Source: an uncultured Caryophanales bacterium (GTDB lineage Bacteria; Bacillota_I; Bacilli_A; RF39; UBA660). Taken from it: DNA of 64,000 bases. Location: positions 1 through 64,000 of the forward strand of contig CANOYR010000006.1 in assembly GCA_947571655.1 (NCBI GenBank). The letters are read 5' to 3'. Positions within the stretch are counted from its first letter, which is position 1, and each line of letters begins with the position of its first letter. The notes under the pieces were generated by a model. That model was not told the origin of the DNA. It made no database searches and was given only the letters and a program-made list of their open reading frames with translations. The translations under genes were made by a program, and so were the position numbers. This document shows, in pieces, positions 1 to 64,000 of this stretch.

Positions 1-826
1 TCATTAAGAAACAAGGCCAATAAATGGTATGAAAACGAATAATATCTTTTCCAATTAAATGAAGATCTGCTGGCCAATTTTTATTGAATTCTTCACTTGA
101 CCCATCAGGATCATATCCGATATTCGTAATATAATTGGTTAAAGCATCTAACCATACATAAACGACATGCTTTGAATCAAAATCAACAGGGATTCCCCAA
201 TCAAAAGAAGTTCTAGAAACACATAAATCCTGTAGTCCTGGTTTTAGGAAATTGTTAATCATCTCATTTTTTCTAGATTCTGGTTGAATAAATTCTGGAT
301 GATCTTCAATATGTTTTATCAACCTATCTTGATACTTAGAAAGTTTAAAAAAATAGGCTTCTTCACTTTTTGGTTGTACTTCCCTTCCACAGTCTGGACA
401 TTTCCCATCTACTAATTGACTTTCTGTAAAGAAAGATTCACAAGGAGTACAATAAAGTCCTTCGTATTTTCCTAAATAAATATCTCCCTGATCATACATT
501 TTTTTGAAGATTTTCTGAACAATTTTTTCATGATTTTCATCTGTTGTGCGGACAAAACGATCATAACTCGTATTCATAACATCCCAAATTCTTCTGATTT
601 CTCCTGCGACTTCATCTACAAATTGCTTTGGAGAAATACCCTCTTCGTTCGCTTTCATCTGAATCTTTTCTCCATGTTCATCCGTACCAGTTTGAAAATA
701 GACATCAAAACCCTTTAATCTTTTATAGCGCGCAATTGCATCCGCTAAAACAATCTCATAAGTATTCCCAATATGTGGTTTTCCTGAAGTATAAGCAATT
801 GCTGTTGTAATATAATATTTTTCCAT
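1..826 (-). CDS. metG: Methionyl-tRNA synthetase, N-terminal part (cut by window edge)
   Basis: Charges tRNA-Met with methionine in the cytoplasm. The frame enters at 826 and is still open at the left edge, so 275 N-terminal residues are visible. The class I signature is KPHIGN (residues 16-21), followed by the GTDEHG segment at 47-52. A zinc knuckle is visible as C126-x2-C129 and C143-x2-C146, as in the zinc-binding MetG subtype. The KMSKS loop and anticodon domain lie outside the window. The start is supported by AGAGG a few bases upstream. It lies 22 bases behind dut, so the two are probably co-transcribed, and a T-box leader sits further upstream. Confidence 0.96.
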   Translation of the reverse strand, partial: MEKYYITTAIAYTSGKPHIGNTYEIVLADAIARYKRLKGFDVYFQTGTDEHGEKIQMKANEEGISPKQFVDEVAGEIRRIWDVMNTSYDRFVRTTDENHEKIVQKIFKKMYDQGDIYLGKYEGLYCTPCESFFTESQLVDGKCPDCGREVQPKSEEAYFFKLSKYQDRLIKHIEDHPEFIQPESRKNEMINNFLKPGLQDLCVSRTSFDWGIPVDFDSKHVVYVWLDALTNYITNIGYDPDGSSEEFNKNWPADLHLIGKDIIRFHTIYWPCFLM

Positions 827-848
827 TATTTTTCCTCTTTTCTATTTT

Positions 849-1334
849 TTAATGATTAGAATCAGTAGAGCCAATTCCACCCATTCTTTCATTTTGAATT
901 TCCTCTTCGTCATCTACTGTTAAAAACTTAGTGAATATTGCCTGACAAATTTTATCTCCCGCATGCACTACATAATCTTTTTCCCCATGATTTTGAAGTC
1001 TAATCCAAGCATGTCCTTCATTGGTAGGATTATCACAGTAATCAGATTCAAACACACCAACTTGATTACACATTCGAACGTTATACTTAAAACCCTGACT
1101 ACTTCGAACTAATAAAAACATGACATCTCCTGAATTCATATGAATTTTTACTCCCAAAGGAATCTTTTTAGTTTCTCCTGATTTTAAAGTAAAATCAAAG
1201 ATTGCTTCAAAGTCATAGCCAGCAGATTCCTTGGTACTCCTTTTAGGAATAGAATATGCATTATATAAATTTTTATCATCACATACGTCTTTTTTAAATT
1301 GTTCAAAACTAATTTTTTCAAAATATCTTGCCAT
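849..1334 (-). CDS. dut: dUTPase-family protein (deoxyuridine 5'-triphosphate nucleotidohydrolase)
   Basis: Hydrolyses dUTP to dUMP and pyrophosphate, keeping uracil out of DNA and supplying the dTMP precursor. The 161-residue protein shows the five trimeric dUTPase motifs in order: PKRSTKESAGYDF (motif 1), VRSSQG (2), NQVGVFESDYCDNP (3), GDKICQAIF (4) and the C-terminal RMGGIGSTD loop (5). Motif 3 reads E-S-D-Y instead of the usual I-D-x-D-Y, so the family is sure but substrate preference is less so. The ATG at 1334 is chosen because AGGAAGG lies about 7 bases upstream; an earlier in-frame ATG at 1388 would overlap the upstream small gene. The ung gene on the right arm is a natural functional partner. 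Confidence 0.88.
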   Translation of the reverse strand: MARYFEKISFEQFKKDVCDDKNLYNAYSIPKRSTKESAGYDFEAIFDFTLKSGETKKIPLGVKIHMNSGDVMFLLVRSSQGFKYNVRMCNQVGVFESDYCDNPTNEGHAWIRLQNHGEKDYVVHAGDKICQAIFTKFLTVDDEEEIQNERMGGIGSTDSNH

Positions 1335-1359
1335 ATATATTACCTTCCTATCATTTAAA

Positions 1360-1668
1360 TTACTTTTTTTGATACTTTTTGCGCCCACCTTGTATAACTA
1401 CAAAATCTTTTCTTTTCATAAATTTTTGAACTTTTTTAATGTAGTCTCCATTATAGTAAGTTAAAAATACATTTCTAAGTTGTTCCCTTGAATCAAGAAA
1501 AACCTGACTATTACCAAGAATCTTTAAATGAGTTTCAACTTCATAGACATGTTTTCCATCACTTGTTGCAAGAATATCTAATGGGATTCCAAGTTCCTGT
1601 ACTACTCTCTTTTTATGTGAATAATTATCTTGCAATTATTCTTTCTGTCTTTTTGATAAACGTGGCAT
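1360..1668 (-). pseudogene. Small unknown gene interrupted by an in-frame stop near its start
   Basis: An ATG at 1668 with a plausible ribosome site (AGTGGA) opens a frame of ten codons (MPRLSKRQKE). It then meets TAA at 1638-1636, and the very next codon TTG continues in the same frame for 91 residues to 1360. The simplest reading is one gene of about 102 codons with a premature stop. A separate 91-residue protein starting at TTG is the alternative, but its upstream AGAAAG is weak. The downstream part is basic at its C-terminus (RKKYQKK). I recognise no family. It precedes dut by 25 bases and lies behind the T-box leader. A sequencing error cannot be excluded. Confidence 0.45.
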
Positions 1669-1846
1669 TATAATTTCCACTATACATAATAGAAATTCTT
1701 TCACTTTCCAACTGTGCTAATTTTGAATAATATTTTTTACATATTCACTAATTGGAATAAATTCTCAATTCCTGTTTGGAATCAATATCTTTGTCTCAAT
1801 AATTGGAATTACATAATACTTTATCATCAAATTCACCATCCTAATA

Positions 1847-1886
1847 ATAAAAAAGCGATCTTTCTTCCATAAGGACGAAAAATCGC
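1847..1886 (-). terminator. Rho-independent terminator of the T-box leader
   Basis: Read on the minus strand, the arm GCGATTTTTCGTCC pairs with GGAAGAAAGATCGC around a TTAT loop and is followed by TTTTTTATT. Its 5' arm overlaps the T-box core, as required for the mutually exclusive antiterminator. Confidence 0.9.
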
Positions 1887-2078
1887 GGTACCACCTTAAT
1901 TGATAAATATATTATTTATCCACTTGAATTCCTTAACGCGGAAATTTCGTATAAACCTACTGTATCGATTTATCTGTTCTGGAACCATCTGTCATAGTCT
2001 TTCTATATCTCTTTCACCAAACGAGACTCTCTTTGATAGTAATCGTATAACTCTTTCCTTCAAAACATTTGCGAATTT
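1882..2078 (-). promoter_or_regulatory. T-box riboswitch leader (tRNA-sensing antitermination)
   Basis: The minus-strand transcript contains the T-box core AAGGTGGTACCGCG (1884-1897), whose GGT-ACC context binds an uncharged tRNA acceptor end. Upstream are other Stem I hallmarks: an AGAGA bulge, a terminal loop with TTTGGTG, and a lower helix that can close with GGAA/TTCC. In the specifier loop I pair CTAT with ATAG above and GTTAT with ATGAC below. This leaves AAAGACT, so the specifier would be ACT (threonine), with ATG (methionine) directly next to it. The assignment is therefore uncertain. Genes behind it are the interrupted small gene, dut and metG; methionine would fit metG, but this is inference. 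Confidence 0.88.
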
Positions 2079-2107
2079 ATTATAACACAACGAATTTTAA
2101 ATGTAAA
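2079..2107 (-). promoter_or_regulatory. Sigma-A type promoter of the T-box leader
   Basis: On the minus strand TTTACA (2107-2102) and TATAAT (2084-2079) are separated by exactly 17 bases. Transcription would begin a few bases beyond the -10, just ahead of Stem I of the T-box. Confidence 0.8.
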
Positions 2108-2141
2108 CGGATTAATTTTCTAGAACATATAAACAAGTTTG

Positions 2142-2150
2142 TGATAGAAT
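2142..2150 (+). promoter_or_regulatory. Extended -10 promoter for the small plus-strand gene
   Basis: TGATAGAAT is a TGn-extended -10 element about 26 bases ahead of the start of the 2176 gene. It diverges from the T-box promoter. No convincing -35 is visible. Confidence 0.4.
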
Positions 2151-2175
2151 ACAAAACGAAAAAAGATGCCAAAAG

Positions 2176-2469
2176 GTGGAAATACTCACCCTGCTTAATC
2201 TTGTAGAAGGTTATCTCGACACATATTTAATTAAAAATATTATGAATAAAGAGAGTTTTTTAGAAATTTATCAGAATGCTCTTAGTCAAACATTGGAAGC
2301 AATCGATAAAGTAAATGGATGTTTATATAATGGGAAATCGATTTCCTCATTAGAAATGATATTTCCAAATATTTCTTATGATACTGGTTGCCCACTTTCT
2401 TTAGGATTAGATATGAAATATGTTAGAGAAATAAATAATAAAACAAAAGCTTACCAAAGAAAAAAGTAA
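2176..2469 (+). CDS. Small protein of unknown function
   Basis: A 97-residue frame starting with GTG; I recognise no family. It is leucine- and isoleucine-rich at the N-terminus, has a basic tail (KAYQRKK) and contains two cysteines (Cys-Leu and Cys-Pro-Leu contexts) but no clear motif. It is the only plus-strand gene left of the origin. Support comes from an extended -10 promoter just upstream and a strong terminator whose 5' arm overlaps the last codons. The ribosome site is poor: GGTGG overlaps the GTG itself. A later ATG at about 2242 is an alternative start. Real coding is likely but not certain. Confidence 0.5.
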   Translation: MEILTLLNLVEGYLDTYLIKNIMNKESFLEIYQNALSQTLEAIDKVNGCLYNGKSISSLEMIFPNISYDTGCPLSLGLDMKYVREINNKTKAYQRKK

Positions 2470-2476
2470 GCTTTTT
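2446..2476. terminator. Bidirectional terminator between the 2176 gene and spoVT
   Basis: AAAGCTTAC pairs with GTAAGCTTT around an A-rich loop. T-rich tracts follow on both strands (TTTTTATTT on plus, TTTTGTTTTATT on minus), so it can serve both converging genes. Confidence 0.8.
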
Positions 2477-2498
2477 ATTTATAAAATATAGTTATTTA

Positions 2499-3026
2499 CT
2501 ATTCCTCGACCGTTTTTACAAACAAAGAACTTAACATCTGTGCAATCATTAAGTTAGATTCATCAAGTGGCTCATTATCAAATAAAATTACAGCACCTAA
2601 AGCATCACTATCTACCAAAATTGGACTAATAACATAACTACAATCTTCCGATATTGAATCAATAAAAGAAATAGATTCTAAAGAAGATTGAAAACAATTT
2701 TTCCTACTTGTTATAAGCTTTATGCACTCAGAAGAAATAGAATGATTGAAATAATCTTCCTCTAAATTCTTACTACAAGCAAGAACATGGTCCAAATCAA
2801 CAATAATGATATTTTTCTTCAAAGTACTAGAAACTACAGAAACTATCTTATTTGATGTAGATATAAGACTATTTAAATGTGAAAACTTTCTCAATATAAT
2901 AGAACTCTTCTCTACATAAATTTCTAAAGTATCTCCTTCCCGAATTTTTAAGTTTTTTCGAATTTCTTTAGGAATGACAATTCTTCCTAATTCATCAATT
3001 CTTCTTACAATTCCTGTGGATTTCAT
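2499..3026 (-). CDS. spoVT: Stage V sporulation regulator SpoVT (AbrB-type)
   Basis: A transcription factor that in Bacillus tunes forespore sigma-G genes late in sporulation. The 175-residue protein has the swapped-hairpin AbrB DNA-binding domain at residues 1-50 (MKSTGIVRRIDELGRIVIPK, then LKIREGDTLEIYVE). A GAF-like domain follows to the end, the two-domain plan and length of SpoVT rather than the short AbrB. The start at 3026 is fixed by GAGGGA six to seven bases upstream; a longer in-frame opening to 3128 adds only a hydrophobic, AT-driven extension and is rejected. It lies in the spoVT-mfd-pth neighbourhood typical of Bacilli. Confidence 0.93.
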   Translation of the reverse strand: MKSTGIVRRIDELGRIVIPKEIRKNLKIREGDTLEIYVEKSSIILRKFSHLNSLISTSNKIVSVVSSTLKKNIIIVDLDHVLACSKNLEEDYFNHSISSECIKLITSRKNCFQSSLESISFIDSISEDCSYVISPILVDSDALGAVILFDNEPLDESNLMIAQMLSSLFVKTVEE

Positions 3027-3223
3027 TTTTTTCCCTCTTTCTACAATTAGTATCGTAAAAAGAAGTATTTTTATACAAAGAAAAAGAGAATTTCTCTCTT
3101 TTAATAATTTAAAAATATTAGATTTCAATTTTTTTCAGATTCTTCATAAAACTAAAACTAGAATATGAAAATTTTTAAATATCTAAAATGATTGAAAATC
3201 CCATAACAATGAACAAAATCAAC

Positions 3224-3862
3224 CTAGACTTGTTCACGATCTTCTGTTTTTTCTACAATTTGTTGGTACCTAATATAACCTTCTCTTGCCTTATTTAATA
3301 AATTATTGTCTCTAAGCTCCAATTCCATATAAAGCTTACTTTCAAGTTTCCCATACAAACGAACTGTAAAATAATCACGAACCCTAGATAATACTAAATC
3401 CTGTTTAAGAGAATCAATGACACTTTCTATATGATTTTGAAAAGATTCAAGAGCACATTTTTGAACTTCTTCAATACAATACTTTTTTAAGGCTACTTTT
3501 AAATCATTCGTTGTTTCTGTAACCATATCATAATACTTTTGAAACTCCTCGTCCGTAAATTCCAAATGATTCAGTATCTCTTCCAAACGAATCTTCTTAT
3601 CATTCAAAAGAGATTCAATTTCTTTATAGCTATCTAATTTCATTTGATTAATGGTATCTGTAATATATTTTTTTGAATCCATATTCTCACTATCTTCATA
3701 AATCGAAGTTACCTTTATAATTGCAGTATCAAATTCATTATTAAAAATATTGACCATAGTTTCTAAAACCGATGCTATATTTTTTTCAATATCATATTTA
3801 AGTGTTGTTAATAAAATTGATTTATTTTTTTCTTTAAACAAATTTGTGATATCTAATTCCAT
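3224..3862 (-). CDS. Hypothetical helical protein
   Basis: A 212-residue protein I do not recognise. It is almost entirely charged and predicted helical (runs of Glu, Lys, Asp, Asn with regularly spaced Leu/Ile), with no signal peptide or membrane segment, suggesting a cytoplasmic coiled-coil or bundle protein. The ATG at 3862 is preferred because AAGGGTGA lies six bases upstream; an in-frame ATG ten codons earlier lacks such a site. It stands alone between spoVT and mfd, with gaps of about 200 and 360 bases, so it is probably its own transcript. No function is proposed. Confidence 0.75.
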   Translation of the reverse strand: MELDITNLFKEKNKSILLTTLKYDIEKNIASVLETMVNIFNNEFDTAIIKVTSIYEDSENMDSKKYITDTINQMKLDSYKEIESLLNDKKIRLEEILNHLEFTDEEFQKYYDMVTETTNDLKVALKKYCIEEVQKCALESFQNHIESVIDSLKQDLVLSRVRDYFTVRLYGKLESKLYMELELRDNNLLNKAREGYIRYQQIVEKTEDREQV

Positions 3863-4221
3863 TTTTATCACCCTTTTTATTACTCTAATCATAACAGTTT
3901 ATGACAAATTAGTCAAATTTTGGCAAAATAAAGACAATAATCAAGGATGATAAAAAAATGCTACTATGAATTTTAACAAGAAACTAAAAACAATTACTAT
4001 AATTAAATAATTTTTCCAAATAACCATTTTCAATAAATTTTTATTCTATTTTAGAATCATTTTTTTCGCTATTTTTTTAATTTTTTTTGCTATATAAGTT
4101 GACATAATATTTTCCGAAATAAACTATAAAACAATAGGCTAATTATAAAATTCTATCTAAATCAATAATAACATCTTCCCCTTTTTTTAATACCTTTTAC
4201 TATAACATACTCATTGTTTTA
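3863..4221. other. Intergenic stretch, nothing recognised
   Basis: About 360 bases of extremely AT-rich sequence between the hypothetical gene and the end of mfd. No RNA gene or clear promoter was found. A 17-codon open stretch near 4140-4190 has no start codon. Confidence 0.5.
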
Positions 4222-7200
4222 TCAAGATTTCTTTTTTAAAACTTGCAATAAATCTATTAAATAATAAATATAATGCTTCTCTAACTGAATCAAGTCTAGA
4301 ATAACAACTAATCTAGAAGAAGCCATTTTAAATCGAAACATAGGAGTAATTTTAAAGGCATCTAAAAATAATTGTTCTCCATCAATCTGCATTGATATTT
4401 CTGAACTGAAATAAATCTCTAAAGAAGTTTTAGTTTTTCGAATATTTTCAATCTGCCAATATTTAGCCATCTTCTCAAACCATTCCTCATACATATAAAT
4501 AAGCATTTCTTCATTAACTTTCCCAAAACGATCCTCAATTTCTTCTTTAACTTCTTGTAGTTTTTCATAAGAATCAATTTCATTAATTTTACGATGAATT
4601 TCAATTTTTAAATTATCATCCTCTGTATAAATATCTGAAATATGTGTAGATACATCCAACAATGGTTTCTCGTTTTGAATTTCGTCCTCCTTAATTGAAT
4701 TTCCCTTTAATTTTTCAACTTCATCATTTAACAATTTTAAATACAGGTCGATTCCAACAGTATCAATAAATCCCGCCTGTTCACTTCCTAAAATATCTCC
4801 TGCCCCCCGAATTGATAAATCTCTAGTTGCAATTGAAAAACCACTTCCAAGTTCAGTAAAATCTTTAATCGCACTCAACCTTTTTACAGCCGTTTCCGTT
4901 AACATCTTCTGAGGATTATACATTAAATAAGCATAAGCTATCTTATTACTTCGCCCTACACGACCTCGAATCTGATACAATTGACTAAGACCAAAACAAT
5001 CCGCATTTAATACAATTAATGTATTTACGTTTGGAATATCAATTCCCGTTTCAATAATCGTTGTACATAAAAGAATATCATACTCATGATTGATAAAAGC
5101 ACTCATCCGATCTTCCAATTCTTCCTTACTGAGTTGTCCATGTGCGCAAATTATCTTTGCTTCTGGAATCAATTGATGAATATCCATTGCCTTTTTTTCT
5201 ATCGTTTCTACTCGATTATAAAGAAGGAACACCTGACCATTTCTAGAAAGTTCTTTATAAATCGCATCTTTTATAATTTGATTATTTTCTTCAATAACAT
5301 ATGTTTGAACAGGATATCGATCTACTGGTGGTGTTTCAATTAAAGATAAACTTCGAATTCCAACCATGGACATTTGAAGTGTTCTAGGAATTGGAGTTGC
5401 AGTTAAAGTTAATACATCAACATTACTCTTATATTCCTTGATTTTTTCTTTATGAGTTACTCCAAATCTTTGCTCTTCATCAATTACAAGTAATCCTAAA
5501 TCTTTTGGCTTGATATCATTACTTAACAAGCGATGTGTTCCAATCACAACATCAATACTTCCATCTTTGAGACCTTCAATAATCCTCTTTTTTTCTTTAG
5601 GAGTCGTAAATCGATTCAATAATGCAATTCGAACTGGAAAACTAGAGAATCGTGTTAAAGCATTATGATAGTGCTGACTAGAAAGAATCGTTGTTGGACA
5701 AAGATAAAGAACTTGCTTAGAATCCATTACAGCTTTAAATATCGCACGAAATGCAACCTCTGTTTTCCCATACCCTACATCCCCACAAAGTAATCGGTCC
5801 ATAGGAATAGATGATTCCATATCCTGTTTAATTTGATCAATCGCAAGTAATTGATCTTTTGTTTCCTCATACTCAAATACTTCTTCAAAAGATACTTGAA
5901 ATTCTCCATCAGGACTAAATGCAAATCCCTGTTTCATTTCTCTCTCTGCATACAAACGAAGAAGTTTATCTGCAATATCATGAATTTTATTTTTCACTCT
6001 GGCTTTTACTTTATTCCAATCAGAACCACCTAGCTTATTTACTTTAGGAACAACTCCCTCATTTCCAGAAAATTTATTAATTAAATCAATTTTTTCAACA
6101 GGAATATAGAGCTTATCTTTCCCAGCATATAGAATTTCTAAATAATCTTTCGTTAATCCAAACTGTGTAATGGTATGAATTCCATTATAAACTCCAATTC
6201 CATGAACATTATGAACTACGTAATCCCCAACATTTAATTTGTTAATATCTTTAATTTTAGAAGCATATTTAAACTTTGTCTTATACTTTTTCTTTGGCAT
6301 CACACTATGAAATAAATCTAAGTCTGATATTACCACATAGTTTCCAAAAAGAAAGCCTTTTCCAATATTTTTCTCTATAATGTTAACTTGACCCGAATAA
6401 AAATGATTTTCATCAGTTAAGACATAAGGTACCTGAAGTTCTTTGGTAAAGGTACGAATTTGATGTTTCTTTAAACAAATCAAAATTTTTTTATTTAAAT
6501 ATAATTGATCTTTAAAAAAACGGTTAATTAATTCAATATTCTCGTTAAATGGAAGAATCTCTTTACTATCATAATGGATTACTTCTATATTTTTATCAGA
6601 TAAAAGATTATCGATTGTTAGATAATGAATTTGATTGGAAGGATTGATTTCGAAAAAATCAAACATATACTTCGATTTAAAGTTCTGATCTTTTTCTTGT
6701 TGATACTCAAAAACTTCTTTTACTAACAATTCATAATTCTTTTCAAGTTGAGGATAATCTTTATAGATAACAATTGCTGGATCTAAATATTGATAAATAT
6801 TAGAAACAGAAGCAGAAAGTTCTAAAAGATATTTCTGCTTTGATTCATATTGTTCTGGATAGTTTTCTAATATAAATTCAGTATACGGATCTATACTCAC
6901 CGATTTTAAAGATTCTAAAGATTTTTGTGTTTCCTCATCAAAAGAGCGAATAGATTCAATACAATCTCCAAAAAATTCAAAACGTACTGGATGATCAAAT
7001 CCAAGAGGAAAAACATCAATGATAAAACCACGAACAGAAAATTCCCCTGTCTTTGTAACAATAGATTCTTTAGTATAACCAGTATGATATAACTTTTCTA
7101 CCAGCTTTTGAGGTTGAATTTCATCACCTACAGAAAAATTAATATGACTCTTTTGATAAAGAATCCTAGGAGGAAGAAACCGAAGATACCCCATCAAATT

Positions 7201-7512
7201 AGTTACTACAATATGTTTTTTATTTTTTAAAATATAGTTTAGTGTTTCTAAGCGATTTACCATTAAATCAGGACTTACTGCAATAGCTTCACTCGTTAAA
7301 AAATCATCCATTGGAAATAAACAAACAGAAGAATCATAGTTAATTAAACTTTCATAAATCTGATTTGCTTCATATAAAGAAGGAGTTACAATTAAGATTG
7401 ATTCTTCATATCGATTCGATAATTGATGAATATAAACAGAAAAAAGCTCGTTTGTTAAACCAGCAAGTGCGATATTATTAATTTTATCTATTTGAAAACA
7501 ATTGTTAAGCAT
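4222..7512 (-). CDS. mfd: Transcription-repair coupling factor Mfd
   Basis: A DNA translocase that removes RNA polymerase stalled at lesions and recruits UvrA. The 1096 residues show the family order: a UvrB-like N-terminal part, an RNA-polymerase-interacting CarD-like domain around 425-490 (VGDYVVHNVHGIGVY), then a RecG-like motor. The motor has Walker A GDVGYGKTE near 578, DEEQRFG near 677 and TATPIPRTLQMSM near 707, followed by a C-terminal TRCF domain. It is slightly shorter than the Bacillus protein (about 1177). Its start overlaps the end of pth by eight bases, so translation is probably coupled. Confidence 0.98.
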   Translation of the reverse strand: MLNNCFQIDKINNIALAGLTNELFSVYIHQLSNRYEESILIVTPSLYEANQIYESLINYDSSVCLFPMDDFLTSEAIAVSPDLMVNRLETLNYILKNKKHIVVTNLMGYLRFLPPRILYQKSHINFSVGDEIQPQKLVEKLYHTGYTKESIVTKTGEFSVRGFIIDVFPLGFDHPVRFEFFGDCIESIRSFDEETQKSLESLKSVSIDPYTEFILENYPEQYESKQKYLLELSASVSNIYQYLDPAIVIYKDYPQLEKNYELLVKEVFEYQQEKDQNFKSKYMFDFFEINPSNQIHYLTIDNLLSDKNIEVIHYDSKEILPFNENIELINRFFKDQLYLNKKILICLKKHQIRTFTKELQVPYVLTDENHFYSGQVNIIEKNIGKGFLFGNYVVISDLDLFHSVMPKKKYKTKFKYASKIKDINKLNVGDYVVHNVHGIGVYNGIHTITQFGLTKDYLEILYAGKDKLYIPVEKIDLINKFSGNEGVVPKVNKLGGSDWNKVKARVKNKIHDIADKLLRLYAEREMKQGFAFSPDGEFQVSFEEVFEYEETKDQLLAIDQIKQDMESSIPMDRLLCGDVGYGKTEVAFRAIFKAVMDSKQVLYLCPTTILSSQHYHNALTRFSSFPVRIALLNRFTTPKEKKRIIEGLKDGSIDVVIGTHRLLSNDIKPKDLGLLVIDEEQRFGVTHKEKIKEYKSNVDVLTLTATPIPRTLQMSMVGIRSLSLIETPPVDRYPVQTYVIEENNQIIKDAIYKELSRNGQVFLLYNRVETIEKKAMDIHQLIPEAKIICAHGQLSKEELEDRMSAFINHEYDILLCTTIIETGIDIPNVNTLIVLNADCFGLSQLYQIRGRVGRSNKIAYAYLMYNPQKMLTETAVKRLSAIKDFTELGSGFSIATRDLSIRGAGDILGSEQAGFIDTVGIDLYLKLLNDEVEKLKGNSIKEDEIQNEKPLLDVSTHISDIYTEDDNLKIEIHRKINEIDSYEKLQEVKEEIEDRFGKVNEEMLIYMYEEWFEKMAKYWQIENIRKTKTSLEIYFSSEISMQIDGEQLFLDAFKITPMFRFKMASSRLVVILDLIQLEKHYIYYLIDLLQVLKKKS

Positions 7513-8089
7513 CGATCGTCCCCTTCTTTGTTTTTATATTATATCTATTCATTAAATTATCAAAATTCATATGAAAGTAATCTTCCAATACAAAAAGAAT
7601 CTCTTCTTTAACTTGATTTAATAATTCTTTCTCAGTATTTGATATTTTTCCCAATACATAATCTTTGGTATCTATATTTTTATTATTGGAAATCCCAATC
7701 TTAATTCGACAATATTCCTGAGTACCTAAATGAAGTTCTATGTTTTTTAATCCATTATGACCCCCACTAGAACCCTTTTTCTTTAATTTAAAGGTTCCCA
7801 CTTCTAAATCTAAATCATCATGAATAATTAAAAGATCATGAAGTGCAATCTTATAGAAATCCACAAATTTGTGAATAACCTCCCCACTTAAATTAATATA
7901 AGACTGAGGTTTCAACAGAATCACCTTTTCACCATGAATTAAAGTTTCCACATAAAAACCATTAAATTTTGATTTAGAAATAGTTATCCCCAATTTTTGT
8001 GCAAAAAGATCAATTGTTTGAAAACCAATATTATGTCTTGTATTTTCATATTCTTTTCCTGGATTTCCTAATCCAACAATTAATTTCAT
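7505..8089 (-). CDS. pth: Peptidyl-tRNA hydrolase
   Basis: Releases tRNA from peptidyl-tRNAs dropped by ribosomes. The 194-residue protein has the complete family signature: GLGNPGKEYENTRHN with the catalytic His near residue 20, the HDDLDLEVG segment near 90-100 and GSSGGHNGLKNI near 107-118. Length matches the family (about 190). It overlaps mfd by eight bases downstream, the same pair as in Bacillus. Confidence 0.98.
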   Translation of the reverse strand: MKLIVGLGNPGKEYENTRHNIGFQTIDLFAQKLGITISKSKFNGFYVETLIHGEKVILLKPQSYINLSGEVIHKFVDFYKIALHDLLIIHDDLDLEVGTFKLKKKGSSGGHNGLKNIELHLGTQEYCRIKIGISNNKNIDTKDYVLGKISNTEKELLNQVKEEILFVLEDYFHMNFDNLMNRYNIKTKKGTIDA

Positions 8090-8163
8090 TTTATCACCTA
8101 CTTAAAATTTTCACACTATTTATAATAATATCATTTTCTCTTCTACTATCATCACACTTTATA

Positions 8164-8189
8164 AAAATTATTTCCCGGGAAATAATTTT
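8164..8189. promoter_or_regulatory. Noc-binding site 1 (NBS)
   Basis: A perfect 26-bp palindrome whose centre contains TATTTCCCGGGAAATA, the known Noc target core. It lies right behind rsmI and touches its stop codon. Three further copies of the same core occur in the window. Confidence 0.88.
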
Positions 8190-9027
8190 ACTTTCTAAGA
8201 TGATATTCTTTGTAGACAATCGACTTAGGAATCCCCCTTTCAACAGCTACTTTTTTGATTGCTTCCTTTTCAGTCATACCATCCTCTAGATATAACTGAA
8301 TATGTTCCAAAATCGTCATACTTGAAAAATCTTCTTGAACTAAATTACCTTCTACCACAACTACCATTTCCCCTCTTAAAGAATCAGCAATCTGTAAAAC
8401 CTCTTCTACTGTGCCGCGAATTACTTCTTCATATTTTTTACTAATTTCACGACATAAAGCAATATCTCGATTTCCAAATATTTTAAGTAAGGAGGTTAAC
8501 ATATCATGAATACGATGAGGTGCTTCGTAAAAGATAATTGTATAAGAAAGTTTTTTTAAAGATTCTAATTCTTTTTCGCGTTTTGATGTTTTACTATTCA
8601 AAAAGCCATAAAATAAAAAAGGCGATGGAAAAATTGCAGACATCGTAAGTGCAGGAACAAAAGCAGTAGGACCTGGAAGACTAATAACATTATAACCACT
8701 CTTACTAATATATTCGACAATACGGTAACCAGGATCACTAATAATTGGAGTACCTCGATCGGTTACTAATCCAACATTTAAACCATCATGAAGTTTACAT
8801 AATATCATTTCTTTTAAGGAGTCTTCTGTATGATCATCTGAGTGAATTAACTTCTTTTTAATACCTAAATGATGAAGTAACTCAGAAGTAATTCTAGTAT
8901 CTTCGCATAATAATAAGTCAACCATTTTAAGGGTATTAACTGCGCGTAATGTAATATCCTCCATATTACCAATTGGTGTTGGAATTAAATATAAACTTGG
9001 ACTATTATCATAACTCTTTTGCCTCAT
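8188..9027 (-). CDS. rsmI: 16S rRNA (cytidine-1402 2'-O) methyltransferase RsmI
   Basis: Methylates the ribose of C1402 in 16S rRNA using SAM. The 279-residue protein belongs to the tetrapyrrole-methylase fold: LIPTPIGNMEDITLRA at the N-terminus, CEDTR near 40, TDRGTPIISDPGYRIVE near 89-105 and LPGPTA near 117-122. The TDRGTP version is slightly unusual, as TDAGTP is common, but the SDPG motif is intact. Start ATG 9027 is preceded by AAGGAGG. The stop codon abuts a Noc site. Confidence 0.96.
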   Translation of the reverse strand: MRQKSYDNSPSLYLIPTPIGNMEDITLRAVNTLKMVDLLLCEDTRITSELLHHLGIKKKLIHSDDHTEDSLKEMILCKLHDGLNVGLVTDRGTPIISDPGYRIVEYISKSGYNVISLPGPTAFVPALTMSAIFPSPFLFYGFLNSKTSKREKELESLKKLSYTIIFYEAPHRIHDMLTSLLKIFGNRDIALCREISKKYEEVIRGTVEEVLQIADSLRGEMVVVVEGNLVQEDFSSMTILEHIQLYLEDGMTEKEAIKKVAVERGIPKSIVYKEYHLRK

Positions 9028-9273
9028 TTGCGCTCACCTCCTTATCTCTTACAAAATACTACTATTTTTAAATTCATTAATATATTTTATTTTTTTACAT
9101 ATCAGATTAGCAAAACCCAATCCTATAGTATCAATTACAATAAAATAATTATCATGATGAACTATATCAAATTATAAAAATAAAACAATGTAATTCATCA
9201 TAATACTCTTTTCAAATTAAAGAAAAATCATATTTTAAAAGAACTCTAAAGTAAAACATACTATTTTTCTCCT

Positions 9274-9993
9274 CTATTGAAACATTTCTAATACTTCTTC
9301 TGTATAATCTCCATTTTTCTCATGAACATAAAGAGGTGGCAATACTTTTAATCCTACTCCACCATTTTTCCTGGCTTCCACCAAAATCATATTAGATTCT
9401 GAGCCAATTTTTGGATAAATAAAACGAATTTTTTTTACTTCCAATCCATATTCTGAACATAGTCTCAGAATATCCAAAAAACGATCTGTTCGATGTACTA
9501 AGGCTAAAACTCCATTATTTTTTAACAAGTATCTAGAGATTTTCATCAAATCATCTAATTTTAAACTCACTTCATGACGCGCAATGACTTTATGACTATC
9601 TTCATTCAGATTACTTTGTTCATCAACTTTAAAATAAGGTGGATTACAAGTAATAACATCTACTGTATCTCCCACAAAGTGTTCTTTTAAATTCTTGATA
9701 TCTAAATTATATAATTCTATTCTATCTTGAAGTGAATTATATTCTATTGTTTTTCTAGCAAGTTCACAGACATCTTTTTGAATCTCGATTCCTATAATTT
9801 TTGCATTTGTTTTTGTAGACAAGATTAATGGGATAGGTGCATTCCCTGTTCCCAAATCCATAATCATCTTTATATTTTTATTTAATGTAACAAAATTTGG
9901 CAATAAAACAGAATCTAGAGAAAACAAAAACCAATCTGTATTTTGATATATTTTTAAATCTTGATAATTCACTAAATCATTCAGTACTTCCAT
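9274..9993 (-). CDS. tRNA1(Val) adenine-N6 methyltransferase-like protein (YabB/TrmN6 family)
   Basis: A SAM-dependent N6-adenine methyltransferase of the family that modifies A37 of tRNA1-Val in Escherichia coli; the exact target here is inferred. The 239 residues show a SAM-binding motif I as MDLGTGNAPIPL (near 45-56) and the catalytic NPPYF (near 118-122). The N-terminal half carries the YabB-typical stretch YQNTDWFLFSLDSVLL. It overlaps ricT by 17 bases, matching the ricT-yabA-yabB-rsmI order of Bacillus, but no yabA is present between them. Confidence 0.88.
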   Translation of the reverse strand: MEVLNDLVNYQDLKIYQNTDWFLFSLDSVLLPNFVTLNKNIKMIMDLGTGNAPIPLILSTKTNAKIIGIEIQKDVCELARKTIEYNSLQDRIELYNLDIKNLKEHFVGDTVDVITCNPPYFKVDEQSNLNEDSHKVIARHEVSLKLDDLMKISRYLLKNNGVLALVHRTDRFLDILRLCSEYGLEVKKIRFIYPKIGSESNMILVEARKNGGVGLKVLPPLYVHEKNGDYTEEVLEMFQ

Positions 9994-10771
9994 GATCTAA
10001 ATCAACCTCTACTTGCATATGATTTTTTACTTCTACCATTGCTGTTTTCTTAAAGACATTTATAGAAACTATTTTACCTTCAATATCTTTATTTTTATAA
10101 ATAGTCCCAAGCTTCGGCAAATCTTTTTTTAAGTGTTTATAGTCCTCATCCTCATATTTTAAACAACAGAGTAGTCTACCACACACCCCATTTATTTTTG
10201 ATGGATTTAAAGCGAGCATTTGATTTTTTGCCATATTGATTGATACACTATTAAAATCTGTCAAAAAAGTACTGCAACATAAAAACCTACCACATGGTCC
10301 AATTCCACCAATTTCTTTTGCTTTATCTCTAACACCTATTTGACGAAGCTCTATTCTTGTATGATAAACTTGTGCTAATTTCTTTGCCAATTCTCGAAAA
10401 TCAATTCTCTCATCAGCTAAAAAATTAAAAAGTAACTGTCCTCGATCAAAAGTAAAATTTGCATCGATAATTCTCATTTTTAATTGTAATTCTGCCACCA
10501 TTTTTTTAGCTACTTCAATTGCTTTATTTGCATCTTTCAAATTTTTCTTATGATGCTTTCTATCTACCTCTGTAGCTATACGAAGAACATTTTTTAAAGG
10601 AATTCCAATATCCTCTTCTGAAATTTCTTTCATTCGAACAACTTCTCCATATTGCAATCCCTTTTCTGTTTCAACAATGACATCTTGTCCACTTTGTAAT
10701 TTCAAATTGTTTACATTAAAAAAATAATTTTTCGTATTCTTCTTAAAATGAACAACAGCCATAACATCCAC
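9977..10771 (-). CDS. ricT: RicT (YaaT), PSP1-domain protein of the RNase Y / Y-complex
   Basis: A PSP1 C-terminal domain protein. In Bacillus it joins RicA and RicF, binds iron-sulphur clusters and directs RNase Y processing, which affects competence, biofilm and sporulation. The 264-residue protein contains the cysteine cluster GPCGRFLCC and VCGRLLCC, separated by about 35 residues. No ricA or ricF was seen in this window. It lies between holB and the YabB-type methyltransferase, as in Bacillus. Confidence 0.93.
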   Translation of the reverse strand: MDVMAVVHFKKNTKNYFFNVNNLKLQSGQDVIVETEKGLQYGEVVRMKEISEEDIGIPLKNVLRIATEVDRKHHKKNLKDANKAIEVAKKMVAELQLKMRIIDANFTFDRGQLLFNFLADERIDFRELAKKLAQVYHTRIELRQIGVRDKAKEIGGIGPCGRFLCCSTFLTDFNSVSINMAKNQMLALNPSKINGVCGRLLCCLKYEDEDYKHLKKDLPKLGTIYKNKDIEGKIVSINVFKKTAMVEVKNHMQVEVDLDHGSTE

Positions 10772-10782
10772 AATACCACCAC

Positions 10783-11661
10783 CTAATCATCAATATCACA
10801 AAATTTAATAATAAAAGAATCTAACATTAAATTAACATTCAAATTATATTCCAAATTTTTCATTTGATTATGAATAATCTCCAATTTATGAAGTAAAGAA
10901 TACTCTGTATTATTATCTAAAATAGTTTTCAATATAGACTCAATATTCTCTAAAAAAGAAACATTTTCTAATTTTCTAAGTGCTTGCTCATAAATATACT
11001 GCATTTCTATTAGTATTTCCATCCACTGATTTTTAGTATAATATTCATTATTTAGAATAATAGGCAAATAAGCAATTGCATTTACTTTTTTTTCTTCTAA
11101 ACATTGAATAATCTTACATATACGTTCAAAATCAGAAATAGATATTTCCATATTTTTATTAATAAGAGAAAAGATTTGACACCTACTACGAATAGTATCA
11201 ATTACTTTGTAACGATTATCAGTAACAAGAACTGCAATCACTTGATTTTCTGGTTCTTCTAAAAACTTAAGTAAAGCATTTGCAGCTTCCTTATTTAGCT
11301 TGTCCGCACTGTAAATAATATAAACACGATTAGAATCTTCAGTTAATGATTTCGTCATCATTTTTTCCTTAAGATCTAAAATTTGCTTCTTTTTTATTAC
11401 TGACCCCTCTGGAAAAATTCGAAAAAAATCACCGTTTGCATCTTGATCTATGAGAGAACAAAGATTGCAGTTAACACAAAAATTTGAATTTGAAGAATGA
11501 CTAGAACAATATAAATATTTTGCAAAAGATAATACCAAAGAATCAGCATTTTGATAATTACGAGTTTCTATTAAATATGCATGAGAAATTTTCTTATTAT
11601 CTACCAATCTTTTTACCTTTTCGATAAAATAAGGTTGTTCTGTAATATAAGAATCTATCAT
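10783..11661 (-). CDS. holB: DNA polymerase III delta' subunit
   Basis: A clamp-loader subunit that, with DnaX and HolA, places the DnaN clamp on DNA. The 292-residue AAA+ protein has a zinc-binding pattern (CVNCNLC near 60-67) and sensor-region motifs NKEAANALLKFLEEPE near 125-138 and IRSRCQIF near 157-164. As is typical for delta', a proper Walker A is lacking (RNYQNADSL), so it should not hydrolyse ATP. It lies between ricT and bofA, 11 and 13 bases from each. Confidence 0.95.
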   Translation of the reverse strand: MIDSYITEQPYFIEKVKRLVDNKKISHAYLIETRNYQNADSLVLSFAKYLYCSSHSSNSNFCVNCNLCSLIDQDANGDFFRIFPEGSVIKKKQILDLKEKMMTKSLTEDSNRVYIIYSADKLNKEAANALLKFLEEPENQVIAVLVTDNRYKVIDTIRSRCQIFSLINKNMEISISDFERICKIIQCLEEKKVNAIAYLPIILNNEYYTKNQWMEILIEMQYIYEQALRKLENVSFLENIESILKTILDNNTEYSLLHKLEIIHNQMKNLEYNLNVNLMLDSFIIKFCDIDD

Positions 11662-11674
11662 TCAATCACTTCCT

Positions 11675-11860
11675 TTAACGAATTAAAACATAAAGTAAAA
11701 CTAAAGAAAATAAAGCAGGAAAACCCAAAAAAGAGGTCAAACCAACAGTTATAACATTAATAGGAATTAAAATATTAAAATTCTCTGCAATCATATTAAA
11801 TCCATAAAGAACAAAAAAACTTAAAATACAACGTTTTAAAAGCTGAATCACTTTCTTCAA
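11675..11860 (-). CDS. bofA: Pro-sigma-K processing inhibitor BofA family protein
   Basis: A small membrane protein that in Bacillus holds the SpoIVFB protease inactive until the forespore signals. The 61-residue protein has two hydrophobic segments, roughly 10-28 and 38-60. Between them is the family hallmark NILIPINVITVGLTSFLGFP. Start TTG 11860 is chosen because AGGTGAT lies four bases upstream; the in-frame GTG at 11869 lies inside that ribosome site. The position directly after recR matches Bacillus, where recR-yaaL-bofA are neighbours. Confidence 0.85.
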   Translation of the reverse strand: MKKVIQLLKRCILSFFVLYGFNMIAENFNILIPINVITVGLTSFLGFPALFSLVLLYVLIR

Positions 11861-11899
11861 TTTAATCACCTATTAAAAGGTATGGAGATAAAACATAAT

Positions 11900-12496
11900 T
11901 TATTCTACATTTTTTCGATCAAGTAATGCACGTTCTAGTGTCATTGCATCAATATACTCCATATCTGCGCCAATAGGAATTCCACTTGCGATTTTAGAAA
12001 TTTTAATATTCAAATCACCAAGAATTCGCTTAATATAAAGAGAAGTCGTTTCTCCTTCAATACTAGGACGAAAAGCTAAAATTATCTCTTTAAAATTAGC
12101 GTTTTTAATTCTTTCAATGAGCTTTCCTAATTCGATATCTTCAGGCTGAATTCCCTCTTTCGGAGATATCAATCCCTTTACTACATGATATCTACCTTTA
12201 AACATACCAAGTTTTTCAAACAAAAAAACAGACTTAGGATCTTCTACCACACAAAGTAAAGAATCATCACGTACATCACTAGAACAAATATTACATTGTT
12301 CTTGATCAGTAAGTACATTACAAATAGGACATGAATGAATAAACGTTTTTGCTGACTTAATACTTTCTTGAAAATAATCTACCCTTTCATCAGACATCTC
12401 CAACACTGAAAAAGCAAGACGTTCAGCAGTCTTTTCTCCGATTCCTGGTAAATATTTAAAACACTCAATTAAATTTTCTAAACTTTCTGGATACAT
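11900..12496 (-). CDS. recR: Recombination protein RecR
   Basis: Acts with RecO and RecF in loading RecA at single-strand gaps. The 198-residue length is standard. Features in order are a helix-hairpin-helix (LPGIGEKTAERLAF, residues 15-28), a zinc finger C-P-I-C ... C-N-I-C (57-72) and a Toprim domain beginning LLCVVEDPKSVFLFEK, with the GxPIGADMEYIDAMTL end motif. It is one base downstream of ebfC, the conserved dnaX-ebfC-recR operon. Confidence 0.98.
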   Translation of the reverse strand: MYPESLENLIECFKYLPGIGEKTAERLAFSVLEMSDERVDYFQESIKSAKTFIHSCPICNVLTDQEQCNICSSDVRDDSLLCVVEDPKSVFLFEKLGMFKGRYHVVKGLISPKEGIQPEDIELGKLIERIKNANFKEIILAFRPSIEGETTSLYIKRILGDLNIKISKIASGIPIGADMEYIDAMTLERALLDRKNVE

Positions 12497-12497
12497 C

Positions 12498-12794
12498 TTA
12501 GAACATTCCTGGCATAGCGCTCGTAAATTTTCCTAATTTTTCTTCAGTGATTTTATCCACTTTTTTAAAAGCATCATTAATAGCAATCATAATCATATCC
12601 TGTAACACTTCTAAGTCATCAGCATCAAATTCCGAAGGACTAATTTCTATATTAATAACCTCTTTCGTACCTTTTACCTGCACTTTTACAAATCCGTTTT
12701 CTCCATCAAAAACAGTATTATCAATTTCATTTTTAGCCTTCATCATATCCTTTTGAATAGATTGTGCCTGTTTCATTAAAGCTTGTAAATTCAT
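12498..12794 (-). CDS. ebfC: YbaB/EbfC family nucleoid-associated protein
   Basis: A small dimeric DNA-binding protein of the tweezers-like YbaB family, thought to organise the nucleoid. The 98 residues begin with LQALMKQAQSIQKDMMKA and include the conserved G-x-V-x-V strand (GFVKVQVKGTKEV) and the EVLQDMIMIAINDA helix. RBS GGAGAG precedes the ATG. It sits between dnaX (17 bases) and recR (1 base), a near-universal arrangement. Confidence 0.96.
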   Translation of the reverse strand: MNLQALMKQAQSIQKDMMKAKNEIDNTVFDGENGFVKVQVKGTKEVINIEISPSEFDADDLEVLQDMIMIAINDAFKKVDKITEEKLGKFTSAMPGMF

Positions 12795-12811
12795 ATATCA
12801 TCTCTCCTTTT

Positions 12812-14491
12812 CTACTCATTTACACTTACAATATTTTCACCAAATAATTTAATTGCTTCATCAGCAATAGATTCAGAAGATGGAAAATCAGAATTCATAG
12901 TATGATTTCCTACAGAATCATCTTTTAAATCTAAAGATTGATAAACATAATGATTTCCACTATTCTTATTTTCAATATATCTATTTTTTTCTATATTCCA
13001 CTGTTTCTCTGTTAAAAAGGAAACATAATAAGAATCACCTAATATTTTATATAATAATTCTTCTATTAAACCTGAAAGACGAAATCCTCTAGTAACAACA
13101 GATTCATAACTAAAAGTAATAATAATTTCATGATCACTCGCAGCACGTACAGTTGCATCAGATAAATAACAAGCAACAGCACCATATTTACTATCAAGAG
13201 CATAATCACTTAATTTACCCCAATATTCTCTAATAAAATTAAGGTTTTTCTTAGAAGCGTTACAAAAACAATTATTAACAATAATAGCATTTCTTCTATA
13301 AAATTCACTATCATCACTTTTATCCACAGAACTTTCTTCTCTCGAAATATCATTTTCAACAGAAGAAATAATAACATCTTGCTTTTCCACACTACTTCCG
13401 TTTTTAAACGAATTTTCCTGAGTGAATTGATTTTTTAAAGTTTTATTTCCAGATAAACCATTTTGATAAATAAAAGACAAGATTCTTGTTTCAAATAAAA
13501 TTCTCATATTACTAGCTTCCTTTAAAGAAATAACCAATTCGTTGACTTTTTCCACAAAAGATAATAAAAACTCGATATCATAATTAGTATCTTCATAAGA
13601 ATAATAATCAATAATCAAATCACGACAAAGAATCATAAGATCCTGAGAAAAAAGAATCAAATCCTTCCCATCATTATAAATATCATCAATAAATTGAATA
13701 ACAGATTGAATATCCTTATTTTCAATAATTTTTAAAAATTGCCTTTTTTTATTTAATGAAACAACACCATTCAACTCTTCGAAATCAGACAATATAATTT
13801 TTCCATTAGTATAAGAAACTAGTTTATCAAGCATACCAATTGCATCACGAAATCCACCATCAGAAATATTTGCAATATTTCTTAAAATTTCAGGTTCAAT
13901 ATCTATATTTTCCAATTTCACAATATGAGAAAGACGATTCACCAGATCTTCCTCACAAACTCTATGAAAATCCAAACATTGACATCTTGAAATAATTGTA
14001 ATTGGTACTTTATGAATATCTGTAGTAGCTAATATAAAAATCACATGTTCAGGTGGTTCTTCTAAAGTCTTTAATAAAGCATTAAAAGCACCAATTGATA
14101 GCATATGAACTTCATCAATTACATATACCTTATATTTTAATTCTGTTGGAACTAATGAAACCTTATTTTTGATTTCACGAATTTCATCAACACCATTATT
14201 AGAAGCAGCATCTAACTCGATAATATCAGGACAATTTCCATTTAAAATCGAAAGACAGTTTTTACATTTTCCACAAGCAATTCCATCCTCAAGATTTAAA
14301 CAATTCACATTTTTTGCTAGAATTCTAGCCAAAGTAGTTTTTCCAGTACCTCTAGGACCATAAAACAAATAAGCATGACTAATTCTATTAAGTTTTAATG
14401 AATTTTTAATTATTTTTACAATTGCCTTTTGTCCAGAAATATCATCCAAGTCAGATGGTCTATATTTTCTATAAAAGGTTTGATAAGACAT
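12812..14491 (-). CDS. dnaX: DNA polymerase III subunits gamma/tau
   Basis: The clamp-loader ATPase. The 559 residues show Walker A GPRGTGKTTLA near 45-55, a zinc module CGKCKNC...C around 73-90, the DAASNNGVDEIRE segment, Walker B VYVIDEVHML and sensor LKTLEEPPEH near 140-150. After about 370 the sequence is the poorly conserved, Ser/Asn-rich tau region ending in a domain expected to bind polymerase and helicase. No frameshift site for a short gamma form was noticed. RBS GGAGGT precedes the ATG. Confidence 0.98.
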   Translation of the reverse strand: MSYQTFYRKYRPSDLDDISGQKAIVKIIKNSLKLNRISHAYLFYGPRGTGKTTLARILAKNVNCLNLEDGIACGKCKNCLSILNGNCPDIIELDAASNNGVDEIREIKNKVSLVPTELKYKVYVIDEVHMLSIGAFNALLKTLEEPPEHVIFILATTDIHKVPITIISRCQCLDFHRVCEEDLVNRLSHIVKLENIDIEPEILRNIANISDGGFRDAIGMLDKLVSYTNGKIILSDFEELNGVVSLNKKRQFLKIIENKDIQSVIQFIDDIYNDGKDLILFSQDLMILCRDLIIDYYSYEDTNYDIEFLLSFVEKVNELVISLKEASNMRILFETRILSFIYQNGLSGNKTLKNQFTQENSFKNGSSVEKQDVIISSVENDISREESSVDKSDDSEFYRRNAIIVNNCFCNASKKNLNFIREYWGKLSDYALDSKYGAVACYLSDATVRAASDHEIIITFSYESVVTRGFRLSGLIEELLYKILGDSYYVSFLTEKQWNIEKNRYIENKNSGNHYVYQSLDLKDDSVGNHTMNSDFPSSESIADEAIKLFGENIVSVNE

Positions 14492-14548
14492 AATTCACCT
14501 CCAAACTATTTATATTATAACATATAGTAAGATTTTTTTTGAGAATCT

Positions 14549-14989
14549 CTATCTTTTTTTTAAAAAAAATTGTTTTAATAATTCAGCACATTGTTCCTCT
14601 AATACACCTGTCATAATTTCTACTGAATTTCCATAATTATTGTCATTTAGTATCTGATAAATTAATGAATAATTTGTATTATTTGGAATTGTTCCACAAA
14701 CAACTTTTCGAATTCTTGATTGATTAATTGCACTTGCACACATCGGACATGGTAATAATGTAATATAAAGTGTGCAATCAATAAGACGCCAATCTCTCTT
14801 TTTTTTACTAATTTCTTTAAAAATATTAATTTCAGCATGCCCTAGTACACAACAATCTTGAATTCTAGTATTATGAGATCTGGCCACAATTTTTTCTTCA
14901 AAAACTAAAACCGCTCCAACTGGAATTTCTCCTTGATTAAAAGCTTTTTTTGCTTCTTTTAATGCTTCCATCATATATTTTTCATACAT
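14549..14989 (-). CDS. tadA: tRNA-specific adenosine deaminase TadA
   Basis: Converts A34 to inosine in tRNA-Arg(ACG) in the cytoplasm. The 146-residue protein has the deaminase zinc site HAEINIF (His-x-Glu) and PCPMCASA (Pro-Cys-x2-Cys), plus N-terminal EIPVGAVLV and the C-terminal helix EEQCAELLKQFF. The ATG at 14989 is preferred with GGATGTGA upstream. A start at 15019 would run into the SRP RNA gene and is rejected. It lies between the SRP RNA and dnaX, close to the tadA-scr-dnaX order of Bacillus but with the RNA on the other side of tadA. Confidence 0.93.
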   Translation of the reverse strand: MYEKYMMEALKEAKKAFNQGEIPVGAVLVFEEKIVARSHNTRIQDCCVLGHAEINIFKEISKKKRDWRLIDCTLYITLLPCPMCASAINQSRIRKVVCGTIPNNTNYSLIYQILNDNNYGNSVEIMTGVLEEQCAELLKQFFLKKR

Positions 14990-15003
14990 ATCTATCACAT
15001 CCA

Positions 15004-15083
15004 TAAAAAAAGTGCACATAAATATAAAATGTTAAGGCTGCTACCTTCCAGTCCTGACCTGATTCCATTCATATTTATTGCAC
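15004..15083 (-). ncRNA. ffs: Signal recognition particle RNA, small 4.5S-like type
   Basis: The minus strand holds the conserved SRP domain IV apex: GGTCAGGACTGGAAGGTAGC (20 bases), containing the GGAA tetraloop and the asymmetric loop that binds Ffh. It is enclosed by long complementary arms that start GTGCAATAAATATGAATG and end with TATTTATGTGCAC, followed by a T-run terminator (15004-15010). The size of roughly 72 bases plus tail indicates the short form without an Alu domain, unlike the long Bacillus scRNA. It lies just ahead of tadA. Confidence 0.93.
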
Positions 15084-15138
15084 GTATATATTTTATTACA
15101 AAATCAGTAAAAAAAGCAAGAAAAAAAAGTTTTTTTTA

Positions 15139-15154
15139 TGTTTCACGTGAAACA
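15139..15154. promoter_or_regulatory. parS site 1
   Basis: TGTTTCACGTGAAACA is identical to the 16-bp parS consensus bound by ParB/Spo0J. It lies in the 560-base gene-free segment between the SRP RNA gene and gyrA, about 10 kb from the origin. The parB gene is on the right arm at 34.4 kb. Confidence 0.97.
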
Positions 15155-15195
15155 TATAGACAATATAAAATAATTTATAAAAGATAAATAAAAAT

Positions 15196-15215
15196 CATGT
15201 TTCACGTGAAACATG
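15196..15215. promoter_or_regulatory. parS site 2
   Basis: A perfect 20-bp palindrome, CATGTTTCACGTGAAACATG, containing the exact 16-bp parS core at 15198-15213. Its centre is 59 bp from that of parS site 1. Confidence 0.97.
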
Positions 15216-15283
15216 AAGAAATAAGTACTTTATTAAATTTTAGAATTAAGCATAATAAAATAATTAATATTTTTTCTGTGAAT

Positions 15284-15305
15284 AATTATTTCCCGGGAAA
15301 TAATT
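15284..15305. promoter_or_regulatory. Noc-binding site 2 (NBS)
   Basis: A perfect 22-bp palindrome with the core TATTTCCCGGGAAATA, 71 bp past parS site 2 in the same gene-free segment. Confidence 0.9.
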
Positions 15306-15573
15306 TGTTATTCTTTTTTTGTTTTCCATGTTCATAACTTTTTATATTTAAAAATATTGTGTTTTTTTAGTACCTTTTCATAAGTTCTTGAACATCTTTA
15401 TAAGATTTATGATATTTTAGTTTTGAATAATATTTTCGTAAACTATTATAATTTATTATATTTTCGCATTCAAAATAGTAAATAAGTAGTAAAAATTGAT
15501 TTAAATTTTATTATATATACTATAAATAAAATTTTTGTATAAAAACCAAAAATTTTTATACAAAAAATGTGGA

Positions 15574-15597
15574 AAATTATTTCCCGGGAAATAATTT
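15574..15597. promoter_or_regulatory. Noc-binding site 3 (NBS)
   Basis: A perfect 24-bp palindrome with the same core, located just behind the gyrA terminator. It closes the parS/NBS segment on the gyrA side. Confidence 0.9.
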
Positions 15598-15601
15598 GTT
15601 G

Positions 15602-15638
15602 AAAAAAAACAATATTTTTTTTAAATATTGTTTTTTTT
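15602..15638 (-). terminator. gyrA terminator
   Basis: On the minus strand AAAACAATATTT and AAATATTGTTTT pair around an A-run, with long T-runs on the exit side. It lies 12 bases after the gyrA stop. Confidence 0.75.
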
Positions 15639-15649
15639 CTTTATAATAA

Positions 15650-18256
15650 TTAATCATTAACTAAATTATTTTCTTCCAAATTCTCATCATTTTCACTTAT
15701 AATAGTTGCCACAGTTGCTACTCTTTGACTATCTTTTAATTTAATTAATCGAACACCTTGAGTTGCTCTACCTAAAGTAGAAATTTGATCCATCGACATT
15801 CTCATAATAATTCCACTATCAGTAATAATTACCAAATCTTCCTCACCAGTAACTGCCTTTAATGATACTAACATTCCATTTTTCTCAGTAACATTTAAAG
15901 CCTTTACACCTTTACTTCCACGGTGAGTTAATCGATAATGTTGAATTGGTGTCTTCTTGCCATAACCCTTTTCTGTAACAATTAATACTTGTTCATTATC
16001 ACTAATAACTTCTCCACCAATAACTTCAGAACCATTTAATTCGATTCCCTTAACTCCAGAAGCAGTACGACCCATCACACGAATTTCATTTTCCACAAAT
16101 CGTACCATACGACCATTAGAGGCACCGATAATGATTTCATTTTCACCAGTTGTTTTACGAACAGAAATTAATTCATCATCCTCTTTCAGCGTAATTGCTA
16201 TCTTTCCACCACTTCGAATATTATCAAATTCACTTAAATTTGTACGCTTAACTATACCATTTTTCGTAATAAAAGTTAAATATTTATAATTTTCATCTTT
16301 ATTCAAACAAACGATCGAATTAATGTTCTCATTTTTATCCACAGGTAATAAATTAATAATTGGCAATCCTTTACTCTGTCTACTATACTCTGGAACTTCA
16401 TATCCCTTCATTCGATATACCTTACCCTTATTACTAAAAAATAAGATATAATCATGAGTTTGCATATTTAACATTTTTTCCACAAAATCTTCTTCGTTCG
16501 TAGCCATTCCTTTAATTCCTACGCCACCTCTATTTTGAGTACGGTAAGTATCAACTAACATTCTCTTAATATAACCTCTATTTGTAAGTGTTATTAAAAT
16601 ATTTTCAACAGGAATCAAAGATTCATCCTCAATATAATCAATTGCGGTCATATCAATCTTCGTACGACGATCATCACTATACTTTTTCTTAATTTCTAGC
16701 ATTTCCTCTTTAATAATGTCTAATACTCGTTGTTCAGAAGCTAAAATCGCCCTATAATCAGCAATCTTAATAAGTAAATCATTTAATTCATTTTCAACCT
16801 TACCACGTTCTAAACCAGTCAAACGACGCAATCTCATCTCAAGAATACTATTCGCTTGAACTTCATCAAGCTCAAATCGAGACATTAAATTTGCTCTTGC
16901 CTCTTCATCACTATCAGCAGCACGAATAATACGTACCACTTCATCAATATTATCCAAAGCAATCCGTAAACCTTCTAAAATATGTACTCTTTCTTCAGCT
17001 TTCGTTAAATCATATCTTGTTCTACGAATAATTACTTCTTTTTGATGATCCACATATTTACTAATAATGTCCTTTAATCCTAAAGTACGAGGTGTTTGAC
17101 CATCCAATACTAAGAAAATAATTCCATAATTTGTTTGAAAATTAGTATGTTTATATAAATTATTCAATACAACTTGAGCATTTGCATCCTTCTTTAAAGT
17201 AATGGTTATCTTCACACCATCTTTTAAATCTGTATGATAATCCGAAATTCCTTCGATTACTTTATTATGAACAAGTTCTGCAACCTTATTCTTAAGTTCC
17301 ATCGTATTTACACCATAAGGAACTTCAGTAATTACAATATTACTATGATTTCCTACCTCTTCAATCACTGCTTTACTACGAATTGTAATACTTCCTCTAC
17401 CAGTTTCAAAAGCTTTCTTAATTCCTGAATTTCCTAAAATAATACCTCCAGTAGGAAAATCTGGACCCTTAATATATTCCATCAATCCCATCGTATCAAT
17501 ATCTGGATTATCAATATATGCAATACAACCATCAATTACTTCTCCCAAATTATGAGGAGGAATATTCGTAGCCATACCAACTGCTATTCCCATAGATCCA
17601 TTTACTAAAACATTAGGAAATCTAGATGGTAATACCTTTGGTTCCTTCATTGTAACATCAAAGTTATCATCCATATCAACGGTATTCTTATTAATATCTC
17701 TCAATAATTCCAAAGAAATCTTCGCAAGTCTAGATTCGGTATAACGCATTGCTGCAGCTCCATCACCTTCAATATTTCCGAAGTTTCCATGTCCGTCAAC
17801 AAGCATATATCTTTGATTAAAATCTTGAGCTAAACGTACCATTGCCTCATAAATAGAAGAATCTCCATGTGGATGATAATGACCCATCACATATCCAACA
17901 GTTGTCGCACATTTTCTATGAGGTTTATCAGGAGTATATCCAGATTCAAACATAGACCATAAAATACGTCTATGAACTGGCTTTAAACCATCCCTTAAAT
18001 CAGGTAATGCACGAGAAGCGATAACACTCATAGAATATTCCATAAACGAAGTTTTTACTTCATCTACAATATTATTATGATCTAATCGATCTCTTTCATG
18101 AAAATAACCACTAAAACCATTATTACTGCTTTCTAAATTCTTACTTGCTAGAGTAGTATTTCCACTATCTTCTGTTTCATCCGAATCATTGGGCACAAGA
18201 TCTTCCATTTCTGCTCTATTTAATAATTCATCTAAATCATCTCTATTATTATCCAT
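15650..18256 (-). CDS. gyrA: DNA gyrase subunit A
   Basis: The breakage-reunion subunit of gyrase, introducing negative supercoils with GyrB. The 868 residues contain the winged-helix/tower domain with catalytic Tyr near 172 (AAMRYTESR), the quinolone region HPHGDSSIYEAMVR and six C-terminal pinwheel repeats. A GyrA-box-like QNRGGVG supports gyrase rather than topoisomerase IV. The N-terminus is about 50 residues longer than in Bacillus and is Asp/Glu/Ser/Asn-rich. The start ATG with AGGGTGGTGA upstream supports that extension. It follows gyrB by 14 bases. Confidence 0.97.
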   Translation of the reverse strand: MDNNRDDLDELLNRAEMEDLVPNDSDETEDSGNTTLASKNLESSNNGFSGYFHERDRLDHNNIVDEVKTSFMEYSMSVIASRALPDLRDGLKPVHRRILWSMFESGYTPDKPHRKCATTVGYVMGHYHPHGDSSIYEAMVRLAQDFNQRYMLVDGHGNFGNIEGDGAAAMRYTESRLAKISLELLRDINKNTVDMDDNFDVTMKEPKVLPSRFPNVLVNGSMGIAVGMATNIPPHNLGEVIDGCIAYIDNPDIDTMGLMEYIKGPDFPTGGIILGNSGIKKAFETGRGSITIRSKAVIEEVGNHSNIVITEVPYGVNTMELKNKVAELVHNKVIEGISDYHTDLKDGVKITITLKKDANAQVVLNNLYKHTNFQTNYGIIFLVLDGQTPRTLGLKDIISKYVDHQKEVIIRRTRYDLTKAEERVHILEGLRIALDNIDEVVRIIRAADSDEEARANLMSRFELDEVQANSILEMRLRRLTGLERGKVENELNDLLIKIADYRAILASEQRVLDIIKEEMLEIKKKYSDDRRTKIDMTAIDYIEDESLIPVENILITLTNRGYIKRMLVDTYRTQNRGGVGIKGMATNEEDFVEKMLNMQTHDYILFFSNKGKVYRMKGYEVPEYSRQSKGLPIINLLPVDKNENINSIVCLNKDENYKYLTFITKNGIVKRTNLSEFDNIRSGGKIAITLKEDDELISVRKTTGENEIIIGASNGRMVRFVENEIRVMGRTASGVKGIELNGSEVIGGEVISDNEQVLIVTEKGYGKKTPIQHYRLTHRGSKGVKALNVTEKNGMLVSLKAVTGEEDLVIITDSGIIMRMSMDQISTLGRATQGVRLIKLKDSQRVATVATIISENDENLEENNLVND

Positions 18257-18270
18257 CAGTCATCACCACC

Positions 18271-20205
18271 CTAAATATCTAGATTTTCTACGTAACCAGC
18301 ATTTTCTTCAATAAACTTCCTTCTAGGTTCTACTTCATCCCCCATCAATTTTTCAAAAATTGCATCTGCTGTTACACAATCCTCTACTGTTATCTTTCTT
18401 AAAACTCTTTTTTCAATATCCATCGTTGTTTCATTGAGCTCATCTGCATCCATCTCACCCAAACCTTTCATACGAGCAATTTCTGCTCTCACACGAACAT
18501 TTTCTGGAAGAGTATTCAAATAAGACTCAAGCTCATCCTCATTTAAAACATATTTTCTAGTCTTTCCATGCATAATTCTAAATAATGGTGGTTGAGCAGC
18601 ATAAACATGACCTGCCTCCACAATAGGTCTAAAAAAACGATAAAACAACGTTAATAGTAATACACGAATATGAGAACCATCGACATCAGCATCGGTCATG
18701 ATAATAATCTTATCATATCTTAATTTTGATAAATCAAAATATTCACCAATACCTGTACCAAAAGCAGTAATAATCGTCTTAATTTCTTCATTTCCTAAAG
18801 CCTTATCAAGCCGTGCCTTTTCAACATTTAAAATTTTACCTCGAAGAGGAAGAATCGCTTGCGTCATAGAATCTCTACCCTTTTTAGCAGAACCACCTGC
18901 ACTATCCCCTTCGACAATAAATATCTCAGAAATACTTGGATCCTTACTCTTACAATCTGATAATTTACCAAAAAAATTAGTAACTGCCAAATCACTTTTT
19001 CTAGTAGCTTCCCTTGCCTTTTTAGCAGCCATTCTTGCATTTCTAGCTAAAATTGCCTTGTTAATTACAATTCTAGCTTCTTCTGGATTCTCAAGTAAAA
19101 ATCGCTCAAATCCCTCTGCAAAAATACTATCTGCTAAATTTTTAACCTCAGAATTTCCTAATCTTCCTTTCGTTTGACCTTCAAATTGTGGATTTGGATG
19201 CTTACAAGAAATAATCATTGTAAGTCCCTCTTTCACATCATCTTCTCTAAGATTCTCATCCTTATCCTTTAAAATATTATTTTTTCTAGCATAACTGTTA
19301 ATAACTCTAGTTAAAGCACGCTTTACCCCATCCTCATGAGTACCTCCATCATGAGTGTTAATATTATTAACAAAAGAATAAATATTTGAATTATAAGAAG
19401 TATTATATTGCATAGCTACTTCAAAAAACACATTATCCTTTTCTCCATCTAAATGAATAATTGCATCGTGAATTGGTGTTTTTTCTTGATTAATAAATCT
19501 TACATACTCACTAATTCCGCCTTCATATAGAAAAGTTTCTCCAGTAGTATCTTCCATATCTCGATCATCTCTAATATTAATAGATAATCCACGATTTAAA
19601 AATGCAAGTTCTCGTACTCTAGTCTTCAAAGTCTCATAATCATAAATATCGGTATCAAAAATTTCTGAATCTGGTTTAAATGTAACAATCGTTCCTGTTC
19701 TATCCATAGAACAATCTCCAATTACATGAAGAGGTTCTACAGTATGTCCTCCATTTTCAAATCGAATATGATGAATTTTCCCATCTTTATAAACATTCAC
19801 TTCAATCCATTTACTCAAAGCATTAACAACAGAAGCACCGACTCCATGAAGTCCACCAGATACCTTATATCCACCACCGCCAAACTTTCCACCAGCATGA
19901 AGTACTGTATACACAGTTTCCACTGTAGAAATTCCTGTCTTTGGATGAACATCTGTTGGAATTCCTCTACCATCATCTTTTACTGTAATTGAATTATCCT
20001 TATTAATCACCAATTCAATATTATGACAATAACCAGCCAAAGCCTCATCAATAGCATTATCAACAATTTCCCAAACTAAATGATGAAGTCCTTTCACATC
20101 TGTCGTACCAATATACATACCAGGTCTTTTTCTAACTGCCTCTAATCCTTCTAATACCTGAATATCCGAAGCATCATAATGTGTAGTATTTTCTTGATTA
20201 ATCAT
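18271..20205 (-). CDS. gyrB: DNA gyrase subunit B
   Basis: The ATPase subunit of gyrase. The 644 residues match the Gram-positive type without the long proteobacterial insertion. The GHKL ATPase domain has [13 protein letters not shown] (about 46-58), DDGRGIPTD and the [15 protein letters not shown] lid. The Toprim domain carries [14 protein letters not shown] (about 431-444), [12 protein letters not shown] and DADVDGSHI. It lies between recF (7 bases) and gyrA (14 bases), so recF-gyrB-gyrA form an operon. Confidence 0.98.
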
Positions 20206-20212
20206 ATATTCA

Positions 20213-21325
20213 TCACGCCTTTTCCTCTACATTTCCATTTTTTACAATCAATACTCTACCCTTTTCTACCAACTTCTTGTTAATATTTTTTAAATCAGTT
20301 GTTGTTACAATTACTTGAACATTGGTTGGTAAATACTGTACCAATTGATTTCTCTTTTTCACATCTAATTCACTAAAAATATCATCCAAAAGTAATATAG
20401 GCATCGTATGAAGAATTTTGTGAAACAATTCAATCTCAACAAGTTTAAAACAAATAATGGCCATTCTTTGTTGCCCTTGAGAAGCAAAAATCTTCATACT
20501 ATTTTCTTCCAAAAAAAAGCAAAAATCATCTCGATGTGGTCCATATAAAGTAGTTCCCTGTAAAATTTCCTTTTTTTGATGATTCTTCAATTTATTAGAA
20601 AATTTACTTCTAATTTCCTCTTCTTCATAATTTATCAAATCTAAATTGTTTTCTAATTTAATATAAAGACCATCTTCCCCTACTATTTTTTGAAAAACAA
20701 CCCCTATCTTGGAAGAAATAAAACGAAAATATTCATATCGATATTTATAAATAATCACTGCCCGATCAATTAATTTTTCATCAAGAATTTCTAAATATCT
20801 AGGATCCGTATATTGATTTAAATTCATAAATTTTAAATACTCATTCCTATTTTTTAAAATCTTATTATATTCATTTAAATAATGAACATATGGAGCATAC
20901 AACTGACTAATTTGAATATTCATAAAATTTCTTCGATCCTGAGGAGAACCTTTAATTAAATCTAAGTCCTCTGGACCAAACATGATTACTTTCATATTAA
21001 AAATATAATCTGAGATTTTAGATATGTTTTTTCCATTCATAGAAACCTTTTTCCCAGTTTTAGATAAAGAAACTTTTAATTCATTCATTTTCTTAGAATC
21101 TTTTAAAACACCTGAGATAATTCCCTCTTCAAAACCATATCTAATCAATTGATTATTCGTTCCAAAACGTGGAGATTTGGTAAGAGCAAGTACATAAATA
21201 CTTTCTAAAATATTAGTTTTTCCTTGAGCATTATCACCAATAAAAATATTAATACCTGAAGATAGACTTAATTTTAAATCTTTATAATTTCTAAAATTTT
21301 TAAGTTTTAATTTTGATAAATACAT
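20213..21325 (-). CDS. recF: DNA replication and repair protein RecF
   Basis: An SMC-like ATPase that loads RecA at gaps with RecO and RecR. The 370-residue protein has Walker [13 protein letters not shown] (about 31-42), the ABC signature ASQGQQRMA (about 290) and Walker B/D-loop [11 protein letters not shown] (about 315-325). N-terminal LKNFRNY is typical. It starts the recF-gyrB-gyrA operon with an extended -10 promoter upstream. The usual S4-domain yaaA/rlbA gene between dnaN and recF is missing; a ComK-family gene occupies that slot. Confidence 0.98.
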
Positions 21326-21393
21326 AAATGACCCCTTAAAAACACTTATTTTTTAATTTTTATAGAAATTAATACTCCCATACTTGCATATAC

Positions 21394-21402
21394 ATTATAC
21401 CA
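21394..21402 (-). promoter_or_regulatory. Extended -10 promoter of recF-gyrB-gyrA
   Basis: TGGTATAAT is read on the minus strand about 70 bases ahead of the recF start. It is a TGn-extended -10 box, with no good -35 at 17 bases. Confidence 0.6.
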
Positions 21403-21450
21403 CAGAATAAGCTTTTTAAGGTACAAAAAAAGCAAAAAACCTTTATTTTT

Positions 21451-21894
21451 TTACTTTTTACGTTCAGATAGTAAATATTTTAATCTAGTAGCACGATAAA
21501 GTTGATTTTCAATCGAATCCTTAGACCGAGAAATTGATAATTTTCGACCATTTTTAAAGACAATATTACATTGCTTTTGATTTCCCTCTACAAAATCAAT
21601 ATTTTCCAAAGATATCCAAATACATCCAGAAATACTAGGAGAATGTGTAGGAAAAAAAATAATTTCTCTTGTTTCCTCCACAATAATAGGAAGCTTGTAC
21701 TCACACTTTAAAATCTCTTTACTTCCTTTAGTTCTTCCAGAATAACTACTTCCATAATAACAACAACTATGATCCATTACTTCATATGCTGGAATATCTA
21801 CAATCAAATCCTCTTCTGATTCCACAATTTTAGCCTTATTACGACCAATTCCAACAACAGCTAAGGTATTTACTCCTATTTCATACTTTTCCAC
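21451..21894 (-). CDS. comK: ComK-family competence transcription factor
   Basis: ComK in Bacillus is the master activator of natural competence genes. This 147-residue protein shows the family's conserved blocks in order: VMDHSCCYYGSSYSGR (39-54), LPIIVEE with FPTHSP...CIWIS (68-95), FKNGRKLSIS (113-122) and SIENQLYRATRLKYLL (127-142). It lacks the roughly 40-residue C-terminal tail of Bacillus ComK and has a shorter N-terminus. The GTG start at 21894 is fixed by AGGGGGA six bases upstream. It is separated from dnaN by a terminator, so it has its own promoter, and occupies the place normally held by yaaA. Whether it acts in competence here is unknown. Confidence 0.85.
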   Translation of the reverse strand: MEKYEIGVNTLAVVGIGRNKAKIVESEEDLIVDIPAYEVMDHSCCYYGSSYSGRTKGSKEILKCEYKLPIIVEETREIIFFPTHSPSISGCIWISLENIDFVEGNQKQCNIVFKNGRKLSISRSKDSIENQLYRATRLKYLLSERKK

Positions 21895-21976
21895 AAAATA
21901 TCCCCCTAAAATTAATTTTTTTAATCCAATCAAAGAATTAATACTCACTATAATAACTCCTACTGATGTCGAAAAA

Positions 21977-22007
21977 TGAAAAAAAAAGAATCTTAAAAGA
22001 AGATTCT
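21977..22007 (-). terminator. dnaN terminator
   Basis: On the minus strand AGAATCTT and AAGATTCT pair around CTTTT and are followed by a run of nine T. It lies about 23 bases after dnaN and isolates it from the comK-family gene. Confidence 0.88.
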
Positions 22008-22029
22008 CTAAAAAAATATCATTAATAAA

Positions 22030-23154
22030 TTAATAAGTACGGATTGGTAATACTAACTGAGTTAAATTTTCATCTTTTTCACTACTTAAAATAATAGGTT
22101 TTACTTCTCCAACAAACGAAATCTTTACAGTACTGTCCTCAAAAGATTTTAATGCCTCCATCATATATTTCGCAACAAATGAAATCTTTAAACTCTCATG
22201 ACCATCATTTTCAATACTCATTTTCTCTTCTACCCTACCAATTTCTGCAGAACTACTACGAACATAAAGAGTATTTGTATTAATTTCAAAAGTAACAATA
22301 TTCTTTTCTTTATCGCTCGTTAAAATACTAGCTCGATCAATTACATTATATAAATCTGCGATATTAGCCTTAATATTTAATATAAACTCATCTGGTAATA
22401 AGTTAGAAGTATTTGGGTAAGTTCCACTAATTAATCTAGATTGAAACAATAAATTGCAAAATTTAATTAAAATTTTATTATTAAAAACATGAAGTTCCAA
22501 TTTTTCTGAAGAATCATTCATAATTTTAATAAATTCTAACAGATTCTTACTTGGAATTACAATATTATAATTATCTTCAACTGTTTGTTCTAATTGAATA
22601 ATCTTTCTAGCCAAACGATAACTATCTGTAGAATTACATTCTAAAGTATTTCCTAATATCTTAAAATTAAGTCCTGTTAAAATAGGACGAGCTTCATCAT
22701 TACTAGAAGCAAAAGAAGTTTGATTAATAATACTTCTAAAAATTCTAGAATCTACTAAAATTGGATTCTTACTACTTTCTAATGTAATATTAGGATATTC
22801 ACTTTTACTAATTCCGTTCAAATTAAATTCACTATTTTCAGTATATATAATAATTTTTAAATCATCGACTACTTCAATATTTATAAATTCATCTGGTAAT
22901 TTTCGAACAATATCTAATATATATTTTCCTTGAATGATAATACTTCCCACATGATCAATTATCATATCATTTCCATTTTTTTCTAAAAATACCTGAATTG
23001 TAATATCATTATCACTCGCTGTCAAAGTCAAACCATTTTCATCAAGTTCAAATTTTATCCCAGCTAATACTGGAACTAAATTCTTAGTAGAAATTGCTTT
23101 AGACACTTTAGTCAACCCATCTAACAATAAATCTTTTTTAATTTTTAATTTCAT
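22030..23154 (-). CDS. dnaN: DNA polymerase III beta subunit (sliding clamp)
   Basis: A ring-shaped processivity clamp, a dimer of three-domain subunits. The 374-residue length is standard. Recognisable segments include LDGLTKVSKAISTKN near the start, FASSNDEARPILTGLNF near 150, SDSYRLARK near 178 and the C-terminal LVLPIRTY. It follows dnaA by 138 bases, a spacer that itself carries DnaA-box-like sequences. RBS AGAAGGA precedes the ATG. Confidence 0.98.
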   Translation of the reverse strand: MKLKIKKDLLLDGLTKVSKAISTKNLVPVLAGIKFELDENGLTLTASDNDITIQVFLEKNGNDMIIDHVGSIIIQGKYILDIVRKLPDEFINIEVVDDLKIIIYTENSEFNLNGISKSEYPNITLESSKNPILVDSRIFRSIINQTSFASSNDEARPILTGLNFKILGNTLECNSTDSYRLARKIIQLEQTVEDNYNIVIPSKNLLEFIKIMNDSSEKLELHVFNNKILIKFCNLLFQSRLISGTYPNTSNLLPDEFILNIKANIADLYNVIDRASILTSDKEKNIVTFEINTNTLYVRSSSAEIGRVEEKMSIENDGHESLKISFVAKYMMEALKSFEDSTVKISFVGEVKPIILSSEKDENLTQLVLPIRTY

Positions 23155-23202
23155 ATATATTCCTTCTTTCTATTAAATTATTATTATTATTACAGTGGAA
23201 AC

Positions 23203-23292
23203 TGTGGAAAAATGCGTAAAGATTTGAAAAGAATCAATAAAACGCTTTTTTTAGTTGTTTATAATTTGTGCATTAATTCCAAGTTATCAACA
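23203..23292. promoter_or_regulatory. DnaA-box-like elements between dnaA and dnaN
   Basis: TGTGGAAAA at 23203-23211 (a minus-strand box variant) and TTATCAACA at 23284-23292, directly behind the dnaA stop. With the upstream cluster they give a two-part origin, as in Bacillus. Confidence 0.5.
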
Positions 23293-24678
23293 TTATACAA
23301 TTTCCTTCTTTAATTTTTCAATAATATTTTCTAGTTCTTGATTTACCATAATCTCTTTTTCAATTTTTTCTACAGAATGAATAACTGTAGAATGATCTTT
23401 GCCTCCAAATTCAATTCCTATTTTTGGAAAGGATTCATCTGTTAACTTTCTACAAAGATACATTGCCACTTGCCTAGGAAAAGCTAAATTAGCACTTCTC
23501 TTTTTACTTTTTAAATCATCAACAGTAACTTGAAAGTGTTCTGCGACAATTCTTTGGATTCGATTAATATTATTTTTCTCACTATACCCTTTATTTACAT
23601 AATCTTTTAATACTTCAATTGCTAAATCAAGACTAATATCAGCCCCACCCATAATTGTTGAATATGCAAGTAATCTTGTGATAGAACCTTCTAAATGCCT
23701 GACATCACTACCGACATTAGATGCAATATACTCAATTACATCATCAGGAATATTTTTATCAATCGACTCCCCTATGATTTTCCGTTTTAATATTGCGACT
23801 CTAAGTTCAAAATCTGGAGGATAAATATCTGCTGTTAATCCCCAACAGAATCTCGTTCGTAATCGATCTTCTAATAGTTTTAAGTCATCTGGAGATCGGT
23901 CAGAAGAAATAATAATTTGCTTATTTTCATTATGTAAATTTGTAAAAGTATGAAAAAACTCATTCTGTGTTTGTGTAGCTCCCTGAAAAAATTGGATATC
24001 ATCAATGATTAGGACATCAATGTTTCGATACTTATTTTTAAAATAATTCACATAATCAAAATTTTTTCCATGCTCATCCTTTTTATTAATTCCTAAAAAG
24101 TCATTAATAAACTGATCACTAGAAACATATAAGACGCGTTTTTCACTATGTTGTTCAATATAGTTTCCAATTGCATGCATCAAATGCGTCTTCCCTAGCC
24201 CACTATTTCCATAAATGAATAATGGATTGTAGATATTTCCAGGATTTTCAGCAACATCAAATGCTGCTGCTTGAGCGAATTTGTTACTATTTCCTACAAT
24301 AAAGTTATCAAATGTATAATTAGGATTAAGATTAGACTGATGCTTAACCTTTAATCTCTCTTCTAAATTCTCTGGCTGATGATTGAATTCAGAAAAAGAA
24401 TCAATTTTATTATCTTTCTTTTCTTCCTCTAATTCTTCCTTTAAAAAAAACTGAATATCAATATTATCGCCTATAATATCGCTTAATGTAGATACAATCA
24501 AATTATAGTAATGAGTAGTTAAATGCTTTTTTGATATCCCCATTGGTACAACAATTTTTGCTAACCCATTTTTTAATTCAAATAATTCTGTTTCTTTAAA
24601 CCAAGTATCAAATGATAGAGGGGTAACTTCATTTTTGATGCTATTTAGAAAATTTGACCATATCATTTTTTCATTCAT
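23293..24678 (-). CDS. dnaA: Chromosomal replication initiator DnaA
   Basis: Binds DnaA boxes, melts the origin and loads the replicative helicase. The 461 residues comprise N-terminal domain I, a Glu/Lys-rich linker (about 85-115) and AAA+ domain III with Walker A GNSGLGKTHLM (near 156-166) and Walker B VLIIDDIQFF. Domain IV has the DnaA signature GGKDHSTVIHSVEKI near 425-440. The gene points away from the AT-rich box cluster at 24.73-24.92 kb. Confidence 0.99.
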   Translation of the reverse strand: MNEKMIWSNFLNSIKNEVTPLSFDTWFKETELFELKNGLAKIVVPMGISKKHLTTHYYNLIVSTLSDIIGDNIDIQFFLKEELEEEKKDNKIDSFSEFNHQPENLEERLKVKHQSNLNPNYTFDNFIVGNSNKFAQAAAFDVAENPGNIYNPLFIYGNSGLGKTHLMHAIGNYIEQHSEKRVLYVSSDQFINDFLGINKKDEHGKNFDYVNYFKNKYRNIDVLIIDDIQFFQGATQTQNEFFHTFTNLHNENKQIIISSDRSPDDLKLLEDRLRTRFCWGLTADIYPPDFELRVAILKRKIIGESIDKNIPDDVIEYIASNVGSDVRHLEGSITRLLAYSTIMGGADISLDLAIEVLKDYVNKGYSEKNNINRIQRIVAEHFQVTVDDLKSKKRSANLAFPRQVAMYLCRKLTDESFPKIGIEFGGKDHSTVIHSVEKIEKEIMVNQELENIIEKLKKEIV

Positions 24679-24730
24679 ATACCGCGCCCCCTTGAAAACG
24701 TAAATTGCAAGATTTATTGTAACTTAAAAC

Positions 24731-24917
24731 TGTGGAAAAAGAAAGCATAAAAATTTAAAAAAAAATTATACACAATCAATTCACAAGTTATAAACAATAT
24801 TATCCACAATCTATATCTTTAATATATATATATATTAGGAATTTATCAACAATTTTAATAAAAATTTAATCCTCAAAGTGAAAAAAATTATAAACAAGTT
24901 GTGCAAACTGTGGAAAA
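24731..24917. other. oriC: Replication origin region (oriC) with DnaA-box cluster
   Basis: The gap between dnaA and rpmH holds one perfect DnaA box, TTATCCACA (24800-24808). Near-matches are TTATACACA (24766), TTATAAACA (24788 and 24888), TTATCAACA (24843) and the inverted variant TGTGGAAAA (24731 and 24909). An alternating TA run at about 24823-24836 is a candidate unwinding element. Gene strand bias flips here: genes to the left are mostly minus, to the right mostly plus. The conserved dnaA/rpmH flanks fit the standard Bacillota origin. Confidence 0.88.
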
Positions 24918-24984
24918 TAATGAAAAAAGAATGGAAATAAATTCAACTAAGTAAAAAATATAAAAAAGAAATTAACCAAAATCA

Positions 24985-25013
24985 TTGACAAAATATGGTA
25001 GGTTTATTATAAT
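24985..25013 (+). promoter_or_regulatory. Strong sigma-A promoter of rpmH
   Basis: Perfect TTGACA (24985-24990) and perfect TATAAT (25008-25013) with a 17-base spacer, ending 32 bases ahead of the rpmH start. Confidence 0.93.
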
Positions 25014-25045
25014 AATGTAGATTTTATGTCTGGAGGTGGAGAAAT

Positions 25046-25168
25046 ATGAAAAGAACTTATCAACCAAATAATCGAAAAAAGAAAAAGAAACACGGTTTTT
25101 TTGCACGTATGAAATCAAAGGTTTTAAATAGACGTAGGGCAAAAGGTCGTAAAAGACTATCCAAATAA
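25046..25168 (+). CDS. rpmH: Large ribosomal subunit protein bL34
   Basis: A tiny basic ribosomal protein of 40 residues, start [18 protein letters not shown] and end [12 protein letters not shown]. The usual length is 44; the loop between FARM and VLNRRR lacks about four residues of the common T-K-N-G-R stretch. GGAGGTGGAG lies seven bases before the ATG. A consensus promoter and a strong terminator directly flank it, so it is expressed mainly on its own, ahead of rnpA. Confidence 0.97.
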
Positions 25169-25171
25169 TAG

Positions 25172-25194
25172 ACCACTGTAAACAGTGGTTTTTA
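25172..25194 (+). terminator. rpmH terminator or attenuator before rnpA
   Basis: ACCACTG pairs with CAGTGGT around TAAA and is followed by TTTT. It probably lowers read-through from the strong rpmH promoter into rnpA. Confidence 0.85.
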
Positions 25195-25225
25195 AATACA
25201 ATAATAATAGAATAGGGTGTGTCTT

Positions 25226-25567
25226 ATGAAGAAAATAAATATAGTAAAAGAAAATAAAGACTTTAATAGAATTATAAATGAAGGAAAAAGCTATAAAAAT
25301 AAGTATTTTATATTAAATACTATGGATAATAACTTAGAACATTATCGATTTGGAATTTCCATGAGTAAAAAAACAGGGAATGCAGTAATACGCAATCTTT
25401 ATAAGAGAAAATTAAGAAATATAATTGATACCAATAAAAAACTCTATTCAAAAAACAAAGATTATATTATAATAATAAGAAAGAACTGTTTAGATGTTGA
25501 ATATAAGGAATTAGAAAAATCCTTCCTTTATTTAATAAAAAATAGTAATTTAACAGAGGAGAAATAA
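25226..25567 (+). CDS. rnpA: Ribonuclease P protein component
   Basis: The protein cofactor of the RNase P ribozyme, which matures tRNA 5' ends. The 113-residue protein is highly basic, with the family core RFGISMSKKTGNAVIRN and the RNR-type helix RNLYKRKLRNI. ATG 25226 is chosen because AGGGTG lies seven bases upstream; a GTG three codons earlier overlaps that site. It is one base from yidC, the conserved rpmH-rnpA-yidC-jag order. Confidence 0.95.
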   Translation: MKKINIVKENKDFNRIINEGKSYKNKYFILNTMDNNLEHYRFGISMSKKTGNAVIRNLYKRKLRNIIDTNKKLYSKNKDYIIIIRKNCLDVEYKELEKSFLYLIKNSNLTEEK

Positions 25568-25568
25568 A

Positions 25569-26495
25569 ATGAAACAAAGAAACAAAGGGAAGGTAATAGT
25601 ATTACTATTATTCGTGCTATTATTAACTGGATGTACAACAACGTTAAAAACAGAAGATAAAAAAGTAGTAAAGAATCCAGAAACGGGACAGAGTCTAACT
25701 GCAAATATATTATGTAAACCTACTAATAAAAAAGTAATAGAATTATACGAAAAAAATGGAGTGGATTTAGCTGCGATTCCAAAATGTACAGAATTTAATG
25801 TAACGAGTGGGGGATATGAAGGAATTTGGACTGCTTTTTTCGTAAAACCATTAGCCTTTATCATTTTATTTATTAATAAATATATTGGGCAAGCAGGGTT
25901 ATCACTAATTTTAACAAGTTTTGCTTTAAGACTCATATTATATCCAATTACCCTAAAAACAGCAATGCAATCAGAACTTATAAAAAAAGCCCAACCAGAA
26001 TTAAATCGATTAGAAAAAAAATATAAAGATAAAAATGATCAAGAATCCATTATGAAAAAAAGTCAAGAAATGACAATGATCTATAAAAAATATAACATTA
26101 ATCCTTTTTCTAGTTGTCTTTATTCAATTATTCAATTACCATTATTTATTGCTTTCTTAGAAGCTATTAATCGTGTTCCAGCACTATTTGAAGGAAAATT
26201 TTTAGGATTACAATTAGGAACAACTCCTTCTGTAGGATTATTCAATAATGGAGAAATTCTTTATATCATTTTAATTGCCCTAGTAGCTGTTACTACCTAC
26301 TTATCATTTAATTTAAACAAAACCACTGCTCAAACAGAAAATGATCCAATGAAAAATATGACTACAATAATGACAGGAATGATCATCATCATGGGATTAT
26401 TCATGTCGAGTGCACTAAATATATATTGGATTACAACAAACTTATTTACAATTGTTCAAAATTTAATTGTAAAAAGAAGTAAGGAGGTTCGTTAG
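25569..26495 (+). CDS. yidC: Membrane protein insertase YidC/SpoIIIJ
   Basis: Inserts proteins into the cytoplasmic membrane, alone or with Sec. The 308-residue protein has a lipoprotein signal peptide ending in LLTGC (Cys at about 22). The core has five predicted membrane segments, with FALRLILYPITLKTAMQSELIKK near 116-138 carrying the family Arg. The charged cytoplasmic hairpin and NPFSSCLYSIIQLPLFIAF follow. It is the Gram-positive short type. It precedes jag by two bases; in spore formers this pair serves forespore development. Confidence 0.97.
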   Translation: MKQRNKGKVIVLLLFVLLLTGCTTTLKTEDKKVVKNPETGQSLTANILCKPTNKKVIELYEKNGVDLAAIPKCTEFNVTSGGYEGIWTAFFVKPLAFIILFINKYIGQAGLSLILTSFALRLILYPITLKTAMQSELIKKAQPELNRLEKKYKDKNDQESIMKKSQEMTMIYKKYNINPFSSCLYSIIQLPLFIAFLEAINRVPALFEGKFLGLQLGTTPSVGLFNNGEILYIILIALVAVTTYLSFNLNKTTAQTENDPMKNMTTIMTGMIIIMGLFMSSALNIYWITTNLFTIVQNLIVKRSKEVR

Positions 26496-26497
26496 AA

Positions 26498-27106
26498 ATG
26501 AATAAAAGTAAGTACACAGGAAAAACAAGGGAAGATGCAATTCATCAGGCAACCATTGCTCTCCAGGAACTAGAAAAAGACCTTTATATAAAAGAGATAG
26601 AAACAAAATCTGGTTTATTTAGTAAAAAGGTAGAAATAGAAGTTGCAACCAAAGAGGATATCATTGAATTTATTAAAGAATATTTAAAAAATCTCATTAA
26701 AAATATGGGTTTAACAGCAAATATTGAAGTAAAGAAAAGAGAAGATTCTGTATCCTTTACGATTTATACTGATAATAATGCAATTTTAATAGGAAAAAAT
26801 GGAAAAACCCTAGAGGCAATTACAACAATCATAAAACAAGTTGTACAAAAAGAAATAGGTACTTACTTTAATTTAAATATTGATATTGGAGAATATAAGA
26901 TTCAACAGCAAAAAAGAATAGAATCTCTAGCCAAACGATTAGCAAGAGAAGTAGCAAAGACAAAAATTGCTGCAAAACTAGATGCAATGAACTCATATGA
27001 AAGAAGAATTATTCACACAACCCTTGCAGAAAACCCAAAAGTAATTACAGAGAGTGAAGGGGAAGAACCAAATCGCTATGTAATAATTAAACCAAAAGAA
27101 GAATAA
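26498..27106 (+). CDS. khpB: RNA-binding protein KhpB (Jag/EloR)
   Basis: The 202-residue protein has the three Jag parts: an N-terminal Jag-N domain (YTGKTREDAIHQATIALQ, residues 6-23), a type II KH domain around 75-140 with the GKNG-type loop (LIGKNGKTLEAI) and an R3H domain near 140-200 (RIIHTTLAENPKV). KhpB/EloR forms a complex with KhpA and affects cell elongation in streptococci. The spacing of two bases to yidC and a terminator behind it mark the end of the rnpA-yidC-khpB operon. Confidence 0.95.
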   Translation: MNKSKYTGKTREDAIHQATIALQELEKDLYIKEIETKSGLFSKKVEIEVATKEDIIEFIKEYLKNLIKNMGLTANIEVKKREDSVSFTIYTDNNAILIGKNGKTLEAITTIIKQVVQKEIGTYFNLNIDIGEYKIQQQKRIESLAKRLAREVAKTKIAAKLDAMNSYERRIIHTTLAENPKVITESEGEEPNRYVIIKPKEE

Positions 27107-27120
27107 TAATCTTCTTTTCA
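27094..27120 (+). terminator. Terminator after khpB
   Basis: AAAAGAAG pairs with CTTCTTTT around AATAATAAT, overlapping the khpB stop codon. The exit T-tract is short, so efficiency may be moderate. Confidence 0.65.
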
Positions 27121-27165
27121 TTTTGTTTCAAAAATGTTATTCTATTAGGGAAATGCGGTGGTAAA

Positions 27166-28080
27166 ATGGATACATTAAAGCTATTAAATAAAAAAATAGA
27201 ACAAATAAAATCAGAAGAGTATATGATAGATCTAAGTTATATCATCGTTCATATCTCAAGGGCAGAAAAATATTTTGAATTAGGAAGAGAAAAAAAAGAA
27301 CCAGAGTATTATAATGATGTAATTTATAGAACAAATCAAGCATATGAGGGTGGATTAAGATGTGCCTATAAAATTCTATTAGAAAAAGATCATGCCTTAA
27401 AATCTACTTATCAAATAGAAGAAGAATTAAATAAAGAAAATATATTAAACAAAAGAGTAAAAAATATGTTTTCAATTTATCGAAATGATTGGAGAAATCA
27501 ATCAACTCACCATTATGACTTTGTATGTGATCAATCAGAAGCATTAATGGCAATTAATAATGTAGAATCATTTATTTACTTGTTACTAGATCAAATTAAA
27601 GAAAAAGATTCTTATCTTTACGCAAAATTAAAATCTAAAGATAGCAAAAAAATTTCTTTTAAAGATTTTGTTCTACAAAAATTAGTATTATTTCCTTCAA
27701 TTTTCTATCAAAGTTTAAAAAATAAGAATGAAGAATCACTTACAGAAATAGAACTTATGAAAGGAATTGAAAACTATTTAAAAAAATTAGATAGTGAAAT
27801 AGAAATATTTTCAGAATATCCATTAAAAACTAATTTACATATGAATCGTAGCAAAGTTGATTTCTATCTCAAAAAAGGTAAGGAAGAACAATATATAGAA
27901 TTAAAGATATTAAAGAATTCAGTTGCAATTGAAACGATAATTCATCACAATAGAGAGCGATGTAAGATATTCAATATGAAAGATTTAGTTCTATTTATTT
28001 GGGATGGTAACGGAGAATATGAGATAAAAGAAAATATCCAAGAAGATATTACAATCAAAATTATAACAAAAGTAAAATAG
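27166..28080 (+). CDS. Unknown two-domain protein: HEPN-like N-terminus, PD-(D/E)XK nuclease-like C-terminus
   Basis: A 304-residue protein not normally found between jag and mnmE. Residues 1-150 look all-helical and contain R110-NQST-H115, the R-x4-H pattern of HEPN ribonucleases, in the context YRNDWRNQSTHH. Residues 195-304 fit a PD-(D/E)XK fold: helix with Glu near 211, then D232 in SKVDFYL, then E245-L-K247 in YIELKI, followed by a hydrophobic strand LVLFIW. Both assignments rest on short motifs only. A terminator lies before it, and mnmE starts 13 bases after it. Codon use and AT content match the neighbours, so a recent transfer is not obvious. Its function is unknown. Confidence 0.7.
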   Translation: MDTLKLLNKKIEQIKSEEYMIDLSYIIVHISRAEKYFELGREKKEPEYYNDVIYRTNQAYEGGLRCAYKILLEKDHALKSTYQIEEELNKENILNKRVKNMFSIYRNDWRNQSTHHYDFVCDQSEALMAINNVESFIYLLLDQIKEKDSYLYAKLKSKDSKKISFKDFVLQKLVLFPSIFYQSLKNKNEESLTEIELMKGIENYLKKLDSEIEIFSEYPLKTNLHMNRSKVDFYLKKGKEEQYIELKILKNSVAIETIIHHNRERCKIFNMKDLVLFIWDGNGEYEIKENIQEDITIKIITKVK

Positions 28081-28093
28081 GAGAGTGAAAAGA

Positions 28094-29449
28094 ATGAATG
28101 ATACAATCGCTGCTATTTCCACAACTCTTGGGGTTGGTGCAATCTCTATTATAAGAGTGAGTGGGAAGGAGGCTATCAAAATAGTAAATAAAATATTTAA
28201 AGGAAAAGATTTAACGAAAGTAGACTCTCATACGATTCATTATGGACATATTATAAATAAAACAGAAATTATTGATGAAGTACTAGTATCTGTCATGAAA
28301 TCCCCAAAAACTTTTACAACAGAAGATATTGTAGAAATCAATTGTCATGGAGGAATTGCAACAACAAACAAAGTTTTAGAATTAGTGATTCATCATGGAG
28401 CTCGTCTTGCAGAAGCAGGAGAATTTACGAAAAGAGCTTTCTTAAATGGAAGAATCGATTTGATAGAGGCAGAATCAGTAATGAATTTAATTTCCTCAAA
28501 AAGTGAATCGAATCGTAAGGTTTCAATTCAGGGAATTCGTGGATATGTTAGTCAAATTATTAAAAATTTAAGACAAGAAGTTTTAGAACTTTTAGCAACA
28601 ATTGAAGTAAATATTGATTATCCAGAGTATGAAGATATAGAAGTAATGACAAATAATAAAATAAAACCTAAAATTTTAAAAATTAAAGAAAAATTGAAAA
28701 AAATAATTCAAGAATCAGAAGATGGCAAAATTCTTTCAAATGGAATTAAAACAATTATTGTTGGACGTCCTAATGTAGGAAAAAGTAGTATATTAAATCG
28801 ATTATTGGAAGAAGAACGGGCAATCGTTACAGATATTGAAGGAACAACAAGAGATACTGTTGAGGGACATATTACAGTTTATGGAGTTCCATTAAATATT
28901 ATTGATACTGCAGGGATAAGGGAAGCAAAAGATTTAGTAGAAAAAATAGGCGTAGAGAAGAGTTTAAGTTTAATTGAAGAAGCTGATTTAATTATACTGG
29001 TATTAAATAATAATGAGAAATTAACGATAGATGACTATAAAATTTTAGAGATATGTAAAGATAAAAAAACAATCGTAGTCATTAATAAAAGTGATTTAGA
29101 AGAAAAAATAGAAATAGATAAAATATCTTATAAAAATATAATTTATACAAATACAATTGATTTAGATGGAATGAATCAATTGAAAGAAAAAATTATAGAA
29201 CTATTTCATTTAAATCAATTAGAACAAAAAGATTATGCATGTCTTAATAACATAAGACAAATTTCTCTTGCCAAAATTGCCTATCAAATTTTAGAAGAAG
29301 TAGAAAAAGCAATTCAAGAAAACATCCCAATTGATATGGTTGAAATAGACATAAGACGTGCTTGGGAAACATTGGGAGAAATTATTGGAGAAACTTATAC
29401 AGAAGAATTAATTGATCAATTATTCAGTCAATTTTGTTTAGGAAAATAA
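28094..29449 (+). CDS. mnmE: tRNA modification GTPase MnmE
   Basis: With MnmG it adds the carboxymethylaminomethyl group to wobble U34. The 451-residue protein starts MNDTIAAISTTLGVGAISII, a folate-binding-type N-domain. The embedded G domain has G1 GRPNVGKS near 219-226, G3 DTAGI and G4 NKSD, and the protein ends with FCLGK whose Cys is catalytic. ATG 28094 has AGGAGAG eight bases upstream, excluding the GTG at 28085. A Noc site lies downstream before mnmG. Confidence 0.98.
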   Translation: MNDTIAAISTTLGVGAISIIRVSGKEAIKIVNKIFKGKDLTKVDSHTIHYGHIINKTEIIDEVLVSVMKSPKTFTTEDIVEINCHGGIATTNKVLELVIHHGARLAEAGEFTKRAFLNGRIDLIEAESVMNLISSKSESNRKVSIQGIRGYVSQIIKNLRQEVLELLATIEVNIDYPEYEDIEVMTNNKIKPKILKIKEKLKKIIQESEDGKILSNGIKTIIVGRPNVGKSSILNRLLEEERAIVTDIEGTTRDTVEGHITVYGVPLNIIDTAGIREAKDLVEKIGVEKSLSLIEEADLIILVLNNNEKLTIDDYKILEICKDKKTIVVINKSDLEEKIEIDKISYKNIIYTNTIDLDGMNQLKEKIIELFHLNQLEQKDYACLNNIRQISLAKIAYQILEEVEKAIQENIPIDMVEIDIRRAWETLGEIIGETYTEELIDQLFSQFCLGK

Positions 29450-29538
29450 CCAATTAAAAATGATGAATCGACTTAAAAAATAAATCCATTAAATTTTAAA
29501 AAATGTATTAAAACAACAAAATATAGAATTTAAGTATC

Positions 29539-29564
29539 AAAATTATTTCCCGGGAAATAATTTT
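29539..29564. promoter_or_regulatory. Noc-binding site 4 (NBS)
   Basis: A perfect 26-bp palindrome with the core TATTTCCCGGGAAATA between mnmE and mnmG, about 22 bases ahead of the mnmG promoter. It is the only copy seen on the right arm in this window. Confidence 0.9.
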
Positions 29565-29585
29565 TTTAATATTTTAAGAAAAAAA

Positions 29586-29614
29586 TTTTCAAAGAATTAA
29601 AAATATTGTATAAT
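29586..29614 (+). promoter_or_regulatory. Promoter of mnmG-rsmG
   Basis: TTTTCA and perfect TATAAT (29609-29614) with a 17-base spacer and a TG two bases ahead of the -10. It lies about 33 bases before the mnmG start. Confidence 0.65.
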
Positions 29615-29646
29615 AGTGCCAGTAAAAAAGAGGAGATGGATTCAAA

Positions 29647-31506
29647 ATGAAGTACGATATTATTGTAGTAGGGGGAGGACATGCTGGATGTGAAGCATCT
29701 TTAGCTTCCGCTCGTCTAGGAAATCGAACATTATTAGTAACAGGAAATATAAAAAATATCGCAGACATGCCTTGTAATCCATCGATTGGTGGACCTGCAA
29801 AAGGAATTATCGTAAGAGAAATTGATGCCTTAGGTGGAGAAATGGCCAATAATATTGATCATAGTTGCCTGCAGGTAAAAATGTTAAATACAAAAAAAGG
29901 ACCAGCAGTTCGAGCACTTCGTGCACAAGGAGATAAAATTACTTATCCACAAAAAATGTTGACAACAATAAAAAATCAAAAAAATTTAGAAATCAAAGAA
30001 TCACTAGTAGAAGACTTGATAATAGAAAAGAATAAAATAAAAGGGATTATATTAGAAACAGGAGAAAAAATAAAATCAGAAGCAGTCATTTTAACAACAG
30101 GAACCTATTTAAAGGCAGTGATATTAAGAGGGGATAAAAAAACGAGTAGTGGTCCTCATGGAGAAAGGCCATCACAATTCTTAAGTGATAAACTAAAAGA
30201 GTATGGATTTACAATACAAAGATTAAAAACAGGGACCCCTCCGAGAATTGATAAAAAAAGTATTGATTATACCAAAACAAGTCTAGAATCAGGTGATGAA
30301 AATACCTACACCTTTTCCTTTAAAAATAAACCTCAATATCGAGCAGAAGACCAAATTCCATGTCATCTAATTTATACAACAGAAAAAACACACCAAACCA
30401 TTATGGAAAATCTAGAAAAATCTAGTATGTATGGAGGATATGTTGAAGGAATTGGTCCAAGATATTGTCCATCTATTGAAGATAAAGTAGTAAGATTTAA
30501 AGAAAAAGAAAGACATCAATTGTTTTTAGAGCCAGAAAGCCGTTTTTATGATGATATTTATATTCAAGGATTCTCAACAAGTATGCCAGAAGATATTCAA
30601 GATCAGATGGTGCATTCTCTACCTGGCTTAGAACACGCTAAAATTTTAAAATATGCATATGCGATTGAGTATGATGCAATTGATCCATTACAACTAAAAC
30701 AATCTCTAGAAACAAAAATAATAGAAAATTTATTTACTGCAGGACAAATTAATGGAACAAGTGGGTATGAAGAAGCTGCAGGTCAAGGATTAATCGCAGG
30801 AATGAATGCTTCTAGAAAAATTCACAATCAAGATCCCATTATTCTAAAAAGAAACGAGGCTTATATTGGGGTTTTAATTGATGACTTAGTAACCAAAGGT
30901 ACAAAAGAACCATATCGTATGCTAACTTCTCGTGCAGAATATCGACTCCTCTTACGCCACGATAATGCCGATTTAAGGCTTAAAGAATATGGATATCAAG
31001 TGGGACTAATTCAAGAAAAAGATTATCGACAATTCCAAAAGAAAAAAGAAAACATTCAAGCATTGACAGAACAATTAAAGAAAACCAAAATTACTCCTAC
31101 AAAACAAAATAATACATATCTAGAAAAAATAAATTCCACCAAACTTTTAGATGGAATTTCACTATATGATTTATTAAAAAGACCAGAAATTACAATAGAA
31201 ACATTAAATCATTGGATAGAAATTAAATACTCAGAGGAAGTCAAAGAACAAGTAGAAATTCAAATAAAATACGAAGGATATATAAAAAAAGCCAATCGAG
31301 AAGCAGAAAAAATGTTAGATTTGGAGAAAATAAAAATTCCAGAAAAAATAGACTATAATAACATTCATAATATGGCAAGTGAAGCAAGACAAAAACTTTC
31401 AAGTATCAAACCTACTACCATTGCACAAGCTTCTCGCATCAGTGGAGTAAACCCAGCAGATATATCGATTCTCATGATATATTTAAAAAAGGAAAAGAAA
31501 ATATGA
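29647..31506 (+). CDS. mnmG: tRNA uridine 5-carboxymethylaminomethyl synthase MnmG
   Basis: The FAD enzyme partner of MnmE. The 619-residue protein has the dinucleotide fold [14 protein letters not shown] (residues 4-17), the [11 protein letters not shown] block with conserved Cys near 43, GTPPRID near 198, the [19 protein letters not shown] motif near 366-381 and [16 protein letters not shown]. Length is normal. It overlaps rsmG by four bases (ATGA), indicating translational coupling. Confidence 0.98.
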
Positions 31507-32189
31507 ACACAGAAAATTTTATAAACGAAACAAAGATGCTAGGAATCTCCTTAACAGAGAAGCAGAAAGAACAATTAGAAAAATTCTATCATCTTTTAAT
31601 TCATTGGAATCAAAAAATAAATCTAACTAGAATTACACAAAAGCAAGAAGTTTATTTAAAACATTTTTATGATAGCCTTACTTTAGCAAAAGAAGTAGAT
31701 TTAACAAAAGAACTAAATGTATGTGATGTAGGAAGTGGTGCAGGGTTTCCAGGAATTGTATTAAAAATAGTATATCCAAATTTAAAAATAACTTTATTAG
31801 ATTCTCTTCAAAAAAGAGTGAACTACTTAAATGAAATAATAAAAGAATTAAATTTAAAGGAAATTCAAGCATTTCATATTCGAGCAGAAGAATATGCAAA
31901 AATTCATAGAGAAAGTTATGATATTGTAACAGCTCGGGCAGTTACAAATCTAAAAAAACTATCAGAATTATGCATTCCTATGGTAAAAGAGAATGGATAT
32001 TTCATTTCAATGAAAGCAAATGCTAAAGAAGAAATCGAAGAAGCAAGAGATATGATTTCTTTACTTGGAGGAAAAATAAAACATGTGAATGAATTTTTAC
32101 TACCAATAGAAAATAGTACACGAACACTAATTAAAATCGAAAAAATCAAACCGACAAATAAAAAATATCCAAGAAATAAAATAAAATAA
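31503..32189 (+). CDS. rsmG: 16S rRNA (guanine-527 N7) methyltransferase RsmG
   Basis: Uses SAM to methylate G527 of 16S rRNA; loss gives low-level streptomycin resistance in other bacteria. The 228-residue protein shows [11 protein letters not shown] near 39-49 and the SAM motif [15 protein letters not shown] near 74-88. [14 protein letters not shown] near 148 is the expected downstream block. It overlaps the end of mnmG by four bases and precedes noc, the Bacillus order. Confidence 0.97.
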
Positions 32190-32348
32190 GCAAAAATTTT
32201 ATTCAATACAAACAAAAAAATGGTATCATATAAGTGAAAAATAAAATTTTTCAACTATCTTACTATCAAAAAAAGTCTAAAAATCACTAAAAAGAACGAT
32301 AAAACTCAAATAATAGAGAAGAGTTCAATAAAAAAATTGGCTTTTTTC

Positions 32349-32376
32349 TTGTTTCATTAAAAAAATATGATATAAT
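32349..32376 (+). promoter_or_regulatory. Promoter of noc
   Basis: TGATATAAT (32368-32376) is an extended -10 box, with TTGTTT at 32349-32354 as a weak -35 (16-base spacer to TATAAT). It lies about 47 bases before the noc start. Confidence 0.55.
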
Positions 32377-32423
32377 GAATATAATTAAAAGAATAAAAAA
32401 GAAAGAATGAAAAGAGGGTTACT

Positions 32424-33479
32424 ATGGATAGAGAAGTAGTAGATTTATATTTAGATGACATTATCCCTAACCGTTTCCAACCACGTGAAGTGTTTAATGA
32501 GCAAGCCTTGAAAGAATTATCAGATTCCATTAAAGCACATGGAGTCATTCAACCAATCATTGTTCGTAAAATTGGAGATAAATATGAAATTATCGCAGGA
32601 GAAAGAAGATATAAAGCATCTGCAATGGCGGGATTAACTAAAATACCAGCAATTATTAGAAATTTAGATGACAAAGAAACTTCAAAAGTAGCACTTTTAG
32701 AAAATCTTCAAAGAAAAGATTTGACTCCAATAGAAGAAGCGAGAACTTATCAGAAAATTATTGAACTTGATGATATGACACAAGAGGAATTGGGAAAAAC
32801 GATGGGAAAAAGTCAAGCCTCGATTGCAAATAAAATGCGTCTATTATCTTTACCAGATGAAGTTCAAGAGGCATTATTAGAAGATCGAATTTCAGAAAGA
32901 CATGCAAGAAGTTTATTAAATTTAAAAAATCCTGAAGAACAAATTGCAATGTTACAAGAAATTATAGATAAGAGAATGACTGTTAGAGAATTAGATGCAA
33001 GAATTAAAGGAGAAAATCCACAAAAATATATTCCAGATCCATCCACCAATATTAATAATTCAATACCTATTGGGCCAAGTAATATAGGAATTGATGATAA
33101 TTCCCCATTATCAGAGTCAATTCCAACCATCGATTTAACACCAAATCCAAGAATCGACTTTAACAATTTACCAGAAGATACTAATAGAACAAGACCAAAT
33201 ATTCCAATAGGAAACATGGTGAATGAGCTCGATCCTCAAAGTGTTATCGATTTAAGACCAAAATTACCAACAGAATCCAATCGAGGAGAAATCTTTCCAA
33301 AACGTCCAACGATTGAAGAATTATTGGGGGATGAAGAGTTATTCTCTTTAAGAGATGCTGTATCTTCCATTAGAAAAAGTGTAGAATCAGTACGTAATAA
33401 AGGATTTATAATTAAAGTAGAAGAAATGGATTTTGAAAAAACCTATCAAATTGTTGTAAAAATTGATAAAGATATCTAA
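32424..33479 (+). CDS. noc: Nucleoid occlusion protein Noc (ParB paralogue) without the N-terminal membrane helix
   Basis: Noc binds NBS DNA and blocks septum assembly over the nucleoid. The 351-residue protein has a ParB/Noc CTP-binding domain (IIAGERRYKAS near 56-66; ENLQR near 93-97). The helix-turn-helix GKSQASIANKMRLL has Q131 and K137, and R159 falls in SERHAR; these are Noc-type specificity residues. Noc-like C-terminal segment SLRDAVSSIRKSVESV follows. It begins directly at the CTP domain: a stop codon 30 bases upstream in frame excludes an N-terminal amphipathic helix. Residues about 196-305 form a Pro/Asn/Ile-rich linker absent from Bacillus Noc (about 283 residues). AGAGGG precedes the ATG; the position rsmG-noc-soj-parB is canonical. 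Confidence 0.9.
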   Translation: MDREVVDLYLDDIIPNRFQPREVFNEQALKELSDSIKAHGVIQPIIVRKIGDKYEIIAGERRYKASAMAGLTKIPAIIRNLDDKETSKVALLENLQRKDLTPIEEARTYQKIIELDDMTQEELGKTMGKSQASIANKMRLLSLPDEVQEALLEDRISERHARSLLNLKNPEEQIAMLQEIIDKRMTVRELDARIKGENPQKYIPDPSTNINNSIPIGPSNIGIDDNSPLSESIPTIDLTPNPRIDFNNLPEDTNRTRPNIPIGNMVNELDPQSVIDLRPKLPTESNRGEIFPKRPTIEELLGDEELFSLRDAVSSIRKSVESVRNKGFIIKVEEMDFEKTYQIVVKIDKDI

Positions 33480-33502
33480 AAGTAGAGCGCTCTACTTTTT
33501 TT
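33478..33502 (+). terminator. noc terminator
   Basis: AGTAGAGC and GCTCTACT form a perfect inverted repeat overlapping the noc stop codon, followed by a run of T. It separates noc from soj. Confidence 0.85.
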
Positions 33503-33582
33503 TAACAAATTAGGAAAAAGCATTTCATAATTTCTCGATTTCTGTTAAAATAAAAAAGTATTAATTCAAAAAAGGTGGTAGC

Positions 33583-34383
33583 ATGGGAAAGATAATTTCA
33601 TTAGTAAATCAAAAAGGTGGAGTAGGAAAAACAACGACAAGTATTAATCTTTCTGCATCTTTAGCACATTTAGGAAAAAGAGTATTATTGATTGATTTAG
33701 ATCCACAGGGAAATGCAACAACCGGAGTTGGAATCAATAAAGGAGATATTACAAAAAGTGTACATGATGTGATGACAGGAAAATGTACAGGGCAAGAAGC
33801 AATTATTCGCACAAAATTTAAAAATTTATATCTTCTTCCTGCAACAATTAATTTAGCAGGAGTAGATATTGAATTAATGGAAATGAGTAAAACAGATCAT
33901 GAATTTTCTAAAAATACTCAATTAAAACAGGGATTAGATCCAATCAAAGATGTTTTTGATTTCATTATTATTGATTGCCCTCCATCACTAGGGTTAATAA
34001 CAACCAATGCACTAACTGCATCAAATTCAGTAATTATTCCTGTACAATGCGAATTTTTCGCATTAGAGGGAATCACACAATTATTAAACACCATTATGCT
34101 GGCACAGAAAAACTTAAATCCAAATTTAGATATTGAAGGAGTCCTCTTAACAATGCTTGATTCAAGAGCAATTTTATGTTTAGAAGTAGTAGAAGACATT
34201 CGGCGTTTCTTTAAAGAAAGAGTATACAATACAATTATTCCAAGATTAGTCCGAATTGCTGAAGCACCATCTCATGGAACTCCAATTATAGAATATGATC
34301 CAAAGCATCGCGGAACAATAGCATATTTAAATTTAGCGAAGGAAGTGATTGAAAGAAATGGAAACACAAAGAGAGAACAATAG
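33583..34383 (+). CDS. parA: Chromosome partitioning ATPase ParA (Soj)
   Basis: A deviant-Walker ATPase that works with ParB/Spo0J in origin segregation and regulates DnaA. The 266-residue protein has the signature NQKGGVGKTTTSINLSASL (residues 8-26), LIDLDPQGNATTGVG near 38-52 and IIIDCPPSLGLITTNAL near 126-142. RBS AAAGGTGG precedes the ATG. Its end overlaps the start of parB, as usual for this pair. Confidence 0.97.
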   Translation: MGKIISLVNQKGGVGKTTTSINLSASLAHLGKRVLLIDLDPQGNATTGVGINKGDITKSVHDVMTGKCTGQEAIIRTKFKNLYLLPATINLAGVDIELMEMSKTDHEFSKNTQLKQGLDPIKDVFDFIIIDCPPSLGLITTNALTASNSVIIPVQCEFFALEGITQLLNTIMLAQKNLNPNLDIEGVLLTMLDSRAILCLEVVEDIRRFFKERVYNTIIPRLVRIAEAPSHGTPIIEYDPKHRGTIAYLNLAKEVIERNGNTKREQ

Positions 34384-35251
34384 AAGAAAGGCACTTGGAA
34401 GAGGATTAGAAGAATTATTTAATAATGAACCAATTAGCTATGAAACTATCGAAGAAAGAATTATTGATACAACTCCAAGAGAAGAAATCAAAGAAATTCC
34501 AATTTCAGAGTTAAGAAGTAATCCATATCAACCTAGAAAAAACTTTGATGAACAAGCATTACAGGAATTAGCTAGCTCTATTAAAGAACATGGAGTATTT
34601 CAGCCAATTATTGCGAAAAAAAGCATTAAAGGATATGAAATTATCGCAGGAGAACGTCGTGTAAAGGCATCTGAACTTGCTGGAAAAAACACCGTTCCTG
34701 CCATTATTCGAGATTTTAGTGATTCAGAAATGATGGAAATTGCTCTTTTAGAAAATCTACAAAGAGAAGACCTAAATGCAGTAGAAGAGGCAATTGCCTA
34801 TCGCAAACTAATCGAAGAGCTCTCAATCACTCAAGAAGAACTTGCCAAAAGGTTAGGAAAAAGTAGGAGTCATATCACCAATATGTTAGGAATATTAAGT
34901 CTACCAGAAGAAGTGAAAGATATGATTATGGACGAAAAAATTACAATGAGTCATGCGAGAGTTTTAAGTAAAATGAAAGATACAGATAAAATCAAAGAAC
35001 TCGCACAAAGAATTGCTATGGAAAACTTAAGTGTAAGACAAGTTGAAAACATATCAATTGACAGTCTATACGAAAAAAAGAAAAAAATTAAGAGACGTGA
35101 AAATCCAGTAAACGAATATCAAATAATAGAAGAAGAATTAGCGGAAAAATTAGGAACAAAAGTAAAAATTAAAAATAATAAAGTAGAGATTTCATTTGTT
35201 AATAACAACGATTTAAATCGATTATTAGAAATGATTGGCTATAAAAATTAG
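34358..35251 (+). CDS. parB: Chromosome partitioning protein ParB (Spo0J)
   Basis: A CTP-dependent clamp that loads at parS and spreads, recruiting SMC. The 297-residue protein has the N-terminal Soj-activating motif ALGRGLEELF, the CTP domain (NPYQPRK, IIAGERRVKA, ENLQRED) and the helix-turn-helix LGKSRSHITNMLGIL. The Arg in GKSR is the parS-type specificity residue, in contrast to Gln in the window's Noc. A C-terminal dimerisation domain ends the protein. ATG 34358 is used; TTG 34349 three codons earlier is equally possible given AAGGAAGTGA upstream. Two exact parS sites lie at 15.1-15.2 kb. Confidence 0.96.
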   Translation: METQRENNRRKALGRGLEELFNNEPISYETIEERIIDTTPREEIKEIPISELRSNPYQPRKNFDEQALQELASSIKEHGVFQPIIAKKSIKGYEIIAGERRVKASELAGKNTVPAIIRDFSDSEMMEIALLENLQREDLNAVEEAIAYRKLIEELSITQEELAKRLGKSRSHITNMLGILSLPEEVKDMIMDEKITMSHARVLSKMKDTDKIKELAQRIAMENLSVRQVENISIDSLYEKKKKIKRRENPVNEYQIIEEELAEKLGTKVKIKNNKVEISFVNNNDLNRLLEMIGYKN

Positions 35252-35268
35252 AAAGGAGTTTTTCTTTC

Positions 35269-36078
35269 ATGTTAGAAAAAATATTAATTCCTCAAATCTA
35301 TTTGCCAATAATCTATGTTAGTGTTGCCATCATTGTAAATACACTATGTAAAAAGATAATTCGAACAATTATTAATGCCAAAGAAAGAAGCTTAGAAAAG
35401 GGAAGCTACAACTATAAAAAAACAGAAACACTAAAAGTACTATTGAATAACTTTATAAAATATATCATTGCTATTTTCACATTTCTTGCAATTTTAACAG
35501 TGTATGGAATCGATGTAAGCTCTGTACTTGCAGGTCTTGGAATTGCTGGAGTATTATTAGGATTAGCTCTTCAAGATTTTGCCAAAGATATTATTGCAGG
35601 AATTGGAATCGTATTAGAAAATCAATATGCAATTGGAGATGTTGTAACAATAGGAGAATTTACAGGAGAAGTAATTTTCTTAGGACTAAAAACAACAAGA
35701 ATTAAAAGTTGGGATGGAAAAGTAAAGATTATTGCCAATCATAATATTGATGAAATCATTAACTATAATATGACCAATTCTGTGGCAATCGTAGATTTTG
35801 GTGTTTCTTATGAAAGTAACATTCAACGAGTAGAAAAAGTTTTAAAACAATTAGCCGAAGAACTGACCGAAAGCTTACCAGATTTAAAGGGGGAAGTTCA
35901 AGTACTGGGAATTGAAAAATTAGAAAATTCTGCCATAGTATATCGAATGATTGCACCTACCAAATCTCTTGCACACTACAATGTTCAAAGAATTATGAGA
36001 AAAGAAATTAAAGAATGTTTAGAAAAAGCGAAAATCAAAATTCCTTATCCACAAATTGAGGTACACCATGGCAACTAA
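35269..36078 (+). CDS. mscS: Small-conductance mechanosensitive channel, MscS family
   Basis: A tension-gated channel releasing solutes on osmotic downshock. The 269-residue membrane protein has hydrophobic segments near 8-25, 60-80 and 85-120. The pore-lining third helix is the Gly/Ala-rich GLGIAGVLLGLALQDFAKD, followed by the beta domain start QYAIGDVVTIGEFTGEV. AGAAAGGAG precedes the ATG. MscS-type genes are commonly found between spo0J and ychF in Bacilli. Its last 11 bases overlap the start of the DUF951 gene. Confidence 0.93.
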   Translation: MLEKILIPQIYLPIIYVSVAIIVNTLCKKIIRTIINAKERSLEKGSYNYKKTETLKVLLNNFIKYIIAIFTFLAILTVYGIDVSSVLAGLGIAGVLLGLALQDFAKDIIAGIGIVLENQYAIGDVVTIGEFTGEVIFLGLKTTRIKSWDGKVKIIANHNIDEIINYNMTNSVAIVDFGVSYESNIQRVEKVLKQLAEELTESLPDLKGEVQVLGIEKLENSAIVYRMIAPTKSLAHYNVQRIMRKEIKECLEKAKIKIPYPQIEVHHGN

Positions 36079-36265
36079 AGAATATGGAATGAATAGTAGG
36101 GTAGTCATGAAAAAGGGTCATCCCTGTGGTGCAAACGAATGGGAAATTATAAGACTTGGAGCAGATATTAAAATACGTTGTGTAAATTGTAATCGAACAG
36201 TAATGCTTCCAAGAATTGAATTCAATAGGAAAATAAAAAAAGTAATCCATAGTGAGGAGCAGTAA
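36068..36265 (+). CDS. DUF951 (YyzM-type) small protein
   Basis: A 65-residue protein of a conserved but uncharacterised Bacillota family. The diagnostic core is VVMKKGHPCGANEWEIIRLG, then ADIKIRC-x2-C (VNCNRTVMLPR). The Cys residues, one in HPCG and two in C-V-N-C, suggest a small metal-binding beta fold. ATG 36068 is chosen with GAGG upstream, giving an 11-base overlap with mscS. The link to mscS and ychF is the family's usual context; the role is unknown. Confidence 0.93.
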   Translation: MATKEYGMNSRVVMKKGHPCGANEWEIIRLGADIKIRCVNCNRTVMLPRIEFNRKIKKVIHSEEQ

Positions 36266-36267
36266 AA

Positions 36268-37860
36268 ATGAGAGAAAAAAAGAAATTAAAACTAAAAAAA
36301 TTTCATCTGCATCCAGTTACTACTTTTATATTATTAACAGGAATCACCATGCTTTTAAGCTGGATTTTAAGTATATTTCAAGTACAAGCAACTTACAACC
36401 AATTAAATTTAACAACTTATGAATTAGAAAAAACACTAGTAGCCGTAGAAAATTTATTTAACTATAATGGGATTAAATCATTAATTAGCGAATCTGCCAA
36501 AAATTTTGTTAGTTTTACCACTTTAAGTACACTATTAATTGCTCTTATTGGATTAAGTGTCGCACAAACAACAGGATTTTTCGATGCTTTTATAAAACGA
36601 GTACTAGTAAAAATTAATAATCAAAAGATAACATGGATATTATTATTTTTAGCAACCATTTCAAGTTTGATTAACGAAATAGGGTATGTAATTCTAATTC
36701 CACTAGCAGCAATTATATTTAAAGAAAACAATCGAAATCCATTAGCGGGAATTATTACAGCCTTTACAGGAGTTGCCTTTGGATATGGAGTTACTTTGTT
36801 TGTAGGTTCTATGGAAGCAAATTTAGTTCCAATTACAGAAGCTTCTGCTCGTTTAATTGATAGCAATTATCATGTTCCATTAACATCAAACTTATTTATT
36901 ATCATTGCAACAACGATTATTTTATCCATTGTTGGGACCTTTATTATCGAAAAATTTGTGGTTCCAAAACTAGGAAGATATAAAGATATAGAAAACAAAA
37001 CAGAAGAAATAGAAGAAATTATCGATGAAGAAGAAATCGAACAAAGAAAATTAGAAGAAGATTACAGAGAAAAAAAAGGATTACGAAATGCTCTGATTGC
37101 AACAGTCTTTTTTATCGCCTTCTTTCTCTACGCACTACTTCCAAACTTACCATTTTCAGGAATGCTTCTGGATATGGAGGCAACAACTTATCTAAATCAG
37201 ATATTTGGAGAAAATTCTTACTTTCAAGATGGTTTTACATTTTTAATGTCTCTATACTTTATCATTGTTGGAATTGCTTATGGAAAGGGTGCAAAAACGA
37301 TAAGTAACGATAAAGAACTAATCCATGAAACTGGAAAAAAATTAGCAGAGATAGGAAGTTTAATTATTTTAATATTCTTTGCATCCCAATTTATCGCAGT
37401 ATTTAGAAAAACGAATATTGCAACAGTTGTAACTGCATGGGGAGCAAATCTTATTTCAGGAGCAAATTTTAGTGGATTACCACTAGTACTTTTAGTATTA
37501 ATTTTAATTGGTCTTATTAACCTAATTGCAGCAACACCCCTTGCCAAATGGACCATTTTAGCTCCAGCAGTTGTTCCTAAGCTAATGCAATCAAACATTT
37601 CTCCAGAATTTACACAATTCTTACTTCGCGCAGGAGATTCTATGACCAAAGGATTAACTCCTTTACTTGCCTATTTTGTAATTTTAATTGGATACCTAAA
37701 TATGTATAATCCAAACAAGAAAAGACCAATTACTGTAGGACGTGCTCTTAAATTAATGTTACCATACTGTCTAATTATTAGCATTACTTGGATTGTGATT
37801 GCCGTTCTTTGGTATTTAACGGGTCTTCCATTAGGACCTAATCGTTTTCCAACTTTATAG
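36268..37860 (+). CDS. AbgT-family transporter
   Basis: AbgT proteins take up p-aminobenzoyl-glutamate or export sulphonamide-like compounds; the substrate here is unknown. The 530-residue integral membrane protein has roughly a dozen hydrophobic segments. AbgT-typical stretches are NPLAGIITAFTGVAFGYGVT near 153-172, the helix-hairpin ITEASARLID near 191-200 and the C-terminal AGDSMTKGLTPLLAYFV near 456-472. A charged cytoplasmic loop lies at about 236-270. It starts two bases after the DUF951 stop, so it ends a parB-mscS-DUF951-abgT transcript. PABA-glutamate uptake would suit a folate-dependent organism, but that is inference. Confidence 0.88.
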   Translation: MREKKKLKLKKFHLHPVTTFILLTGITMLLSWILSIFQVQATYNQLNLTTYELEKTLVAVENLFNYNGIKSLISESAKNFVSFTTLSTLLIALIGLSVAQTTGFFDAFIKRVLVKINNQKITWILLFLATISSLINEIGYVILIPLAAIIFKENNRNPLAGIITAFTGVAFGYGVTLFVGSMEANLVPITEASARLIDSNYHVPLTSNLFIIIATTIILSIVGTFIIEKFVVPKLGRYKDIENKTEEIEEIIDEEEIEQRKLEEDYREKKGLRNALIATVFFIAFFLYALLPNLPFSGMLLDMEATTYLNQIFGENSYFQDGFTFLMSLYFIIVGIAYGKGAKTISNDKELIHETGKKLAEIGSLIILIFFASQFIAVFRKTNIATVVTAWGANLISGANFSGLPLVLLVLILIGLINLIAATPLAKWTILAPAVVPKLMQSNISPEFTQFLLRAGDSMTKGLTPLLAYFVILIGYLNMYNPNKKRPITVGRALKLMLPYCLIISITWIVIAVLWYLTGLPLGPNRFPTL

Positions 37861-37883
37861 ACAACAATTGTTGTCTTTTTTTA
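37859..37883 (+). terminator. Terminator after the AbgT-family gene
   Basis: AGACAACAATTGTTGTCT is a perfect inverted repeat followed by seven T, overlapping the stop codon. Confidence 0.88.
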
Positions 37884-38071
37884 TAGAAATGAAAAGAAAA
37901 AAATAATACTGAAATCTAAAAAAAGCAAAATAGACGCTGATTCTGTACTTGCAGGACGATTAAAAAATTTGCAAACATGATTGAACAAAACGAAGAGAAA
38001 ACTGTTTTTTAAGAATCAAAAAAAGAATAATACTTAAAAATATAAATTTATAAAAAAGAAAACAATATTTA

Positions 38072-38080
38072 TGATATAAT
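38072..38080 (+). promoter_or_regulatory. Extended -10 promoter of ychF
   Basis: TGATATAAT, identical to the box ahead of noc and prfA, ends 24 bases before the ychF start. The 190 bases before it hold no supported gene. Confidence 0.6.
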
Positions 38081-38104
38081 ATGAAATAAGAAAAGAGGGA
38101 TATT

Positions 38105-39205
38105 ATGGGATTAACAGCAGGAATTGTAGGACTTCCCAACGTAGGAAAATCAACTTTATTTAACGCTATTACAAAAAAAGGGATTCTAGCGGCAAATTAC
38201 CCTTTTGCCACTATCGATCCAAATGTGGGAATCGTAACCGTTCCAGATGAAAGACTAACCAAACTAAATGAAATGTATCAACCCCAAAGATTAATCCCAA
38301 CTGCCTATGAATTTACAGATATTGCAGGATTAGTGAAAGGTGCTAGTAAAGGAGAAGGATTAGGAAACAAATTTCTTTCACATATTAGAGAAACAGATGC
38401 GATTGTTGAAGTTGTAAGATGCTTTCAAAATACAGATATCATTCATGTAGAAGGGGAAGTAGATCCGATTCGTGATATTGAAATTATTAACTTAGAATTG
38501 ATTCTAGCGGATTTAGAAAGTATAGGTAACAGAATTGAAAAAATCTCTAAAAAATTAAGAGCGTCCAAAGACAAAGAAGAAGAAATTGAATTAGGAGCAC
38601 TAGAAAAAGCAAAAGCCTCCCTAGAAAAAAATCAACCCCTTCGCTTGGTAGACTTCACAGAAGAAGAAAAGTTAGCAATTAAATCCTATAACTTCTTGAC
38701 ACTAAAACCAATGATTTATATGGCAAATATCAATGAAGAAGAAGTATCCAAAGAGGATAACCAGTATGTACAACAAGTAAAAGAATATGCAGCAAAAGAA
38801 GATTCTAAAGTAATTAAAGTATGTGCTAAAATAGAAGAAGAATTAAGTCAACTAGAGGATAATGATAAAAGGGAAATGTTAGAAGCATTGGGAATCAAGA
38901 TGAGTGGACTCGATCAATTAATTCAGGCAACTTATGACCTTTTGGGACTTTCTACCTATTTTACCGTAGGAACTGATGAAGTAAGAGCTTGGACCTATCA
39001 AAAAGGAATGAATGCCAAACAATGTGCAGGAATCATTCATACAGACTTTGAAAAAGGTTTTATCAGAGCAGAAGTGATTTCTTATCAAGATTTAATAGAT
39101 TGTGGAAGCGAACTGAAAGTAAAAGAAGCAGGAAAATTCAGACTAGAAGGAAAAGATTACTTGATGCAAGATGGAGACATTTGTCATTTTAGATTTAATG
39201 TATAG
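38105..39205 (+). CDS. ychF: Ribosome-binding ATPase YchF
   Basis: An Obg-related P-loop protein that prefers ATP to GTP, associates with ribosomes and affects redox and translation. The 366-residue protein has G1 GLPNVGKSTLFNAIT (residues 10-24), NYPFATIDPNVG, G3 DIAGLVKGASKGEGLGNKFL near 66-85, a central coiled coil (about 130-180) and a C-terminal TGS domain (GTDEVRAWTYQKG). AGAGGG precedes the ATG. Its place ahead of rpsF is the Bacillus order, here interrupted by three accessory genes. Confidence 0.97.
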   Translation: MGLTAGIVGLPNVGKSTLFNAITKKGILAANYPFATIDPNVGIVTVPDERLTKLNEMYQPQRLIPTAYEFTDIAGLVKGASKGEGLGNKFLSHIRETDAIVEVVRCFQNTDIIHVEGEVDPIRDIEIINLELILADLESIGNRIEKISKKLRASKDKEEEIELGALEKAKASLEKNQPLRLVDFTEEEKLAIKSYNFLTLKPMIYMANINEEEVSKEDNQYVQQVKEYAAKEDSKVIKVCAKIEEELSQLEDNDKREMLEALGIKMSGLDQLIQATYDLLGLSTYFTVGTDEVRAWTYQKGMNAKQCAGIIHTDFEKGFIRAEVISYQDLIDCGSELKVKEAGKFRLEGKDYLMQDGDICHFRFNV

Positions 39206-39267
39206 ATAAAAACAGGAGAGCTGAATATTTATCAGCAAAAAGGATTATAATGAAGAAGGGTGATGCA

Positions 39268-39909
39268 ATGAAAAATAAAATTTATCCAAAAGTATTTTTA
39301 TGGCTATTTATAGGTATGCTAATTACATTTATAACAGGAATTTATACCAAAACAAATCAAAGTGCACTAGAATTTATCTTTCTAAATAATGGATATATAT
39401 TTCTAATCATATTAGAACTGGCATGTGCTATTTTCTTAAGTGCAAGAATTCACAAAATGAATCCAATAACAGCAAAAACTTGTTACTTAATCTACTCATT
39501 TCTAAGTGGGTTAAGTTTCTCAGCAGTATTTATTGTTTATAAAGTAGAATCAATTCTTCTTGTCTTTTTAGTAGCATCAATTTTATTTCTATTATTTGCT
39601 CTAATTGGATACTTAACAAAATTAGACTTAACCAAAATTGGAAGTTTCTTACTTATGATGTTACTTGGTGTAGTTATTTGTTCCATTATAAATATCTTCG
39701 TGCACAATGAAACTTTTGATTTAGTAGTAACTTGTATCAGTATCTTAGTATTCCTAGGGTATATTGCATACGATATCCAAACCATAAAGAAATTAGAAGG
39801 TTCGATTGAAGAAGATAATCTAGCAATCTATGGTGCATTCCAATTATACTTAGACTTTATTAACATTATTTATGATTTACTAAGATTATTTGGTCAAAGT
39901 GATGATTAA
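39268..39909 (+). CDS. Bax inhibitor-1 family membrane protein
   Basis: A 213-residue protein with about seven hydrophobic segments covering most of its length. The family's acidic C-terminal pattern is recognisable: FLGYIAYDIQTIK and the closing DFINIIYDLLRLFG. Bacillus YetJ of this family is a pH-sensitive calcium leak channel; the same role here is inference. ATG 39268 follows AAGGGTGA by five bases, so the earlier ATG at 39250 is rejected. It stands 62 bases behind ychF and has its own terminator. Confidence 0.85.
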   Translation: MKNKIYPKVFLWLFIGMLITFITGIYTKTNQSALEFIFLNNGYIFLIILELACAIFLSARIHKMNPITAKTCYLIYSFLSGLSFSAVFIVYKVESILLVFLVASILFLLFALIGYLTKLDLTKIGSFLLMMLLGVVICSIINIFVHNETFDLVVTCISILVFLGYIAYDIQTIKKLEGSIEEDNLAIYGAFQLYLDFINIIYDLLRLFGQSDD

Positions 39910-39913
39910 GAAC

Positions 39914-39944
39914 AAAAATAGCTCATTTTTGAACTATTTTTTAA
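39914..39944 (+). terminator. Terminator after the Bax-inhibitor-type gene
   Basis: AAAATAGCTCA pairs, with one mismatch, with TGAACTATTTT around TTTT, then TTAATTT. Confidence 0.75.
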
Positions 39945-40211
39945 TTTACATAAAATAGAAAGTAACAAAAGCAATCACAGAAAAAAATGTATTAATAGTT
40001 TTCATTAAGAAAAGATTCTTGTATAAGTCATTTCTCCCAAGATAATTAAAATAGTTCTTAATTAAATTATTTATTAAATTTTTATATTTTTGTAGTATAA
40101 TGCTATATGAAAAATATCCTTTATATGTATTTTTGACACTTACATTTTATCAAAGATTTCTTTTTTTTGTCTCCCATCAAATGATTTTACCCTATCGCTA
40201 GTATAAATTAT
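39945..40211. other. Intergenic stretch, nothing recognised
   Basis: About 270 AT-rich bases between the terminator and the next promoter. No open frame with a ribosome site and no RNA gene was recognised. Confidence 0.5.
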
Positions 40212-40241
40212 TTGACAAATATTCCCAAAATGTGTTAAAAT
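40212..40241 (+). promoter_or_regulatory. Promoter of the HAD-acyltransferase gene
   Basis: Perfect TTGACA (40212-40217) and TAAAAT (40236-40241) with an 18-base spacer, 36 bases before the start codon. Confidence 0.75.
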
Positions 40242-40277
40242 ACAACGCAATACATTTTTGAAAAGGGGAGTATAGAT

Positions 40278-41663
40278 ATGATGAAAATTATATTAGATAC
40301 AGATGGAACAACAACCAATTTTAATAAATTTATGCAAGAAGAGGCAATTCCATACTTTCAGAAAAAATATGGGATGGAAATAGTAAATCCTGAAGAATTA
40401 GAAGTAGAAGACATTTTAGACATGAAAAATTTCTTCCAAAAAAAATATTCAATTACTGAACAAGAAGCGGAAAAAATGGTAAAAAAAGCACTAGATTCTT
40501 TCTGGATTGGTTGGAATTTTGTAAAATTCTCTTTATTGAACCGTTTTCGACCAGGAGTAAAAGAATTTTTAAACAAAATGATAAAACTAGGTTATGACGT
40601 AGAAATTCATACTTCTAGAAGTAAAACATGTGATAAAACGATTATTGGAAAAGTAGCAAGGACTTTTACAATTTGGCAATATTGGTTAAATGGAGTAAAA
40701 ATCAATAAAAAGGACGTTTTCTTTTATAAAAACGATGAAGACAAAATAAATGGGATTATAGATCAAAATCCAGATTTAGTATTTGACGATAAGCCAATAA
40801 TTATAGATCAGCTATTAAATAAAAAAATTCCAACAATATGTGTGGAAGGAAATCATAATAAAGATCTAATAGAAAATAAGAATATGGCTAAAATTAATAC
40901 TTTTAATCAACAAGAATTAGACCCAAAACTAGAGAAATTAATTCCTGAGCAAAAAAGAAAATATCATCAAAGAATTGTAGACTCTAATCGATACTTTAAA
41001 AACTTACAAATTTTTCGTCCAGCTATCCTGGGATATTTCAGACCATTAGTTTTACATAAAGAAAATATTATCGTTTCAAAAGAACCAAAAACTATTATAG
41101 CACCAAACCATAGAAATACTTTCGATCCATTAGTAATCACAGGATTTCTCAATATAAATGTTCATTGGGCAGCTTTGAGTAGATTTTTTGAAGCGAACGA
41201 CAGTATTTTTAATAACAGTAAAAACATCCATTTATGTAAATTTACAGCCGATGCTTTCAAAAAATTAGAGTATTTTCCGATTGAAAGAAAGTGTGATAAC
41301 CCAAATGCCAATAATTTCAATACTTTAAAAGATATGAATAACTTTTTAAAATATCATGAACCAATTGGTATCTTTGGTGAAGGGACTACCAAACATCCTG
41401 AGAATCAATATTTTGGGAACTTTGATGATAGTTTTCTAACATTAGCTAAGAAAAACAATGCATGGATTCAACCAGTTACTATTACCTGGGTCGATGACAA
41501 CTTGATTGGAAATAAAGTAGTTATAAACTTTGGAAAAGCATTTAAAGTGAATGACCAATCAATAGAGAAAGCAATGGAAAAATATATGACGATACATTTT
41601 GAAAATTTAAAAGAAAATGAAGATATCATTGAAGGGAAAAAGAAAAATAAAAAGAAAAGATAA
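40278..41663 (+). CDS. Fusion of a HAD-like hydrolase and a PlsC-type acyltransferase
   Basis: A 461-residue protein with two domains. Residues 1-205 resemble a HAD phosphatase: D7-T-D9-G-T nucleophile loop, a TSR motif at 112-114 and VFDDKP near 168-173. Residues 245-440 match the glycerolipid acyltransferase family: motif I N277-H278-RNTF-D283, motif III GIFGEGT (364-370) and PVTI (399-402). No membrane helix is obvious, so it would act on the inner membrane surface. HAD plus PlsC resembles an enzyme that both dephosphorylates and acylates a lipid precursor, but the substrate is unknown. The lysine-rich C-terminus (KKKNKKKR) may aid membrane contact. RBS AAAAGGGGAG precedes the ATG pair. 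Confidence 0.8.
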   Translation: MMKIILDTDGTTTNFNKFMQEEAIPYFQKKYGMEIVNPEELEVEDILDMKNFFQKKYSITEQEAEKMVKKALDSFWIGWNFVKFSLLNRFRPGVKEFLNKMIKLGYDVEIHTSRSKTCDKTIIGKVARTFTIWQYWLNGVKINKKDVFFYKNDEDKINGIIDQNPDLVFDDKPIIIDQLLNKKIPTICVEGNHNKDLIENKNMAKINTFNQQELDPKLEKLIPEQKRKYHQRIVDSNRYFKNLQIFRPAILGYFRPLVLHKENIIVSKEPKTIIAPNHRNTFDPLVITGFLNINVHWAALSRFFEANDSIFNNSKNIHLCKFTADAFKKLEYFPIERKCDNPNANNFNTLKDMNNFLKYHEPIGIFGEGTTKHPENQYFGNFDDSFLTLAKKNNAWIQPVTITWVDDNLIGNKVVINFGKAFKVNDQSIEKAMEKYMTIHFENLKENEDIIEGKKKNKKKR

Positions 41664-41672
41664 AATTTTATG

Positions 41673-41697
41673 AAAGACTTACCAAAGTCTTTTATTT
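41673..41697 (+). terminator. Terminator after the HAD-acyltransferase gene
   Basis: AAAGACTT pairs with AAGTCTTT around ACCA, followed by TATTTTGT. Confidence 0.8.
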
Positions 41698-41751
41698 TGT
41701 GTATAATGAGATTAAATAAACAATCTCATTTTTTGTTAGGAAGTGATTACA

Positions 41752-43665
41752 TTGCATTTTAGTATACCACTATTAGTTCTCAATCTAATTTATCTAATTT
41801 TAATTAGTTTTTTATATCTATCAAAGGAAAAAATGAAAACATTAGAAAATACACTATATAGTACTTTACTTATTACTAGTATTATTGGAGTTATCTTAGA
41901 TATAGCAGGAATTTATGCCCACCTAAACTTACCAGACACAAGTATAGTAAGATGGTTAATTGTTAAATTATATATGTTATATTTATTAACTTTTCTTTTT
42001 CTAATAACAGTGTATATTATATGCCTAGACAAAAAACTTGAACTTCAATTAAACAAACAAAAAGATATTTTCAAAATGACATCAATCAAAGCACTTCTTT
42101 TCGCCTATATTATCTCATTTATATTAAATATTATTCTCCCATTTTCGTATTATAGGAACGATAATTCTGTATACATTTATGGAGCCAATGCAATTTACTT
42201 ATACGGAGTTGCAGCGGTTAATATTATTGGTTGGATTATTTATACTATAGTGAACCATAAAAGAATCAATAAAAAGAAAATTTTACCTATCATCAGTTTT
42301 TCACTTCTAAGTATTCCAGCAATTTTAATTCAATTAAATTATCCAGAAATGTTAATTGTTACCTCCTTGTCTTCTTTTGTTGTTTTATTCATGTATCATA
42401 CAATAGAAAATCCAGATTTAAAAATGATTTCAGAATTAGAAATAGCAAAAGAGCAAGCAGAAAAAAATAATCATGCTAAATCTGACTTTCTTTCTAGTAT
42501 GTCTCATGAAATTAGAACTCCATTAAATGCAATTGTTGGTCTTTCCGAAAATATTGCAAGTTATAAAAACCAGATGCCAAAAGAAGTCATAGAAGATACA
42601 GAAGACATTCAAAATGCGAGTCAAACTTTATTAGAAATTGTTGGAAATATTCTTGATATTAATAAAATTGAAAGTGAAAAAATGGAAATTATTGAAGCTT
42701 CATATAATTTTAAAGATGAGATTAGTAAATTAGTAAAAGTAACTAGTACAAGAATCGAGGAAAAACCAATTAATCTAAAATTCAATATAGAAGATTCCAT
42801 CCCAGAACAACTAATAGGAGATAAAGTTCATATCAAACAAATTATAAACAATCTCCTATCTAATGCGATTAAGTATACAGAAGAGGGTCAAATAGACTTA
42901 AATATCGATTGTGTTAAACAAAAGGATATTTGCAAATTAAAAATAGTCATTCAAGATACAGGTAGAGGAATCAAAGAAGAAGACTTCAATCATCTTTTTA
43001 AAAAATTTGAAAGATTAAATGTTGAAAAAAATACAACAATTGAAGGTACAGGTTTAGGGCTAGTAATTACCAAATCATTAGTAGAAATGATGGGTGGATC
43101 CATTAATTTAAAAAGTCAATTCGGAAAAGGAACCACCTTTATCATAGAAATTCCACAAAAAATTAATCAAAATCAATCATCGCCATTAACTATTGAATCT
43201 AAGGAAGAAACATACCTAAATCAAACAGACTTCATAACAATAGACAAGAGAATTTTTCAAGGAAAAAAAATCTTAATCGTGGATGATAATAAATTAAACA
43301 TCAAAGTTGCAAAAAAAGCTTTACAAGATTTTCAATTAGAAATAGATGAAGTAAGTGATGGGCAAAGTTGTTTAAATAAAATAGTTCATGGAGATGAGTA
43401 TGATTTAATTTTGATGGATATTATGATGCCAAATATGAATGGAGAAACAACATTAAAAATTTTAAAACAGAATCCGAATTTTAGAATTCCAGTCATCGCT
43501 TTAACTGCAGATGCACTTGCTGGTGCGAAAGAAAAATACACAAAAGAAGGTTTCATTGACTATATTCCCAAGCCATTTAATAGAAAAGAAATTCAAGAAA
43601 AATTAGAATTTATTTTCAAAACGACCCAACATACAAACATATCGAATGAAAACAATCTAAGATAA
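41752..43665 (+). CDS. Hybrid sensor histidine kinase with receiver domain
   Basis: A membrane-bound two-component protein of 637 residues. About seven hydrophobic segments occupy residues 1-220 with no large outside domain. Next come a HisKA domain with phospho-acceptor His near 252 ([16 protein letters not shown]), a HATPase domain with N box [14 protein letters not shown] and GTGLGL, and a C-terminal receiver ([33 protein letters not shown]). No HPt domain or separate response regulator is nearby, so the output is unknown. Start TTG 41752 is preferred: AGGAAG lies eight bases upstream, whereas the GTG at 41743 overlaps it. Its insertion between ychF and rpsF is not standard. Confidence 0.92.
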
Positions 43666-43851
43666 AATCATCAACGAAAGGATTTCATCGCAAAAGATCT
43701 TATAAATTTAAAAAATCGGATAATATTAAAATTTAATACCCTTTTTCTATATTTTAGGGCAACTTCTATTATAAATATGAAAAAAGAATCAACAAAAAGC
43801 ATTTACATTTCTTCCATTTTTTGTTATATTACTAACGAGTATTTAATACTC

Positions 43852-43874
43852 CTTGCCAAGCAATTGGCCACAAG
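43852..43874 (+). promoter_or_regulatory. Candidate S6:S18-type autoregulatory leader hairpin of rpsF
   Basis: CTTG / CAAG and CCAA / TTGG can pair around a GCAA tetraloop, leaving a CCA bulge, about 20 bases before the rpsF start. Leaders of rpsF often carry a bulged hairpin mimicking the 16S site of the S6:S18 dimer, but the usual bulge is CCG, so this is tentative. Confidence 0.35.
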
Positions 43875-43894
43875 TCCAAAAGGAGGTGCAAAGA

Positions 43895-44185
43895 ATGAGA
43901 AAATATGAATTAATGTTTATTGTAAAGCCAGACTTAGAAGAAGCAGAAATCAAAAAAGTTGCTGACAACATGAAAAATGTAATTACTTCTAATGGTGGAA
44001 AAATTCTTGAAGCAAAAGAAATGGGACAAAAAGACCTAGCTTATGAAATTAAGAAATATAAAACTGGGTATTATTTCCTATTCTTAATTGAAACTGAGAA
44101 TCTAGAAACAACCAAAGAATTCGAACGTATATCTCGAATCAATGAAAACATCATTCGTAATATCGTAATAAAAGTAGAAGATTAA
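43895..44185 (+). CDS. rpsF: Small ribosomal subunit protein bS6
   Basis: A 96-residue protein that binds with bS18 to the 30S platform. It starts [14 protein letters not shown] and contains [20 protein letters not shown] and the closing [29 protein letters not shown] seven bases before the ATG fixes the start; 14 extra in-frame codons upstream cover the leader hairpin and are rejected. It heads the rpsF-ssb-rpsR operon. Confidence 0.97.
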
Positions 44186-44198
44186 GAGAGGAATAAAA

Positions 44199-44678
44199 AT
44201 GAATAAAGTATTTTTAATCGGAAGATTAACGAGAGATCCAGAATTAAGATATACAAGTAGTAACATCGCTACTGCATCATTTAGTATTGCAGTTAACAGA
44301 AACTTCACGAATCAAAACGGAGAACGAGAAGCAGATTTTATTAACATTGTTGTTTGGAGAAAACAAGCAGAAAATGTAAAAAACTATTTAACAAAAGGAA
44401 GTCAAGTAGCAATCGATGGAAGAATTCAAACTAGAACCTACGATGCTCAAGACGGATCAAAAAGATATGTAACAGAAGTAATTGCAGATAATGTACAATT
44501 CTTAGATAGTAAGAATAGTAATACAATGAGTGGGGGATTCCCAGCGGACAATCCAAGTCCTTACGATTTTGAACAATCAAGGCCAGCTCCAACTCAAAAT
44601 GTAACAGATGTATCTTCAGACCCTTTTGCTGATTTTGGTTCTTCTATTGAAATTAGTGATGATGAATTACCATTCTAA
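44199..44678 (+). CDS. ssb: Single-stranded DNA-binding protein
   Basis: A 159-residue OB-fold protein protecting single-stranded DNA. It starts [19 protein letters not shown], with FSIAVNR and [15 protein letters not shown] in the DNA-binding fold (residues 1-105). A flexible Ser/Pro/Asn-rich linker and the acidic tip ISDDELPF, the docking tail for replication and repair partners, complete it. Placement between rpsF (13 bases) and rpsR (17 bases) is canonical. Confidence 0.98.
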
Positions 44679-44695
44679 GGAAGGAGAAAAAGAAA

Positions 44696-44911
44696 ATGGC
44701 AGAATTTTATAGAAAAAAGAAAAAAATATGCTATATGTGTACAGGAAAAGAAATCGACTATAAAGACGTAGAAACCTTAAAAAAATATATTAACGACAAA
44801 GGAAAGATTTTACCAAGAAGAATTACTGGTGCTTGTGCAAAACATCAAAGATATATCGCTCAACAAATCAAACGTGCCCGTATGATTGGATTAATTCCTT
44901 ATACAAAATAG
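44696..44911 (+). CDS. rpsR: Small ribosomal subunit protein bS18
   Basis: A 71-residue basic protein, partner of bS6. Typical segments are the [13 protein letters not shown] start region, [20 protein letters not shown] and [20 protein letters not shown]. The paired Cys at 12 and 15 plus a later Cys in TGAC-AKH resemble the zinc-containing bS18 variant. GGAAGGAG precedes the ATG. A strong terminator ends the operon. Confidence 0.98.
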
Positions 44912-44917
44912 AAAGTG

Positions 44918-44948
44918 AGATGAACGATTAAAAAAGTTCATCTTTTTA
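44918..44948 (+). terminator. rpsF-ssb-rpsR operon terminator
   Basis: AGATGAAC and GTTCATCT pair around an A-rich loop, followed by TTTTATTT, seven bases after rpsR. Confidence 0.88.
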
Positions 44949-45127
44949 TTTCAAAAAAAAGAAATTCATAGTATAATAAACAGTCAATAGAAAAAGTATA
45001 CAAACTGTCAAGAACTAAAACAATCAATCCTTACGTTACACCCAAACGGAAAGTGAATGTCTTCGAAGAAAGATGACAGAATTTAAAACCTGTAGTATAA
45101 TAGATATACAGATTAGAAAGGAGTTTT

Positions 45128-46090
45128 ATGAGAATTTTAGAAAAAGCCAAAGAACTAAGAAAAGCAATTAAAAATCACGAAATAGTGTTTATTGTTGGAC
45201 ATAAAGATCTAGATTTAGATGCCATTGGCAGTGCTTTAGGGATGGCCTATATTGTAGAACAATTTCATAAAGAAGCATATATCATTATCGACGATGAAAC
45301 GTTTGAACCAGCAGTAGAGAAAATTATCCATCAAACACCTAAAAGTAAGTTAATCAAAAGTGAAAATCTTTCGAAAAAAATGAAAGATAAAAATTTATTA
45401 ATTATAGTCGATACCAATAAGGAAAAACTCTTACAAAACAGAGATTTATTAAATATATTTGAAGACATTATCATAATTGACCATCACCAACCAAGTTCAT
45501 CTAGTATAGAAAAAGGAATGATTTTAATTGATACAGAGTCATCAAGTGCTTGTGAATTAATTACCGAATTAATCTACTACTATGGAATCAAATTAGATTC
45601 AGAAATTGCTACTACAATTCTTGGTGGAATCGTTTTAGATACCAACAACTTTGTAGTGAAGACACAAGCAAAAACCTATTTTGCTGCTTATCATTTAACT
45701 TCTTTTGGTGCAGATCCAAGAAAAGTACAATACTACTTAAAACAAGATATCAAAGATTATATAATCAGACAAAAAGTAATTATTGATGTAGAGATTGTTG
45801 ATGGAAGATTTGCAGTAACTACAGGAGATGAATCCATCAAATACAAAAGAGAAGAACTGGCAAAAGTTGCCGACACTCTACTTCAATTTCATGGAATTAC
45901 TGCCTCTTTTGTAGTAGGAAAAGTTGGAGATGACACCATTGGAATCAGTGCAAGAAGTGAAGGAAAAATAGATGTTGGAAAGATTTTAGAACAACTAGGT
46001 GGTGGTGGTGGATCACAAGAAGCTGCTACTCAAATTCAAAATCAAAAAATAGAAGAGGTTAAAAGTCAATTATTAGAAATCTTAAAATAA
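45128..46090 (+). CDS. Soluble GdpP-like DHH/DHHA1 phosphodiesterase
   Basis: Normally the full GdpP/YybT precedes rplI and degrades cyclic-di-AMP; it has two membrane helices, PAS and GGDEF-like domains before DHH/DHHA1. Here the 320-residue protein starts directly at the DHH part: [11 protein letters not shown] (24-34, metal ligands His25, Asp27, Asp29), DTN at 95-97 and IDHHQPSSS at 117-125. The DHHA1 domain follows with [14 protein letters not shown]. The usual GGGGH motif reads GGGGGS, lacking the His, though AATQ follows as in GdpP. AAAGGAG precedes the ATG, and no upstream frame restores the missing domains. Activity on c-di-AMP, pApA or nano-RNA is open. Confidence 0.85.
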
Positions 46091-46100
46091 GGGGGAAAAG

Positions 46101-46541
46101 ATGAAAGTAATTTTTATTAAAGATTTAAAAAAGCAAGGAAAAAAAGGCGAAATTAAAGAAGTCAAAGATGGCTATGCAAAAAACTATTTAATTAAAAATG
46201 GATACGCAGTTCAAATGACAGAAAAGAGTTTAAATACTCTTGAAAAACAAAACAAAGAAGCCAAAGAAGAAGACACAAAATATCGTAAAGAAGCATCTCT
46301 CTTAAAAGAGCAACTAGAACATACTGACTTTAAATTTCAAGTAAGAACAGGAGAAGGGGATCGAGTATTTGGGAGTGTAAGCCCAAAACAAATCAAAGAA
46401 GAACTACAGAAAAAAGGTTTTAAAATAGAAAAAAGACAACTAGAAATGACAACAAGTCTAAGTAGTTTAGGGTATCACGATGTAACAATTTCTTTATATA
46501 AAGACATCAAAGCAATAATCAAGGTGCATCTAATAAAATAA
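46101..46541 (+). CDS. rplI: Large ribosomal subunit protein bL9
   Basis: A 146-residue protein with the N-terminal globular domain [20 protein letters not shown], the [17 protein letters not shown] segment and a long connecting helix (about 41-75). The C-terminal domain has [13 protein letters not shown] and [19 protein letters not shown]. It lies between the GdpP-like gene (10 bases) and dnaB (38 bases), as in Bacillus. Confidence 0.97.
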
Positions 46542-46579
46542 AACACAAATAAAAAGCAATACCAGAAGGAGTGGATATC

Positions 46580-47944
46580 ATGACACTAAAAACAATTCCC
46601 CATGATTTAATTGCAGAACAATCAGTATTAGGGGCAATGTTTCTATCAAAACTAGCAATTGAAAAAGCAACCGAAGTTTTAACAAAAAAAAGTTTTTATG
46701 ATGAAAAAAATGGTATCATCTTTCAAACGATTGTTGACCTAAACGAAAAAAAAATTCCTATTGATTTAACTACTGTAACAGCAGAACTCAATCAAACAAA
46801 AAAATTAAATGAAATAGGAAATGTAGAATACTTAACTGAGGTTTTAAATACGGTTCCAACAGCAGCCAATGCAGAATACTATATCAAATCAGTTGAAGAC
46901 AACTATCTATTAAGAAATGTCATTGATACCTCAACAGAAATTGCAACCTTGGCTTATGAAAATCAAGGAGAAGTTTCTGAAGTATTAGATCAAGTAGAAC
47001 AAAAAATTGTAAAAATTATTAAAAATAGGCGTTCTGGAGAATTTCAATCGATACAAGATGTATTAGCCAATGTTCAAAAAAATCTTGAGAAACTATCAGA
47101 ATCAAAAGGACAAGTAACAGGAATACCAACAGGATGGATAGAACTAGACAAATTAACCTCAGGACTACATGAAAACCAGTTAATCATTTTGGCAGCTCGT
47201 CCTGCGATGGGGAAAACAGCTTTTGCCTTAAATCTTGCAACCAACGTAGCGATTCATACTGACAAAACTGTAGCCATCTTCTCTCTAGAAATGGGAGCAG
47301 AACAACTTGCAAATCGTATCATCTCATCCCTTGGCCAAATTGAAGGAACAAAACTAACAAGTGGAAACTTATTAAACAACGATTGGAAGAGAATTACAGA
47401 AGCACGAAGTCAATTAAATAATGCCAAACTCTACATTTCTGACGATGCAGGAGTAACCGTAGGAGATATCAAATCCAAGTGTCGCAGACTTGCAACCAGT
47501 GAAGATGGATTAGATCTAGTCATCATTGATCACTTACAGTTATTAACAATGGGTGGAAACTATGGAAACAATCGACAAGCAGAAATCACAGATATTTCAA
47601 GAAGTTTAAAGAAAATGGCCATGGAATTAAACATTCCTGTCGTTGCCTTGGCACAGTTGTCCCGTGGAGTAGAAAGTAGAGAAGATAAGCGTCCAAAGAT
47701 GAGCGATTTGAGGGAATCAGGGTCAATTGAACAAGATGCCGATATTGTCGCTTTATTATACCGCGATGATTACTATCAATCACCAAAAGATAATAATGGA
47801 GAAACCTCTGATCCAAGTCTTAGTGAATTAATTATTGGAAAACATAGAAACGGACCGACTGGAAAAATTGATTTACTATTTAGAAAAAACACCAGTTCAT
47901 TTGTCAATTTTACAAAGAATAATGAAGGAGGAAATTATGGATAA
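46580..47944 (+). CDS. dnaB: Replicative DNA helicase DnaB (DnaC in Bacillus)
   Basis: The ring helicase unwinding DNA at the fork. The 454-residue protein has the N-terminal DnaB domain (IPHDLIAEQSVLGAMF), a linker and a RecA-like motor with Walker A AARPAMGKTAFALN near 209-222, FSLEMGAEQLANR, Walker B LVIIDHLQLL near 315-324 and SDLRESGSIEQDAD. ATG 46580 has AAGGAG seven bases upstream, so the GTG at 46571 is rejected. It overlaps the following cell-wall hydrolase gene by eight bases. Confidence 0.98.
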   Translation: MTLKTIPHDLIAEQSVLGAMFLSKLAIEKATEVLTKKSFYDEKNGIIFQTIVDLNEKKIPIDLTTVTAELNQTKKLNEIGNVEYLTEVLNTVPTAANAEYYIKSVEDNYLLRNVIDTSTEIATLAYENQGEVSEVLDQVEQKIVKIIKNRRSGEFQSIQDVLANVQKNLEKLSESKGQVTGIPTGWIELDKLTSGLHENQLIILAARPAMGKTAFALNLATNVAIHTDKTVAIFSLEMGAEQLANRIISSLGQIEGTKLTSGNLLNNDWKRITEARSQLNNAKLYISDDAGVTVGDIKSKCRRLATSEDGLDLVIIDHLQLLTMGGNYGNNRQAEITDISRSLKKMAMELNIPVVALAQLSRGVESREDKRPKMSDLRESGSIEQDADIVALLYRDDYYQSPKDNNGETSDPSLSELIIGKHRNGPTGKIDLLFRKNTSSFVNFTKNNEGGNYG

Positions 47945-49481
47945 AAAAACAATAATATTCTCAATGATAGCGGGAATCCTATCATTAGGAATTCTCTATG
48001 TTGGAATGAATCCTAGTACAACATTTGCAAAAACGTTAGGGATTCTTGGAAGAGAATCTCATCCAAAGCAACAATACCATGTCTATTTAGGGGGTAAATC
48101 ATTAGGACTGATTGAATCCAAGGAAAAATTAGAAAACTATATTGACGAAAAGCAAGGTTCTATCAAAGAAAAATACAATGTAAGCAAAGTTTATATACCG
48201 AACGAATTAGACATTGTTCAAGAAATCACTTACAACGAAAGAATTTCCTCAATTGAAGATATTTACAAAAAAATTGAAGAATTAAAGGGAGAAGAGAGTT
48301 TTACCATTGATGGGTATCAAATTACAATCGCAGGGTATGAAAAATCAACCGAAGATGGGGGGACCGAAATTACACCAGATCGAATAATTTATGTACTTGA
48401 TAAAAAGATATTCACAAATTCAGTGGAAAAAACTATCAAATCTTTTATTCCAGAGGAATCCTATGATAACTTTATCAATGAGACACAAGAAGTAATTGAA
48501 GAAACGGGAACATTAATTGAAGATTTATATATAAAAAATAACATTATTATCACAAAAACAAGGATTCCTGCAAATGCAGAAATTTTCCTATCCGAAGAAG
48601 AACTCTGTAAATATCTCCTATTTGGTACAACGGAAGAGCAAGCAACCTATGTTGTAAAAGATGGAGATACCATTACTGATATTGCATTCAACAATAAATT
48701 ATCTCCAGATGAATTTTTAATTGCCAATACAACCTATAAAACTGCAGATGATCTTCTTTATCCAGGAGAAATAGTAACTCTAGGAATCATTCAGCCACAA
48801 TTTGATACCGTAGAAGAAACACATGTTGTATCAAAAAAGAAAAAGGAAAGAGAAACGGTTTACCAAGATGACGATAGTCAATATGCAGGAGAAGAAAAAA
48901 TTCTCCAAGAAGGATCCGATGGAGAAAGTTTAGTAACCGAAAAAATTCAGTTAATTAATGGAGAAATTACATCGACAGTCCCAGTTAATGAAGTAGTAAC
49001 GATTTCACCAGTCAACAAGATTATCATGAGAGGAACAAAAAAGAGATTTGTTGGAGGAAGTATCTCTTCAGGAGTAGAAGTTCCAGTTGGAATTGGTAGT
49101 TGGGTATGGCCAACCAATGCCCCATATACTGTTACGAGTGAATTCTCTTATCGTTGGGGAAAGCTTCATAAAGCAATTGATATTACAAGTACTGGATATG
49201 GATCTCCAATTAAAGCAGCAAATAACGGAATTGTTGTAACCTCTGCGTACAATGGAACCAATGGAAATTATATAGTAATTAAACATGCCAACGGATACTT
49301 TACGGAATATGCTCACTTAGCAGAACGTTATGTAAAACAAGGGGATGTTGTTTATGCTAATGACCAGATTGGAACTATGGGAAGAACTGGTTTTGCACAA
49401 GGAGTACACCTACATTTTGGTTTATGGTCAGGAGCAGCATATACAGGAACACCACTAAATCCAAGGAGTTTATATCGATGA
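47937..49481 (+). CDS. Cell-wall hydrolase with LysM, G5 and M23 peptidase domains
   Basis: A 514-residue surface protein that probably cleaves peptidoglycan cross-bridges. An N-terminal membrane segment (about 5-22) serves as signal anchor. A LysM module is seen around 237-285 (YVVKDGDTITDIAFNN), a G5-like region from about 295-365 and a LytM/M23 domain at the end with zinc ligands in HKAIDI (HxxxD) and HLHFGLW (HxH). GGAGGAAAT fixes the ATG at 47937, overlapping dnaB by eight bases. It sits where Bacillus has purA and walRKHI before walJ. Confidence 0.93.
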   Translation: MDKKTIIFSMIAGILSLGILYVGMNPSTTFAKTLGILGRESHPKQQYHVYLGGKSLGLIESKEKLENYIDEKQGSIKEKYNVSKVYIPNELDIVQEITYNERISSIEDIYKKIEELKGEESFTIDGYQITIAGYEKSTEDGGTEITPDRIIYVLDKKIFTNSVEKTIKSFIPEESYDNFINETQEVIEETGTLIEDLYIKNNIIITKTRIPANAEIFLSEEELCKYLLFGTTEEQATYVVKDGDTITDIAFNNKLSPDEFLIANTTYKTADDLLYPGEIVTLGIIQPQFDTVEETHVVSKKKKERETVYQDDDSQYAGEEKILQEGSDGESLVTEKIQLINGEITSTVPVNEVVTISPVNKIIMRGTKKRFVGGSISSGVEVPVGIGSWVWPTNAPYTVTSEFSYRWGKLHKAIDITSTGYGSPIKAANNGIVVTSAYNGTNGNYIVIKHANGYFTEYAHLAERYVKQGDVVYANDQIGTMGRTGFAQGVHLHFGLWSGAAYTGTPLNPRSLYR

Positions 49482-50236
49482 AAATTAAAGTATTAGCAAG
49501 TGGTTCCAAAGGAAATTCCACATACATCGAAACAGATCAAATAAAGTTACTGATTGATGTTGGAATCTCCTTTTCCTATTTATCACAGGAACTACAAAAA
49601 ATATCCATAACTCCTGAACAGTTAGATGGGATTTTAGTTACGCATACTCATAGTGATCATATCAAAGGATTACAATCCTTAGTGAAGAGAACCAATCTTT
49701 CTGTTTATGTAACAGAAGGAATGAAACTAGAACTATCAGAAAAAATCCCAGATTCAAAATTACATACTCTAGCAAAAAAAAACATACTAGAAGACTTAGT
49801 AATAGAATGTTTGCCAACTTCTCATGATGTCGAATCCGTTGGATATCTAATCCAAAATCAAAAAAGTTCCTTAGTTTATATTACTGATACTGGATATATT
49901 AATCGAAAATATTTAAATCGCTTAGAAAATAAAAGTATCTATATCATAGAAAGTAATCATGATGAAAAAATGTTAATGGAAGGACCTTATCCATATATTC
50001 TAAAACAAAGAATTCTTAGTGATAAAGGACACTTATCCAATCATATGGTTGCTAGTTACTTAGTAAATCTTGTTGGAGAAAACACCAAATACATCATTCT
50101 AGCACATCTAAGTGAAAAAAATAATACAGAAGAGCTTGCTTACCAAACTACAAAAAAACACCTAGAAGAAAACAAAGTAGAGAAAAACATCCTAGTTGCA
50201 AAACCTTACGAATCTCTAGAAATGGTAGAGGTATAA
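49478..50236 (+). CDS. walJ: WalJ (YycJ) metallo-beta-lactamase-fold hydrolase
   Basis: A 252-residue protein with the MBL metal motif THTHSDHIKGL near 59-69, GSKGNSTYIE at the start, SHDVESVGY, TDTGY and LSNHM downstream. In Bacillus WalJ is a nuclease-like protein linked to coordination of division with replication; its exact substrate is unsettled. Start ATG 49478 overlaps the preceding stop by four bases (ATGA), so it belongs to the dnaB-M23-walJ-rlmH transcript. WalK/WalR themselves are absent nearby. Confidence 0.93.
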   Translation: MKIKVLASGSKGNSTYIETDQIKLLIDVGISFSYLSQELQKISITPEQLDGILVTHTHSDHIKGLQSLVKRTNLSVYVTEGMKLELSEKIPDSKLHTLAKKNILEDLVIECLPTSHDVESVGYLIQNQKSSLVYITDTGYINRKYLNRLENKSIYIIESNHDEKMLMEGPYPYILKQRILSDKGHLSNHMVASYLVNLVGENTKYIILAHLSEKNNTEELAYQTTKKHLEENKVEKNILVAKPYESLEMVEV

Positions 50237-50237
50237 A

Positions 50238-50693
50238 ATGATTCGAATTTTATGTGTTGGAAAACTAAAAGAAAAATACTGGGTAGATGCCTGTTATGAA
50301 TATATAAAAAGACTAAAAAAATATACACAAATAGAAATCATTGAAATTCAAGACGAAAAAATAGACGAGGAAAACATTGCCCTTCAAAAAGAAAAAGAAA
50401 GAATAGAAAAATATCTTCGAGAAAAAGATTATCTCATTACTTTAGAAATCGAAGGAGCCATTCCATCCTCTATTGAGTTTTCCAAGAAAATAGAAACTTT
50501 ACGAATTCAAAATAAAAACATTACTTTTCTAATAGGTGGTTCTTATGGAATTCATTCTGAAATAAAGAAACAAGCAAACGAAAAAATTTCCTTTTCAAAG
50601 TTGACTTTTCCTCATCAATTATTTCGAATTCTTCTCTTAGAACAACTCTATCGAAGTTTTAAAATTCAAAATAACGAAAGATATCATAAATAG
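50238..50693 (+). CDS. rlmH: 23S rRNA (pseudouridine-1915 N3) methyltransferase RlmH
   Basis: A SPOUT methyltransferase modifying helix 69 of 23S rRNA. The 151-residue protein has IRILCVGKLKEKYW at the start, the knot segment FLIGGSYGIHSEIKKQA near 94-110 and the closing FPHQLFRILLLEQLYRSFKI with YHK at the C-terminus. It begins one base after walJ and ends at a strong terminator. Confidence 0.97.
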   Translation: MIRILCVGKLKEKYWVDACYEYIKRLKKYTQIEIIEIQDEKIDEENIALQKEKERIEKYLREKDYLITLEIEGAIPSSIEFSKKIETLRIQNKNITFLIGGSYGIHSEIKKQANEKISFSKLTFPHQLFRILLLEQLYRSFKIQNNERYHK

Positions 50694-50708
50694 TGATATC
50701 TTTTTTTA
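50677..50708 (+). terminator. rlmH terminator
   Basis: AAAGATATCA pairs with TGATATCTTT around TAAATAG, followed by seven T in all, overlapping the rlmH stop. Confidence 0.9.
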
Positions 50709-50770
50709 TAAAATATTAGAAATTGAGAGTGAGAAAAAAAGAAACAAATTGTAAACTTCAAAAATTAAAA

Positions 50771-50787
50771 GTTGACATGTAGTTAAC
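50771..50787. promoter_or_regulatory. Possible operator ahead of the XRE regulator
   Basis: GTTGAC-ATGTA-GTTAAC is an imperfect inverted repeat 28 bases before TATAAT (50815-50820) and 61 bases before the regulator start. Self-binding by the regulator is inference. Confidence 0.3.
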
Positions 50788-50847
50788 AAACAAAATCTCT
50801 CTTTCATTTCCCCCTATAATAGTCGTAACAAAGAAAAAGGGGAAGTT

Positions 50848-51213
50848 ATGGAAGTATTTAGAAAAAGATTAAAAGAAACAAGAGAAAATCGAGAAATTAG
50901 TCAAAAAGAAATTGGACAAGTAATTGGTACTTCAAGAAGTGCAGTATGTTATTATGAATCAGGAAGAAGTCTACCTGATATAGAGCAAATAGAAAAAATA
51001 GCAGAGTTTTTACAGGTAGATATTTTATGGTTACTAGGAAAAGAACACATTGGCTTGATTCATAGAGAAGGGAATCGTGTTATCAACTTATCGGAAGAGG
51101 ATTGGAAAATCCTACGAGCAATTCATTCTAATCCAGATTTATTTAAATATCTATTAGACCATACAGAAGAAAGAATCGCCAAAATCGCAAGATTTGTTCG
51201 GAGACAAAATTAG
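50848..51213 (+). CDS. XRE-family transcriptional regulator
   Basis: A 121-residue DNA-binding protein. Residues 5-60 form a Cro/CI helix-turn-helix: RLKETRENREISQKEIG, VIGTSRSAVCYYESGRSLPD and IAEFLQVDILWLLG. The remaining C-terminal half is charged and has no known effector domain. AAAGGGGAAG precedes the ATG. A -10 TATAAT and a possible operator lie just upstream. The AGCS transporter gene begins about 46 bases downstream and could be its target, but nothing in the sequence proves this. Confidence 0.9.
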   Translation: MEVFRKRLKETRENREISQKEIGQVIGTSRSAVCYYESGRSLPDIEQIEKIAEFLQVDILWLLGKEHIGLIHREGNRVINLSEEDWKILRAIHSNPDLFKYLLDHTEERIAKIARFVRRQN

Positions 51214-51259
51214 ACAAAAAATATAGAAAATAATCGCTATACTAAAAATGGGTGAGTTT

Positions 51260-52555
51260 ATGCTTAAGATAATAACCAGTATTCTATGGAGTATAGCGAT
51301 TGTTTTTTTATTAGGAGGAGGCATCTATTTTAGCATAAAATTAGGATTTCCTCAGTTCAAAATATCCTCTTTATTTAAAGGATTTAAAAAAGACAGTAAG
51401 AGTAGCGTCTCTCCATTTAAAAGTCTTACCATGTCCCTAGCTGCAAGAATTGGAGTAGGATCTCTAGCAGGAATTGCCTTAGCAATTTATACAGGAGGAC
51501 CAGGTACAGTATTCTGGATTTGGATAGCAGGAATCATTACCTCTATTAACGCCTTTTGTGAAAGTTATATGGGGGCAAAATATCAAGAAAAGGATGGAGA
51601 TGCTTATAAAGGAGGTCCTTCCTTTTATATTAAAAAAGGACTAAAAAGTGAAAAATTAGCAAGTATCTATGCCATTTTAATTATCATTTCTTATATCGTT
51701 GGTTTTATGACCATTCAAGCAAATACCATCACAACATCTCTTCATGAATACTATGGTTTTCCCACTCTTATGATTGGAATCATTCTAGCAATCATTTCTG
51801 GAATTTCTATTATGAGAGGTCTTAATGAAATTGTAGGTATTACGAGTAAGTTAGTACCAGTAATGGGGATTGGATATATTCTATTAAGTTTGAGTATTAT
51901 TTTGACAAATTTAAACCAGATTCCTAGAGTTTTAATAGAGATTATAACAGATGCCTTCCATATATCGTCGATTCGTGGAGGTGTACTAGCAACCTTTATA
52001 ATAGGAGTTCAAAGAGGCGTCTTCTCAACTGAGGCAGGACTGGGAACGGGTTCGATTGCTTCCTCTTGCTCTCATACAGAAAACAAAATAAACCTTGGAC
52101 TTCTTCAAATTCTAGGAATTTACTTTGCAGTATTCATAGTATGCACTTCTACAGCACTTTTAATCTTAACATCAGACTATATAACGCTTCATTTTGAAAA
52201 CATGAATGGAATTGAATTAACCCAATACGCCTTAAACTATCATTTAGGAAAATCAGGGATAATAGTATTACTTCTATCCGTAATATCTCTTGCTTACTCT
52301 ACAATTGTCGCAGGATACTATTATGGGGAAAGTAATCTGAAATATCTTCTAAAAAATGTATCAAAAACACAATTAAATATTTTAAAAATAGTAACTGTAA
52401 TTCTTTTAATTATAGGAAGCATTATGAATGCCACACTTCTATGGAACATTGTTGATACCCTAGTTGCCGTTTTAGCAATTATTAATATGTATACACTACT
52501 CCGTCTTAGAAAAGAAATAATCGTTGATTACAAAAAGAATAAGAAACAATCATAG
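51260..52555 (+). CDS. Alanine/glycine:cation symporter family (AGCS) transporter
   Basis: A sodium- or proton-coupled amino acid permease of 431 residues with about ten hydrophobic segments. The family signature is clear: SLAARIGVGSLAGIALAIYTGGPGTVFWIW, split here around residues 55-84, and later GVQRGVFSTEAGLGTGSIASS near 246-266. The start at 51260 follows GGGTGAG closely; the ATG at 51248 has no ribosome site. Alanine or glycine is the usual family substrate. Confidence 0.9.
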   Translation: MLKIITSILWSIAIVFLLGGGIYFSIKLGFPQFKISSLFKGFKKDSKSSVSPFKSLTMSLAARIGVGSLAGIALAIYTGGPGTVFWIWIAGIITSINAFCESYMGAKYQEKDGDAYKGGPSFYIKKGLKSEKLASIYAILIIISYIVGFMTIQANTITTSLHEYYGFPTLMIGIILAIISGISIMRGLNEIVGITSKLVPVMGIGYILLSLSIILTNLNQIPRVLIEIITDAFHISSIRGGVLATFIIGVQRGVFSTEAGLGTGSIASSCSHTENKINLGLLQILGIYFAVFIVCTSTALLILTSDYITLHFENMNGIELTQYALNYHLGKSGIIVLLLSVISLAYSTIVAGYYYGESNLKYLLKNVSKTQLNILKIVTVILLIIGSIMNATLLWNIVDTLVAVLAIINMYTLLRLRKEIIVDYKKNKKQS

Positions 52556-52562
52556 ATATTTT

Positions 52563-52863
52563 AACTATTTAATTATCGAAGAGAATGCAAAAAAATATGT
52601 ACTTTCTTTAAAGAATGAAGTTTGGGAAAGCCTCCTAGGTAATTTAGAAAGAATGATAAAATATTTAAAACGAAAAGGACCTTTCATCTGCTAGTATTTC
52701 TGTCGATGATGATGTAAAATCTTCTATAAGATTTCGAAATGGAAAAGTTTATTCCTACGAAATCAAAGATTCTAATAAGACTATTAATACTAAAATTAAA
52801 AATACAATTACAAGAAAGTTAGAAAGAACGATTCAAGGTTCAGAAGAAAAAACAACAACATAA
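52563..52863 (+). pseudogene. Possible frameshifted relic of an unknown gene
   Basis: The 408 bases between the AGCS transporter and ung hold two overlapping open stretches without start codons. One (about 52563-52694) ends at TAG and reads like ...KNEVWESLLGNLERMIKYL; the other (52669-52863) reads SSASISVDDDVKSSIRFRNG and onward to TAA. They could be one gene broken by a shift near 52670-52690. Neither half matches a family I know, and the composition is close to background, so this is tentative. Confidence 0.3.
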
Positions 52864-52963
52864 AAAACTATAAAAGATAATTATGAAAAAATAAAACCCA
52901 ATCTAAAGAGATTGTGAAAACCACGATAAAATGTTACACTAGAAATAGTAGTAGAGGTGGAAT

Positions 52964-53662
52964 ATGATTGGAAATGATTGGGACAAAGTCCTAGAAGAAG
53001 AAATGAGCAAACAATACTTTAAAGACTTAATTAAATTGATTGAACAAGAATATCAAGAAAAAACAATTTATCCTAAAAAAACAGAAATATTTAAAGCATT
53101 TCGTAATACTTCGTATCAAGATACCAAAGTAGTAATTTTAGGTCAGGACCCATATCATGGAGAAAATCAAGCAGAGGGGCTTTCCTTTTCTGTAAAACAA
53201 GGGATTAACAAACCACCATCCCTACAGAATATATTCAAAGAACTAAACAGTGATTTAGGTTATCCAATTCCAAATACAGGAAGTCTCGTACCGTGGACTG
53301 AAGAAGGAGTTCTTTTATTAAACACCGTTTTAACAGTGGTTGCCAATCATCCTGCTTCTCATAAAGATTTAGGATGGGAATCATTTACTGACAAAGTCAT
53401 TGAAAAACTAAACGAAAAAGAAACTCCCATCGTTTTCATACTATGGGGAAGTTTTGCAAGAAATAAAAAGAATTTAATTACAAATTCAATTCATTACATT
53501 ATAGAATCTCCTCATCCATCTCCTTTTTCTGCTCATCATGGTTTCTTTGGAAGCAAACCATTCTCAAAAACCAATAATTTTTTAAAATCTAAAAATTTAA
53601 AACCCATTAATTGGGAAATCAAAAACCAAAATACACCTCTTTTCGATTCATCAAAAAAGTGA
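52964..53662 (+). CDS. ung: Uracil-DNA glycosylase, family 1
   Basis: Removes uracil from DNA at the first step of base-excision repair. The 232-residue protein has the catalytic water-activating motif GQDPYHGENQAEGLSFSV near 61-78 (Asp63) and the minor-groove loop HPSPFSAHHGFFG near 185-197. Length is typical. AGAGGTGG precedes the ATG. It complements dut at the left end of the window. Confidence 0.98.
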   Translation: MIGNDWDKVLEEEMSKQYFKDLIKLIEQEYQEKTIYPKKTEIFKAFRNTSYQDTKVVILGQDPYHGENQAEGLSFSVKQGINKPPSLQNIFKELNSDLGYPIPNTGSLVPWTEEGVLLLNTVLTVVANHPASHKDLGWESFTDKVIEKLNEKETPIVFILWGSFARNKKNLITNSIHYIIESPHPSPFSAHHGFFGSKPFSKTNNFLKSKNLKPINWEIKNQNTPLFDSSKK

Positions 53663-53686
53663 TACAATGAATCATAAGGAGGGTTT

Positions 53687-54328
53687 ATGGAAGAAAAGAG
53701 AATGTTAGGTGAAAAATCACAAAGATTATTACAATGTTATTGTATGTTTTATGGAGAAGTTCCAACTTATAAAACACAAGAAAAATATCGGGAGATTTAT
53801 GAAGATATTCAATTAATGATGAATTTTTTAGATTCCTTTGGGTATAGTTTAATCTATACAAGTAAAGATCAACCACTAAAAAGATGGTATTGTCCAAATC
53901 GATATTTGAGTAAATACTTTACAGCACCAGAGTTAGATGCACCAATTTATATGTTAAATAGGGAATTAGAAGGAAAAACAAAAGAAGAAATCGAAGACTA
54001 TTACCAAGAAAGTTTAAGAAGAAATCCCTTCTATGATGAAGAAATAACTTCTAGAATTGGTCTTCTAATAGAACACTATGCCAAAACAAATTCAGAATCA
54101 AAAAAGACAGTTCTTAGAGATTTGACGATACCACAAAACTTTAAAATAACACTTCAAAATGAAAAAGAAGAAAATCTAGAAGAAGTAATGAAATATGCCA
54201 AAACAATATTTTATCCAGTGGTTGATTTAACAAAAGAATATGCAATCAATGATCCTAGATATTTAGAATTTGTAAAAAAATACTTAAAAATTCCAGAAAA
54301 AGAAAAACAAAAAATATTGATAAAATAA
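53687..54328 (+). CDS. Hypothetical protein
   Basis: A 213-residue soluble protein I do not recognise. It is rich in Glu, Lys, Tyr and Leu, mostly helical by composition, with one Cys-x-Cys (QCYCMF, residues 16-21) and an aromatic-rich stretch around YIMLNRELE. No signal peptide, membrane helix or nucleotide-binding motif is visible. AAGGAGGG precedes the ATG. It follows ung by 24 bases and may share its transcript; a terminator common to the opposing lemA gene closes it. Confidence 0.8.
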   Translation: MEEKRMLGEKSQRLLQCYCMFYGEVPTYKTQEKYREIYEDIQLMMNFLDSFGYSLIYTSKDQPLKRWYCPNRYLSKYFTAPELDAPIYMLNRELEGKTKEEIEDYYQESLRRNPFYDEEITSRIGLLIEHYAKTNSESKKTVLRDLTIPQNFKITLQNEKEENLEEVMKYAKTIFYPVVDLTKEYAINDPRYLEFVKKYLKIPEKEKQKILIK

Positions 54329-54358
54329 AAAGCCAGTTAATTTGAATCTGGCTTTTTC
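54328..54358. terminator. Bidirectional terminator between converging genes
   Basis: AAAGCCAG pairs with CTGGCTTT, with T tracts on both exits. It lies just after the plus-strand hypothetical gene and overlaps the end of lemA. Confidence 0.88.
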
Positions 54359-54894
54359 TTCTTTAAAATTTCAAAAACTTCTTCCCGTTCCTCAGAATAA
54401 AACTCTTTTCTTCTATATCGAAAGAACGATCCTACAATATTGGATGGAAAACATTGAATTAATTTATTATAGGAAACAATCGTGTGATTATAAAACTTTT
54501 TCGCTGCAATTAAATCATTATCAACATTTGTAAGATCATAATTAATACTTGTAAGACTATCGATACTACCTAATTTACTATCTAAATCCATCAGCCCCTT
54601 ATACTCAGCCAATGCTTTATCGAGTTCCTTATTTAATTCAAAATTATTTACTTTTTTATTCTTTAATTTAATGACATTAATTAAGATTTGATCTTCCTTA
54701 TACTTTGGATTTGCTTCTTCAATCACTTTAATCACACGCTCTAATAAAACAAGTTTCTTTTGTAATAAGATATCAATATTATTCTCTGCTTCACTAATTC
54801 GAATTCTTGCGACTTGAAATTTATTATAAAAAGTAATCTCCAAGATTAAAAGAATAGAGATTACAACTATTATACCAACAATTATATAAATCAT
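54337..54894 (-). CDS. LemA family protein
   Basis: A 185-residue membrane-anchored protein. One N-terminal membrane helix (about 2-22) is followed by a long helical bundle with the family features: NNIDILLQKKLVLLERVI near 39-56, DLIAAKKFYNHTIVSYNKLI near 127-146 and the FPSNIVGSFF segment near 149-158. The role of LemA proteins is unknown. It is on the lagging strand relative to its neighbours, with gerQ and a penicillin-binding protein. Confidence 0.9.
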   Translation of the reverse strand: MIYIIVGIIVVISILLILEITFYNKFQVARIRISEAENNIDILLQKKLVLLERVIKVIEEANPKYKEDQILINVIKLKNKKVNNFELNKELDKALAEYKGLMDLDSKLGSIDSLTSINYDLTNVDNDLIAAKKFYNHTIVSYNKLIQCFPSNIVGSFFRYRRKEFYSEEREEVFEILKKKKPDSN

Positions 54895-54954
54895 GAAATC
54901 ACCTATCTATTCTAATCTCATTTTATCATGATTTATTAATTACGAAAAGAGTTT

Positions 54955-54984
54955 TAAAAGAAAAATTCCCTAAAAAGGGAATTT
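54955..54984 (-). terminator. gerQ terminator
   Basis: On the minus strand AAATTCCC and GGGAATTT pair around TTTTTA, followed by TTCTTTT, directly behind gerQ. Confidence 0.82.
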
Positions 54985-54988
54985 AATG

Positions 54989-55342
54989 TTACAAGTTTGG
55001 CTCTTCTTCAAAGATAGCATAGTTAATATAAACAAGCCAAAGTAAAATTACTCGATTCTGTTCATCTCTTAATAATAAATAATCTCTACCTTCTTCTAAA
55101 ATAGTACCTGTAAAGATCTTATCTCTCCATTCTACAGAATCTGGGTAAGAAAAGTAAACACTCACTTTTTTACCAAGATTTCTTTTAAACACACCTTCTG
55201 CATATTCTGGATTTGTAACAGGATTTGAAGAGATGCCTTGATTGATAGGAGTAGTCTGTGTTGTAGTAAAATTTGTATAAGGGGGATATGTACTTTGACT
55301 TGGGATATAACTTGGAGACATTGTACTAAAACCTTGATTCAT
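54989..55342 (-). CDS. gerQ: Spore coat protein GerQ
   Basis: A spore coat protein needed for germination in Bacillus and cross-linked by transglutaminase. The 117-residue protein has a low-complexity Ser/Thr/Pro/Gln/Tyr N-terminus (1-45). The conserved GerQ domain follows: NLGKKVSVYFSYPDSVEWRD, FTGTILEEGRDYLLLRD and LLWLVYINYAIFEEE at the end. Together with spoVT, bofA and spoIIR it indicates genuine sporulation. The start ATG follows AGGAAGG. Confidence 0.9.
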   Translation of the reverse strand: MNQGFSTMSPSYIPSQSTYPPYTNFTTTQTTPINQGISSNPVTNPEYAEGVFKRNLGKKVSVYFSYPDSVEWRDKIFTGTILEEGRDYLLLRDEQNRVILLWLVYINYAIFEEEPNL

Positions 55343-55399
55343 AAATTCACCTTCCTAATGAAATATATGAAACAGGAAAATACTCTATGATAATAAATT

Positions 55400-57355
55400 T
55401 TAATTTAATTCCAATAACTCATCAAAAACAGTATCTGTATTGGATGGTTCAGTCCCTTTGACATAATACATAATTTTCTTTTGAGTATCTGCTTCTGTTG
55501 CTGGCTTTCCAGTAATTGGATTTACTAAGACACCAACGACATTACTGGGTTGTTCATACCAATGATCTTCCATTCCTTCCAAATAATTCTCCATTGCCTC
55601 AACCCAAATATTTCTAGAATACTTATAATCACTCGTTGAAATCACTTGATTATCATCATAACCAATCCATACGGCTGTACAGATATCAGGATTATATCCA
55701 ATCGACCAGTGATCAGTATCTGTAGTTCCACTCTTTAATGCTAGATGATGTTTGATTTTTGGAGCAATTCCAATTGCTGTTGGATAATTATAATCAATAA
55801 AAGAAGAATCATAAGTAGAGGTAAGTAAGTTATTGAGAATATAAGTAAGACTTTTATTTAGAATTGCCTCAGACTGATTCTTTCTCTCATATAAAACATT
55901 TCCCTTTAAATCCTCAACCTTAGAAATTAAATAACCTTCCACCTTATATCCTTCATTTGCAAATGCAGAATAAGCAGCAACCATTTCCTTCATACTAATT
56001 TCAGCGGTTCCAAGAGGAAGAGAAGGAATTTCTTCTAATTTAGTAGAAATCCCAAGCCGCTTTGAAATATTAACGAGGGAATCTTCTCCTAAAAACATAT
56101 GAGTCTTAACCGCATAAATATTGTCAGAATAAGCAATTGCTGTTGCCAAAGAAATTGGTTTATTTCCATATTGATTTCCATAATTTTGAGGAGAATAATT
56201 TTGATTATTAGCAAAAGTAAAAGTAGTTTCTTCACTAGTAAACGTGGTACTAGAAGTAAAACCATTTTCTAAAGCTGCATAATATAAAAATGGTTTCATC
56301 GTAGAACCGACTTGTCTTATTGATTGAACAGCACGATTATATTGGCTCTTATTATAATCTCTTCCTCCAATTAAAGCGATAATTTTTCCCGTAGAAGGTT
56401 CCATCATCATCGAAGAAACCTGCAAATCCTTATCTGTATCCAAATTATTCTTAACACTATTTTCCAAAATTAATTGTGCTCTCATATCCAAATTCGTATA
56501 AATACGAATTCCCCCAGTTTCTAAATAAGAAGCAGGAATTTCTTTAATTTCTTTTAGTTCTCTCATCACTGCATCTTGGTAATACATGATATTAGCAACA
56601 TCCATAGAATTTTTTTCTCCAACTAACATCAATTCCTCATTCTTTGCACTTTCAAATTCTTCCTTAGAAATTACTTTATTCTTAAGAAGTTGATTTAAAA
56701 TATTAACTTGTCTTGATTTAGCAAGTTCAAAATTAACAAGAGGTGAATAATAAGATGGACTCTTTGGAATTCCAGCGAGCATGGCAGATTCTGCCAAATC
56801 CAAATCTTTAGCAGATTTATCAAAATAAAACTTCGCTGCATTTTCAATTCCATACATACCATGTCCATAATTAATCGTGTTTAAGTATCCCTCCAAAATC
56901 TCATCTTTACTATAATGAACTTCTAACTGCATCGTAAGCCACATTTCATTAATTTTTCTCTCCCAAGTCTTATCAAAATCTAAAAACAAATTTTTCGCAT
57001 ATTGTTGAGAAATCGTAGAGGCACCTTGACTTTTCGACCGTGAAGTAACATTTACATAAATTGCTTTCAAAATACGAAGAAAATCAAAACCATGATGACT
57101 ATAAAAATGCTTATCTTCTGTATAAATGGTAGTTTTAATTAAAGAATCAGAAATATCCTCTAAATTAATCCATTCCTGACTTCCACTTCCTTGAAAAAAC
57201 AACTCTTGATTAGAATCATACATTAAAAAAGCATTTGCACTTTTCAGCTCCAACTTCGGGGAAGATTTAATATAAAAATAAAGACCTAGAGTACCCAAAA
57301 CAGCAAAAGCCATCAAAAAAACACATACTTTAAAGAATTTTTTTAATTTTTTCAT
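55400..57355 (-). CDS. Class A penicillin-binding protein (glycosyltransferase/transpeptidase)
   Basis: A bifunctional peptidoglycan synthase of 651 residues. A short cytoplasmic N-terminus and membrane helix (about 8-28) lead to a GT51 domain with EDKHFYSHHG near 76-85 and GASTISQQYAKNLF. The transpeptidase has STMK near 350, SDN near 407 and KSGTT near 541. No PASTA domain or long tail follows. It resembles PBP1a/2c/PbpG-like enzymes; in spore formers such proteins may serve vegetative or spore wall synthesis, which cannot be decided. It lies 57 bases upstream of gerQ on the same strand. Confidence 0.95.
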   Translation of the reverse strand: MKKLKKFFKVCVFLMAFAVLGTLGLYFYIKSSPKLELKSANAFLMYDSNQELFFQGSGSQEWINLEDISDSLIKTTIYTEDKHFYSHHGFDFLRILKAIYVNVTSRSKSQGASTISQQYAKNLFLDFDKTWERKINEMWLTMQLEVHYSKDEILEGYLNTINYGHGMYGIENAAKFYFDKSAKDLDLAESAMLAGIPKSPSYYSPLVNFELAKSRQVNILNQLLKNKVISKEEFESAKNEELMLVGEKNSMDVANIMYYQDAVMRELKEIKEIPASYLETGGIRIYTNLDMRAQLILENSVKNNLDTDKDLQVSSMMMEPSTGKIIALIGGRDYNKSQYNRAVQSIRQVGSTMKPFLYYAALENGFTSSTTFTSEETTFTFANNQNYSPQNYGNQYGNKPISLATAIAYSDNIYAVKTHMFLGEDSLVNISKRLGISTKLEEIPSLPLGTAEISMKEMVAAYSAFANEGYKVEGYLISKVEDLKGNVLYERKNQSEAILNKSLTYILNNLLTSTYDSSFIDYNYPTAIGIAPKIKHHLALKSGTTDTDHWSIGYNPDICTAVWIGYDDNQVISTSDYKYSRNIWVEAMENYLEGMEDHWYEQPSNVVGVLVNPITGKPATEADTQKKIMYYVKGTEPSNTDTVFDELLELN

Positions 57356-57457
57356 ATCAATTCTCCAATCTAATTTTAGTATGAAGAAATAAATACGAAA
57401 TATGTATTCAAAAAGAGGAAAATATGATATGATACGAAAGCAAAGGAAGGATAGAAT

Positions 57458-58024
57458 ATGAAATTATCAAACGAAGAATTAACAGAAAAAAACTATTATA
57501 TTGGAATGTTTAATCAACAAGAAAGTAAATTAAAGAAAACCGAATTAGTACTAAATCAACAAATTACAAATCCATTTTCTATGATTAAAAATAAAAATTT
57601 CGAAATGGAAAGTTTATTTTATAGTCATGAAAAAAGTTATTATACAAAAAGTCCATTAGGAAGAATCATCATAGATTACTTCATTTTATCTTTGGTAGAC
57701 ATACTAGAATTATTAGAAAAAATTGCAGTTTTCGAAGGAAATGTAACAATTCAAGGATTTCGTCTTCCGATAAAAAATCCTTACTTAAAGGAATATAATA
57801 GGACAATAGAACAATTAAAAAACTTTGAAATTGATGAATATCTTCCAGAACGAATAGGAAAAGTTCTAACCAAAGAAAGATATTTTAAAGAAATGCTGTT
57901 TGTCGAAAAAGAATTAAAAGAATTAGGATATAAAATCATAGCGCAAACGATTGCCTCAGATACCTTAGAAATTATCAATAACAAAAAAACAAGTCCAACT
58001 AAAAAATTAAAAATTCTAAAATAG
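57458..58024 (+). CDS. Hypothetical protein
   Basis: A 188-residue protein I do not recognise. It is charged and soluble, with helical periodicity in the second half and a hydrophobic stretch (RIIIDYFILSLVDILELLEK, near 68-87) that may be a buried helix rather than a membrane segment. No catalytic motif is visible. AAAGGAAGG precedes the ATG, and TGATATGAT at about 57428 resembles the extended -10 boxes of this genome. It is the first of a rightward set leading to argS. Confidence 0.78.
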   Translation: MKLSNEELTEKNYYIGMFNQQESKLKKTELVLNQQITNPFSMIKNKNFEMESLFYSHEKSYYTKSPLGRIIIDYFILSLVDILELLEKIAVFEGNVTIQGFRLPIKNPYLKEYNRTIEQLKNFEIDEYLPERIGKVLTKERYFKEMLFVEKELKELGYKIIAQTIASDTLEIINNKKTSPTKKLKILK

Positions 58025-58083
58025 TAGGAATATTCAAATAGTTGTGTTATAATTAGGCTTAGATTTCTGGAGGGAATGAAATC

Positions 58084-58443
58084 ATGGAGAAAGTATCTAC
58101 AACGCTTACGATAATTAATAATGGAAAAAAAGAGCAAATAAAACAAAAAGGACAATACGATGAGAAAGAAAAATGCTTAATTTTAGAAGATTCATTGGAA
58201 GAAACAGAAATGATAATTGACCTAAAAAATGGTCTTTTGAAAAGGGAAACCAAAGAATTCAATCTAACAATTCCATGGAAACTAAACCAAAAAACCAAAG
58301 CCAACATAAACCTCAAAGCATATGCTAAATCCATAGATTTAACAGTTCAAACAGAAAAATATGAGTATAGAAATCGAAATTTAAAAGTAAAATACAAAAT
58401 AATAGAATCCAAAGAAAATATCGAATACGAAATCAATTTTTAG
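58084..58443 (+). CDS. DUF1934 (YwiB-type) beta-barrel protein
   Basis: A 119-residue protein of the lipocalin-like DUF1934 family. It has alternating beta-strand patterns (VSTTLTIINNG, QKGQYDEKEKCLILE, LTVQTEKYEYRNRNLKVKY). YwiB genes are regularly found directly before argS and rpoE in Bacillota, as here (10 bases to argS). GGAGGGAATG precedes the start. The function is unknown. Confidence 0.85.
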   Translation: MEKVSTTLTIINNGKKEQIKQKGQYDEKEKCLILEDSLEETEMIIDLKNGLLKRETKEFNLTIPWKLNQKTKANINLKAYAKSIDLTVQTEKYEYRNRNLKVKYKIIESKENIEYEINF

Positions 58444-58453
58444 AGGTGATAAA

Positions 58454-60202
58454 ATGAGTATTATCAAAGACGTAGAAAAAGAATTAACAACAATCATTCA
58501 AACATTGGGATACAAAATAGAAAAAGTAACCTTACAACCGAGTGGACGTCCAGATTTAGGAGAATTTCAAATCAATGATGCTTTCCCTTTAGCCAAAGAA
58601 AATCATTGTTCTCCAAGAGAAATCGCTGAAAAAATCACACAAGAATTAAAAAAAGAAAAGAAATTTAAAAATATCAATATTGCAGGAGCAGGGTTTATTA
58701 ACTTGAGTTTTTCGGAAAAATTTTATCTGGATTCTCTAAAAAAATTATCAAAAGATATCCAAAGTAACATTGATAAGGAACCAAAGAAAAAAATCATCAT
58801 AGATTATGGTGGAGCGAATGTTGCGAAAATACTTCATGTGGGACATTTAAGATCAGCAAATATTGGAGAGGCTTTAAAGAGATTAGCAAAACTACTTGGA
58901 GGAGAGGTAATAGGAGATGTTCATTTAGGAGATTCAGGATTACAAGCTGGAATGGTGATTTCTGAAATGAAAGAAAGATATCCAAATCTTCCTTGTTTTA
59001 AAGAAAATTATCAAAAAGAAGACTTTCATTTACCAATTACGAGTGAAGATTTATCCATTATATATCCAGAAGCAAGTAAAAAAGCCAAAGAAAATGAAGA
59101 AAAAATGGAAGAAGCGAGAAAAATTACTGCACTAATTCAAAAAAAACATTTAGGATATACTACACTTTGGAATAAAATTAAAGATTTATCCATCATAGAA
59201 ATCAAAAAAATCTATGAAGATTTAAACACCTCATTTGATTTATGGGAAGGCGAACTTGATAGTTTTCAGTATATTCCAGAAATGTTAAACGATTTACGGG
59301 ATAAAAATCTTTTACAACAAAGTGAGGGTGCAACCGTGATGGATATCAAAGAAGAAAGTGATAAAAAAGAAATGCCTCCTATTATCTTAATAAAAAGTAA
59401 TGGAGCTTATATCTATGAAACAACAGATCTTGCAACCATCTATGGTAGAGTTAAAAGATTTTCCCCAGATGAAATCTGGTATGTAGTAGATAGCAGACAA
59501 GAACTTCACTTTGAACAAGTTTTTCGAGCTGCGAAAAAATCAGAAATCGTAAGTAAAAATACAAAACTAGAATTTATTGGTTTTGGAACTATGAATGGGC
59601 TCGATGGAAAACCATTCAAAACAAGAGATGGGGGAGTTATGTCCTTGAGTTTTTTAATTTCTTTAGTAAACAAAGAAACAAGAAAAAGACTAAACCCAAT
59701 GATTACAGACAAAAAAGAGCAAGAAGAAATCTCTAAAATGATTGCAATATCAGCAGTCAAGTATGCAGATTTTCTTCCTTATCGTACAACAGATTACATC
59801 TTTGAACCCTCTAAATTTGCAGACTTAGAGGGAAAAACGGGACCTTATTTACTGTATTCAACCATTCGAATGAAATCCCTACTAAAAAAATCAGAAAAAA
59901 TGGGATATCAATCCTATAAAATTAGCAAATTAAAAAATGAAACAGATAAAGAAATTATCCAAATCTTAATAACATTACCCAAAATACTAAAAAAATCATA
60001 CGAATTTAAATCCTTAAATGATATTGCGGAGTTCTTATATAAATTAACAAATACTTATAATAAATTTTACTCTGAACATCATATATTAACATGTGAAGAT
60101 GAAAATTTAAAAACAACATGGTTATCGCTTACAGAAGTGGTTTATCAAACCAATCTGTTACTATTAGATATTTTAGGAATTCGAGTTCCTGAAAAAATGT
60201 AG
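58454..60202 (+). CDS. argS: Arginyl-tRNA synthetase
   Basis: Charges tRNA-Arg. The 582-residue class I enzyme has the ArgRS N-terminal domain (1-90), HIGH motif HVGHLRSANIGEALKRL near 128-144, the GDVHLGDSGLQAG block, FGTMNGLDGKPFKTRDGG (with TRDGG taking the KMSKS place) near 377-394 and a DALR-type C-terminal domain ending VPEKM. It follows the DUF1934 gene by 10 bases with AGAGGTGA as ribosome site. Being transcribed away from the origin, it is on the leading strand. Confidence 0.97.
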   Translation: MSIIKDVEKELTTIIQTLGYKIEKVTLQPSGRPDLGEFQINDAFPLAKENHCSPREIAEKITQELKKEKKFKNINIAGAGFINLSFSEKFYLDSLKKLSKDIQSNIDKEPKKKIIIDYGGANVAKILHVGHLRSANIGEALKRLAKLLGGEVIGDVHLGDSGLQAGMVISEMKERYPNLPCFKENYQKEDFHLPITSEDLSIIYPEASKKAKENEEKMEEARKITALIQKKHLGYTTLWNKIKDLSIIEIKKIYEDLNTSFDLWEGELDSFQYIPEMLNDLRDKNLLQQSEGATVMDIKEESDKKEMPPIILIKSNGAYIYETTDLATIYGRVKRFSPDEIWYVVDSRQELHFEQVFRAAKKSEIVSKNTKLEFIGFGTMNGLDGKPFKTRDGGVMSLSFLISLVNKETRKRLNPMITDKKEQEEISKMIAISAVKYADFLPYRTTDYIFEPSKFADLEGKTGPYLLYSTIRMKSLLKKSEKMGYQSYKISKLKNETDKEIIQILITLPKILKKSYEFKSLNDIAEFLYKLTNTYNKFYSEHHILTCEDENLKTTWLSLTEVVYQTNLLLLDILGIRVPEKM

Positions 60203-60303
60203 GAAAAGTAGTTGCGTTTTTCCTTAAATAATGATATAAGTTTAAATGTAATTTTGAAAGAAAATTATAAATAATTTATTTTGATCAATGAGGAGGATTA
60301 TCA

Positions 60304-60738
60304 ATGAGCCTTAAGAAGTTGAAAAAAGAAGACTTAGAATTGTTATCAAATAAAGATATTACAAATTTAATATTAGAAGAACAAGGACCCAAAAATACAG
60401 CAGATCTATTCAAAGAAATTATCAAATTGTTAGAATTACCAAGTTCTGTTTTCGATCAAAAGATAGGAGATTATTATACATTATTAACGACAGACAAAAG
60501 ATTTATTCTGTTAGAAAACGGAATTTGGGATTTAAGAAGTAGACATACCTCTGATAAGCTGATAAAAATAGCGGAGGAAGAAGAGGAAGAAGAAATCGAA
60601 GAAACCAAAGAGGAAGAAGAAATTGAAGAAGTAAACAATTATGATTCTATCGATACAGATGACGACATTGATGATAGTAATGAAGACTTAAAGGATTTAG
60701 TTGTATTAGACGAGGATGAACTAGAATTAGAGCAGTAA
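60304..60738 (+). CDS. rpoE: DNA-directed RNA polymerase delta subunit
   Basis: An accessory subunit of Gram-positive RNA polymerase that speeds recycling and affects promoter selectivity. The 144-residue protein has an N-terminal winged-helix domain (1-90; FKEIIKLLELPSS, FILLENGIWDLR) and an acidic tail from about 97 with runs of Glu then Asp. Order argS-rpoE fits Bacillus. GAGGAGG precedes the ATG. Confidence 0.93.
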   Translation: MSLKKLKKEDLELLSNKDITNLILEEQGPKNTADLFKEIIKLLELPSSVFDQKIGDYYTLLTTDKRFILLENGIWDLRSRHTSDKLIKIAEEEEEEEIEETKEEEEIEEVNNYDSIDTDDDIDDSNEDLKDLVVLDEDELELEQ

Positions 60739-60774
60739 TTCTGGTTCTTTTTAAGGAAAGGAAATATAACATAA

Positions 60775-61155
60775 ATGCATAATCAAATAGCACAAGAAAA
60801 ATGTAACCACAGTTACATAATTGAACTAGGAGAAGATAAAATACATGGTATAAACTATGATTATTGTCTAAACTGTGGAAAAAGAATTGAACAAAATTTT
60901 TATCATTGTATCGTATTAAATGCTACCTACTACTTAGAAGAATTTCCCATTGATACAGAACAGAATCGAAAAATAAAAATGGCATTAATAAAAGAGCGAT
61001 TTCAACAAATTATGCTAGAAACGGGAATCACAAAACCAGAATTCATAATTAGTGATTTCAAACTTGAAGTAGAAGAAAAAAGAAATCAAATGATAAAAAT
61101 AGGAAAAAAAATGCTTCAAAAATCAATGAATCAATCAGTAAAAATAAATTTTTAA
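60775..61155 (+). CDS. Hypothetical protein with a zinc-ribbon-like N-terminus
   Basis: A 126-residue protein I do not recognise. Residues 9-50 carry C-N-H and then C-L-N-C, in the pattern C9-x1-H11 ... C31-x2-C34, with another His-Cys pair at 43-44. This suggests a small metal site. The second half is a charged helix without motifs. The distance from AAGGAAAGG to the ATG is long (about 13 bases), so the start is less sure. It lies between rpoE and prfA and is probably translated from the rpoE transcript. Confidence 0.75.
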   Translation: MHNQIAQEKCNHSYIIELGEDKIHGINYDYCLNCGKRIEQNFYHCIVLNATYYLEEFPIDTEQNRKIKMALIKERFQQIMLETGITKPEFIISDFKLEVEEKRNQMIKIGKKMLQKSMNQSVKINF

Positions 61156-61198
61156 AGAAAAACATCTTTTATCTTTTTCTTTAGGAATATAGAAAGTA

Positions 61199-61207
61199 TG
61201 ATATAAT
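61199..61207 (+). promoter_or_regulatory. Extended -10 promoter of prfA-prmC
   Basis: TGATATAAT, the same box as ahead of noc and ychF, about 100 bases before the prfA start. Confidence 0.6.
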
Positions 61208-61308
61208 AAAAACATCAAGAAAAAGAAAATAAAATCAAAAAAAGAACGAAAGTGGATTCAACAAGAGGAATCCCTGAAAAATTAAAATCTTCAAAAGGGG
61301 GAAAAGCC

Positions 61309-62373
61309 ATGATAGAAAGATTAGATGCAATTAAGGATAAATACCATGAAATCGAAATAGAGCTTTCCAATCCAGAAGTTTATAGTAATATGAACAAAAT
61401 GAAAACCTTATCGAAAGAAAAAGCAGATTTGGAAGAAACTGTTCTTTGCTATCAAGAATATCAAAAAGTATTAGAGAATATCAAAGATGATAAAGAATTA
61501 GTGAAAGATCCAGAGATGGCAGAAATCGCAAGGGAAGAGTTAGAAATACTAGAAACAAGAAAAATGGAACTTGAAAAACGATTAGAAGTATTACTAATTC
61601 CAAAAGATCCTAACGATGGAAAGAATGTAATTGTCGAAATTCGTGGTGCAGCAGGCGGAGATGAAGCAAACATTTTTGCGGGAGACTTATATCGTATGTA
61701 TACGAGATACGCCGAAAAGAAAGGATTTAAAATTGAACTTTTAGATGCAGAAGAAGGAGAAGCTGGAGGTTTTTCTCAAATCGAATTCATGGTGAAAGGG
61801 GACAATGTCTATTCAAAACTAAAGTACGAAAGTGGTTCCCATAGAGTTCAACGAGTTCCAGAAACTGAATCTCAAGGAAGGATTCAAACATCCACTGCAA
61901 CGGTACTAGTTATGCCAGAAGCAGAAGATGTAAATATTGAAATTAACCCAGCAGACTTAAGAATCGATATTTATAGGTCCAGCGGTTGTGGGGGACAAGG
62001 GGTGAATACAACAGATAGTGCAGTTCGAATCACTCATTTACCGACCAATACGGTCGTAACTTGCCAAAATGAACGAAGTCAAATTCAAAATAAAGAACAG
62101 GCAATGAAAGTACTACGTGCCCGTCTTTACGAACAAGAACTCAAGAAGCAAGAAGAAGCCTTAGGGAGTGAACGACGGACGAAAATTGGTACAGGGGATC
62201 GTGCAGAAAAGATTCGCACCTATAACTATCCACAAAATAGAGTAACGGATCATCGGATTAGTTATACAACCAATAATCTAGATAGAATTATGAATGGTGC
62301 AATCGATGAAGTGATCGAAGCGCTAATCACAGAAGATCAAAAAAGAAAATTAGCAGGAAACGAGGAAGAATAA
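61309..62373 (+). CDS. prfA: Peptide chain release factor 1
   Basis: Recognises UAA and UAG and triggers peptide release. The 354-residue protein has the helical N-domain, RGAAGGDEANIFAGDLYRMY near 110-129, SGSHRVQRVPETESQGRIQT and the catalytic GGQ in SSGCGGQGVNTTDSAVRI near 224-241. AGGGGGA seven bases before ATG 61309 decides the start; the frame is open 19 codons further without a site. prfA-prmC-spoIIR is the Bacillus order, and PrmC methylates the GGQ glutamine. Confidence 0.97.
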   Translation: MIERLDAIKDKYHEIEIELSNPEVYSNMNKMKTLSKEKADLEETVLCYQEYQKVLENIKDDKELVKDPEMAEIAREELEILETRKMELEKRLEVLLIPKDPNDGKNVIVEIRGAAGGDEANIFAGDLYRMYTRYAEKKGFKIELLDAEEGEAGGFSQIEFMVKGDNVYSKLKYESGSHRVQRVPETESQGRIQTSTATVLVMPEAEDVNIEINPADLRIDIYRSSGCGGQGVNTTDSAVRITHLPTNTVVTCQNERSQIQNKEQAMKVLRARLYEQELKKQEEALGSERRTKIGTGDRAEKIRTYNYPQNRVTDHRISYTTNNLDRIMNGAIDEVIEALITEDQKRKLAGNEEE

Positions 62374-62409
62374 TTCTAGACGTTTCCTTTTATTAAAAAA
62401 GAGGGTATT

Positions 62410-63231
62410 ATGAGAGTAGAAGATCTAATTGTATATGGAAAAAGTAAAATTCATTCAGATCATGCAAAAATGCTATTAGCAGCTCTTTTAAATGTCAATT
62501 CTTTAGAATTACTCAACTATTTGAATCAAGAAGTTAAAGAAGAAATAGAGATGGCTTTTAAAGAGAAAATCGACGAATTGGCAAAGAATCGACCAATTCA
62601 ATATGTAATTGGGAATGTAAACTTTTATGGGGAAGAATTTATTGTAAATGAATCTACCTTAATACCAAGATTTGAAACAGAAGAACTTGTAGAAAATACC
62701 ATGATTTACTTAGATGAATTCTTTGAAACCAAAAATTTAAGGGTAGTTGATTTAGGAACAGGAACTGGCTGTATTGGTTTAATTCTAAAAAAGCTAATTC
62801 CAAGTCTTGATATGACCCTAGTAGATATCAGTGAAGAGGCATTAAAAATTGCCAAAGAGAACCAAAAACAAAAGGGATTAGAAGTTACCATTTTAAAAAG
62901 TAACTTCTTAGAAAGTGTACCAGGTTCTTTTGATATTATTATCAGTAACCCTCCCTACATAAAGGAAAAAGAATCAATTGAAACCATTGTCAAAGAAAAT
63001 GAACCATCCATTGCTCTTTATGCAGGAAAGGATGGGCTTGATTGTTATCGAACAATTCTTCATCAATGTAAAGACAAATTAAACAAAAAATTTATGATAG
63101 CTTTTGAAATTGGGTGCGATCAAAGACAAGCTGTAACTGAGCTTATTTATCAAGAACTAAAAAATGTACAAATCATTTGCAAAAAAGATTTAAGCGGAAG
63201 AAATCGTATGATTTTTATATTTTCAAAGTAA
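62410..63231 (+). CDS. prmC: Release factor glutamine methyltransferase
   Basis: Methylates the Gln of the GGQ motif of release factors. The 273-residue protein has an N-terminal helical domain and RPIQYVIGNVNFYGEEF near 62-78. The SAM motif VVDLGTGTGCIGLIL lies near 113-127 and the catalytic SNPPYI near 179-184. AGAGGG precedes the ATG. It follows prfA by 36 bases. Confidence 0.97.
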   Translation: MRVEDLIVYGKSKIHSDHAKMLLAALLNVNSLELLNYLNQEVKEEIEMAFKEKIDELAKNRPIQYVIGNVNFYGEEFIVNESTLIPRFETEELVENTMIYLDEFFETKNLRVVDLGTGTGCIGLILKKLIPSLDMTLVDISEEALKIAKENQKQKGLEVTILKSNFLESVPGSFDIIISNPPYIKEKESIETIVKENEPSIALYAGKDGLDCYRTILHQCKDKLNKKFMIAFEIGCDQRQAVTELIYQELKNVQIICKKDLSGRNRMIFIFSK

Positions 63232-63325
63232 AAAAAATGTCAAAATATTTCTTATAAAAAATCAAAAAGAAATGAATAGAGTTAGACAATAAAATCCACT
63301 ATGTAATAGAAAGGTGGATTTTCTT

Positions 63326-63859
63326 ATGAAAAAAATAATACCCATTCTTAGTATTTTAATGTTACTTTCCTTTGGTGGATGGAAAAAAGAAAAAATTACC
63401 ATTCCTAAAGATGCTATACGTTTTCGTGTAATTGCAAATAGTGATAGTGATTATGATCAACAAATAAAAATGACAGTAAAAAAGGGAATTCAGCAAGAAT
63501 TATATGAATCAGTAAAAAATGCAACAACTATCGAAGAGGCAAGAAAAATCACCCAAGAAAAATTGGGTGATTACAAAAACCTAGTAAAAAAAATTTTATT
63601 AGAAGAAAAAGAGCAAAATACAGAAATAAAAGTAAATTATGGACAAAATTATTTTCCTGAAAAAGTATATCAAGGAGTCCATTATCCAGAAGGGTATTAC
63701 GAATCACTAGTAATCACTTTAGGAAATGGACTTGGAAAAAATTGGTGGTGTGTGTTATTTCCTCCTCTTTGCTCACTAGAAGCAGAAAGTAAAGAACAAA
63801 CATCAGAAGTAGAATATCAATTTTTTATCAAAGATATCATTAAAAAATATTTTAAATAA
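63326..63859 (+). CDS. spoIIR: Stage II sporulation protein R
   Basis: A secreted signal made in the forespore that activates the SpoIIGA protease in the mother cell, giving active sigma-E. The 177-residue protein has an N-terminal hydrophobic segment (about 4-17). Conserved SpoIIR blocks are IRFRVIANSDSDYDQQIKM, VNYGQNYFPEKVYQGVHYPEG and LGKNWWCVLFPPLC. AAAGGTGG seven bases before ATG 63326 decides the start. Placement after prmC is as in Bacillus. Confidence 0.95.
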   Translation: MKKIIPILSILMLLSFGGWKKEKITIPKDAIRFRVIANSDSDYDQQIKMTVKKGIQQELYESVKNATTIEEARKITQEKLGDYKNLVKKILLEEKEQNTEIKVNYGQNYFPEKVYQGVHYPEGYYESLVITLGNGLGKNWWCVLFPPLCSLEAESKEQTSEVEYQFFIKDIIKKYFK

Positions 63860-64000
63860 AAATAACTTCCTCTAGCATCATCAAAAAAAGAAGGCCAGAT
63901 AATAAGAAGAAATAAAAATCGAATCTTCTATAACAAGAAAAGTAAGACATGATTTACTATTTAATACTAAAAAAATCAATCACTATAAATCAAATATAGG
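63860..64000. other. Right-edge intergenic sequence, nothing recognised
   Basis: AT-rich sequence behind spoIIR to the window end; no further gene start or terminator is recognised. Confidence 0.5.

Follow-up and report, generated by a model that had tools for sequence, protein, structure and literature searches.

Two parS palindromes and two Noc-binding sites (NBS), all exact, share one gene-free gap between the SRP RNA gene and gyrA in the origin region of an uncultured Caryophanales bacterium known from metagenomes only, and their pairing is conserved across the family, which suggests, with a probability of about 0.5, that the segment may be a composite origin-domain centromere co-loaded with ParB and a soluble Noc and possibly coupled to DnaA. 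ParB is a clamp of chromosome segregation, and Noc is a related clamp known elsewhere as a guard of cell division. A joint ParB/Noc centre is the simplest account of the mixing of the sites, their confinement to the origin and the loss of the membrane helix from Noc. The initial annotation, which had posed as alternatives competition between the two clamps, mutual blocking of their sliding and a joint centre, missed the helix-less Noc, the near-confinement of NBS to the origin and the DnaA boxes abutting the array NBS; on its question, the conserved pairing favours a shared centre and leaves room for competition or blocking.

Sites in the origin region and in the genome

The stretch of DNA analysed, 64,000 nucleotides in length and here called the window, is the origin region, with the order mfd-pth-rsmI...holB-recR-dnaX-tadA-SRP-[array]-gyrA-gyrB-recF-dnaN-dnaA, continued beyond dnaA by yidC-jag-...-mnmE-mnmG-rsmG-noc-parA-parB (Table 1). 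The array lies on one side of the probable oriC, about 9.5 kb from it. Two exact parS and two exact NBS are present in the SRP RNA-gyrA gap, just as had been noted from the sequence at the outset, and the gap is indeed devoid of a gene, its 556 bp (G+C 16.5% versus 29% for the window) holding no ORF of at least 60 aa. Within the window, no parS comes closer to an NBS than 73 bp, measured between their edges. Judged from the four NBS of the window (8169, 15287, 15578 and 29544) and 181 family contexts, the NBS is a longer palindrome, about AAATTATTTCCCGGGAAATAATTT, compared with the 16-bp core of the Noc papers.

Table 1. Coordinates of the array, the origin and associated genes in the window
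Feature	Position	Strand	Remarks
T-box leader	1868-2072	-	RF00230, 111 bits
Distal NBS	8169..8184		Between rsmI-like gene and pth; position common to 13/17 genus genomes
Small SRP RNA	14996..15093	-	Left border of the array; Rfam RF00169
Gene-free segment with array	15094..15649		Left border SRP RNA, right border gyrA stop
parS palindrome 1	15139..15154		Exact TGTTTCACGTGAAACA
parS palindrome 2	15198..15213		Exact TGTTTCACGTGAAACA
DnaA-box consensus	15277..15285	-	TGTGAATAA (TTATTCACA); ends 1 nt before NBS 1; geometry recurs in relatives
NBS 1	15287..15302		Exact TATTTCCCGGGAAATA, within longer palindrome AATTATTTCCCGGGAAATAATT; flank consensus
DnaA-box consensus	15568..15576	-	TGTGGAAAA (TTTTCCACA); ends one base before NBS 2
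NBS 2	15578..15593		Exact TATTTCCCGGGAAATA
gyrA	15650..18256	-	Right border of the array; Pfam
dnaA	23293..24678	-	
Probable oriC	24679-25217		AT-rich region upstream of dnaA; several DnaA boxes
Distal NBS	29544..29559		Between mnmE and mnmG, other side of oriC; position conserved
noc (351 aa)	32424..33479	+	CTP-binding domain, NBS-type DNA-binding domain, C-terminal helix and hairpin
parA (soj)	33583..34383	+	Between noc and parB
parB (spo0J)	34349..35251	+	N-terminal LGRGLEELF motif; likely start ATG 34358

A genome-wide search had been proposed as a check, and in the 1.32-Mb draft genome (31 contigs, about 94% complete) it placed all parS and all exact NBS inside the window, with no further parS at zero to one mismatch elsewhere in the draft. 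The four exact NBS lie within about 17 kb of oriC and include two distal sites that the initial annotation did not contain, 7 kb and 14 kb from the array; one NBS with a single mismatch occurs elsewhere, on contig C9. Base composition predicts about 0.0004 copies per genome for each 16-mer, and as an empirical null, exact NBS were found in 7 of 7 genomes belonging to the window's family versus 1 of 238 from the rest of the phylum; on both measures chance occurrence of the sites was ruled out.

The same confinement is seen in 17 congeneric genomes, in which all 72 exact NBS (0-8 per genome) lie within about 20 kb of oriC, a count of exact sites beyond which degenerate ones may exist. These 72 sites bracket oriC and occupy the gyrA-tadA gap, pth/rsmI, mnmE/mnmG, jag/mnmE or the interior of dnaX, and no other place in these genomes; those at contig ends adjoin the genes that define these positions. 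Chromosome-wide spread, a trait of the Noc/NBS system with about 70 NBS over most of the B. subtilis chromosome (PMC4331003) and 41 in S. aureus, of which nearly all lie no further than +/-700 kb from the origin (PMC5540599), was seen neither in the genome of the window nor in the 17 congeners. Dispersed NBS are represented here by these two species from the literature since the related families scanned have too few recognisable sites, the other Noc-bearing families of the class showing 0-3 per genome with a 14-mer pattern.

In other genera, an exact NBS also occurs within apparent rsmI coding sequence, where it supplies codons for ISREI(S/T)KK(Y/F)EE (L191:17890, L192:21052, L197:17015, L199:19170, L204:19038, L205:20384, L210:18987, L215:18542, L216:19067, L107:13155 and L109:7404). 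As this position is conserved across genera, selection is likely to act on the DNA as well as on the protein.

Pairing of parS and NBS in relatives

The sample comprised 81 loci, the window and 80 others chosen by GyrA similarity alone and not by sites, and counts were taken from the 70 loci in which 900 bp or more of sequence follow gyrA. In the first 2.2 kb downstream of this gene, at up to one mismatch, parS is present in 62, NBS in 46 and both in 45 of the 70; for exact sites only, the corresponding fractions are 55/70, 40/70 and 36/70. The density of parS is 5-34 per 10 kb just downstream of gyrA versus 0-0.4 in all other bins. The two sites share the gap across the genus and most other family genera sampled, often as alternating tandem arrays, so that the scattering of independent sites which the initial annotation had named as contrary evidence was not what the relatives displayed. 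NBS at up to one mismatch are absent from the array in about a third of the relatives selected by GyrA, most of which do have parS, and joint loading is therefore not obligatory. Two genomes (G014, G034) showed no sites in the blocks read and also no gyrA-SRP junction, and were not counted as counter-examples. Since drafts often break at the gyrA-SRP array (G002, G013, G017, G019, G020, G022, G028, G031), the true numbers of both sites are probably higher than those counted. In some relatives (L086, L107, L110, L121, L308 and others), parS half-sites with TGTTCCACGTG are used; the C variant is present in 26% of parS half-sites.

Spacing within the arrays is fixed by lineage, at 27-29, 45-46 or 48/70 bp, and differs between lineages; offsets of 27-29 bp recur in G001, G015 and G016, G011 has a repeat unit of 129 bp, and in L201 an NBS-parS unit of 118 bp is repeated. 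The mean of the median NBS-parS distances, 61 bp, is smaller than the 86 bp obtained by random placement in the same segments and lies below all 2000 permutations, and a minimum spacing of at most 50 bp, present in 27 arrays with 21 expected (maximum 31), is not clearly above permutation. Of 53 family genomes, 11 contain the strict pattern parS-N{0,30}-NBS, versus none of 342 others of the class. Helical phasing was considered and rejected, as the peaks at about 28, 48 and 69 bp resemble two-turn steps but the per-locus Rayleigh p values are about 0.15-0.3 at 10.5 bp.

Within each genome the arrays clearly consist of amplified units, and tandem amplification inflates the counts of sites and DnaA boxes alike. 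This amplification would lend itself to an origin of the clusters by chance or by neutral tandem duplication within a long gap between genes, a reading that is nevertheless disfavoured by conservation and can hardly be credited: the pairing occurs in many genera with different spacers, the 16-mers stay intact in a drifting AT-rich background, and NBS are retained inside coding sequence. Quite improbable is also a boundary role, by which Noc clamps or Noc-NBS complexes would be roadblocks keeping ParB off gyrA, dnaX and oriC. NBS do adjoin parS and, as single sites, occur further out on both flanks, and roadblock tests of ParB spreading are among the experiments reported in PMC7053999, but NBS alternate with parS within the arrays and are not restricted to the array edges.

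Anatomy of ParB and Noc

The ParB of the window carries the parS-type specificity residue R173 (GKSR). Judged by its sequence, the noc gene product is a true Noc, with Geobacillus and B. subtilis Noc as best solved and structural matches (7nfu/7ol9-type fold) and a score of 293.5 for NCBIfam TIGR04285, just below the cut-off of 315; the Noc clade of the family is nested within Noc and separate from ParB (100/100 support). It retains the CTP-domain motifs (clamp residues), and the NBS-reading residues Q131, K137 and R159 (equivalent to Q173, K179 and R201) are invariant in 24 proteins. The K184 equivalent is S in the window Noc and S/T/A/N in relatives. According to the work that defined the specificity positions (PMC7383237), which describes Noc as confined to Firmicutes, a lysine at either position 179 or position 184 is enough.

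What the protein does not possess is the N-terminal amphipathic membrane-targeting helix. It aligns from residue 27 of 7nfu, starting about 12 residues before the motif IIPNRFQPR; the N-terminal 23 residues of Geobacillus Noc are missing from Noc of the window's family, and the N-terminus in the genus reads MD(R/K/S)EVV(D/E)LYLDDIIPNRFQPR. The segment is missing in all family members with a clear start, those of a few relatives being ambiguous, and in other families of the class the N-terminus is retained, with sequences such as MGLFDFLG or MNIFSGN. Between the DNA-binding domain and the C-terminal helix and hairpin extends a disordered, variable linker of about 100 residues, which reaches several hundred in relatives, as in the Noc proteins of 612-716 aa of L259, L260 and L257 (G018, G022 and G019). 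Noc of two other families in the class is apparently also devoid of the helix (L270, L273 and L271 in G042, G053 and G057), and 0-3 recognisable NBS cores were found in the two of these genomes that were scanned; by sequence, the helix may have been lost more than once in the class.

With no N-terminal membrane helix, Noc here is not expected to be a standard nucleoid-occlusion protein, as deletion of the N-terminal 10 residues abolishes the function of B. subtilis Noc (PMC4331003). Conventional nucleoid occlusion with minimal sites, in which Noc would block division over the origin through another contact, for instance by the linker, is an unlikely reading. It would be in keeping with Noc orthology and the conserved NBS recognition; a second membrane or division contact could be hidden in the long linker, and sites near the origin would still label that part of the nucleoid, but a set restricted to this region would leave the nucleoid uncovered. 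Because the protein has neither the membrane helix nor the N-terminal motif of ParB, it is probably a soluble accessory clamp of the partition/origin complex and not a membrane-tied division inhibitor.

DnaA boxes, proposed mechanism and known systems

At both array NBS of the window, a DnaA-box consensus directly precedes the site, and the 9-mer of the 15568 box is also present in three copies around dnaA (23203, 24731, 24909); the DnaA boxes of the probable oriC include TTATCCACA, TTATACACA and TGTGGAAAA. In eight genomes, the window included, a DnaA box is located at -10 to -12 from NBS, always in one orientation, with 19 flanks at -10/-11. Variation of these boxes falls mainly on degenerate consensus positions, with some copies in G016 breaking the consensus (TTGGG...). 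Overall, the arrays contain 62 DnaA boxes versus 17.3+/-4.1 expected, at 26 loci versus 14.5 (first-order shuffles). In several relatives, the box lies 0-5 nt from parS, whereas the window boxes abut NBS instead; in L177:12496 and L179:12487, a parS within the 3' end of gyrA has a perfect DnaA box TTATCCACA directly adjacent. No DnaA box accompanies the distal NBS at 8169 and 29544, and box-free arrays of NBS or parS are found in many genera. The boxes abutting NBS or parS suggest that clamp loading could be coupled to DnaA, a link treated as suggestive because tandem copying inflates the box counts.

These boxes, with their single orientation next to NBS, would also suit a control of replication initiation, in which origin-proximal Noc mainly restrains DnaA and the proximity of parS reflects a shared origin region only. 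Noc of S. aureus limits initiation (PMC5540599), and NBS lie on both sides of dnaA, but the box-free distal NBS and the arrays of many genera without boxes speak against it, and the alternation of NBS and parS in fixed units is left unexplained, so that we regard this reading as rather doubtful.

For the composite centromere, we infer from the sites and the protein anatomy that ParB would load at parS and Noc at the neighbouring NBS, two CTP-dependent sliding clamps being placed on the same few hundred bp, from which they might spread together over the gyrA-SRP-dnaX region and serve segregation. The additional NBS on either side of oriC would let Noc bracket the whole origin domain, and the DnaA boxes abutting NBS, or parS in relatives, would couple clamp loading to DnaA and hence to replication initiation. 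Tentatively, and with the odds against so full a scheme, Noc may have given up nucleoid occlusion and now serve as a second, soluble clamp of the centromere, with parS, NBS and DnaA boxes as one element in which DnaA would gate the loading of ParB and Noc and thereby tie origin segregation to initiation.

Noc is regarded as a duplicate of ParB that acquired a DNA site of its own, a membrane helix and scattered binding sites. Noc of this family keeps the new site but, by anatomy and site map, would sit back at the centromere and off the membrane. The family is a natural setting in which to ask if sliding CTP clamps of two kinds, when loaded only a few helical turns from one another, assist, exclude or slip past one another, and if a role of Noc in replication control is possible without nucleoid occlusion; the parts are small enough for transfer into laboratory B. 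subtilis or reconstitution in vitro. No published description of joint parS/NBS arrays was found in a search outside of which most subscription journals lay, which is weak evidence of novelty.

Among known systems, the ParABS centromere is matched by exact 16-bp parS only near oriC, a parA-parB operon and a ParB with the specificity R and the LGRGL motif, the difference being that parS is concentrated in one gyrA-SRP RNA array, in which NBS are interspersed. The Noc/NBS systems of B. subtilis and S. aureus share with the present one the 16-bp site and an ortholog with invariant Q, K and R and CTP-domain motifs; here, however, the N-terminal amphipathic helix is absent, the disordered linker is long and variable, and the 0-8 exact NBS per genus genome all lie near oriC, intermingled with parS. 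The DnaA boxes beside the ParB-loading region recall Caulobacter, where such boxes enable DnaA to set off partition (reviewed in PMC6399470); boxes adjoin parS in several relatives, whereas in the window they abut NBS, and Noc is present as a second clamp system.
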